From Kineococcus siccus (GTDB lineage Bacteria > Actinomycetota > Actinomycetes > Actinomycetales > Kineococcaceae): a stretch of 35,581 nucleotides of DNA. The DNA lies in NCBI RefSeq assembly GCF_009906795.1, contig NZ_JAAALN010000016.1, positions 1-35,581 of the forward strand. Reading direction: 5' to 3'. The stretch's first letter is position 1. Each line of letters starts with the position of its first letter. The notes beneath the pieces were generated by a model. It was not told the DNA's origin, made no database searches, and was given only the letters and a program-made list of their open reading frames with translations. Both the position numbers and the translations under genes were made by a program. This document shows positions 1 to 35,581 of this stretch, piece after piece.

Positions 1-256
1 CGGCTACTTGTGTACTGGACCCACGACAACGGCCCGGCCAGGCTGTGTCGAGGTGTCCGACACGACGCTCTTCCTAGCGGCTGCCCACCAGGTGGATCGG
101 TGTGGCTCTCTCATGGCGTGCGAAGGGTCGGGCACCGCCCGGCGGGGGTGAGGCTCAAGAGGGGTCTGTCGTGCTCGAAGTAGCGCTGCCCACCACTGCC
201 AGCACGACGAGGCCCGGCCGGCCGGTCGGTCCCGCGGCGGCGCGACGGAGGGCGAC
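1..256 (+). ncRNA. IS110 left-end non-coding region, candidate bridge RNA
   Basis: No credible gene occupies this stretch; open frames here lack ribosome sites and overlap the transposase. In IS110-family elements the non-coding end next to the recombinase gene encodes a structured bridge RNA whose loops pair with target and donor DNA. The position and length here fit that role. The GC-rich sequence contains several possible stems (for example around 205-240), but I did not fold it, and neither loops nor target sequence are established. The call rests on family knowledge and position only. Confidence 0.3.
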
Positions 257-1564
257 ATGGACGTCAAAAAGCCACCCATCACGGGTGTGATCATCGGGAT
301 GGACCCGCACAAACGCTCCGCGACCATCGAGGTCCTGGACCAGCGTGAGCGGTTGCTGGACGCGGGCCGGTTCACCACCGACACCGCCGGCTACCGCGAC
401 ATGCTCGCGGCGGGGCGGGAGTTCAAGCAGCGGACATGGGCGGTCGAGGGCGCCAACGGGATCGGTAAGCACCTCGCCCAACGGTTGATCGCCGATGGTG
501 AGCATGTGGTGGACGTCCCCGCGAAGCTGTCGGCGCGGGCTCGGGTGTTCTCCACCGGTCAGGGCCGTAAGACCGACGCCACCGATGCGCACTCCATCGC
601 CCTGGTCGCGTTGCGCTCTTCCGGTCTTCGGGTGGTGCAGGTCGACGGGGAGCACGTCGCGTTGCGCCTGCTGGTCGATCGTCGCGACGATCTCGGCGTC
701 CGGCGCACGGAGTCGGTGAACCGGATCCACAAGCTGCTGTTGGAGTTGCTGCCAGGTGGGGCGAAGACCGCGTTGACTGCAGCGCAGGCCAAGGCACTGG
801 TCGCGACCGTCCGGCCCCGCGATGTCGCCGGGAAGACCAGGCGGCGGATCGTGGTCGCGCTCATCGAGGAGCTGACTGGCACGGACAAGCTGATCAAGGC
901 GGCGAACAAGGAGCTGAAGGACCTCATCGTCGCGGGGGTCGCGGTTGATGGACCTGCACGGCATCGGTCCCTCGACCGCGGCACGGTTGCTGGGTGATGT
1001 CGGTGACATCGCCCGGTTCCCGTCCAAGGGGCACTTCGCGTCGTGGAACGGGACCGCCCCGATCGATGCGTCCAGTGGGGACAACAACCACCAGCGACTG
1101 TCGCGCTCAGGCAACCGGCGCATCAACCGGGTGCTGCACACGATGGCTATCGTGCAGTTGCGTCATGACACCGAGGGCCGGGCCTACTTCGACCGCAAGA
1201 GGCGCAGGGCAAGTCTTCGATGGAAGCGTTACGGGCGTTGAAGCGGCGCCTCTCCGATGTCGTCTACCGGCAGATGATCGCTGACGACCAGCTGCGCCAG
1301 GCCGGCTTGCAGCCGCCCTCGGGGCCTGCTGCTGACGACGTGCCGGAGGTCGTCGAGGAGCAGGAGCCCGTCGTCCTGGAGGACGTCGTGGACGACGTCG
1401 TGTCAGCGGTGGTCGTGACGGGCCCGGGAGGACAAGTGGGGGCGTCTACTGGCTCCAGCGCGGCCGGCTCGTATCCCCAGACCGGCCCTTCGGAGAAGTC
1501 ACTTCCCGGACCCGCAGCGCCATCGTCCACCCGCACCCGCAGGCCCTGCAAGAGCGTCGGTTGA
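257..1564 (+). pseudogene. IS110-family transposase, two frameshifts
   Basis: The ATG at 257 follows a GGAGGG ribosome site. The first segment (257 to about 940) has the RuvC-like DEDD domain: Asp16 in GMDPHK, Glu64 in AVEG, and Asp107 and Asp110 in KTDATDA. The frame then shifts near 935-945 (one base gained or two lost) into the conserved C-terminal segment, with MDLHGIGPSTAARLLGD and a region around RLSRSGNRRINRVLH that carries the catalytic serine in this family. A second shift near 1197-1200 (one base lost) restores the first frame at GKSSMEALRALKRRLSD. The last 60 or so residues are acidic and low in complexity, and may simply be translated element end. Intact relatives are about 400 residues in one frame, so this copy is inactive unless the shifts are sequencing errors. 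Confidence 0.85.
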
Positions 1565-1595
1565 CAGAGAGGGGTGCCATGACCGCGAGGTCGAG

Positions 1596-2495
1596 GTGTT
1601 GTTGTCTCCTGCTCCCGTGAATCAAGATGCGGACGTGATGACGCCCGTGGTGCTCGACTTCACCGACCCGGCGCGAGCAGCCTCGGCACCCGAGGGTCCT
1701 CGCCCCTTGAACACGAGTCTGTGGCGTCCGGCGGGAGCTGGCCCCTGGCCAGTCGTGCTGCTGTCCCACGGCACGGGTGGGTCGGCCCGTTCACTGGCCT
1801 GGCTGGCCGAAGCTCTGGTGGATGCCGGCTGGGCGGTGTTAGCAGTGGACCATCACGGCAACACCGCCACCCAGGACCACCAGCCCGCCGCCTTCGTCCG
1901 CGCCTGGGAACGACCACTGGACTTGAGCCGGGCCCTCGACCAAGCCTTGAACCTGGACCTAGGACTGGACGCCTCCCGCCTAGTGGCCTGCGGCTTCTCC
2001 ATCGGCGGGTACACCGCGGCCGCTCTGTGCGGTGTGCGAGAGCTGCGGCCGTTGTTCGAGGCGCTGGTGAGCGGGCAGATTTCACTGCCCGCGGTGCCGG
2101 AGTACCCGGGCCTGGCGCGCGAGCTGCGCCAGCGCTGGGAGCAAGATCCCGACGGTCTCCTCGCCGGATGTGAGGGCGACGTCAGCGATGCGCGGGTGCG
2201 CGCCGCGGTCTTGCTGTCACCGGGAATCGGTGAGCTGCTCGACCTCGACAGCTTGGAGCAGGTGCAGTGCCCAGTCCTGATCTTGTCCGGCGGGGCCGAT
2301 GAGACCACCCCGGCCGAGGCGAACGCCGATGTCTACGCCAAGCACATCCCCGCAGCGCAGCACGTGTGCCTGGGAGAGCGGGTGGGGCACTACGACCTGC
2401 TCGATGCGCCGACGACGGGTGAACGCACCGCTCTGCACCGACTCGCGGCGCGACTGATCGTGCAGTTCCTGGGGTCGTTCGCTGGGGCCTCATGA
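1596..2495 (+). CDS. Alpha/beta hydrolase, dienelactone hydrolase-like
   Basis: This 299-residue protein has the alpha/beta-hydrolase layout. An oxyanion-type segment VVLLSHGTGGS lies at about residues 53-63. The nucleophile elbow G-F-S-I-G has Ser135, the acid is probably Asp234 in LSGGADE, and the base His264 in RVGHYD, so the triad order is normal. It resembles the predicted dienelactone-hydrolase or PAF-acetylhydrolase-like esterases, but the substrate cannot be read from sequence. No signal peptide is visible, so it is probably cytoplasmic. The GTG at 1596 is the longest start; an ATG at 1638 is an alternative, and neither has a strong ribosome site. It stands alone downstream of the IS110 remnant. 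Confidence 0.85.
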   Translation: MLLSPAPVNQDADVMTPVVLDFTDPARAASAPEGPRPLNTSLWRPAGAGPWPVVLLSHGTGGSARSLAWLAEALVDAGWAVLAVDHHGNTATQDHQPAAFVRAWERPLDLSRALDQALNLDLGLDASRLVACGFSIGGYTAAALCGVRELRPLFEALVSGQISLPAVPEYPGLARELRQRWEQDPDGLLAGCEGDVSDARVRAAVLLSPGIGELLDLDSLEQVQCPVLILSGGADETTPAEANADVYAKHIPAAQHVCLGERVGHYDLLDAPTTGERTALHRLAARLIVQFLGSFAGAS

Positions 2496-2601
2496 GGCTG
2501 CTCCACCTTCCGCAGATCGACATGATCGGACGTCGCCGGCGGCCGCGGTCGTGCGACATCCAGCAGATGACCGTGAGGCCGAGAGGTCACGCACGGGCGA
2601 A

Positions 2602-3837
2602 TTACCGACGCCGAAAGGTGAGGGTCACTTCTGCGATCGCGTCTGGCTTGGGATTGGTGTCCTGAGCCTGCGGTTGACCTGTGACAGCGGGATCGTAGGT
2701 CCAGCTGACCGGGGCGGTGAGGACGAGGGTGTCTTCGCCGGGTTGCTCAATCCAGATCGACCAGCCTGCCCACGGCATCCACATGCCCCAGCCGTCGTGC
2801 AGCGGTGGGCGGCCAGTGCCAGGAAGCGGCCTGCTGGGGACGTCGGCGACGACGACGGCGTGAGTACCTGTCACCCGGGTGGAGGTGGCGTGCAATTGGC
2901 AGGGCAGGAGCTCCTGCCCCTCGGGCCACAGGCCTGGGCTCAAGGCGTGCAAGCTGATGGCGAAGACGCCGCCGTAGATGCGCTCCTGGTGATCATGCGT
3001 TCTCAGCGGGCCCAGGCGTGCGGTACGCAGCTGGACGGAGATGCTGGCCGGCGGACGTGCGGGCAGTGGGTGGGTCGTGACCAGGACGTCGACGGTGTAG
3101 TCGTCGGCGGGGTGAGCCGGCGGGCGGTCCCCTGCGACAACGCCGAAGCTGGTGAAGGAGTCCTCACGAGCGCTTCGAGCCTGGAAGCTGTCGTAGCGTT
3201 CCTGCTCGGCCAGCCACCTCGGGCGGCCTTCGTCGCGCAGGGTCGCCTGCTGCTCCAACAGTCCGTTGGATCGTTGCCGGGTGGGCTCATCGAGTACCCG
3301 GACGGTAGCTACCGGCTTGGCTGAGGTTGCATCAGAGGACGCTGGGTGAAGAGCTCGGCGAAGTCGGATGACGTCTTGTGGAGTGAGAGCTGCCGTGATG
3401 ACAGCGCCGGCGTCTTCGATGGTGGCCAGCAGACGGTCGTAGTGGTCGTAGACATGGACGCCGAGACTGGCGGTGGCGTAGGTGCGGGCTAGATTCCACT
3501 GCGTCTCATCGCTGACATCCACGACGACGGCGTCGGGCCATCGGCCGGTGCGTCGGAGGAGCTGCAGGGCGCGCAGGTCCTCCTCGGCCCAGCTCTGCTG
3601 CTCTGCCAGGTCGTAGCGTGAGGGGACGCGAGGGCCGCTGCCGCCCCAGCCGTCGTCGGGGATGGCCACCCACCGGTCAGAGTGCAGGTCGATGACCATG
3701 GAGGCGGCGGCGGGGCGCACGGTGTCGAGGGTAGCGACGACGGCTCGTGGGCGGTCCAACCAGTCGTCGCCGCTGGAGAGGTCGCTGGCGACGACGACAT
3801 GGACCTCCCGGTCCGCGAACTGACTGGTGAGCAGCAC
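2602..3837 (-). CDS. Hypothetical protein, 411 aa
   Basis: I do not recognise this protein. It is soluble, with no signal peptide or membrane segment. The N-terminal third mentions a VVVASDL-like strand and a Trp/Gly-rich stretch (DDGWGGSGPRVPSRYD). The middle is helical, with AEEDLRALQLLRRTGRWPD and TPQDVIRLRRALHP. The C-terminal 170 residues look beta-rich and aromatic (DGWGMWMPWAGWSIWIEQPGED). The GTG start at 3837 has an AGGA ribosome site seven bases upstream, and codon use is normal for the region. It converges with the hydrolase at 1596-2495. Confidence 0.7.
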   Translation of the reverse strand: MLLTSQFADREVHVVVASDLSSGDDWLDRPRAVVATLDTVRPAAASMVIDLHSDRWVAIPDDGWGGSGPRVPSRYDLAEQQSWAEEDLRALQLLRRTGRWPDAVVVDVSDETQWNLARTYATASLGVHVYDHYDRLLATIEDAGAVITAALTPQDVIRLRRALHPASSDATSAKPVATVRVLDEPTRQRSNGLLEQQATLRDEGRPRWLAEQERYDSFQARSAREDSFTSFGVVAGDRPPAHPADDYTVDVLVTTHPLPARPPASISVQLRTARLGPLRTHDHQERIYGGVFAISLHALSPGLWPEGQELLPCQLHATSTRVTGTHAVVVADVPSRPLPGTGRPPLHDGWGMWMPWAGWSIWIEQPGEDTLVLTAPVSWTYDPAVTGQPQAQDTNPKPDAIAEVTLTFRRR

Positions 3838-3986
3838 AGCGGAATCCTGTCATCCGGTGGCAGTGCAGGTCAGCTGGTGGCCGACATCCCCAACGGGGCT
3901 CGCGGAACCCCCTCAATGCCTGTCCGCGCCGGCAGCGGCATGATCGTGAGGTCTTGGTGCTCGGAGGTCACCGAGATGCTGCGCGG

Positions 3987-4142
3987 ATGACTGAGAAGAC
4001 GAGCATGCAAGCACGAGTGCGGCATGGGACAGACCGCACGTACACGATGCTCATCGACGGCCGCACCGGAGAGGTGGAGGTCGGGATGACCACCGAGACC
4101 GGTCGGCTGCCCGAGCTGGCCAGGGAGGGGCCGCACGGGTGA
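3987..4142 (+). CDS. Possible small protein, 51 aa
   Basis: A short open frame starts at ATG 3987 (MTEKTSMQARVRHGTDRTY...) and could extend upstream to a TTG at 3954. It is hydrophilic and unrecognised. No clear ribosome site precedes the ATG. Its stop overlaps the start of the next open frame (4139), the kind of overlap seen with translational coupling; this is the main reason for listing it. Confidence 0.3.
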   Translation: MTEKTSMQARVRHGTDRTYTMLIDGRTGEVEVGMTTETGRLPELAREGPHG

Positions 4143-4489
4143 TGGGCGTGCCGCTCGAGGAGGTTCTGCTCGAGGTGCTGGTGCTGCCACGAGCGCCACA
4201 CGGGCGCGATGGTCAACTGGTCCGCATCCCTGAGCCGGGACGTTCCCGAGAGAGGGCGTTGGGGCAGGCGCATCGGTTCGGAGCAGAGGGTGGCTGGTTC
4301 ACGACGGTCGCCGGCAGCGGGACCGGCATCTGCCTTGGAGGGGTTGGACGTCGCCCCGAGGTGGGAACCGGCGAGCTAGCTGAGCTCGAGGCGCCGCAAT
4401 ATCCTGCGGAAGGCGGCATGTGCGAATGTCCCCGGCTGCTCGAGGCCGCGGGGACTGGGACAGTGTTCATGCTCACGGCCGACCGTTGA
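4139..4489 (+). CDS. Hypothetical protein, 116 aa
   Basis: This unrecognised open frame begins with GTG-ATG at 4139/4142, overlapping the stop of the preceding small frame. Third codon positions are mostly G or C, as in real genes nearby, and the opposite strand offers nothing better. The sequence starts with a hydrophobic/acidic helix (PLEEVLLEVLVLP) followed by Gly-rich segments and two cysteines (MCECPRLL). No signal peptide or known domain is visible. It converges with the beta-propeller gene. Confidence 0.4.
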   Translation: MMGVPLEEVLLEVLVLPRAPHGRDGQLVRIPEPGRSRERALGQAHRFGAEGGWFTTVAGSGTGICLGGVGRRPEVGTGELAELEAPQYPAEGGMCECPRLLEAAGTGTVFMLTADR

Positions 4490-4495
4490 GGTCAA

Positions 4496-5764
4496 TTACG
4501 GGCGCAGTTGGCGGGCCCGGCGTTCGATGAGCGGGGGGTCAGGGAAGGTGGGTTGGAAGGCCAGTCCCGAGCTGGCGAAGCCGCCGGCGGTGCTCAGCTG
4601 GGTGGGCGCATCGCCGTCCACCGGAAGAGCCCAGATTGCGGGGTCAGCGCTGCCGTAGTCACACCCTTCACACGCGGGTACGGACGTGAACCCGTCAAGG
4701 GCGAGGAAGGTCCCGTCTGGTGACCAGGCCAGATGCTCGGCGCTGACAGGCGCTTCGCCGAGGTCCCGCAGTAGCCGGCCCTCGGCGTCGGTGATGACCA
4801 CGCGCGGCGCACCGCTCGGGCGGAAGATGATGCCCTGCTCAGGAACGCCGGGCGTGCGGATCATCGCCAGCTTCGTGCCGTCGGGAGAGAAGGTCGGTAG
4901 CGCCTCGGCGTACGTGGGGGTGCGCAAGCGGATGGAGGTCGCTGAGGTGACGTCCGTTCGCACGAGGTCCTGTCCCTGCCCGTCGGACTTGGCGCTGATC
5001 ACAGTGGTGCCGTCGACGGAGAAGGAGGCCCACCCGCTGCCTTGGGCATCCCCGGCCACTTGACGGGTGGCACCGGTGGCGAGGTCGGTGAGGAACAACT
5101 GGGGGTTGGAGCTGCCACCGCACGGGTCGCCGGGGATGGCCCGCCACAACAGCACAGAGTCGTCACGGGAGAAGACCAGCTCGTTGGTGACCACCTGCGC
5201 GGGGGTGAGGATGCGCACCGCCGTGCGTGAGCCAGCGCCGGAGTCGGGGTCGATGAGGACGAGGTCGGCGGGCGGGGTGGGCGGGTTGGTGGCGCAGTCG
5301 ACGTTGGTGGGGATGCCTGCCCGGGCGACGGCCACGGTGCCGTCGGGACCGGCGGTGACGGCGCGGATGTCGTACCCGGTCATGAGGGTCTGTCGCTGGC
5401 TGCCGTCGGGGCGGGCGCTGTAGAGGGTGGAGCTGCCGTCTTGGCGGCCGTCGTAGCCGATCCAGAACAAGCGTTGTCCGTCGCGGCTCCACGTCAGCGC
5501 GCCGATCCCACCGCCGCGGGCGACGGGTTCGACCTCGTGGCTGGCTGTGTTCAGGGTGAGCAGGCTCTGCTCGGTGTCAGCGTCCGTCCAGCCGGTGAAG
5601 GCCAGCAGCGAGCCACCAGAGCCGTCAGCCCTCGTCGCCACACCAGGGGAGCTGGAGGCGCTGGCAGTGGTGGTCAGCAACAGGACGGTGCCGAGGGCGG
5701 CCAGGATCGTCGACGAGCCTGCCGTTTGTGTGCGCATCCTTGTAGGACACCACCCGTCGGGCAT
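4496..5764 (-). CDS. Secreted TolB-like beta-propeller protein
   Basis: The N-terminus carries an export signal: a charged MRTQ segment, then STILAALGTVLLLTTT and an A-S-A cleavage-like site. The rest shows repeated beta-propeller blades with the TolB/WD40-like PD40 signature: LTWSRDGQRLFW, LVFSRDDSVLLW, ASFSVDGTTVI, PTFSPDGTKLAMI and LAWSPDGTFLAL. It is probably secreted or on the cell surface, with an unknown ligand. I chose the ATG at 5764 because AGGGAA lies just upstream; the ATG at 5737 gives a more typical signal peptide but its AAGG directly abuts the start. An earlier start at 5851 would add an Arg/Cys-rich leader unlikely to be real. Cysteine pairs (CATN, PCGG, ACEGC) fit an exported protein. 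Confidence 0.8.
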   Translation of the reverse strand: MPDGWCPTRMRTQTAGSSTILAALGTVLLLTTTASASSSPGVATRADGSGGSLLAFTGWTDADTEQSLLTLNTASHEVEPVARGGGIGALTWSRDGQRLFWIGYDGRQDGSSTLYSARPDGSQRQTLMTGYDIRAVTAGPDGTVAVARAGIPTNVDCATNPPTPPADLVLIDPDSGAGSRTAVRILTPAQVVTNELVFSRDDSVLLWRAIPGDPCGGSSNPQLFLTDLATGATRQVAGDAQGSGWASFSVDGTTVISAKSDGQGQDLVRTDVTSATSIRLRTPTYAEALPTFSPDGTKLAMIRTPGVPEQGIIFRPSGAPRVVITDAEGRLLRDLGEAPVSAEHLAWSPDGTFLALDGFTSVPACEGCDYGSADPAIWALPVDGDAPTQLSTAGGFASSGLAFQPTFPDPPLIERRARQLRP

Positions 5765-5840
5765 CGGTTCCCTGGAATCGGGTGATCTGTCCCGGCGTAG
5801 ACGGGAGTGGCAGCAGCCCCCTCGAGCTGAGAGCACGCCC

Positions 5841-5932
5841 CGCGAGGCCACCGGCTTCAGCTCGCGCGTTCCGCGAGGCCACCGGCTTCAGCTCGCGCGT
5901 TCCACGAGGCCAGCGGCTGTGAGCGCGCCCTC
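5841..5932. repeat. 31-bp tandem repeat, two perfect copies plus one degenerate
   Basis: Positions 5841-5871 and 5872-5902 are identical 31-bp units that begin CGCGAGGCCACCGGCTTCAG. A third, diverged copy spans about 5903-5932. The sequence before 5841 resembles the end of the diverged copy. The array lies in the divergent intergenic region between the beta-propeller gene and the DUF2283 gene. Confidence 0.85.
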
Positions 5933-5992
5933 CCCGCCACCAGCGGCAAGACCGGTAGATCAGCCGCGCGCTCATCGCGGCAAGCTAGGGCC

Positions 5993-6232
5993 ATGGACGG
6001 CACCTGGGACGCGGAGGTCGATGCGGCCTACATCGATCTGTCGGGCGACTGCACCGACCCTCCGCTGAAGCAAGTGATCGTGGACACGGGGTCTGAGGAG
6101 TACGAGGTCATCTTGGACTTCAGTCCCGCCGGTCGTCTGCTGGGAGTTGAGGTGCTGGGCGCTAGCACTGCTCTGGACCCTGCTCTGCTCCGGACGCTGC
6201 GTCGCATCGACACACCGGCAGAGGCGCACTGA
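5993..6232 (+). CDS. DUF2283 family protein
   Basis: This 79-residue protein matches DUF2283: an N-terminal W-D-A-E-V-D-A-A-Y-I-D-L strand motif (the family's D-x-E-x-D-A-x-Y-I), then an acidic strand EEYEVILDFSPAGRLLGVEVLGAS and a short C-terminal helix. Members are small, compact, beta-rich proteins of unknown function. The ATG at 5993 has AGGG nearby. It stands alone between two minus-strand genes. Confidence 0.8.
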   Translation: MDGTWDAEVDAAYIDLSGDCTDPPLKQVIVDTGSEEYEVILDFSPAGRLLGVEVLGASTALDPALLRTLRRIDTPAEAH

Positions 6233-6260
6233 GCGGCGGCACGAGCGGACGCGCTCGCTC

Positions 6261-6803
6261 TCACCTGTGGTGGGCCGGAAGGCGCTGGTGGGCGTCCATG
6301 ACGTGCAGGCTGCGGCGCAGCCACCTCATCTGCTCATCCCACCAGGCCAGACGCCGGTGCATCGGTGGGGGCTGCTCGGCATGACCCCAGACGTAGTCGT
6401 ACAGACCGTGGAAGCCGGCGGAGTCCCGGATCCGTTCGGCTGCGGCTGAGTCGTCGAGCGAGGCGGCGGCGTCGTGAAGGACGTCGTCGATCTCCGCCAT
6501 CGCGCCACGCATCCAGCCGTGCCAACGGTGGTGGGGACGGGCCAGGGCGCGCCGGCAGCCCTTGGCGTCGAGCACCCTGGTGATCGGCCATCGAGGCGCG
6601 GACAAAATCTGCCGCTCCTCGTTGACCTGCAGGAGGAGGCGGTAGCTGTGTGCGGCCAGGACGCGGCCGTCTTCGACGCACAGGGGCTCAGCCCCTGGGT
6701 AGCGGCCGCTCTCCTGCGGGTTGCCCGCCAGGCGCAGGACATGCACGGGCCGCAACCAGCCAGACAGGCGTAGGCGGACGAGCTGCAGTACGTCTTCTTC
6801 CAC
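6261..6803 (-). CDS. Hypothetical protein, 180 aa
   Basis: This unrecognised soluble protein is rich in Arg, His and Trp. It has an N-terminal hydrophobic-basic helix (VLQLVRLRLSGWLRPVHVLRLAG) and a C-terminal Trp/Arg-rich segment (RLAWWDEQMRWLRRSLHVMDAHQ). No signal peptide or domain is recognised. The GTG start at 6803 lacks a clear ribosome site, so the start is uncertain. Codon use is consistent with a real gene. Confidence 0.6.
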   Translation of the reverse strand: MEEDVLQLVRLRLSGWLRPVHVLRLAGNPQESGRYPGAEPLCVEDGRVLAAHSYRLLLQVNEERQILSAPRWPITRVLDAKGCRRALARPHHRWHGWMRGAMAEIDDVLHDAAASLDDSAAAERIRDSAGFHGLYDYVWGHAEQPPPMHRRLAWWDEQMRWLRRSLHVMDAHQRLPAHHR

Positions 6804-6878
6804 CGGAGAAGTGTGCCGCCCGTTCGCTCATCGGTCTGAGCGTGAGGACGGGCCGGCGAGCCCCGAGAGCCGCAGCCA

Positions 6879-7088
6879 TCACCCCGCTGTCATCAGCAGC
6901 CAGAACACCTCCACCACGATCAGCCTGGCCCCAGCGATCACGACGCCGACCTCCTGGCGTGCGTGTCGCAGCAGCTGACGCCGCGCGACCTTCCTCGTCG
7001 CCTCCTGCACAAGGGCCTCGGCGTCAACGGGAGCGCCGGTGTGGTGGCGCAGCCGCGTCACGAAGTCGTCGTCCGGGTCGGTAGGCAT
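6879..7088 (-). CDS. Small hypothetical protein with C-terminal hydrophobic segment
   Basis: This 69-residue protein has an acidic N-terminus (PTDPDDDFVTRLRHHTG), a basic middle (ATRKVARRQLLRHARQ) and a C-terminal hydrophobic stretch (VGVVIAGARLIVVEVFWLLMTAG) that could anchor in the membrane. The ATG at 7088 has a good GAGGAG ribosome site eight bases upstream. The acidic-basic-transmembrane order recalls the cytoplasmic start of the putative anti-sigma proteins next door, so it could be a remnant of one; that is speculative. Confidence 0.55.
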   Translation of the reverse strand: MPTDPDDDFVTRLRHHTGAPVDAEALVQEATRKVARRQLLRHARQEVGVVIAGARLIVVEVFWLLMTAG

Positions 7089-7324
7089 GACCGGCGCTCC
7101 TCAGCGCCGAGCCCATCTCAGTCAAGGGGTTGACGTCGCGAGAGCTCGATCTACCACGAGCACGTCGGGGGCACTTGTTGTTGCCCAGGTGAAGCCACCT
7201 CGAGCGTCGCGCACAGAGTTGAGTGAGGTGTCACCCATCCGTGCGGCAGACCCGACCGCGCGACCAGCGGCTTGAGCGCGCGCCTCGCACCGCACTGCGT
7301 CACAAGCAGTCAGTCTCCTCAGCT

Positions 7325-8311
7325 TCAGGCGGTAGAGACTTCGAGCACCGGTCGTCCCCGGCCCGCGGCCGCGGCCTCCGCGTCCACACCGCCGCAGGAG
7401 TTGATGGCTGCTTCCCCGGCTTGATCCAGGAAGCCGGTCAGGTCGCCGAGCGGGGCTCCCCACGTCTCGATGCGGTCACCGATGCCGAGGCGGGTCCCGT
7501 CGGTCAAGACGATCTGCTCAGTCGCGTCATCCCACGCCGAGCCCTGCGGCCAGACCAGGAGCGCCTCGTCCATGACCAAGCAGCCGTCCTCGAGTCCGAC
7601 GGTTCCGGTGCGCGCCCAGGCCTCGCGCACCAAGCCCTCGGGGTGGCCGGCGATGGCGATGACCGGGTCAGGTGTTGCCGGGACGATGGCGGGGACGGAG
7701 TACGAGGGCCACTCGTCGGAGCGGACGATGCGCCAGGCGTCGGTGTCGTCGTTGCGCACGAGGATCACCGACCCGGAGAAGGGGGCCTTGCCGATGACCA
7801 GGGCAGGGTCGTCGTCATAGGAGTAGGAGAGCGGGACGGCAACGGCTTGCCGCCAGCCCTGCGTGACGGTGTCTGTTGTCGGGTAGGACCGGGGTACACC
7901 GATCCTGACGTCGTTGACCCGCAGCTTGTCAGCGTTCCAGCGGATCAGCCACGTCGGGTCTTGGACCCAGTAGTCGTTGTGCGCTGCAGCGTCGTCTCCG
8001 GCCATCCGGGCCTCGATGTAGCCGCGGACTACCTGCTCGGGTGATCCGCTGGCGTCGGGCGCGGCTACGGTCGTCGTGGTGGTGGCCGTCCACAGCCACG
8101 ACATACCGCCTGCTGCACCAACCCCTCCGACGGTGGCCACCACCGCCAGGCCGAGAGCCACCGGTAGTGCTCGAGTGCGCAGCCGGCGCCGACGTCCGCG
8201 AGCCTTGATGTGATCCAAGTTCCAGGTGGGCGGCGGACTGGGCCGGTCACGCAGTGCGGTCCTCAAGGTGCTCGAGACGTCGGCGCTGGTGTCGCTGTCG
8301 TCGTTGGTCAT
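7325..8311 (-). CDS. Single-pass membrane protein, putative anti-sigma factor
   Basis: The 328-residue protein has an acidic cytoplasmic start, a basic stretch (KARGRRRRLRTR), one transmembrane helix at about residues 48-70 and a Thr/Ala linker followed by a long extracytoplasmic domain. Its start overlaps the stop of the ECF sigma gene (bases 8308-8311), so the two are translationally coupled. That arrangement and topology are typical of ECF anti-sigma partners. No zinc-binding HxxxCxxC motif is present, so it is not a ZAS-type anti-sigma factor and the role is inferred from context. The outer domain has one conserved-looking Cys pair (EDGC, NSCGG). Confidence 0.75.
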   Translation of the reverse strand: MTNDDSDTSADVSSTLRTALRDRPSPPPTWNLDHIKARGRRRRLRTRALPVALGLAVVATVGGVGAAGGMSWLWTATTTTTVAAPDASGSPEQVVRGYIEARMAGDDAAAHNDYWVQDPTWLIRWNADKLRVNDVRIGVPRSYPTTDTVTQGWRQAVAVPLSYSYDDDPALVIGKAPFSGSVILVRNDDTDAWRIVRSDEWPSYSVPAIVPATPDPVIAIAGHPEGLVREAWARTGTVGLEDGCLVMDEALLVWPQGSAWDDATEQIVLTDGTRLGIGDRIETWGAPLGDLTGFLDQAGEAAINSCGGVDAEAAAAGRGRPVLEVSTA

Positions 8312-8886
8312 CGATGTGCTCCGTCCGGGAAGTGCTGGTCAGCGAGGAACGTGGTGTCCTGCCCAGTCGGCGGTGAGGCGCTGAGGTGCTGCTGCAGGAA
8401 GCGGCGGGCGTGGTGGGCCTGGCTCTTCACCGTGCCCTCAGAGCAGTGCAGGAGGTCAGCGACGTCACTGACCGGCAGGTCCTCCAGGAAGCGCAGGACC
8501 GCGACGGCACGCTGGCGCGGTGGCAGCAGACGCAGCAGATCCATGGCGTCCAGGCGCTCCACACTGGACCCGGTCAGCTCCACTGCAGACGGGTGCGCCG
8601 ACGTCGCTCCAGCGGCGGTGTCGTCGAGGATGGCGGTCTCGTGGCGGCGCCAGGCGCGACGGTCCTCGGAGATCAGCCGGCGGACCAGGGTGGTGCGGGC
8701 GTAGGCGTACTCCTCACCACCGCGGCGCACCCGTGGCCAAGCGGCGTAGACGCGCTCCATGGTGTCCTGCACGACGTCGTCGCTGTGGTGCCAGTCGTGG
8801 CACCAGGCGTACGCCAGCTGTCGCAGCCGCGGCATCGCGGTGCCGGCGAAGGCGTCGAACGCCGCACCGTCGATGTCTTTGCTCAT
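8308..8886 (-). CDS. ECF sigma factor, SigE family (module 1)
   Basis: This 192-residue protein is an RNA polymerase sigma factor of the extracytoplasmic-function class. Region 2 is visible at about residues 9-55 (FAGTAMPRLRQLAYAWCHD, DDVVQDTMERVYAAWPRV). Region 4, with its helix-turn-helix, is at about 115-165 (LPPRQRAVAVLRFLEDLP, ADLLHCSEGTVKSQAHHAR). It would direct transcription in response to a cell-envelope signal passed by the coupled membrane protein downstream. The ATG at 8886 follows a G-rich ribosome site. A possible self-recognised promoter lies upstream at 8906-8935. Confidence 0.92.
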   Translation of the reverse strand: MSKDIDGAAFDAFAGTAMPRLRQLAYAWCHDWHHSDDVVQDTMERVYAAWPRVRRGGEEYAYARTTLVRRLISEDRRAWRRHETAILDDTAAGATSAHPSAVELTGSSVERLDAMDLLRLLPPRQRAVAVLRFLEDLPVSDVADLLHCSEGTVKSQAHHARRFLQQHLSASPPTGQDTTFLADQHFPDGAHR

Positions 8887-8905
8887 GACCCCACCCCCTC
8901 ACAGC

Positions 8906-8935
8906 TTGTACGCCGCAGCCCGGCGTGGAGGTTGC
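8906..8935 (-). promoter_or_regulatory. Candidate ECF-type promoter of sigma module 1
   Basis: On the minus strand GCAACC (8935-8930) is separated by 17 bases from CGTACAA (8912-8906), about 20 bases before the sigma start. CAAC-type -35 and CGT-type -10 elements are typical of ECF promoters, and a very similar pair precedes sigma module 3. Autoregulation is inferred. Confidence 0.45.
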
Positions 8936-9092
8936 ATCGACGTGCTGTGCCGGAGGAGGCCGTGGCAGCGTCGCAGCGAGCGGGTCCAAGAAGCGCTGAT
9001 TTGGTTAGCCACCTCGCGCGACCAGCGGCAGGAGTAGCCCTGTGTCGAGCAGCCCCGCGAGAACGGCCTGCAGCGCCGCACGCTGATCGCGA

Positions 9093-9125
9093 CATGACCG
9101 TGCGTTCCGCACCGCGGCGTGACCG
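9093..9125. repeat. Dispersed intergenic repeat, copy A
   Basis: This is a 25-bp unit (9093-9117) followed by the start of another (CGTGACCG). The core GTGCGTTCCGCAC is a perfect 5-bp inverted repeat around three bases. Related units occur at 12618-12680, 16998-17059, 17450-17511 and 18867-18893, always between genes. Confidence 0.55.
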
Positions 9126-9133
9126 AGAGATCG

Positions 9134-9714
9134 TCAGTGGTGCTCGACCACCGGCCGCAGGTGTCCTCGGCCGGGGCCCGCGGGTGCGCCCTCGTCGACC
9201 AAGCGCAGCAGGTCAGGATGGGCGGCCAGACGTCGCCGGGCCCGGTGCAGACGTACCCGAGCCGTCGTGGCGGTGATTCCCATGACGCGGGCCGCGTCAG
9301 CGGTGCTCAGCTGCTCCCAGGCGGTCAGCGTGATCAGCTCCCGGTCCGGCTCATTCACCGCCTCCAACGCGGCACGCACGACGTCCACCACCCTGGACGA
9401 GAGCGACGAAGAGGGGCCTTGGCCCTCGGTTCGTCGTCGTGGTCGGCCAGCTCCCGGTGCAGGTTCTCGACCCCGGCCTGCTGGCGCCGGTGCTGGGCCA
9501 GGAGCCGGCGTGCAGCACCGAACAGCCACAACCGTTCCCTGCCCTCGGGTAAGTCGCTCCGTCGTCGCCAGGCGATGAGGTAGACCTCGGCGAGCAGGTC
9601 AGCGGCGTCGGCCGGGGCGGTTCGCCGGGTCAGGTAGGCCAGGACGTCGACGCGGGTGTCGCGGAAGAGCTGCTCGAACCGTTCGCCGTCGTCGATGGTG
9701 CCTGCTCGACTCAT
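9134..9714 (-). pseudogene. ECF sigma factor with frameshift (module 2)
   Basis: The ATG at 9714 begins a normal ECF region 2 (ERFEQLFRDTRVDVLAYLTRR, AADLLAEVYLIAWRRRSDLPEGRERLWLFGAARRLLAQHRR). The frame is then lost at about 9411-9425, in a run of G/C around the codons for EPRAKAP. Region 4 continues in the neighbouring frame (VVRAALEAVNEPDRELITLTAWEQLS, AARVMGITATTARVRLHRARRRL) to the stop at 9134. One lost base (or a minus-one shift) would join the halves into a roughly 190-residue sigma factor. Mutation, sequencing error and ribosomal frameshifting cannot be told apart here, though no classic slippery heptamer was obvious. Its start overlaps the stop of the upstream membrane gene. Confidence 0.8.
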
Positions 9715-10628
9715 CGGGTCGAGCCCTGACCGATGATCGTCGCTGCCGTGGTCACCGCAGCAGTGATCGCTGGCGTCATCGCCGGGCTGCACCGGTCGCT
9801 GGCGGCGACCGCGCCCAGTACCGCAGCGCGGTCGCCAGCGGCCGCGGCGGTGGCGATGGCTGGGACCCATCCGAAGCGGGTGCCCGTCTCGGCTCCGGCG
9901 TCCGCGCGTGCGCCGCTGGCGCTGGGGGTCGGGTCGACGTCGGTGACCGCGGACCAGGTCAGCGACGCGGTGAGGGTGCTCGTGGCGGTCCGTCGAGCGG
10001 AGACGTCGACGGTGCTATGGCCGGTGGTGTCGGCGGCGATCCACGCATCGGCCCAGGTGCAGATCGCGTTCTGGGCGACCTGGGCCCGCAAGGCGCTGAC
10101 GGTGATCTGCGCGTCAGTTCCGGGTGCGAGGGAGCCGGCGCGGAACTGGGCTTGGCGCTGGGCCTGGTGGTCGGCCGAGAAGGGGATGTCGGCGGTGAGC
10201 TGGGCGGCGACGTCGAGGTAGTCACTGCCGTCCTGGCGCAAGACCTCACCGGGTCCGGCGGCTGTCGCCTCCCAGCCGCTGGTGTGCTGCCCGGTGTGGG
10301 CGGCCAGGTAGGTGGCGGCCGCCGCGGTGCCGGCACTGGCCACGGCGAGGGTCAAGGTGATGGCGCTGACGCGGGCGAGACGGCGGCGGTGACGGGCGCG
10401 GACCTGCTGAGCGGCCACGACGTCCAGGCGGCGGGCGCGGCGCGTGGCGAGCTCGCTGTCGTGGTGGTCAACGCGGGTAGCGGTGGCACCGGAGGTGTCG
10501 GACAAGGTGGTGGTGAGGGTGCGCCAGGTGTCGGTGAACACCTGCTCCTGCTGGTGTTGGGCCAGCGGCCGCGACCCGGCCTCTCGCAGGAGGTCGTCGA
10601 GGGTGATCTCACCGTCGTGGGGGTGCAT
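9711..10628 (-). CDS. Single-pass membrane protein, putative anti-sigma factor (module 2)
   Basis: This 305-residue protein has a cytoplasmic N-terminus of about 85 residues rich in His and Arg, a transmembrane helix at about 88-110 (ITLTLAVASAGTAAAATYLAA) and an Ala/Thr-rich outer domain. The stop overlaps the start of the frameshifted ECF gene (ATGA at 9711-9714). Here the putative anti-sigma gene precedes the sigma gene, the reverse of the other three modules. A 5' segment LDDLLREAGSRPL could be the sigma-contacting part, but no known anti-sigma domain is recognised. The ATG at 10628 is the natural start. Confidence 0.7.
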   Translation of the reverse strand: MHPHDGEITLDDLLREAGSRPLAQHQQEQVFTDTWRTLTTTLSDTSGATATRVDHHDSELATRRARRLDVVAAQQVRARHRRRLARVSAITLTLAVASAGTAAAATYLAAHTGQHTSGWEATAAGPGEVLRQDGSDYLDVAAQLTADIPFSADHQAQRQAQFRAGSLAPGTDAQITVSALRAQVAQNAICTWADAWIAADTTGHSTVDVSARRTATSTLTASLTWSAVTDVDPTPSASGARADAGAETGTRFGWVPAIATAAAAGDRAAVLGAVAASDRCSPAMTPAITAAVTTAATIIGQGSTR

Positions 10629-10656
10629 GGCTGGTCTCCGGTCCGGGCAGCTCCTG

Positions 10657-10668
10657 GTGAGCGCTCAC
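10657..10668. promoter_or_regulatory. Perfect 12-bp palindrome, candidate operator
   Basis: GTGAGCGCTCAC is perfectly self-complementary and lies about 30 bases upstream of the minus-strand start at 10628. Flanking CTG and CCAG extend the symmetry with a one-base offset. It could be a regulator site or a hairpin in the leader; no regulator is identified. Confidence 0.35.
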
Positions 10669-10950
10669 ACCAGTACGTGTCACCACCGTTACAGAGGCGA
10701 CGCTGCGGCTGCCAGAGACTCACTGGCCAGCGATGTGACCGCGCGTTCGCGACCAGCGTCATGTCCGCGCGGCCAGCACTCAGCCGTCGTCCCGACCGCG
10801 AAGTCGGACCGGGATCGTGTGACGACGAGGCACGTCCGCTCACCTATGGGTCTGGCGTAAGGCCCCGGAAGCCGGTCCTCACTCCACGTCCGCTGCCGTC
10901 TGGCTGGTGCGCAGGGCCTTCAGGGAAAAGATCATCGGTCGATGGCCTTG

Positions 10951-10979
10951 ACAACTTTTTCCTCCAGCGGGGCGTCGTA
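10951..10979 (+). promoter_or_regulatory. Candidate ECF-type promoter of sigma module 3
   Basis: ACAACT (10951-10956) is followed after 16 bases by CGTCGTA (10973-10979), 22 bases before the GTG start at 11002. The pair resembles the GCAACC/CGTACAA pair before module 1. A TTGACA also overlaps the upstream element, so a housekeeping promoter is possible, but no TATAAT-like -10 follows at the right distance. Confidence 0.45.
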
Positions 10980-11001
10980 GGGGTGTGAACAGGCTGATGA
11001 G

Positions 11002-11586
11002 GTGAACCTCGTTGATCGAACCGACGCCTTCAGCGCGTGGGCGGCGGACGCGGCGCCGCGCCTGGTCCGCATCGCGCGACTGCTGACGGGCGATGTCCAC
11101 GCTGGAGAGGACCTCACGCAGGAGGTCTTGGAGAAGATCTACGCCCGCTGGACCCACCTCGAGGATCCTGACGCATACGCGCGGAGGGCACTGGCCAATG
11201 CAGTCACCTCGCGCTGGCGGCGACGATCCCGCAGACCTGAGGTGTTGTTGGAGCTCGACCGTGACGCCGCTACCGCGCACCCCCGTCACGATCCCCACCC
11301 CGGCACCGAGCAGCGCCTGGACCTGATGGCTGAACTGGCGCGCCTTCCCTCACGTCAGCGCGCGGTCGTCGTTCTGCGTTACCTCGACGACTTGAGTGAA
11401 CGAGACGTCGCTGAGCTGCTCGACATCAGCGTCGGCACCGTGAAGAGCCAGAGCGCTCGGGGGCTGACACGGCTGCGTGAGCGCTGGGCAGCACCGACCG
11501 GCACGACACCGATCGCCACCGGCGAGACCCGGACCGACCCGAGCCCTCGGGGCGAGCCCGCCTACCGAAGGGGAGGCACCACCTGA
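11002..11586 (+). CDS. ECF sigma factor, SigE family (module 3)
   Basis: This 194-residue ECF sigma factor has region 2 at about residues 10-60 (FSAWAADAAPRLVRIARLLTGD, GEDLTQEVLEKIYARW). Region 4 is at about 112-160 (LPSRQRAVVVLRYLDDLS, AELLDISVGTVKSQSARGLTRLRER). A proline/glycine-rich tail of about 30 residues follows. The start is GTG at 11002, with AGG about eight bases upstream. Its TGA overlaps the ATG of the downstream membrane gene (bases 11584-11588), so the pair is coupled. This is the only plus-strand module of the four. Confidence 0.92.
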   Translation: MNLVDRTDAFSAWAADAAPRLVRIARLLTGDVHAGEDLTQEVLEKIYARWTHLEDPDAYARRALANAVTSRWRRRSRRPEVLLELDRDAATAHPRHDPHPGTEQRLDLMAELARLPSRQRAVVVLRYLDDLSERDVAELLDISVGTVKSQSARGLTRLRERWAAPTGTTPIATGETRTDPSPRGEPAYRRGGTT

Positions 11587-12491
11587 TGCTAAGCGACACG
11601 ACCCACGAGAACGATCTGCGTCGGCGGTTGCAGAAGGCGGCTGGACCCGTTGAGGGGTCAGCCGCTCTGGTGGCGCGCTCCGTCCACGGTGGGCGCCGTC
11701 GGCTGCGACGCCGACAGGGGGCCGCCGGAGCTAGCGCAGTGGCGGTGCTCGCTACGGCGCTGGTCGTCGCCACCCACCTTCCAGGCAGCGGAACAAGCCT
11801 CAACACGGTCGCTGCTTCTCCCACGTCGACCCCAGCGCCCTCGTCACCATCCACGCCACCCCCCGAGGAGACCGTCCTCGACGCCACGCTCAGCGCCCAG
11901 GCGCTAGCCGAGCTGACGCGAGCCAACGACGCAGCCCCCAGCACTCAGGGGAGAGCTGACGCAGTGCGGGCAGCTGCGCTCACGCCAGAGGTCAATGCGG
12001 TCTTAGCTGAAGCGCTGCCCGGCTTTCCGGCGGCTACTGGTGCCACCTCCATTACCGCCGACGGCACGCCGGTGGGGTGGAACTTCACCGCCACCGACTC
12101 CGACGCCGTCGACGCGCAGGGACGACCTGTGGATGTGTGGGTGTACATCAGCGTGGTACGTCCGAGCGCAGCTCTCAACGCCGACACCGTGGTGTGCGCA
12201 GGGGGTGGCTGGGTGGCGTGTCAGGAACGCACGTTGGGCGACGGGACAGTGCTGCGCAGCGGGCTGGTGCGCCACGAGATGCAGACCGACCACGCGGTCG
12301 TCACCGCGACCACGCCGTTCGCCTTCGCCGTCTTGCCTGACGGCCGGTTGGTCGATGCCCGATCTAGCGTGAACTGGGGTCCCGACGCGATCGAAGGGGA
12401 CTTCACCCTGGCAACGGGCCACCCGTTGACCGTCGAGGCACTCGAGGAACTCGTCACCTCACCTCAACTGGAGCAGCTGCCGGTCCCGTGA
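11586..12491 (+). CDS. Single-pass membrane protein, putative anti-sigma factor (module 3)
   Basis: The 301-residue product has a basic juxtamembrane stretch (GGRRRLRRRQGAAG), a transmembrane helix at about residues 47-65 (ASAVAVLATALVVATHL) and a Pro/Ser/Thr linker (ASPTSTPAPSSPSTPPP). An outer domain of about 200 residues follows, with two cysteines around a Gly-Trp motif (VVCAGGGWVACQER). The TGATG overlap with the ECF gene and the topology support an anti-sigma or signal-sensing role. No zinc-binding anti-sigma motif is present, and the ligand is unknown. Confidence 0.75.
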   Translation: MLSDTTHENDLRRRLQKAAGPVEGSAALVARSVHGGRRRLRRRQGAAGASAVAVLATALVVATHLPGSGTSLNTVAASPTSTPAPSSPSTPPPEETVLDATLSAQALAELTRANDAAPSTQGRADAVRAAALTPEVNAVLAEALPGFPAATGATSITADGTPVGWNFTATDSDAVDAQGRPVDVWVYISVVRPSAALNADTVVCAGGGWVACQERTLGDGTVLRSGLVRHEMQTDHAVVTATTPFAFAVLPDGRLVDARSSVNWGPDAIEGDFTLATGHPLTVEALEELVTSPQLEQLPVP

Positions 12492-12617
12492 GATCCGGGT
12501 CGCGGACCTGCCGCGGACCTGGGGCGAGCTGTCGGCCTCCACGGTGAGGCCTACACGTCACGAGATCGGATCGCTTGGTCGAGGAGCATCCACCCCTCGC
12601 GCTGGACGTCACTGGTG

Positions 12618-12680
12618 CGTCACGACCCGCGCCCGGCTTGCGGCGTGACCACGCCCGTCCGCGCTCTGCGGCATGAGCGG
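12618..12680. repeat. Dispersed intergenic repeat, copy E (two to three diverged units)
   Basis: Units at 12618-12643, 12644-12671 and the start of a third at 12672 share the C-R-T-G/C-A-C-G start and the TGCGG end of the 25-bp intergenic repeat. They are more diverged than copies A to C. They lie in the 254-bp gap between 12491 and 12746. Confidence 0.35.
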
Positions 12681-12745
12681 GTGCCTCTGGTCTGGCGCGA
12701 CCAACGCAGAAGGCACCTGTCGTGAGCGCTGGCACAGCTCTGGCG

Positions 12746-13117
12746 TCAGGAGCCGTCAGTAGGGGTAAGCGTCCGCCGCAAGGTCGCCATGACTTCATCG
12801 AGAACGTCATCCAGCTGAGTGAGGTCACACCACTCATACCATGCGCCGGATCGCCTACGCGGCTGGTGAGCCGTGGCCTCGGTGCTGATGGCGATGTCCT
12901 CGTCCAGCCCGTCAAACCAGACGTGCACGGGTTCATTGTCGGCTGGCCCGTGCACGACGGTGCCCCAGCCATGCACGGCTTCCTTGCCGTTCTCGGACTC
13001 CCAGAAGCGGTCCTGATGGCGGTAGTCGGTGATGCCAAGGTCATCGAGCAGCTGCTCGAGGCGTTGACGCAGATGCTCCTGGGCGGCGGGAGGTACTGGT
13101 GGCTGTAGGTCCGGCAT
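12746..13117 (-). CDS. Hypothetical protein, 123 aa
   Basis: This soluble acidic protein has an N-terminal coiled or helical segment (AAQEHLRQRLEQLLDDLGI), an aromatic middle (DRFWESENGKEAVHGWGTVVHG, EPVHVWFDGLDEDI) and a C-terminal helix (LDDVLDEVMATLRRTL). I do not recognise a family. The ATG at 13117 is preceded by GGATGG, and an in-frame stop lies four codons upstream, which fixes the maximum length. It stands between the module 3 and module 4 genes. Confidence 0.65.
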   Translation of the reverse strand: MPDLQPPVPPAAQEHLRQRLEQLLDDLGITDYRHQDRFWESENGKEAVHGWGTVVHGPADNEPVHVWFDGLDEDIAISTEATAHQPRRRSGAWYEWCDLTQLDDVLDEVMATLRRTLTPTDGS

Positions 13118-13313
13118 CCATCCACGCTAGCCAGAGGATGCTGCTCCGATGGGGTGCAGCCGCGGATGCCGCTGTGCATCTTGCAGACATCGGCAAGGTC
13201 GCATAGGCGCCAGCCGTCGTGATGGCGCACGACCAGCGGGATGACCGCGACGTCGTCTGCAGTGCGGTAGGTCTGCGCATCGCGTCGTCTGGGGTGAAGG
13301 TGGCCTGGACCAC

Positions 13314-14195
13314 TCAGAGAGGTTGTCCAGAGACGTCGCGCAGCACAGTGCCATCCCGGAGGGTGACGTCGAGGGTGTACGTGGGCACCAGGTGGGTGGT
13401 GCGGCACTCGCCCTCGCAGTTGTTCGCCGTGCCCGGAGAGGCCGGCGTGGTGGTCCTGCGCATTGCACGACCTGGCCACCAAGCGGCGTAGTGACCGTCC
13501 TGGACCGTGGCTTGCGCAGTCAGGCCACCCTGGGCATGGACGGTGACCGCTGCGACGTTCTCGCCTACGAGCCCGTCCAGGACCGAGAGTTCATCGCCGG
13601 GGGTCGTCTGCTCGTAGATCCCGCCGTCGCTGATGGCGTCGGCGGCCGGGCGTGCCCCCCCACCGCCGCCGCCGGCGACGAACGTCGCCTCGCCTCCCGG
13701 TGGGAGGTCCACCAGGCACGTCAGCGTCATGACGGGGCTCGATCCTTCGTCCAACACCACGAGAACGAGGTCCCCTCGCCGCTCGACCAGCCGGGTCCGC
13801 AACCGCTCGACGCGGTAGCCGGACGTCAAGGTCTCGTCCTCGACGCACGCCTGGCGTGCGGCGGCGGCGTCGGCGGGGCTCGCCGCAGTGGGTACCGGCT
13901 CCCACGAGTCGGCGTACGCCGTTCCCCCGCCGAGCACCTGGGAGGTGTTGACGCCCAGCACCGCCACGCCGGCGGCCAGGGCGAGGACACCCACGCGCCG
14001 CGCGGTGCGAGGGCGCCGGGGCAGGAGCGGATCGCGGCCGACCCGGCCGGGGGGCGTGCGGGGCTGGGTCACGATGCTGTCCAGACCCGCTCGGGCACGG
14101 ACGCGCGCGGCTTGATCCAGGGGGGTCGGGGGAGCCGCGTCCAGGGCTCTCAGCGCGGCGTCGATCTCGGCGTCCGGGCGGTGGGTCGGACTCAT
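13314..14195 (-). CDS. Single-pass membrane protein, putative anti-sigma factor (module 4)
   Basis: This 293-residue protein has a cytoplasmic domain of about 65 residues (TDAALRALDAA-like helix, PLDQAARVRARAGLDSIV) and a transmembrane helix at about 68-90 (VGVLALAAGVAVLGVNTSQVL). The extracytoplasmic domain contains a seven-glycine-type run (VAGGGGGGARP) and paired cysteines (NNCEGEC). Its start overlaps the stop of the ECF gene 3' fragment at 14192-14195. The N-terminal layout resembles the membrane partners found beside ECF genes in actinobacteria. The sigma partner is split by an insertion sequence, so this gene may no longer have a working partner or promoter. Confidence 0.75.
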   Translation of the reverse strand: MSPTHRPDAEIDAALRALDAAPPTPLDQAARVRARAGLDSIVTQPRTPPGRVGRDPLLPRRPRTARRVGVLALAAGVAVLGVNTSQVLGGGTAYADSWEPVPTAASPADAAAARQACVEDETLTSGYRVERLRTRLVERRGDLVLVVLDEGSSPVMTLTCLVDLPPGGEATFVAGGGGGGARPAADAISDGGIYEQTTPGDELSVLDGLVGENVAAVTVHAQGGLTAQATVQDGHYAAWWPGRAMRRTTTPASPGTANNCEGECRTTHLVPTYTLDVTLRDGTVLRDVSGQPL

Positions 14196-14698
14196 CGGGT
14201 GGCCTCCAACGTGTCGTCGGTGAGGGGGTGGCGCTTCGGTGCCGCGGCCGGCCTCGGAGCGTCGGTGTCGTCCAGGTGCGCGCGTAGGGCTCGTCGGGCG
14301 CGCATGAGGCGCAACCGGTAGGCCGTGGCGGTGGTGCTGAGTACCAGTGCGGCCTGGGCGGAGGTCAGGTCCTCGAGGACGGTGAGGGCGAGGACCTCCA
14401 TCTCACCGGGGTCGAGGCGCTGCCACGCGGTGGTGAGGTCGAGGGAGGCGATGACGGCGTCGTGGGGGTCGCTCGTCGCCTCGCCTTGATCGGCCAGCCG
14501 GACGGTGAGGGCTTGGCGTCGGTCGCTGCTCCGGCGTGAGGTCAGCAGGCAGTTGCGGGCGATGCCGAACACCCAGGCGCGTTGAGCGTCGCGGCGTCGT
14601 GGGGCGTCTTCGAAGCGTCGCCAGGCGACCAAGAGGGCGTCGGCGACCACGTCCTCGGCGCTGCTGGTTGCCTCGCTCGGTAGGCGACGGTTCACGAA
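14192..14698 (-). pseudogene. ECF sigma factor, 3' fragment split by an insertion sequence (module 4)
   Basis: From TTC-GTG at 14698-14693 the frame reads FVNRRLPSEATSSAEDVVADALLVAWRR and so on. It covers the end of region 2 and a complete region 4 (LDPGEMEVLALTVLEDLTSAQAALVLSTTATAYRLRLMRARRALRAHL). The first helix of region 2 is missing, because the IS3-family element begins at 14699. The missing 28 codons are at 16261-16344. A GTG at 14695 could still start a shortened 167-residue protein, but it lacks region 2.1. The stop overlaps the anti-sigma gene. Confidence 0.88.
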
Positions 14699-14775
14699 CC
14701 CTCCCTGCCAGACTCAGGTGAGACACGCAGTACAGATCCACTCACTGTCGTAGGGCGAGAAGCGAGACACCTCCT

Positions 14776-15210
14776 GTGACCCTGACACTGTCCGATGTGG
14801 ACAGCACCGACCGCCCCGACCCGACCGAGCCCGGCGAGTCGACTGAGGCAGGCCCCCGTGCCGAGCGACCCCGCCGCCGCTCGTTCACCGCCGAGTACAA
14901 GGCCCGGATCCTGGCCGAGTACGACGCCGCACCCCGCGGCCAACGCGGGGCGATCCTGCGCCGTGAAGGCTTGTACGACACCCACCTCATCCACTGGCGC
15001 AAAGCCGCCGCCGCTGGCGCCGCCGACGCCTTGAGCCCTCGGAGAGCTGATCCTCGGGACAAGGAGATCGCTGAACTGCGCGCCCGCGCCGAACGTGCCG
15101 AAGCCGATCTGGACCGGACCCGGACGGCGTTGGACATCGTCGGAAAAGCGCACGAGCTCTTGGAGAAACTCTCCGAGAGCACGGGCACACCGAAGCCGCC
15201 GCGGAGCTGA
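14776..15210 (+). CDS. IS3-family transposase OrfA
   Basis: This 144-residue protein has the N-terminal helix-turn-helix of IS3 OrfA (SFTAEYKARILAEYDAA, QRGAILRREGLYDTHLIHWRKA) and a C-terminal coiled coil or leucine-zipper region (KEIAELRARAERAEADLDRTRTALD). It binds the element ends. The start is GTG at 14776; no strong ribosome site is seen. The orfB frame is minus one relative to this frame and is open from at least 15171, before the orfA stop, so an OrfAB fusion could form by minus-one frameshifting. Confidence 0.9.
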   Translation: MTLTLSDVDSTDRPDPTEPGESTEAGPRAERPRRRSFTAEYKARILAEYDAAPRGQRGAILRREGLYDTHLIHWRKAAAAGAADALSPRRADPRDKEIAELRARAERAEADLDRTRTALDIVGKAHELLEKLSESTGTPKPPRS

Positions 15211-15239
15211 ACAACCCCGCCGTCAACGACCTAGCGACG

Positions 15240-16223
15240 GTGCTGTGCGGCCGTCTCGGCGGGACCCGCCGCGCTTGCGGCCTACTGGGCCGCGCCCGCG
15301 CATCGCACTACCGCGCAACCGCAGGACCCCGGCTGGGACCCGTTCGTCCCCGACCACGGCCGGCCAGCGCCTTGAGCCCCACTGAGGAGCACCACGTCCT
15401 GGACGTGGTGACCTCGCCGCGGTTCGTTGACAAGTCCGTAGCCCAGATCTGGGCGGTCCTACTGGATGAGGGGACGTACCTGTGCTCGCAGTCGACGATG
15501 CACCGCCTGTTGCGGCGCAACGGTATAGCCGGTGACCGTAGGAATCAGGCCACGCATCCGGCGAAGGTGAAACCAGAACTCGTCGCGGTCAGAGTCGGCC
15601 AGGTCTGGAGCTGGGACATCACGAAGTTGAGAGGTCCAGCGCGCGGCGTCTACTTCGAGTTGTACGTCGTGATCGACATCTACTCCCGCTACGTCGTCGC
15701 CTGGCGCGTCGAGGCCACCGAAGACGCCGCCCTGGCTCAGGAGATGCTGACCGAGGCGATGGGACGACATCAGATCCCCGACGTCGTCCACGCCGACCGG
15801 GGCACGTCGATGACGTCCAAACCGGTCGCGCAGCTGCTGGTGGACCTGGGGGTGACGCGGTCGCATTCACGACCGCGGGTGTCGAACGACAACCCGTACA
15901 GCGAGGCGCAGTTCAAGACATTGAAGTACGCCCCGGCGTTCCCAGACCGGTTCGAGACGCTCGAGCAGGCCCGGAAGTTCTGCGAGGTGTTCTTCGGCCA
16001 CTACAACTACGTGCACCGGCATTCCGGGATCGCGCTGCACACCCCGGCATCGGTGCACTACGGCACCGCCAGACAAGTCCGAGCCGCACGGCAGGAGACT
16101 CTGGACGCGGCCTACGCCGCGCACCCTGAACGGTTCAGCGGCCGCCGCCCCGAACCGCCCAAGCTGCCCACCGAGGCGTGGATCAACCAGCCCTCGAGGG
16201 AGGCCCAGATTCAGAGCGCGTAA
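15240..16223 (+). CDS. IS3-family transposase OrfB (DDE integrase)
   Basis: The 327-residue catalytic subunit has an HTH_21-like segment (SPRFVDKSVAQIWAVLLDEG, CSQSTMHRLLRRNGI) followed by the rve integrase core. The catalytic triad is Asp126 (WSWDITKL), Asp186 (VHADRGTS) and Glu222 (NDNPYSEAQFKTLKY), with the D-35-E spacing of the family. The C-terminal HSGIALHTPASVHYG motif is typical of IS3 transposases. The GTG at 15240 is the first start in the frame, but the frame is open upstream and the natural product is probably an OrfAB fusion. Confidence 0.92.
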   Translation: MLCGRLGGTRRACGLLGRARASHYRATAGPRLGPVRPRPRPASALSPTEEHHVLDVVTSPRFVDKSVAQIWAVLLDEGTYLCSQSTMHRLLRRNGIAGDRRNQATHPAKVKPELVAVRVGQVWSWDITKLRGPARGVYFELYVVIDIYSRYVVAWRVEATEDAALAQEMLTEAMGRHQIPDVVHADRGTSMTSKPVAQLLVDLGVTRSHSRPRVSNDNPYSEAQFKTLKYAPAFPDRFETLEQARKFCEVFFGHYNYVHRHSGIALHTPASVHYGTARQVRAARQETLDAAYAAHPERFSGRRPEPPKLPTEAWINQPSREAQIQSA

Positions 16224-16260
16224 GCAGTCCGTGTCTCACCGAGCTTGACAGGTTCCGGAA

Positions 16261-16344
16261 GCGCAAGACGTCGGCGTACACGTCGGTGTACAACGCATGG
16301 AAACGCTGCTCGTCCGCAACATCGGGCAGCGGTGGTGGGCTCAC
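16261..16344 (-). pseudogene. ECF sigma factor, 5' fragment on the far side of the insertion sequence (module 4)
   Basis: The minus strand from GTG 16344 reads MSPPPLPDVADEQRFHALYT and then DVYADVLR, 28 codons that match the opening of ECF region 2.1. GAGG lies five bases before the GTG. The next codon TTC (16260-16258) is the target duplication and also begins the fragment at 14698. Joining the two gives DVLR-F-VNRRLP in one frame and a 196-residue protein. This fragment alone runs into the insertion sequence and is not functional. Confidence 0.85.
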
Positions 16345-16613
16345 ACCAACCTCATGGCCGGTACCCCTGTCACTGTTTCACCCAGTTCGGCTGCTGGAGG
16401 CGGATAGCTTGCTCACCCGCTGACGCTGTCAGGCGCAGACGCCTCTTTCAATTGCCATCACAGGGTGTCGAGCGGCGCGGACATCGGCATGTCCGCAAGA
16501 TCGTCGTCCGACCACGGCCGCGCGCGGACGGCGGGATGATCGTGAAGTTGCAGAGCCGGAGATCGCGGCACGTACGGACGTCGGCGACGTTCCTGTCGCC
16601 CCCGTGACCTGTA
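16345..16613. other. Intergenic region upstream of the split sigma gene
   Basis: This 269-bp stretch has no convincing gene. It should hold the original promoter of sigma module 4 on the minus strand, but I could not identify a CAAC/CGT pair like those of modules 1 and 3. It also has a short hairpin at 16431-16444 and stretches resembling the dispersed repeat near 16483-16545. Confidence 0.5.
16431..16448 (+). terminator. Weak terminator-like hairpin
   Basis: AGGCG and CGCCT pair around a four-base loop (16431-16444), followed by CTTTC. The stem is short and the T tract poor. It could stop transcription leaving the insertion sequence, but the evidence is thin. Confidence 0.2.
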
Positions 16614-16961
16614 CTACTTGGAGCTGTGTGCTGCGGCGCGGCGCACCCACGACAGCAAGGTCAGCAAGGTGGCTTCGTCGAGGGTACGGGCGGCCCAGTC
16701 AGCGGTCGCCAGGTCGTGGGCGCCGATGGGGACATCGCCCGTCCTGAGGAAATCGATGATGTCTCGTCCTTCGAGTGGGCGGTAGTCCAAGTAGCGCCGG
16801 GACTTGCCGCCGGATCGGGAAGGGGCCTCCTCCAGTGCTTGGTTGGGCACAGCGGAGGTCAGGTCGAAGAGGGTGATGTTCCAGTCCTCGTGGTCTGCTT
16901 CGTCTTCCTGGGGCGTGTGTTCATCGCTCATCTGGTCCTCGATCTCTGGTAGACGAACCAT
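16614..16961 (-). CDS. Hypothetical protein, 115 aa
   Basis: This small acidic soluble protein has an Asp/Glu-rich N-terminus (SDEHTPQEDEADHEDWNITLFDLT). Its C-terminal half reads RRYLDYRPLEGRDIIDFLRTGDVPIGAHDLATADWAARTLDEATLLTLLSW and is helical. No known domain is recognised. The ATG at 16961 has GAGG seven bases upstream; an ATG at 16931 with GAGGA four bases upstream is a plausible alternative. Confidence 0.6.
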   Translation of the reverse strand: MVRLPEIEDQMSDEHTPQEDEADHEDWNITLFDLTSAVPNQALEEAPSRSGGKSRRYLDYRPLEGRDIIDFLRTGDVPIGAHDLATADWAARTLDEATLLTLLSWVRRAAAHSSK

Positions 16962-16997
16962 GGTGCACCTCTTGCTGACGCCGCGAGGTCACAGGGC

Positions 16998-17059
16998 CAT
17001 CGTGATCGCGCAGGGACCGCGGCATGAGCGAGCGCCCCGCACCGCGGGACGACCGTGAG
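16998..17059. repeat. Dispersed intergenic repeat, copy B (tandem units)
   Basis: Two adjacent 25-bp units (16998-17022 and 17023-17047) both end ACCGCGG, and the start of a third (GACGACCGTGAG) follows. They lie between the genes ending at 16961 and 17064. The second unit matches copy A over its last 12 bases. Confidence 0.5.
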
Positions 17060-17063
17060 TCGG

Positions 17064-17279
17064 CTACCTGTCTCGGCGTTCGTGCTTGTCTCGGACCCAC
17101 CAGGCACTGAGGTGGAAGACGGCCACCAGCGACCACCCTCCCGCCATCAGCCAGTCATGCCACTGAGGGGAATGGAATACTCCAGTCCAGCCCGCGGCGG
17201 CCAGTACAAGGCAAAGGATGCCCAGCCCTAGTGCATGGCTTCGCTTGCCGTGCGTATCCCACCACGGTCGCTTGGCCAT
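17064..17279 (-). CDS. Small two-helix membrane protein
   Basis: This 71-residue protein has a basic N-terminus (MAKRPWWDTHGKRSH), two predicted membrane helices (ALGLGILCLVLAAAGWTGVF and WLMAGGWSLVAVFHLSAWWV) and a charged tail (RDKHERRDR). Its function is unknown. The ATG at 17279 is the only good start. The codon use and clear topology support a real gene. Confidence 0.6.
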   Translation of the reverse strand: MAKRPWWDTHGKRSHALGLGILCLVLAAAGWTGVFHSPQWHDWLMAGGWSLVAVFHLSAWWVRDKHERRDR

Positions 17280-17576
17280 GGCCCAGAGTCTGCCGACGAG
17301 GGGTCGTCGGGGCCCCTGGCCACGCCGAGAAGCGCCCGTCCGTGCGAAGTCACACGTGTAGCTGTCCCCCCGGTCATGATCCGATCGTCGTGCTCAGCGA
17401 CCGCTCGCTCGTCGACATGACCGCGGAGTCGCCGGCGCGCACCCCGCCACAAGACCGTGCATTCCGCACCAGGGCATGACCGTGCGTCGCGCACTGCAGC
17501 AGGATCGTGAGGCCGGTGCATGGTACGTCTCGGCAGTGCAGGACGGACACTCACCGCGGCGGTGATCGGCTGACGG
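17280..17576. other. Divergent intergenic region with repeats
   Basis: No convincing gene lies in these 297 bases between two divergent membrane-protein genes. Dispersed repeat units occupy at least 17450-17511, with a more diverged one at about 17416-17449. Promoters for both genes should be here, but I could not assign them. Confidence 0.5.
17450..17511. repeat. Dispersed intergenic repeat, copy C (tandem units)
   Basis: A 25-bp unit (17450-17474, core GTGCATTCCGCAC) is directly followed by a second (from 17475, core GTGCGTCGCGCAC). The second ends in a GATCGTGAG tail, which also occurs near 3943 and 16540. The two cores preserve the GTGC/GCAC pairing while the loop bases differ. Confidence 0.55.
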
Positions 17577-18086
17577 GTGAACACCGTCCCGCGCCGGTGC
17601 CGGCCACGCGATGATGTCGTCGTGGCCGATCCGAGATCCGAACCCGTCACACGCCTGCGCAGCCGCCATCGCCTCTTCACACAGCGACGAGCTGACCGCT
17701 CGCGCCTCACCGGCTCGCTGATCATGGACGCGCTGGTCGTGATCGGTGCCGCGATCTGGTGGCTCAGCGGACACTGGCAGGTCGCGGTGGCATGGGCCGC
17801 GGCGGCGTTGGTAGCCGCCGTGTCCTCTGTGTGGGCCCACCGGCAGGGACCAGCCTTGGACGCGAAGTACGAGAAGTGGCAGCGTCGAGGCCTTCCCGAG
17901 CCGGGAGCAGTCGCGGTGATCCCGGGGATAGCCGTGGTCTTGTTCATCACTGCGCGGTTCGGGATGGGATGGACATGGACGGATGCTGCCTTCATCCTCT
18001 CGAGCACAACCGTGGTCTGCCTGGCCTTCGAATGGCGCGACGCCCGCAGGTACCGCACGTTCCTCGCGGAACGTCCTGTGAGGTGA
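17577..18086 (+). CDS. Multi-pass membrane protein, hypothetical
   Basis: The 169-residue product has a basic N-terminus and about four hydrophobic segments: IMDALVVIGAAIWWLSG, VAVAWAAAALVAAVSSVWA, GAVAVIPGIAVVLFITARF and TDAAFILSSTTVVCLAFEW. A short basic tail (RDARRYRTFLAERPVR) ends the protein. No family is recognised. The GTG at 17577 is the longest start; GTG 17622 would remove 15 basic residues and is equally plausible, since neither has a strong ribosome site. Confidence 0.6.
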   Translation: MNTVPRRCRPRDDVVVADPRSEPVTRLRSRHRLFTQRRADRSRLTGSLIMDALVVIGAAIWWLSGHWQVAVAWAAAALVAAVSSVWAHRQGPALDAKYEKWQRRGLPEPGAVAVIPGIAVVLFITARFGMGWTWTDAAFILSSTTVVCLAFEWRDARRYRTFLAERPVR

Positions 18087-18367
18087 CGGATAGGTGATCT
18101 CGCGTCGTGGCCGGGGCGTCCGGGGGCCCTGATCGAGACCCGCGGCGGCTTTCGCTTGGTCTTCCGCGATAGGAGGGTGATCCCAGCTTGGTCACGCTCG
18201 CTCTTCGACACGAGCGGACGTCACTGGCCGCCGTGATCGCGACCTCAACGCGGCATCAGCGCGCTCGCCTGCGGAACGCCTGGGGTGGGTGGAACCGACA
18301 TCGCGCCGTGAGCGTCCAAGGCAAGATCGCGGTAAGGACGGGCGGTGGCGGAGAGACTGGGGCCGAG
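18087..18367. other. Intergenic region, no supported gene
   Basis: An open frame from 18188 runs in the same frame as the downstream lipoprotein gene, but its predicted sequence is Arg/Gly-rich and unlike a protein. Fragments resembling the dispersed repeat lie around 18230-18275. Confidence 0.45.
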
Positions 18368-18421
18368 ATGCAACGGGAGCCGGGGTGGCGGCATCTCTAG
18401 GCCCCTAGCGCCGGGGCCTTG

Positions 18422-18814
18422 ATGTTGGCTGGGACGCTGGCCGGTTGCTCGCTCTTCGGCGGGCAGCCGTGCGCGGCGGTGCATCAGCCTTCCGGAGTGA
18501 ACTTCGACCTCACCGCTGTGGTCAACCCGGCCGCAGGCGGCATGGTCCGGCTGTGCCTCCAGGACCGTTGTGAGCACTGGGACGTCGCTGGGCGGGACAC
18601 GTCGACCTCGTTCCTCACCGTCAAGGACCTCACGTCTGAGCGGTCGGTGGAGGTCAGCGCTCTGGTCACCGATGCAGCTGGAGTCACGGCCTTCGACGGT
18701 CGAGGCACAGCAGAGCTGAAGCATTACCCGCCCGAAGGGGCGGTCTGTCAGGAGGATCTCTACCGGGCGACCGTCCGGGCCGCGGTGGACGGCAGTCTCA
18801 GCACTGTCACCTGA
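18422..18814 (+). CDS. Putative lipoprotein, signal peptide interrupted by a stop
   Basis: The 130-residue product begins MLAGTLAGCSLFGG, which contains a lipobox (L-A-G-C), followed by a beta-rich outer domain with further cysteines (QPCAAV, RLCLQDRCEHWD, AVCQED). The available N-terminus is too short and uncharged for a signal peptide. Upstream in the same frame, ATG 18368 would add MQREPGWRHL, then a TAG stop (18398-18400), then APSAGA; reading through the stop would give an ideal lipoprotein signal. The gene may therefore be a recent pseudogene, or the stop may be an error. Confidence 0.6.
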   Translation: MLAGTLAGCSLFGGQPCAAVHQPSGVNFDLTAVVNPAAGGMVRLCLQDRCEHWDVAGRDTSTSFLTVKDLTSERSVEVSALVTDAAGVTAFDGRGTAELKHYPPEGAVCQEDLYRATVRAAVDGSLSTVT

Positions 18815-18866
18815 GCTGTAGCGGTAGGCAAGCCCTCATGACGAGGCTGCCACGCGCGACCGGTGC

Positions 18867-18893
18867 CATGAGCGCGCATCCCGCACTGCGCGG
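18867..18893. repeat. Dispersed intergenic repeat, copy D
   Basis: CATGAGCGCGCATCCCGCAC followed by TGCGCGG matches the 25-bp intergenic repeat with a two-base expansion at the end. It lies in the 222-bp gap between 18814 and 19037. Confidence 0.45.
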
Positions 18894-19036
18894 CCTACGG
18901 CCGTCATCAGTCGGTGCAGGTCCGGCGGACGGGTGCAGACCGTCATGTACCTGGGGCCGTGCGTCCGTAGGCTGCCCCTTTATGGTGTTTGATGATCGCC
19001 GTCGAGGGCGCCGCCTGACCGATCCACACTGAGGTC

Positions 19037-19435
19037 GTGACCTCACCGATGACGCCTCCTGCTGTCCCGGGCTCGGCCAGGAAGACGGGGGGCAGGCGCT
19101 GGACTGTGGCCCTGCTGATCATCAGCGCGCTGATTGGGTACCTACCGACGACTCTGCCCCAGGTCGAGGACCGGGTCTTGGTCGCCCAGGCCGCACTGCT
19201 GGCTGTGGTTGTCGTGATCAGTCACCTGCGGTTGCGACCCTGGTGGCCACTGCCCGCGATCTGGGGCGCGTTCACAGTCGGGCTGGGCGTCGGCGTCTTC
19301 TTCGTCGCGGACGACGCCCTGTGGCTCGCCGCCGTCCTCTTCATAGCCTTGTGCGCGATCATCGCCACCGCCGTCATCAACTTGGCTTTGCTCGGCATAC
19401 GTCACCTGTCCGGAGGCGCGAAGCGAAGCGCCTGA
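19037..19435 (+). CDS. Multi-pass membrane protein, hypothetical
   Basis: This 132-residue protein has a proline-rich start with a basic patch (SARKTGGRRW) and four hydrophobic helices: TVALLIISALIGYLP, VLVAQAALLAVVVVISHL, LPAIWGAFTVGLGVGVFFV and LWLAAVLFIALCAIIATAVINLALLGI. The tail is basic. No family is recognised. The GTG at 19037 has GAGG only two bases upstream; the ATG at 19049 is an alternative. Confidence 0.65.
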   Translation: MTSPMTPPAVPGSARKTGGRRWTVALLIISALIGYLPTTLPQVEDRVLVAQAALLAVVVVISHLRLRPWWPLPAIWGAFTVGLGVGVFFVADDALWLAAVLFIALCAIIATAVINLALLGIRHLSGGAKRSA

Positions 19436-19546
19436 CCACTCGGCTACCGCTTGGGACGTCGTTGGGTGTCCAGTGACGCGAGCCTCTCGAGAAGCGCGGA
19501 CGTCGCCGGCCAGCGGCGTGCCGTGCGCTTCCGCACCGGCTCAGCT

Positions 19547-19882
19547 TCAGCGCTCGGCCGACCCGGCGTCCACGTCCGTGTCCTGGTCGACGAAGAGGTC
19601 CTTGTGCATCGGTCCCACGTGGTGGTCGGGTCGTGAGGGGTCGCGCAGGGGGTCGTCGCGGTCGGGCTTCCTCTCCCGCTGCGTGAACATTGCCATCTCT
19701 TCAGCATCGTCGGACCGGTAGATGGTGCCGCTCGTGGGGATGGGCTCGCGCGGACCCTCGACGTCGCGCGGTGGATCGTCGGGGTCGTCGACGCGCCGAA
19801 GTTCCGCCTGCTTCAGGCGCCAGATGGCCGCCTCGTCGCTGTCGTCGTCGTCCGCGTACGGCGGAGTGGGGTCGTCAGACAC
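19547..19882 (-). CDS. Acidic, probably disordered hypothetical protein
   Basis: From GTG 19882 the 111-residue product is strongly acidic and hydrophilic (VSDDPTPPYADDDDSDEAA, RRVDDPDDPPRDVEGPREP, DLFVDQDTDVDAG), with a central helix (IWRLKQAELRR). It is probably largely unstructured and cytoplasmic. AGGGGA sits about six bases before this GTG, which favours it over the longer start at 19924. No family is recognised. Confidence 0.6.
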   Translation of the reverse strand: MSDDPTPPYADDDDSDEAAIWRLKQAELRRVDDPDDPPRDVEGPREPIPTSGTIYRSDDAEEMAMFTQRERKPDRDDPLRDPSRPDHHVGPMHKDLFVDQDTDVDAGSAER

Positions 19883-20019
19883 CGTGGTCCCCTGCCTCGT
19901 GTGGGTGAGTGTGCTGAGGCACACCGTTGGCGGCGTGAACGTCTCCTCGCGCGGCCAACGGCCTGACCGTCGAGTCAGCTCCTGTCACCCGCACGAACCG
20001 CAGAGCCTCTCCTCGTGGG

Positions 20020-20505
20020 TCAGACCAGGCGTAGGACGCGCTCGTCGAGGTCGTCGAGGCCTTGCAGCGTCAGGACGGTCTCGGACCGGGGAAGGCCCGC
20101 GTAGGGCCACTCCACGCTGAGGAGCACGCGGTCGTCGCGGGGGAGCTCGTCGATCCAGTAGGAGGCGTTGACGCTGAAGGAGTCGTCGCTGATGAAGACG
20201 TGGCTGCTCGTGTGGGCGGGTCCGGAGCTGTCGTTGACGGTGACGCGTACCTCGGGGGCCGTGTAGGGGTTGTCGGCGGTGGGTCCGGGGTAGCGGCGGA
20301 GTCGTCCGTAGGACCAGCTGCCGGCGTCGACAGCGCGCTCGCCGGCGGCGCGGAAGGTGAGCAGGAGGTGCAGTCCACTGGTGTAGGCGAAGACGGCCCG
20401 CAGTCCGGCTCCGATGTCGGGGGCGCGGGCGAGGACGACTGGACCGTGCACGATCACACCGAGGTCGGTCGGTGGCCGCACCGCGTGCCACGTGTGGTCT
20501 CTCAC
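20020..20505 (-). CDS. Hypothetical protein, 161 aa
   Basis: This soluble, beta-rich protein has strands such as GVIVHGPVVLARAP, VFAYTSGLHLLLTFRAAGE and DDRVLLSVEWPYAGLPRSETVLTL, and a middle stretch SSHVFISDDSFSVNASYWIDELP. No signal peptide or known family is seen. The GTG at 20505 has no good ribosome site. Codon use fits a real gene. Confidence 0.65.
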   Translation of the reverse strand: MRDHTWHAVRPPTDLGVIVHGPVVLARAPDIGAGLRAVFAYTSGLHLLLTFRAAGERAVDAGSWSYGRLRRYPGPTADNPYTAPEVRVTVNDSSGPAHTSSHVFISDDSFSVNASYWIDELPRDDRVLLSVEWPYAGLPRSETVLTLQGLDDLDERVLRLV

Positions 20506-20617
20506 GAGGTGAGCATGACAGCGGGGAGGTTCATCCGGACCGCTGGCTCACCGAGGCCGTCGGGATCAGTGCTGCAGGCGGGCAGTGCGGGCACAGCCGA
20601 CGCCGCCAGGACAGGTG

Positions 20618-20749
20618 GGCGCGTGAGTCTCAGACCCTCTGCGGGCATCTACGGGTCTGGCGAGAGGTCCGTCGAGCCACTCGCTGATGGTGCGGATCGG
20701 CGGCAGAGGGAACGGACGCCTGAGTGCCGGCGTCTGAGACTCGTGCGCC
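20618..20749. repeat. 132-bp segment flanked by 18-bp inverted repeats
   Basis: GGCGCGTGAGTCTCAGAC at 20618-20635 is matched by its reverse complement at 20732-20749 with 16 of 18 positions identical. About 96 bp lie between. It sits in the 283-bp gap between divergent genes (20505 and 20789). It could be a tiny non-autonomous element, a large hairpin or paired regulator sites; no clear target duplication is visible. Confidence 0.6.
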
Positions 20750-20788
20750 ACGCTCCTCGGCTGGTGTCACGTGGAAGGGGTGAACCAG

Positions 20789-21460
20789 GTGACCGAGCGT
20801 GCGAGGTCGTGGCGAGCGGCGTGCGTGAGCCTGGCAGGGGTGATCGCCTCGGGTGCGGTGCTCGTGTGGATCCCACGAGGTGGGGAGTCACTCCCGACGG
20901 GTGTCGACCTCGGCGACTGCGACTCCTCCCAGAGGCACACGTTCACGGTGAGCGCGTCACTGACCTCCGTTGATCCAGCGGCGCCTGCCGCGCCGAGAGG
21001 TGACTCAGGCGAGACGAGGGTGGCGGTGCCGGAGGTGGTGCTGAGCACGCCGTTCTTCCCCGGTCCGGATGACGACGTGCAGACCGGTTCCAGCGTGACG
21101 GTCTCGGTACGTCAGTGCGACAGCATCAGCATGACCTTCGACCTGGCTCCGGCGGGCGTGCCCGTGGACGTACCAGGGACCGGTCCGGCAGCGGGCTCTG
21201 TACCCACGTCGTTGCTGGGAGTGCGAGAACAACGACTGCACGCCGGGACCGCGAGGGTGTACGTGAGTGATCCGTCCCGGCTGCCGTGCGAGGACGGAGG
21301 GGCTTGCGCTGGTTGGGAGGGCTGGTACTTCACCATGGAGTCCGCCGGCCAGGGGAGCGCGGTCTTCCGCACGCCGATGCGTTGGGGATCGGTGGGGGCC
21401 TCAGAGATGGATTCGCGCGGGCAGCTCGAGGTCCGAGTGGCTGTCGGCACCGCGGTCTGA
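20789..21460 (+). CDS. Exported or membrane-anchored hypothetical protein
   Basis: The N-terminus TERARSWRAACVSLAGVIASGAVLVWIP has a charged region and a hydrophobic helix, consistent with a signal anchor. The remaining 190 residues are Gly/Ser/Val-rich and beta-like, with cysteines (GDCDSSQ, RQCDS, LPCEDGGACAGWEGW) that may form disulphides outside the cell. No domain is recognised. I chose the GTG at 20789 because AAGGGG lies eight bases upstream; GTGs at 20771 and 20780 are in frame but less well placed. Confidence 0.65.
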   Translation: MTERARSWRAACVSLAGVIASGAVLVWIPRGGESLPTGVDLGDCDSSQRHTFTVSASLTSVDPAAPAAPRGDSGETRVAVPEVVLSTPFFPGPDDDVQTGSSVTVSVRQCDSISMTFDLAPAGVPVDVPGTGPAAGSVPTSLLGVREQRLHAGTARVYVSDPSRLPCEDGGACAGWEGWYFTMESAGQGSAVFRTPMRWGSVGASEMDSRGQLEVRVAVGTAV

Positions 21461-21557
21461 CCCGACGTCCGAGCCAGTACCGGAAACCGCCTCCCGACAT
21501 CACCCACCGGTCGTCATCGCGCGGAGGGCAGAGCCGGGCGCCCGGCGGCGCGTGCTG

Positions 21558-22193
21558 TCACCGCACGTCGCGGAAGCTTCGGCGGGACGTCTCGACGTGC
21601 CGCTGCATCGCCGCGCTCGCGCGCTCCTCATCGCCCACCGCGATCGCGGCGACGATGCGGCGGTGCTCGGTCCAGGCCCGGCGGCCCTGCTGGGGAACGG
21701 TCGTGGCGTAGGCCCACTGGATCTGCTCCCCGACGCGGCGCAGCAGGGTGGCCATGCTGCGGGCGCCCGACAACCGGGCGATGCTCGTGTGGAACTCGGT
21801 GTTCAGGGCGGCCCCCTGCGCGGGGTGGTCCTGCTCGAGGGCGGCGAAACCCGCGTCGACGATGCGGGTCAGCTCCGCCACGAGGTCCCCGGCATCACCG
21901 GCGGCGACCCGCCGAGCGCAGCGGGCGGCCGTGATGCCCTCGGCCACGCAACGCACCGCGTAGAGGTCGGCCAGGTCGTCGACCGGGACCTGGGCGACGC
22001 TCGCCCCCGCGTGCGGGCGCAGGTCGAGGAAGCCCTCGGCCGCCAGTGCGCGCACCGCCTCCCGCACGGGCACCCGGGACGTCCCGTAGCGCTGCGCCAG
22101 CACGGCTTCGGTGATCCTGGTCCCGGGCGGCAGCACACCGTCGAGCACGTCCCGGCGCAGCGCGGCCGTGACGCGTTCGGCGGCGGAAACCAC
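21558..22193 (-). CDS. GntR-family regulator, FCD (FadR/VanR) type
   Basis: This 211-residue protein has an N-terminal winged helix-turn-helix at about 6-66 (ALRRDVLDGVLPPGTRITEAVLAQRYGTSRVPVREAVRALAAEGF) and a C-terminal all-helical FCD domain at about 75-205. The FCD domain has the expected histidines (EFHTSI, TEHRRI, MQRHVE), which usually bind a metal and a carboxylate ligand. Its GTG lies one base after the stop of the fused ABC ATPase gene, so it is the last gene of the peptide-uptake operon and probably controls it. TCGTATACGA upstream of the operon is a likely site. Confidence 0.9.
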   Translation of the reverse strand: MVSAAERVTAALRRDVLDGVLPPGTRITEAVLAQRYGTSRVPVREAVRALAAEGFLDLRPHAGASVAQVPVDDLADLYAVRCVAEGITAARCARRVAAGDAGDLVAELTRIVDAGFAALEQDHPAQGAALNTEFHTSIARLSGARSMATLLRRVGEQIQWAYATTVPQQGRRAWTEHRRIVAAIAVGDEERASAAMQRHVETSRRSFRDVR

Positions 22194-22194
22194 G

Positions 22195-23862
22195 TCAGGC
22201 CGCGCGGCCGGGGATCGCCGACAGCAGGTCGACCGTGTACTCGTGCTGCGGGCGCTCGAACACGTCGTCCACCGACCCGTGCTCGACGACCCGTCCGCGG
22301 CGCATGACGAGCACGTCGTGGGCCAGGTGCCGCACGACGGCGAGGTCGTGGGTGATGAACAGGTACGTGAGGCCGAGGTCCTCCTGGAGGCGTTCCAGCA
22401 GCTGCAGCACCTGCTGCTGGACGAGGACGTCGAGCGCGGAGACGGCCTCGTCGCACACCACGAGCTTCGGGTCCAGCGCCAGCGCCCGGGCGATCGCGAC
22501 CCGCTGGCGCTGCCCCCCGGACAGCTCCGCGGGCCGGCGCTGGGCCAGGGTGCGGGACAGCGCCACGTGGTCGAGGAGCTCCGCGACGCGCGTCCGGCGG
22601 CTGCGCGGATCGCCCACCGCGAAGATCCGCAGGGGTTCGTCGATCAGCTTCTCGACCGTCATCGTCGGGTCCAGCGACCCGTACGGGTCCTGGAACACCG
22701 GCTGCATGTCGCGGCGGACGGCGCGCCGCCGGGCGCGTCCCGAACTGCTGAGGCTCTCGCCGCGCACGAGCACGGAACCCGACGTCGCCTCCTCCAGGCC
22801 CAGGACGAGGCGGGCCGTGGTCGTCTTGCCCGACCCGGACTCCCCCACCACGGCCGTCGTGGTGCCCGCGGGCACCGTGAAGGACACGCCGTCGACGGCG
22901 CGCAGCTTCTCCCGCTGACCCCGGACCCGGAACTCCTTGACGAGGTCCCGGACCTCCAAGACGGGGGGTTCCCCGCGACGGCCGGCTGCCACCGCGGCGA
23001 CGGCGGGCCGGGTCCGGGGCGCCGTGCGGGCGGCCACCGACGGCGCGGCGGCCACGAGCGCCCGCGTGTAGTCGTGCTCGGGCGTCGCGAGGATGCGCCG
23101 GGCGGGACCGCGCTCCACGACGCGCCCCTCGGACATCACGACGACGTCGTCGCAGCGATCGCTCGCCAGGCCCAGGTCGTGGGTGATGAGCAGCAGCGAC
23201 GTCCCGCGGGCGCGCGTGAGCTCCTGCAGGTGGTCGAGGATCTGCCGCTGCACGGTGACGTCCAGCGCCGACGTTGGCTCGTCGGCGATGAGGAGTTCCG
23301 GCTCGGCCGCGAGCGCGATCGCGATGAGCACCCGCTGGCGCATGCCGCCCGAGAACTCGTGCGGGTACTGCTTCGCGCGGCGGCCGGCGTCGGGGATGCC
23401 CGCCTCCTGCAGCAGCTCCACCGCCCGCTCGCGCGCGGCCGCGCCCTTGGCGAGGCCGTGCACGACCAGCGTCTCGGCGACCTGGCGGCCGATGCGCGCC
23501 GAGGGGTTGAGGTTCGACATCGGGTCCTGCGGGACGAGCCCGATCTGGCGCCCGCGCAGCCGGCGCAGCCGCGCCTCGTCGCCGCCGCGCAGCGCGTGCG
23601 TGACGTCCTCTCCGGCCACGCAGATCCGCCCGCCGGTGATGCGGCCGTTGCCGGCGAGCAGCCCGATCGCGGCCGCGGCCGTCGTCGACTTGCCCGAGCC
23701 CGACGCGCCCACGACGGCGACGGTCTGCCCGCGACCGACGCTGAGGTCGACCCCGTGCAGCACCTGCTGCTGCCCCGCCGACGTCGTGTAGCCGACGTCG
23801 AGGCCCTCGATGCGCAGGAACTCCCCCTGCGACTGGTCCTGGCTCGTCACCGGTCCCGTCAC
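22195..23862 (-). CDS. Peptide ABC transporter, fused dual ATPase (DppD-DppF type)
   Basis: This 555-residue protein carries two nucleotide-binding domains. Domain 1 has Walker A GASGSGKST at 52-60, signature FSGGMRQRV near 170 and Walker B LLIADEP near 190. Domain 2 has Walker A GESGSGKTT at 340-348, signature LSGGQRQRV near 447 and Walker B LVVCDEA near 467. Each is followed by the oligopeptide-family C-terminal region ending in a His-Asp-Tyr-type motif (PEHDYTRAL, PQHEYTVDL). It would energise uptake through the two permeases in the operon. The GTG at 23862 overlaps the ggt stop; a GTG at 23850 is an alternative. Confidence 0.93.
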   Translation of the reverse strand: MTGPVTSQDQSQGEFLRIEGLDVGYTTSAGQQQVLHGVDLSVGRGQTVAVVGASGSGKSTTAAAAIGLLAGNGRITGGRICVAGEDVTHALRGGDEARLRRLRGRQIGLVPQDPMSNLNPSARIGRQVAETLVVHGLAKGAAARERAVELLQEAGIPDAGRRAKQYPHEFSGGMRQRVLIAIALAAEPELLIADEPTSALDVTVQRQILDHLQELTRARGTSLLLITHDLGLASDRCDDVVVMSEGRVVERGPARRILATPEHDYTRALVAAAPSVAARTAPRTRPAVAAVAAGRRGEPPVLEVRDLVKEFRVRGQREKLRAVDGVSFTVPAGTTTAVVGESGSGKTTTARLVLGLEEATSGSVLVRGESLSSSGRARRRAVRRDMQPVFQDPYGSLDPTMTVEKLIDEPLRIFAVGDPRSRRTRVAELLDHVALSRTLAQRRPAELSGGQRQRVAIARALALDPKLVVCDEAVSALDVLVQQQVLQLLERLQEDLGLTYLFITHDLAVVRHLAHDVLVMRRGRVVEHGSVDDVFERPQHEYTVDLLSAIPGRAA

Positions 23863-25718
23863 CTCCCCGCCGCGTAGCCCTGGTTGCCGCGGGGGTTCGC
23901 CGCCGCGGTCATGACACCCGTCTCCGGGTCCCGGCCGACGGCGCTCAGCCGCCCCAGCATCCAGTCCCCGGCGCGGGTCACGACGTGCCCGCGCGCCTCG
24001 AGGTCCGTGATGACGTCCTCGCCGAGGCGGTCCTCGACCACGGCCCCGCCGGGTTCCCACGTGCGCGGCCAGAAGGATCCCGGCAGCGACGTGGTGTGCA
24101 GGCTCGGGGCGTCGATCGCCTGCTGCGGTTCGTAGCCGCCGACGAGGGTGCGCAGCAGGTAGACGAGCTGCCACTGGTCCTGCTGGTCACCGCCCGGGGT
24201 GCCGAGCGCGGCGACGGGTTCGCCGTCGCGCAGCAGCAGCGTGGGCGTGAGCGTGGTCCGCGGGCGCTGCCCGGGGGTCAGCGCGGAGGGCGAGCTCTCG
24301 TCGAGCCACGTCATCTGCAGCCGCGAGCCGAGGCAGAACCCGAGCTCCGGGATCGTCGGGGACGACTGCAGCCAGCCGCCCGAGGGGGTCGCGCTGACCA
24401 TGTTGCCGAACCGGTCGACGACGTCGACGTGGCACGTGTCGCCGCGGGTCTCGCCCGTGGACGCGACGGTCGGCTCGCCGGGGACGGGTTCCGGCTCGTC
24501 GCCCAGCGACGGGTCGGGGGCGGAGCCGGGCTCGGCCATGGTGGGTTCCCCGGCCCCGGCGCCCGTGCCGCCGTCGGTGCGCAGGGGCGGGACGAACGGG
24601 GTCGCGCCCGCCACGGTGCCCGGGCGGAACTCGTGCGAGGCCCGGTCGGTGATCAGCGCGCGCCGCTGCGCCGCGTACTCCGGCGACAGCAGTCTCGCGA
24701 CGACGGCCGGGTCCGCCTGCGAGCCGTAGTACGCATCGCGGTCGGCCATGGCCAGCTTGAGGGCCTCCAGCACCAGGTGGGCGCCGCGCGCGGTCGAGGG
24801 GTCGAGCTCGTCGTCGTCGAAGCCCTCGAGGATGGCGAGCGCCTGCAGCAGCACGGGTCCCTGGCCCCACGGCCCGGTCTTGGCCACGGTCGTGCCGCGG
24901 AACGTCCCCGTCGTGGCGGGTTCGGTGGTCGCGGCGAACGCGGCGAAGTCGGAGACCTCGATGACGGCCGCGTGGTCGGTGCCCGAGGAGTGCCGGTGCG
25001 GGGTGCGCAGGAACTCCACGGCCTCGCGGGCCACGAACCCCTCGCGCCACTCGCGGCGGAACGCGTCGATGCGCTCCTCCCGGGTGCCGGCCCCCTCCCC
25101 CGCCGCCAGCAGCCGCTCGAGCGTGCGGGCCCACGCGGGGTTGGAGATGACGTCGCCGTCGCCGGGCACGCGGCCGTCCGGCATCCACAGCGCGGCCGAG
25201 GTGGGCCAGTGCTGCGTGAACAGCGTGGCGACGGCGGCGATGGTGCGGCCCACCCGCCCCACGACGGGGTGCCCGTCGCGGGCGTACCCGATCGCGGGGG
25301 CCAGGACGTCCGCGACCTCCCAGGTGCCGTGCTCGCGCAGCAGCAGCATCCACGCGTCGACGGAGCCGGGCACCGCCGCGGCGAGCCCGCCCGCGCCGGG
25401 GACCAGGTCGAGACCCTCGCCGCGGTAGTGGGCGACGCTCGCGCGCTGCGGCGCCGGGCCCTGCCCGACGAGGACCGTGGGCTCCTTCTCCGCGGCGGTG
25501 GCGAACACGGCGGTCATGTCCCCGCCGGGGCCGTTGAGGTGCGGTTCCACGACGTGCAGGACGAAACCCGCGGCGACGGCGGCGTCGAACGCGTTGCCGC
25601 CGCGCTCGAGCACGGACTGCCCGGTTGCCGTGGCGAGCCAGTGCGTCGAGGCGGTCATCCCGAAGGTGCCGCGCAGCGTCGGGCGGGTGGTGTGGGCGGG
25701 CGGTGCGGTGAAGCTCAC
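23859..25718 (-). CDS. ggt: Gamma-glutamyltransferase family protein
   Basis: This 619-residue enzyme of the Ntn-hydrolase GGT family would hydrolyse or transfer the gamma-glutamyl group of glutathione-like peptides. The N-terminal part has GNAFDAAVAAGFVLHVVEPHLNGPGGDM. The catalytic threonine is Thr428 in GDTCHVDVVDRFGNMVSATPSGGW, where the precursor would self-cleave into two subunits. A low-complexity Gly/Ala/Pro/Glu insert (about 380-424) precedes the cleavage site. There is no signal peptide, unlike periplasmic GGT, so it is probably cytoplasmic. It is embedded between dppC and the ATPase gene with GTGA overlaps on both sides. Start GTG at 25718. Confidence 0.93.
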   Translation of the reverse strand: MSFTAPPAHTTRPTLRGTFGMTASTHWLATATGQSVLERGGNAFDAAVAAGFVLHVVEPHLNGPGGDMTAVFATAAEKEPTVLVGQGPAPQRASVAHYRGEGLDLVPGAGGLAAAVPGSVDAWMLLLREHGTWEVADVLAPAIGYARDGHPVVGRVGRTIAAVATLFTQHWPTSAALWMPDGRVPGDGDVISNPAWARTLERLLAAGEGAGTREERIDAFRREWREGFVAREAVEFLRTPHRHSSGTDHAAVIEVSDFAAFAATTEPATTGTFRGTTVAKTGPWGQGPVLLQALAILEGFDDDELDPSTARGAHLVLEALKLAMADRDAYYGSQADPAVVARLLSPEYAAQRRALITDRASHEFRPGTVAGATPFVPPLRTDGGTGAGAGEPTMAEPGSAPDPSLGDEPEPVPGEPTVASTGETRGDTCHVDVVDRFGNMVSATPSGGWLQSSPTIPELGFCLGSRLQMTWLDESSPSALTPGQRPRTTLTPTLLLRDGEPVAALGTPGGDQQDQWQLVYLLRTLVGGYEPQQAIDAPSLHTTSLPGSFWPRTWEPGGAVVEDRLGEDVITDLEARGHVVTRAGDWMLGRLSAVGRDPETGVMTAAANPRGNQGYAAGR

Positions 25719-26623
25719 CGGGATCCTCCGGGGTCGATGGCGTCGCGCAGGGCGTCGCCGAAGAGGTTGAAGGCCAGGCAGATCACGGCGATCGCGAGGC
25801 CGGGGAACAGCGCGGCGTACGGCGCGCGGAAGATGTACTGCTGCGCGTCGGACAGCATGATGCCCAGGCTGGGCGTGGGCGGCTGGATGCCGAGCCCGAG
25901 GAACGACAGCAGCGCCTCCCCGATGACGACGGCCGGCATGATGACGGTGGCCTGCACGATGATGGACGGCACGGCGTTCGGCAGCACGTGCGTGGCGAGG
26001 ATCCGCGCGCCGGAGGCGTCCATGGTCCGGGCCGCGAGGACGAACTCGGCGCCCTCCAGCCGCAGCGTCTCGGCCCGCACGACGCGGATCATCTGCGGCA
26101 CGTGCGCGAGGCCCAGGGCGATCGCGGCGTTGGACAGGCTCGCCCCGCGGATCGCGGCCAGCCCGACGGCGAGCACGAGGAACGGGAACGCCAGGACGAG
26201 GTCGGTGAGGCGGGAGACGATTCCGTCCAGCCAGCGCCAGTAGCCGGCCAGCAGCCCCAGCGGGGTGCCGACGACGACGCTGAGGAGCACCGCGAGGAGG
26301 CCCACCTGCAGCGAGGCGCGGGTGCCGTGCAGGACGCGGGACAGGATGTCGCGGCCGAGGTCGTCGGTGCCCAGGGGGAAACCCACGGTGCGGGGCTGCT
26401 GGAACGGCGTCTCGAAGTGCACCTGGGTCGGTGGGTACGGGGAGATCCACGGCGCCAGCAGGGCCGCCGCGACCACGAGCAGGAGCAGGGAACCCCCGAT
26501 CACCCCGAGCCGGTCGTGCAGCAGCGAGCGCAGCACCCGGCCGCGGCTGGAGCCGAGGTCGGTGGGCAGCGGGTCGACCGCGGGGGTCGTCGACGTCGCG
26601 GGCGGGCTGACGGGACGGCTCAC
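25715..26623 (-). CDS. dppC: Peptide ABC transporter permease, DppC type
   Basis: This 302-residue inner-membrane permease has the DppC layout: a proline-rich cytoplasmic N-terminus, a first helix (GVIGGSLLLLVVAAALLAPWI), the GFPLGTDDLGRDILSRVLHGTR motif and five further helices. The EAA-like loop is near RTMDASGARILATHVLPNAVPSI. The C-terminus ends FGDALRDAIDPG, as in this family. The GTG at 26623 has a strong GGGGGAGG ribosome site and overlaps the dppB stop. It pairs with DppB as the channel. The substrate is inferred to be gamma-glutamyl or other small peptides from the adjacent ggt. Confidence 0.93.
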   Translation of the reverse strand: MSRPVSPPATSTTPAVDPLPTDLGSSRGRVLRSLLHDRLGVIGGSLLLLVVAAALLAPWISPYPPTQVHFETPFQQPRTVGFPLGTDDLGRDILSRVLHGTRASLQVGLLAVLLSVVVGTPLGLLAGYWRWLDGIVSRLTDLVLAFPFLVLAVGLAAIRGASLSNAAIALGLAHVPQMIRVVRAETLRLEGAEFVLAARTMDASGARILATHVLPNAVPSIIVQATVIMPAVVIGEALLSFLGLGIQPPTPSLGIMLSDAQQYIFRAPYAALFPGLAIAVICLAFNLFGDALRDAIDPGGSR

Positions 26624-27576
26624 CGGGCACCTCCCCCGACGCGGATGCGCGGGTCGAGCACCGAGTACACGACGTCGACCGCGAGGTTGATGACGATGTA
26701 GGCGAGCGTCACGACGAGGACCACTCCTTCGATGACGGGGTAGTCGCGGCTGAACACGGAGTCGAGCGTCAGCTTGCCGAACCCCGGCAGGCCGAAGATC
26801 CGCTCGGTGACCACGGCCCCGGAGATGAGACCGCCGAGCTGCAGGCCCACGAGGGTCACGACGACGACGAGGGAGTTGCGCAGCGCGAACCGCAGGACGA
26901 CCGCGGAGCGCGAGGCCCCCTTGGCGCGGGCCGTGCGCACGTAGTCGCTGGAGAGGTTCTGCAGCATCGACGCCCGCGTCTGCCGCATGATGACCGCGGC
27001 CAGGCCGGTGCCGAGGATCACGGCCGGCAGCGTGAGGTGGTAGACCGCCCGCAGCGGGTCCTCGCTCGGCGCGACGTAGCCCGAGGCGGGGAACCACCCG
27101 AGGCCGACGGCCAGGTAGAGGATCGCCAGCAGGCCGAGCCAGAAGCTCGGGACCGACAGCGCCAGCAGCGAGAACCCGTTGGCCACCAGCTCCGGCCAGC
27201 GACCCCGCCGCACGGCGGCGACGACGCCCGTCCCGACGCCCACGACGATCGCGACGAGGATGGCGTACAGCGAGAGCCAGGCCGTCACGGGCAGCGTGCC
27301 GGTGATGAGCTCGGACACGGGCGTGCCCGTGCGCACCGACGTCCCGAGGTCGCCCTGGAGCAGGTTGGAGGCGTAGCGGCCGTACTGGACCCACAGCGGC
27401 TGGTCGAGCCCGAGCTGGGCGCGCACCGCGGCCACGGTCTCGGGCGTGGCCTCCTCGCCGGCCACGGCGAGGGCCGGGTCGCCGGGCAGGGCCCGCACCC
27501 CCGCGAACACGACCATCGACGCCAGCACGAGCGTCACGGCGCTCTGCCACAGCCGGGTCAGCAGGAAGCGGCTCAC
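26620..27576 (-). CDS. dppB: Peptide ABC transporter permease, DppB type
   Basis: This 318-residue membrane protein has the classic DppB opening (SRFLLTRLWQSAVTLVLASMVVF and a conserved LPGDPA), an extracellular loop with LGLDQPLWVQYGRYASNLLQGDLGTS, and six helices in all. It also has the MRQTRASMLQNLSSDYVRTARAKG coupling loop and ends YSVLDPRIRVG. It forms the translocation pore with DppC. The GTG at 27576 overlaps the dppA stop (GTGA at 27573-27576). Confidence 0.93.
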   Translation of the reverse strand: MSRFLLTRLWQSAVTLVLASMVVFAGVRALPGDPALAVAGEEATPETVAAVRAQLGLDQPLWVQYGRYASNLLQGDLGTSVRTGTPVSELITGTLPVTAWLSLYAILVAIVVGVGTGVVAAVRRGRWPELVANGFSLLALSVPSFWLGLLAILYLAVGLGWFPASGYVAPSEDPLRAVYHLTLPAVILGTGLAAVIMRQTRASMLQNLSSDYVRTARAKGASRSAVVLRFALRNSLVVVVTLVGLQLGGLISGAVVTERIFGLPGFGKLTLDSVFSRDYPVIEGVVLVVTLAYIVINLAVDVVYSVLDPRIRVGGGAR

Positions 27577-29201
27577 AGGAACGCCGCCCGGCTCAGGCGG
27601 ACCACGCCGTCGTCGTACGTCTCGACCCCGGCCACGTCGTCGGTGTAGCCGGTGATGCTGCGCACCCGGTAGAGGTAGAGGATCGGGTTCTCCCGCTGCA
27701 CGATCTCGGTCACCTTCCCGTAGAGGTCGGCCCGCGTCGCCACGTCGTTGGACTGCGCGGCCTGCTTGAGCAGAGCGTCCACCTCCGGGTTGGAGTACCC
27801 GGAGTAGTTGTTCGCGGCGCCCGTGGACAGGAACGAGGACGAGTTGCCGTGCGGGTCGACGCGGCCGGACCAGCCGAGCTGCAGCACCTCGAAGTCACCG
27901 CGCTTCTGCACGTCGAGCAGGGTCGAGTACTCGACCGGCTGGATCACCACCTCGAAACCGCCCTCGACCACGCTGGCCTGGATGGCCTGCGCCAGCCGCA
28001 GCGAGTCGGCGTTGTTCGAGGTGGACAGCGTGATGCGGTAGGGCACCGGCACCCCCGCCTCCTGCAGGAGCTGCTTCGCCCGCGCCGGGTCGTGCGGCGG
28101 GCACGCGTCGGAGGCCGGCGAGGAGTAGGTGGTGCCGGGGGCGATGAACGAGCAGGCCGTCTCGTACCAGTTGTTGAACACGGAGTTCACGAGCGCCGCC
28201 CGGTCGATCGACAGCGCGAACGCCTCGCGCACCCGCGGGTCCTTCGCGACCGGGGTGTCGATGGGCCCGGGCGGCTTGCCGGTGCCGTCGACGTTGCCGA
28301 CGTTGAAGGTGATCGCCTGGTAGCCGAAGGACCCGGTCTGCAGCAGGCCGACCCCGTCCTCCTTCGCCAGCGCGTCGACGTCCTGCGGCGAGAGGGAGTC
28401 GGCGACCTGGACGTCGCCCGAGCGGAGGTTCGCGGCGCGGATGTTGGCGTCCGTCATGATCCGGTAGGTGATCGTGTCGAGGTGGACCTGGTCCGCGGCG
28501 TAGTACAGCGGGTCCCGGCGGACCGTGATCGACGTCTGCGGAACCCGCTCGACGAAGGAGAACGGCCCCACGCACACGGGGTGGTCCCCGAAGTCCTCGC
28601 CCTCCTCCGCCAGCGCCTTCGGCGACATGATCATCCCGGCGCGGTCGGCGAGCGCCGCCGTGAGCGGGGAGAAGGGCGTCTCGTAGCGGACCTCCACCGT
28701 CTCGGGGTCCCGCGCGGTGACCTCGGCGATCGGGCCGAGTTCCGCGCGGCGGGAGGAACCCTCGAGGGTCAGGTTGCGCTGCAACGTGGTGACGACGGCC
28801 GCGGCGTCCAGCGGGGTGCCGTCGGCGAACACCGGGCCGCGGCGCACGGGGATCGTGACGGTCAGCCCGTCGGCGGAGACGGTGGGCAGGGCGGACGCGA
28901 GCTGGGGGACGATCGCCCCCTTCGCGTCGATGTCGTACAGCTTCTCGCAGACGGCGTTCATGACGTAGCGCGTGTAGAGGGAGCTGGACGTCGTGGGGTC
29001 GAGGCGGTCGGGTTCCGCGGACAGCGCCATGACGAGGTCGCCGCCGCGGGCGGGGGTGCGGTCGCCGATCTCCACCCCGGTGACGTCCGCGCGGGGCGGC
29101 GCGGGTTCCACGGGCTGCACCGGGACGCAGGCCGCGACGGCGAGGACGGCGGCGGCGGCGAGCAGGCTGCGCAGGCGAGCGGCTCGGTGGATCTCGACCA
29201 T
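27573..29201 (-). CDS. dppA: Peptide ABC transporter substrate-binding lipoprotein, DppA type
   Basis: This 542-residue SBP_bac_5-type binding protein has a signal peptide ending in a lipobox with Cys25 (LLAAAAVLAVAAC), so it is anchored to the outer face of the membrane. The family landmark LVMALSAEPDRLDPTTSSS, the YDIDAKG-IVPQLA region and the IDRAALVNSVFNNWYETACSF region are all visible. It captures the peptide for DppBC. I chose ATG 29201, with AAGGG about ten bases upstream; it is the first gene of the operon. A TCGTATACGA palindrome lies 36 bases upstream of the start. Confidence 0.92.
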   Translation of the reverse strand: MVEIHRAARLRSLLAAAAVLAVAACVPVQPVEPAPPRADVTGVEIGDRTPARGGDLVMALSAEPDRLDPTTSSSLYTRYVMNAVCEKLYDIDAKGAIVPQLASALPTVSADGLTVTIPVRRGPVFADGTPLDAAAVVTTLQRNLTLEGSSRRAELGPIAEVTARDPETVEVRYETPFSPLTAALADRAGMIMSPKALAEEGEDFGDHPVCVGPFSFVERVPQTSITVRRDPLYYAADQVHLDTITYRIMTDANIRAANLRSGDVQVADSLSPQDVDALAKEDGVGLLQTGSFGYQAITFNVGNVDGTGKPPGPIDTPVAKDPRVREAFALSIDRAALVNSVFNNWYETACSFIAPGTTYSSPASDACPPHDPARAKQLLQEAGVPVPYRITLSTSNNADSLRLAQAIQASVVEGGFEVVIQPVEYSTLLDVQKRGDFEVLQLGWSGRVDPHGNSSSFLSTGAANNYSGYSNPEVDALLKQAAQSNDVATRADLYGKVTEIVQRENPILYLYRVRSITGYTDDVAGVETYDDGVVRLSRAAFL

Positions 29202-29237
29202 CACGAGGGCCCTTCGGAGTTCGTCGGGGAGCGTGGT

Positions 29238-29247
29238 TCGTATACGA
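29238..29247. promoter_or_regulatory. Palindrome TCGTATACGA, candidate GntR operator
   Basis: This perfect 10-bp palindrome lies in the 130-bp divergent region between dppA and the YoaK-like gene. FCD-type GntR regulators often bind sites centred on GTATAC, and such a regulator closes the dppA operon. Its position fits repression or activation of dppA, and GTATAC may overlap the -10 region. The assignment is inferred. Confidence 0.5.
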
Positions 29248-29331
29248 TCACGGGCACCGTACGCCGGTTTTGTTTCACGCAGGTTGCAGACGTCGGACAG
29301 CTGCGGGGTCGACCTCGCCGGAGGAGGACCC

Positions 29332-30093
29332 GTGCCCGAGCAGACCGATCCGCCCGCCGGTCGCCGGCGGGCGTCGTGGCACCTGGCGCTCATGCTGGTG
29401 CTGACGTTCTCGACCGGGATCGTCGACGCCGTCGGCTACCTCGGGCTGGACCGGGTGTTCACCGCGAACATGACCGGGAACGTGGTGATCCTCGGCATGG
29501 CCCTGACGGGGGCCGAGGACCTGCCCGTCCTCGGGCCGGTGGTCGCGCTGGTGGGGTTCATGGCAGGGGCCGCCGTGGGCGGTCGCGTCCTGCGCCGCGC
29601 CGCCACGGGGTGGACCACCGCCTCGACCGTGCTGTTCGCCCTGGTCGGTCTGGTGCTGGGCGGCCTGGCGTGGGCCGCGACCGGGCTCGGCGACCAGGTC
29701 CCCGTCGAGGAGGGGACGACCGCGCCCCCCGCCGCGCTCGCGCTGACCGGCGTCCTCGGCCTCGTGATGGGCGTGCAGGCCGCCACGGCCCGCCGCCTCG
29801 CCGTCAAGGACGTCACCACGGTCGTCGTCACCTCGACCATCACCGGGCTCGCCGCCGACTCCCGCCTCGCGGGTGGGGACGGCGGCGGGTGGCGCCGCCG
29901 GGCGGGTGCCGTGCTGCTGATCCTCGCGGGCGCGGCCGTCGGGGCGGCCCTGCTGCGCTGGCACGTCGGCGCGGGGCTCGGCCTCGCGGGCCTCGTCACG
30001 GTCGCCGCGGCCCTGGTCGGCCACGGCACGGCGCGGGTCCGGACCCCGCGCGGCGATCGCGAGCGCCGCGGCGCTGGCGGCCGGAGCCGCTGA
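29332..30093 (+). CDS. YoaK family (DUF1275) membrane protein
   Basis: This 253-residue protein has the DUF1275 hallmark TFSTGIVDAVGYLGLDRVFTANMTGNVVILG, then six or so membrane helices and the conserved GVQAATARRLAVKDVTTVVVTSTITGLAADS segment. These proteins are membrane-embedded and of unclear function. The GTG at 29332 has a strong GGAGGAGG ribosome site; a longer frame exists upstream but has no matching start. It is divergent from dppA and may share its control region. Confidence 0.92.
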   Translation: MPEQTDPPAGRRRASWHLALMLVLTFSTGIVDAVGYLGLDRVFTANMTGNVVILGMALTGAEDLPVLGPVVALVGFMAGAAVGGRVLRRAATGWTTASTVLFALVGLVLGGLAWAATGLGDQVPVEEGTTAPPAALALTGVLGLVMGVQAATARRLAVKDVTTVVVTSTITGLAADSRLAGGDGGGWRRRAGAVLLILAGAAVGAALLRWHVGAGLGLAGLVTVAAALVGHGTARVRTPRGDRERRGAGGRSR

Positions 30094-30144
30094 GGGCCAG
30101 GATCGTCGCGCACGGCACGGCGGACCACGGCGGAACGAGGAGAC

Positions 30145-31800
30145 ATGACGCACCCACGCGCAGGGCAGCACGCGCGACCGGAGGACCTCGTCGACGTCCC
30201 CCACCTGGTGACGGCCTACTACGCGACGCAGCCGGACCCCTCCGACGTCGGGCAGCGCGTGAGCTTCGGGACCTCGGGGCACCGCGGTTCCAGCCTCGAC
30301 GGCGCCTTCAACGAGCAGCACATCCTCGCCACGACGCAGGCGATCGTCGACTACCGGCGCGAGCAGGGCTACGACGGGCCGCTGTTCCTCGGCCGCGACA
30401 CCCACGCGCTGTCCGAACCCGCGTGGGTCTCGGCGCTGGAGGTGCTGGCCGCCAACGACGTGACGGTCCTCGTGGACTCCGCCGACGGCTACACCCCGAC
30501 GCCCGCGGTCTCGCACGCGATCCTGCGCGCCAACCGCGACGGCTCGACCATCCGCTCGGCCGGCCCGGGCCTGGCCGACGGCATCGTCGTGACGCCCTCG
30601 CACAACCCGCCCCGCGACGGCGGGTTCAAGTACAACCCGCCCAACGGCGGCCCCGCGGACACCGACGCGACCGGCTGGATCGCGAAGACCGCCAACGCCT
30701 ACCTCGAGGCCGGCCTGGACGGCGTGCGGCGCATCCCCTTCGCGCGCGCCCGCGCCGCCGCGGGCAGCTACGACTTCCAGGGCACCTACGTCGACGACCT
30801 GCCCCAGGTGCTGGACCTCGACGTGGTCCGCGAGTCCGGGCTGCGCATCGGCGCCGACCCGCTCGGCGGGGCGAGCGTGCACTACTGGGCCGCGATCGCC
30901 GAGCGGCACCGCCTCGACCTGACGGTCGTGAACCCGCTGGTCGACCCGACGTGGCGGTTCATGACGCTGGACTGGGACGGCAAGATCCGGATGGACTGCT
31001 CCTCGCCGTCGGCCATGCACTCCCTCATCGACCGGCGCTCGGAGTTCCAGATCGCCACGGGCAACGACGCCGACGCCGACCGGCACGGCATCGTGACCCC
31101 CGACCACGGCCTGATGAACCCCAACCACTTCCTGGCCGTGGCCATCCAGTACCTGTTCTCCTCGCGCGAGGGCTGGCCCGCCTCGGCCGCGATCGGCAAG
31201 ACGCTCGTGTCGTCGTCGATGATCGACCGGGTCGCGCAACGCCTGGGCCGCACGCTGCTCGAGGTGCCCGTCGGGTTCAAGTGGTTCGTCCCGGGGCTGC
31301 TCGACGCCTCCGTCGGGTTCGGGGGCGAGGAGTCCGCGGGGGCCTCGTTCCTGCGCCGCGACGGGTCCGTCTGGACGACCGACAAGGACGGCCTGCTGCT
31401 CGCCCTGCTCGCCTCGGAGATCACGGCGAGGACCGGCCGCACGCCCAGCGAGCACTACCTGGACCTGACCGCCGAGTTCGGCGCCCCGCTGTACTCGCGC
31501 ACCGACGCCGCGGCCACGCGCGAGCAGAAGGCCGTGCTGTCCGGGCTGACCGCGGAGCAGGTCACCGCCGGCTCCCTCGCGGGCGAGGAGATCCGGTCCG
31601 TGCTCACCGAGGCGCCCGGCAACGGTGCGAAGGTCGGCGGACTCAAGGTCGTCACCGACTCCGCGTGGTTCGCGGCGCGGCCGTCGGGCACGGAGGACGT
31701 CTACAAGATCTACGCCGAGTCGTTCCAGGGGTCCGCCCACCTGCGCCGCGTGCAGTCCGAGGCGCAGGAACTCGTCGACGGGGTGCTCGCGGGGTCGTGA
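30145..31800 (+). CDS. pgm: Phosphoglucomutase, alpha-D-glucose-specific
   Basis: This 551-residue phosphohexomutase interconverts glucose 1-phosphate and glucose 6-phosphate, linking glycogen, trehalose and cell-wall sugar synthesis to glycolysis. The catalytic phosphoserine is Ser152 in TPSHNPP, the magnesium loop is [10 protein letters not shown] (306-315), the sugar-binding loop is GGEESAG, and the phosphate-binding loop is [16 protein letters not shown]. The length and order of domains are typical. The ATG at 30145 has GAGGAG just upstream. It is cytoplasmic, and probably a housekeeping gene. Confidence 0.96.
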
Positions 31801-31819
31801 GGGTGCGGGTGGTGGTGGC

Positions 31820-32179
31820 GTGACGCGGGTCGACCAGTGGGTGTGGGCGGTGCGGCTGTACCGCACGCGCTCGATCGCGTCGTCGGCGATCAAGGCGGGC
31901 CACGTGCGCCTCAACGGGGATCGGGCGAAACCCGCGTCGCCCGTCAAGGTCGGCGACGAGGTGCGCGTGCGCGCCGAGGGCTACGAGAAGGTGTTCGAGG
32001 TGGTCGAGCTGCTGAGCAAGCGGGTGGGCGCGCCGATCGCCGCGCAGGCCTACGTCGACCGGTCCCCACCGCCCCCGCCGAAGGACGAGTTCTTCGGGGC
32101 GTTCGGCGACCGCGACCGCGGCGCCGGGCGGCCCACGAAGCGCGAGCGCCGGGAGCTGGACCGCCTCCGTGGCCAGTGA
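31820..32179 (+). CDS. S4-domain RNA-binding protein, Hsp15-like
   Basis: This 119-residue protein has an S4 RNA-binding fold at about 1-60 (TRVDQWVWAVRLYRTRSIASSAIKAGHVRLNG, KVGDEVRVRAEGYEKVFEVVEL). The basic C-terminal tail contains FFGAFGDRDRGAGRPTKRERRELDRLRG. Hsp15-type proteins bind free 50S subunits carrying stalled peptidyl-tRNA. The GTG at 31820 begins the conserved sequence; no strong ribosome site is visible, so it may be translated after pgm. A second, truncated copy of its tail lies at 32875-32976. Its end overlaps the following gene by 11 bases. Confidence 0.9.
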   Translation: MTRVDQWVWAVRLYRTRSIASSAIKAGHVRLNGDRAKPASPVKVGDEVRVRAEGYEKVFEVVELLSKRVGAPIAAQAYVDRSPPPPPKDEFFGAFGDRDRGAGRPTKRERRELDRLRGQ

Positions 32180-32732
32180 CCCGGGGGGGCTCGGCGCCGT
32201 GCCGGGCGCGCTGCTGATCACCGGCACGGTCGGGGCCGGCAAGACCACGACCGCCGGGGCCGTCGGCGCGCTGCTGCGCGAGGACGGCGTCCCGCACGCG
32301 GTCGTCGACCTCGACGCGCTGTGCCACGCCTGGCCGAGTCCCGACGGCGACCCGTTCCACCTGCGCCTGCAGCTGGCCAACCTCCGGGCCGTCGCGAGCA
32401 ACCACCGGGCCGCGGGCGCCGTGCGGCTGGTCCTGGCCGGGGTGCTGGAGGACCCGGACGTGCGGCGCCGCTACGCCGAGGCGGTCGGCGTCGGCCTCGC
32501 GGTGTGCCGGCTGCGACCGGACCTGGCGGTGGTCCGGGCCCGCCTGCAGGGGCGCCACCGCGAGGACCCGGCGGGGCTGGACTGGCACCTGCGCCGCAGC
32601 GGCGAGCTGGACCGCATCCTCGAGGACGCCGGCGTCGGTGACGTGGTCGTCGCGGTCCGGGCGCACCAGACGCCCGACGACGTGGCGCGGGCCGTGACCC
32701 GGGCCGTGGGGTGGACGACCGCGCCGCCGTGA
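32169..32732 (+). CDS. P-loop nucleotide kinase-like protein
   Basis: This 187-residue protein has Walker A GTVGAGKTT at about residues 19-27, then a VVDLDALCH segment that resembles the Walker-B-like DxD of small kinases. An LVLAGVLEDPDVRRRY strand, an arginine-rich LID-like stretch (RLRPDLAVVRARLQGRHRED) and a C-terminal helix follow. It looks like a small-molecule or adenylylsulfate-kinase-like enzyme; the substrate is unknown. The GTG at 32169 overlaps the S4-gene stop, so the two are likely co-expressed. Confidence 0.8.
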   Translation: MASDPGGLGAVPGALLITGTVGAGKTTTAGAVGALLREDGVPHAVVDLDALCHAWPSPDGDPFHLRLQLANLRAVASNHRAAGAVRLVLAGVLEDPDVRRRYAEAVGVGLAVCRLRPDLAVVRARLQGRHREDPAGLDWHLRRSGELDRILEDAGVGDVVVAVRAHQTPDDVARAVTRAVGWTTAPP

Positions 32733-32742
32733 CGGCGGCCGG

Positions 32743-32874
32743 CTACTGCCAGCGCAGTGCGCTGCGCGCCGCCCAGTAGGCCGCGGGTTCCTCGGCCAGC
32801 CGGGCCAGCCGCTCGCGCGGCACGCGCGGCGGGCGGGCCACGGCGTTCTCGGCGAGCTGCTCGCGCGACACCGC
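32743..32874 (-). pseudogene. Aldo/keto reductase, C-terminal remnant
   Basis: On the minus strand this reads AVSREQLAENAVARPPRVPR and so on to AAYWAARSALRWQ, then stops at 32743. It closely matches the end of the intact aldo/keto reductase at 34673-35581 (AVSREQLASNAAARRPRLPA ... DYWAARSALAWA). The rest of the gene is absent: homology stops exactly at 32874, where an S4-protein remnant on the other strand begins. Confidence 0.85.
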
Positions 32875-32976
32875 TTCTTCGGGGCGTTCGGCGGCCGCGA
32901 CCGCGGCGCCGGGCGCCCCACCAAGCGCGAGCGCCGCGAGATCGACGAGCTGCGTGGCCACCGCGACCAGGCCTGA
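32875..32976 (+). pseudogene. S4-domain protein, C-terminal remnant
   Basis: The plus strand reads FFGAFGGRDRGAGRPTKRER then REIDELRGHRDQA and stops at 32976. It is nearly identical to the tail of the S4 gene at 31820-32179, but with its own substitutions, so it is a diverged copy rather than a fresh duplication. The RNA-binding part is missing. The junction with the aldo/keto reductase remnant at 32874/32875 is abrupt. Confidence 0.85.
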
Positions 32977-33209
32977 GGTTTTCTCCGCTTCGCTGGCCGG
33001 ACCTCATCGCCGTCCTGGTCCCACCGCCCCGGAGCTGTCCCAGGGAGTCCATGCTGGTGGGTCACCGCGTCCACGGCTCACCTCGACCGGAGGTAGGTGC
33101 CGGACAGAGGGGTGGCGACCTCGTCGCTGCTGAGCCGAGGGGAGCCGCGAGCTGGGCAACGCGTCCCGGACGCGGAGTGCACCGTGCGTCTCCAGCAATC
33201 GTGACGGTG

Positions 33210-33545
33210 CTACCCGTCGCCGTCCTCGGTGGCGCGGCGGCGCGGAACGTGTGCCTCCAGCTCGAAGTGACGGCGCAAGTAGTCGTCGAACTGCGGGACG
33301 GTGAAGGCGGCGTACCCCAGCCTTGGGCTGTAGATCAAACCGCGTCGGATCAGCGCGTCACAGGTCTGTCCGACGGGGGCCGAGCTGCTGAGGCCCACGA
33401 TGAGGGTGCACTGGGCCGCACGGCCTCGCTCCAACCGCTGCAGCCGTGCTCGGAAGTCCTGCAGCTCTTGGTCGCGGCCACTCAGCAGCGCGGGACGCTG
33501 CCCGGCCCTGGGCGTGTAGGGGTTGGCGACTGGATCGAGGGCCAT
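33210..33545 (-). pseudogene. Internally deleted ATP-binding protein
   Basis: From ATG 33545 the product starts ALDPVANPYTPRAGQRPALLSG, RDQELQDFRARLQRLERG and CTLIVGL, the N-terminus of a known family of roughly 400-residue ATPases in which the P-loop (GxRGVGKT) should follow immediately. Instead it jumps to SSSAPVGQTCDALIRRGLIY and FTVPQFDDYLRRHFELE, the family's C-terminus. About 250 internal residues, including the P-loop, are missing in frame. It is therefore a remnant, although still an open frame of 111 residues. An upstream extension to 33623 is not supported. Confidence 0.65.
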
Positions 33546-33708
33546 CGTGGCCGCTTTGCATCCTTTTCGGAGCTTGACAAGGGTGACGCAAAGCGACAGA
33601 AAGCTCGCAACGAGGTCAGACACCAGCTGCGATGGCGGACACCGCTGAGCGGGGCCGCTCCTGCCGTGAGCGGCCTCGCTCGACCTGACCGCGAGGACGG
33701 CGCGGAGA

Positions 33709-34605
33709 TCAGGGGGTAGGCATCCCCCCGGTGGCGGCCAGGGTCTCGCCGAGGACGTAGCTGGACTCGGCGCTGGCCAGGAACACGTAGGCCGGGGCCA
33801 TCTCCGCCGGCTGGCCGGGGCGCCCCAGCGGCGTCTCGGCCCCGAACTCCGGCAGCGCGTGGGCGGGCTGTCCCCCGGCCACCTGCAGCGGGGTCCACAC
33901 CGGACCGGGAGCCACGGCGTTGACGCGGATGCCCTTCGGCGCGACCTGCTGCGCCAGGGCCTTGGTGAAACCGTTGATCGCGTACTTCGTGGAGGCGTAG
34001 TCCAGGAGGATCGGCGCCGGCGAGTAGGCCTGGATCGAGGTGGTGTTGATGATGGCGCTGCCCGGCGGCATCACCGCGACGGCCGCCTTGCACAGCCAGA
34101 ACATCGCGTAGACGTTCGTCCGGAACGTCTCGTCGAACTGCTCGGTGGTCAGCTCGGCGATGTCCTCCGAGTGCTGCTGCTTCCCGGCGATGTTGGCCAG
34201 GACGTCGATGCCCCCGAGCTCGCGCACGGTGGTCTCCACGAGCTGCGTGCAGTACGCCTCGTCGGTCAGGTCGCCGGGCACGGCGACGGCCTTGCGGCCG
34301 GCCTCCTCGACGAGCGCGACGACCTCGCGCGCGTCGGCCTCCTCCTCCGGGAGGTAGGAGAGCACGACGTCGGCGCCCTCGCGGGCGAACGCGATCGCGG
34401 TGGCGCGGCCGATGCCCGAGTCGGCGCCGGTGACGAGGGCACGGCGGCCCTGCAGGCGGCCACTGCCGCGGTAGCTGGACTCCCCGGCGTCGGGCTTGTG
34501 CGGCATCTGCTGCTCGACGGCCGGGCCGTCCTGCTGCTGCTGGTAGCTCTGGTCGGCCTTCGGGTACCGGGTGGTCGGGTCCTGCATCGTGTACTGGTCG
34601 GTCAT
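33709..34605 (-). CDS. SDR-family oxidoreductase, general-stress-protein-39 type
   Basis: This 298-residue short-chain dehydrogenase has a Gln/Tyr-rich N-terminal extension of about 50 residues typical of this subgroup. It also has the cofactor motif TGADSGIG (59-66), NIAG (138-141) and the catalytic Ser190, Tyr203 and Lys207 (DYASTKYAINGF). The C-terminus ends in the conserved GETLAATGGMPTP. It is a cytoplasmic NAD(P)H-dependent reductase or dehydrogenase with unknown substrate. The ATG at 34605 has a strong AGGGGG ribosome site. Confidence 0.95.
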   Translation of the reverse strand: MTDQYTMQDPTTRYPKADQSYQQQQDGPAVEQQMPHKPDAGESSYRGSGRLQGRRALVTGADSGIGRATAIAFAREGADVVLSYLPEEEADAREVVALVEEAGRKAVAVPGDLTDEAYCTQLVETTVRELGGIDVLANIAGKQQHSEDIAELTTEQFDETFRTNVYAMFWLCKAAVAVMPPGSAIINTTSIQAYSPAPILLDYASTKYAINGFTKALAQQVAPKGIRVNAVAPGPVWTPLQVAGGQPAHALPEFGAETPLGRPGQPAEMAPAYVFLASAESSYVLGETLAATGGMPTP

Positions 34606-34672
34606 GGTTGCCCCCTACCCGCACCGGCGCCGCGGACACGTGACCGTCGCACTGGGCCGGCGCGGGCGGGCC

Positions 34673-35581
34673 TCAGGCCCAGGCCAGGGCGCTGCGCGCC
34701 GCCCAGTAGTCCTCGGGCGCCTGCGCCAGCGCCGCGAGCCGCTGCGCGGGAAGCCGCGGCCGACGGGCCGCGGCGTTGCTCGCCAGCTGCTCGCGGGACA
34801 CGGCGCCGCTGAGGACGACGTCGGCCCAGGGCTGGGTCAGCGCCGCACCGAGGGCCAGGGCGTCCACCGACTGGCCGTCGTCCGCCGCGAGGGCCGCGGC
34901 GGCGGCCTCCCCGCCGTGGGCGGTCAGGCGCCCGTTGGCCACGCCCTCCTTGACCACGACGAGCCAGCCGGCGTCGGCCGCGCGCGCGAGGGCCGGGGCC
35001 ACCGACGTCTCGAGCAGGTTCCAGGTCGACTGCACGGCCGCGAAGGGCGTGTGCGGCAGCGCCAGGGCCCGCTCGAGGACGGCCCCCTGCGCGGGCCCGC
35101 TGGTCGACAGACCGACCCGGACGCCCTGCGCGGCGAGCTCGCGCAGCCCGGCGAGGAGGTCGGCGTCGCCCAGGGCCGGGCTGTCCGGGGTGACCGAGTG
35201 CACGAGGTACACGTCGGGTGTGGTCCCGAGCGCCGCGAGGGTCTCGGGCCACTGGCGGTCGAAGGTCGCGCGCCCGTGGTCCTTGCGCTCGTGCTGGGCC
35301 GCCGTGCGGCTCCACGCCCCGACGTACTCGTAGCCCCACTTGGAGCCGATCGTCAGCTGCGCCCGGACGCCGGGACGGGCGGCCAGCCAGGAGCCGAGGA
35401 ACCGCTCGGCGAAGCCGTAGGAGCGGGCGGTGTCGACGTAGCGCAGGCCCAGGTCCCAGGCCGCGTCGAGGACGTCGTGCGTGCGGGCCTCGAGCGCCTC
35501 CACCGACCGGTCCTCCGCGAGGTCCGCCGCCCGCCCGAGGGTGATGTAGGCCGGGCGCCCCACGGCAGCCAGGCCCAGCCC
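34673..35581 (-). CDS. Aldo/keto reductase (5' end beyond window)
   Basis: This NADPH-dependent TIM-barrel reductase shows the catalytic tetrad: Asp and Tyr in YVDTARSYG, Lys in GSKWGYEY and His in YLVHSVTP. A phosphate-binding C-terminal segment (SGAVSREQLASNAAARRP) also marks the family. The frame is open to the right edge, reading GLGLAAVGRPAYITLGRA, so the usual N-terminal strand continues into missing sequence and the gene is partial. A GTG at 35563 is internal and probably not the start. Its tail is closely related to the remnant at 32743-32874. Confidence 0.93.
   Translation of the reverse strand, partial: GLGLAAVGRPAYITLGRAADLAEDRSVEALEARTHDVLDAAWDLGLRYVDTARSYGFAERFLGSWLAARPGVRAQLTIGSKWGYEYVGAWSRTAAQHERKDHGRATFDRQWPETLAALGTTPDVYLVHSVTPDSPALGDADLLAGLRELAAQGVRVGLSTSGPAQGAVLERALALPHTPFAAVQSTWNLLETSVAPALARAADAGWLVVVKEGVANGRLTAHGGEAAAAALAADDGQSVDALALGAALTQPWADVVLSGAVSREQLASNAAARRPRLPAQRLAALAQAPEDYWAARSALAWA

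Follow-up and report, generated by a model that had tools for sequence, protein, structure and literature searches.

An IS3-type insertion sequence in an ECF sigma factor gene of a Kineococcus-like actinobacterium

Analysis of the window, a stretch of 35,581 nucleotides that forms one whole contig of a draft genome (4.58 Mb, 495 contigs), indicates that simple transposition of an IS3-type element split an ECF sigma factor gene in a Kineococcus-like actinobacterium (probability about 95%). The element comprises 1,559 bp and sits in a minus-strand sigma gene, and its ends as well as the 3-bp target duplication are fixed to the base. Disruption of accessory regulators by insertion sequences is routine and the insertion itself is an ordinary event. 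It is useful as a clean, base-exact case which settles the ends and the target duplication for a group of actinobacterial IS3-type elements in which TG...CA is not terminal. Furthermore, it points to a conserved, unnamed actinobacterial pair consisting of an ECF sigma factor and a membrane protein.

The split sigma gene and its intact orthologues

The 5' piece of the gene (16261..16344, minus strand) comprises a GTG start, read as Met, and codons 1-28, and encodes VSPPPLPDVADEQRFHALYTDVYADVLR. It aligns with residues 1-27 of an intact orthologue from Quadrisphaera. The 3' piece (14192..14698, minus strand) holds codons 29-196 and the stop, with a complete region 4 and the larger part of region 2, and matches the profiles PF04542 and PF08281, both above the cut-offs. 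The PF04542 match begins at profile position 20; the fragment lacks the first region-2 helix, as a sequence-only reading of this DNA had stated. Between the two pieces lie the element and a duplicated GAA, found at 14696..14698 (left copy) and at 16258..16260 (right copy), where it reads TTC and represents Phe29 in the direction of the gene. The duplication is exactly 3 bp long; the neighbouring bases differ on both sides, so that no extension is possible. Removal of positions 14699-16260, that is the element and one GAA, results in a single frame of 196 codons in which DVLR-F-VNRRLP is joined. The rejoined protein has regions 2 and 4 only and about 200 amino acids, as is characteristic of ECF sigma factors, and it is the 5' piece that brings the missing start of region 2. 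The sequence-only reading had given the coordinates, the 28-codon segment and the GAA pair correctly, and the ECF protein of 196 residues which it predicted is borne out by the frame and by the orthologue alignments.

That reading had also proposed to look for an uninterrupted gene in relatives. With only the 3' piece as query we found one in Quadrisphaera granulorum (L037:4917-5504), which encodes 195 amino acids from a GTG start (VSPPQTPDDAEQRF...ADVLRFVRRR) and has the N-terminal part in the same frame and position. This intact protein was compared by tblastn with the raw window, without use of the proposed join, and it matches in exactly the two pieces of the split gene. The longer match covers residues 28-195 (14698-14195; E 9e-73, 70.5%), the shorter one residues 1-28 (16344-16258; E 8e-8, 76%), and the Phe codon of the duplicated target is present in both. 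Such a two-piece match is to be regarded as far beyond chance. At least 16 actinobacterial relatives align over the junction without extra residues. One could argue from the GTG at 14695 that the 167-aa frame is a short but complete sigma gene and the 28-codon match a separate gene start or a chance similarity. This is hardly credible, as the 5' piece reaches an E value of 8e-8 by itself and the N-terminal part occurs in this frame and position in all intact orthologues, which refute the short gene.

The Quadrisphaera sigma-partner pair (L037:4917-6394) resembles the one in the window, with about 70% identity for the sigma factor, 54% for the partner and the same ATGA overlap. It differs in that the sigma gene is uninterrupted and that a glycoside-hydrolase-like long ORF, absent from the window, lies upstream. 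Identity to the Quadrisphaera protein is similar for the 5' piece (78% of 27 aligned residues) and the 3' piece (75% of 162), and because of this similarity neither piece can be called visibly decayed. The insertion had been described as recent. The perfect duplication, the halves without visible decay and the open transposase frames make this plausible.

Within the genus the sigma gene is patchily distributed and occurs in three of eleven Kineococcus genomes. Orthologues with 53-61% identity, accompanied by the partner gene, were present in only two of the other ten genomes, and therefore the regulator is accessory. A conspecific genome with an empty site and the same flanks was not found among the eleven genomes of the genus. 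The own genome contains no close paralogue of the split gene, the best match showing 40% identity.

The inserted element and its ends

The insertion sequence occupies 14699..16257 on the plus strand and has the ends CCCTCCCTGCCA.../...TTGACAGGTTCCG, which other copies share, their 3-bp duplications lying outside. Both terminal inverted repeats are imperfect. In the left one (14699..14727, plus strand) 7 bp lie outside the TG, while the right one (16230..16257, minus strand) contains CGGAACCTGTCAAG, which is conserved in relatives. OrfA (14776..15210, plus strand, 144 aa) represents the helix-turn-helix part of the transposase (PF01527, E 3e-7) and OrfB (15240..16223, plus strand, 327 aa from a GTG) the DDE (rve) part (PF00665, E 3e-21). 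The OrfB frame is open from 15075 and thereby overlaps OrfA in the -1 register; an A-run at 15144 is a possible OrfA/OrfB slip site, at which frameshifting would presumably take place.

OrfB scores 172.4 bits against the IS3 model of NCBIfam (NF033516, cut-off 160), which supports the earlier assignment to the IS3 family. The IS481 family was rejected (105.9 bits, cut-off 224). A DDE OrfB, a helix-turn-helix OrfA with OrfB in the -1 register, and inverted repeats with a short duplication are all present, as in IS3-family elements such as IS2 and IS911, which have the OrfA/OrfB organization and the copy-out/paste-in route. The 3-bp target duplication and the size of 1.56 kb likewise resemble these elements, and duplications of about 2-5 bp are usual in the family. 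The difference lies at the ends, where the element carries 7 further bp on each side (CCCTCCC and GGTTCCG), so that TG...CA is not terminal. The consensus is not strict and the left end of IS2 departs from it too. IS3 membership stands on the transposase, terminal TG...CA being only a consensus, and the non-terminal position can be taken as a small departure from the norm of the family.

Only one copy of the element was found in the own genome. The closest relative found is located in a second genome from the genus (G009), with 95% identity over 1,553 bp and a GGA/GGA duplication. Two further genomes harbour two copies each, all with the ends CCCT... and ...CCG: the near-identical copies of G161 show GGG/GGG and CTT/CTT at their flanks, those of G215 GTT/GTT and ACG/ACG, the right end in G215 being placed where its two copies cease to agree. 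In total, five copies show 3-bp duplications outside the shared ends. In several further genomes the element stops at the same base on the right, with ...TTCCG or a sequence close to it. Two plasmid copies from Microbacterium have the same ends and no evident target duplication; a near-identical element was not found on plasmids. Comparison with other copies had been proposed together with the ends, and the positions 14699 and 16257 agree with these copies as well as with the sigma orthologues.

A TG...CA at 14706-16250, 7 bp inward, would fit the CA-3' consensus of IS3-family ends (PMC3299598), and the outer 7 bp per side would then belong to the target gene. We give this next to no weight, because these 7 bp are common to copies at unrelated sites and the 3-bp duplications lie beyond them, and because a sigma gene with 14 bases more would be out of frame, these bases having no counterpart in the orthologues. 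TG...CA as the true ends is ruled out by the reading frame and by the copy pairs of G161 and G215, and the ends stay at 14699 and 16257.

The 95% identical copy in G009 (C1:397554-400632) at first sight has a differing right end. It has the same left end and outer right end at a different insertion site, and differs by a nested element in its right repeat. This nested element belongs to the IS110 family (PF01548, E 2e-33) and explains the difference, since the outer TTCCG end lies unchanged beyond it. In both larger copies of this genome (L140:1054-4132 and L141) the IS110-family element is located between TTGACA and the outer GGTTCCG of the right terminal repeat. This suggests that this IS110-family element has the IS3-type ends as its target; alternatively, the nested unit may have moved whole, the two larger copies being 90.5% identical over 3.1 kb.

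By eye, a perfect TTGACA pointing outward was seen at the right end (window 16245-16257, read together with 14699-14705). If the two ends were joined in a circle with 3 bp between them, the left-end TG would follow 17 bp on, but no good -10 hexamer lies there.

Consequences for the sigma factor

The OrfAB transposase would have inserted the element by the copy-out/paste-in route of the family, with a stagger of 3 bp. The frame of the 5' piece enters the element and reaches a stop after 24 codons; upstream of the 3' piece, an in-frame stop lies inside the element at a distance of six codons. Because both half-frames meet stops in the element, the native sigma protein cannot be made. A working sigma factor would thus no longer be produced, as the 3' piece has neither the start nor the first helix of region 2. 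These features argue strongly for a loss of sigma function. The earlier description as a knock-out is therefore well supported, as the stops close both half-frames soon inside the element. The downstream membrane partner stays open and would no longer be translationally coupled to the sigma gene; its promoter would probably be lost too.

It is improbable, though less so than the alternatives mentioned above, that the regulator was altered and not abolished. At the junction (GGGAGGGTTCGTG) the GGGAGGG of the element end lies just before the GTG at 14695 and could serve as ribosome-binding site for a shortened sigma factor, which would keep region 2.2 to region 4. However, such a protein would be without the first region-2 helix, the frame is shut by the stop six codons upstream, and an outward promoter of the sigma-70 type was not found, although actinobacterial promoters may be missed by this search.

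Neighbouring ECF genes and the membrane partner

Four ECF sigma genes are located within about 8 kb (cluster at window 7325-14195): 8308-8886 (minus strand), 9134-9870 (minus strand, broken), 11002-11586 (plus strand) and the split one. Three of the four are directly followed by a gene for a single-pass membrane protein (7325-8311, 11586-12491 and 13314-14195). A similar ECF cluster is present in K. rubinsiae C54. In the second broken gene (9134-9870) the two regions are in different frames, region 2 in that of 9355-9870 and region 4 in that of 9134-9529, as would be expected from a shift by one base near a C run, or from a sequencing error.

The partner gene of the split sigma gene (13314..14195, minus strand) is intact, and its product is a membrane protein of 293 amino acids with a single pass. 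Its start overlaps the sigma stop (ATGA, -3 offset), and the same overlap was present in 15 of 15 relatives examined. Members of the family have a conserved inner motif (LRxLDxA, followed by R, L and I), a single membrane helix and an outer domain rich in beta structure. Searches of Pfam and NCBIfam gave no domain match and no recognisable anti-sigma domain, and no match was obtained among PDB sequences. Fold searches, which barely probed the inner part, yielded no hit at E 0.001, and no Z score exceeded 6.4. Weak matches to the CU044_5270 family (NCBIfam NF038083) were obtained for nine of 16 partner homologues (best E 4e-6), while for the protein of the window no match within the limit of 0.1 was obtained. 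The partner can therefore not be assigned to a known anti-sigma factor. Conserved gene order and overlap together with the topology make the earlier label of an anti-sigma gene plausible. For the earlier label of an envelope-stress regulator we see no support, as neither a stimulus nor a target could be inferred.

With respect to known systems, the likeness of the homologues to CU044_5270 leads to an uncharacterised family, for which no paper was found. Class I anti-sigma domains comprise on average 101 amino acids and four helices (PMC7406223). In the partner, a structural model of low confidence places only two helices in the first 43 residues, at 8-43. We tentatively consider that the partner may represent a group of ECF regulators not described so far, in which a single membrane pass is combined with a very short inner part of two helices and the start always overlaps the sigma gene by ATGA; the window would then represent a natural strain in which the regulator was kept and the sigma factor lost. 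If so, the partner would in its layout resemble class II anti-sigma factors, for example CnrY, more closely than those of class I.
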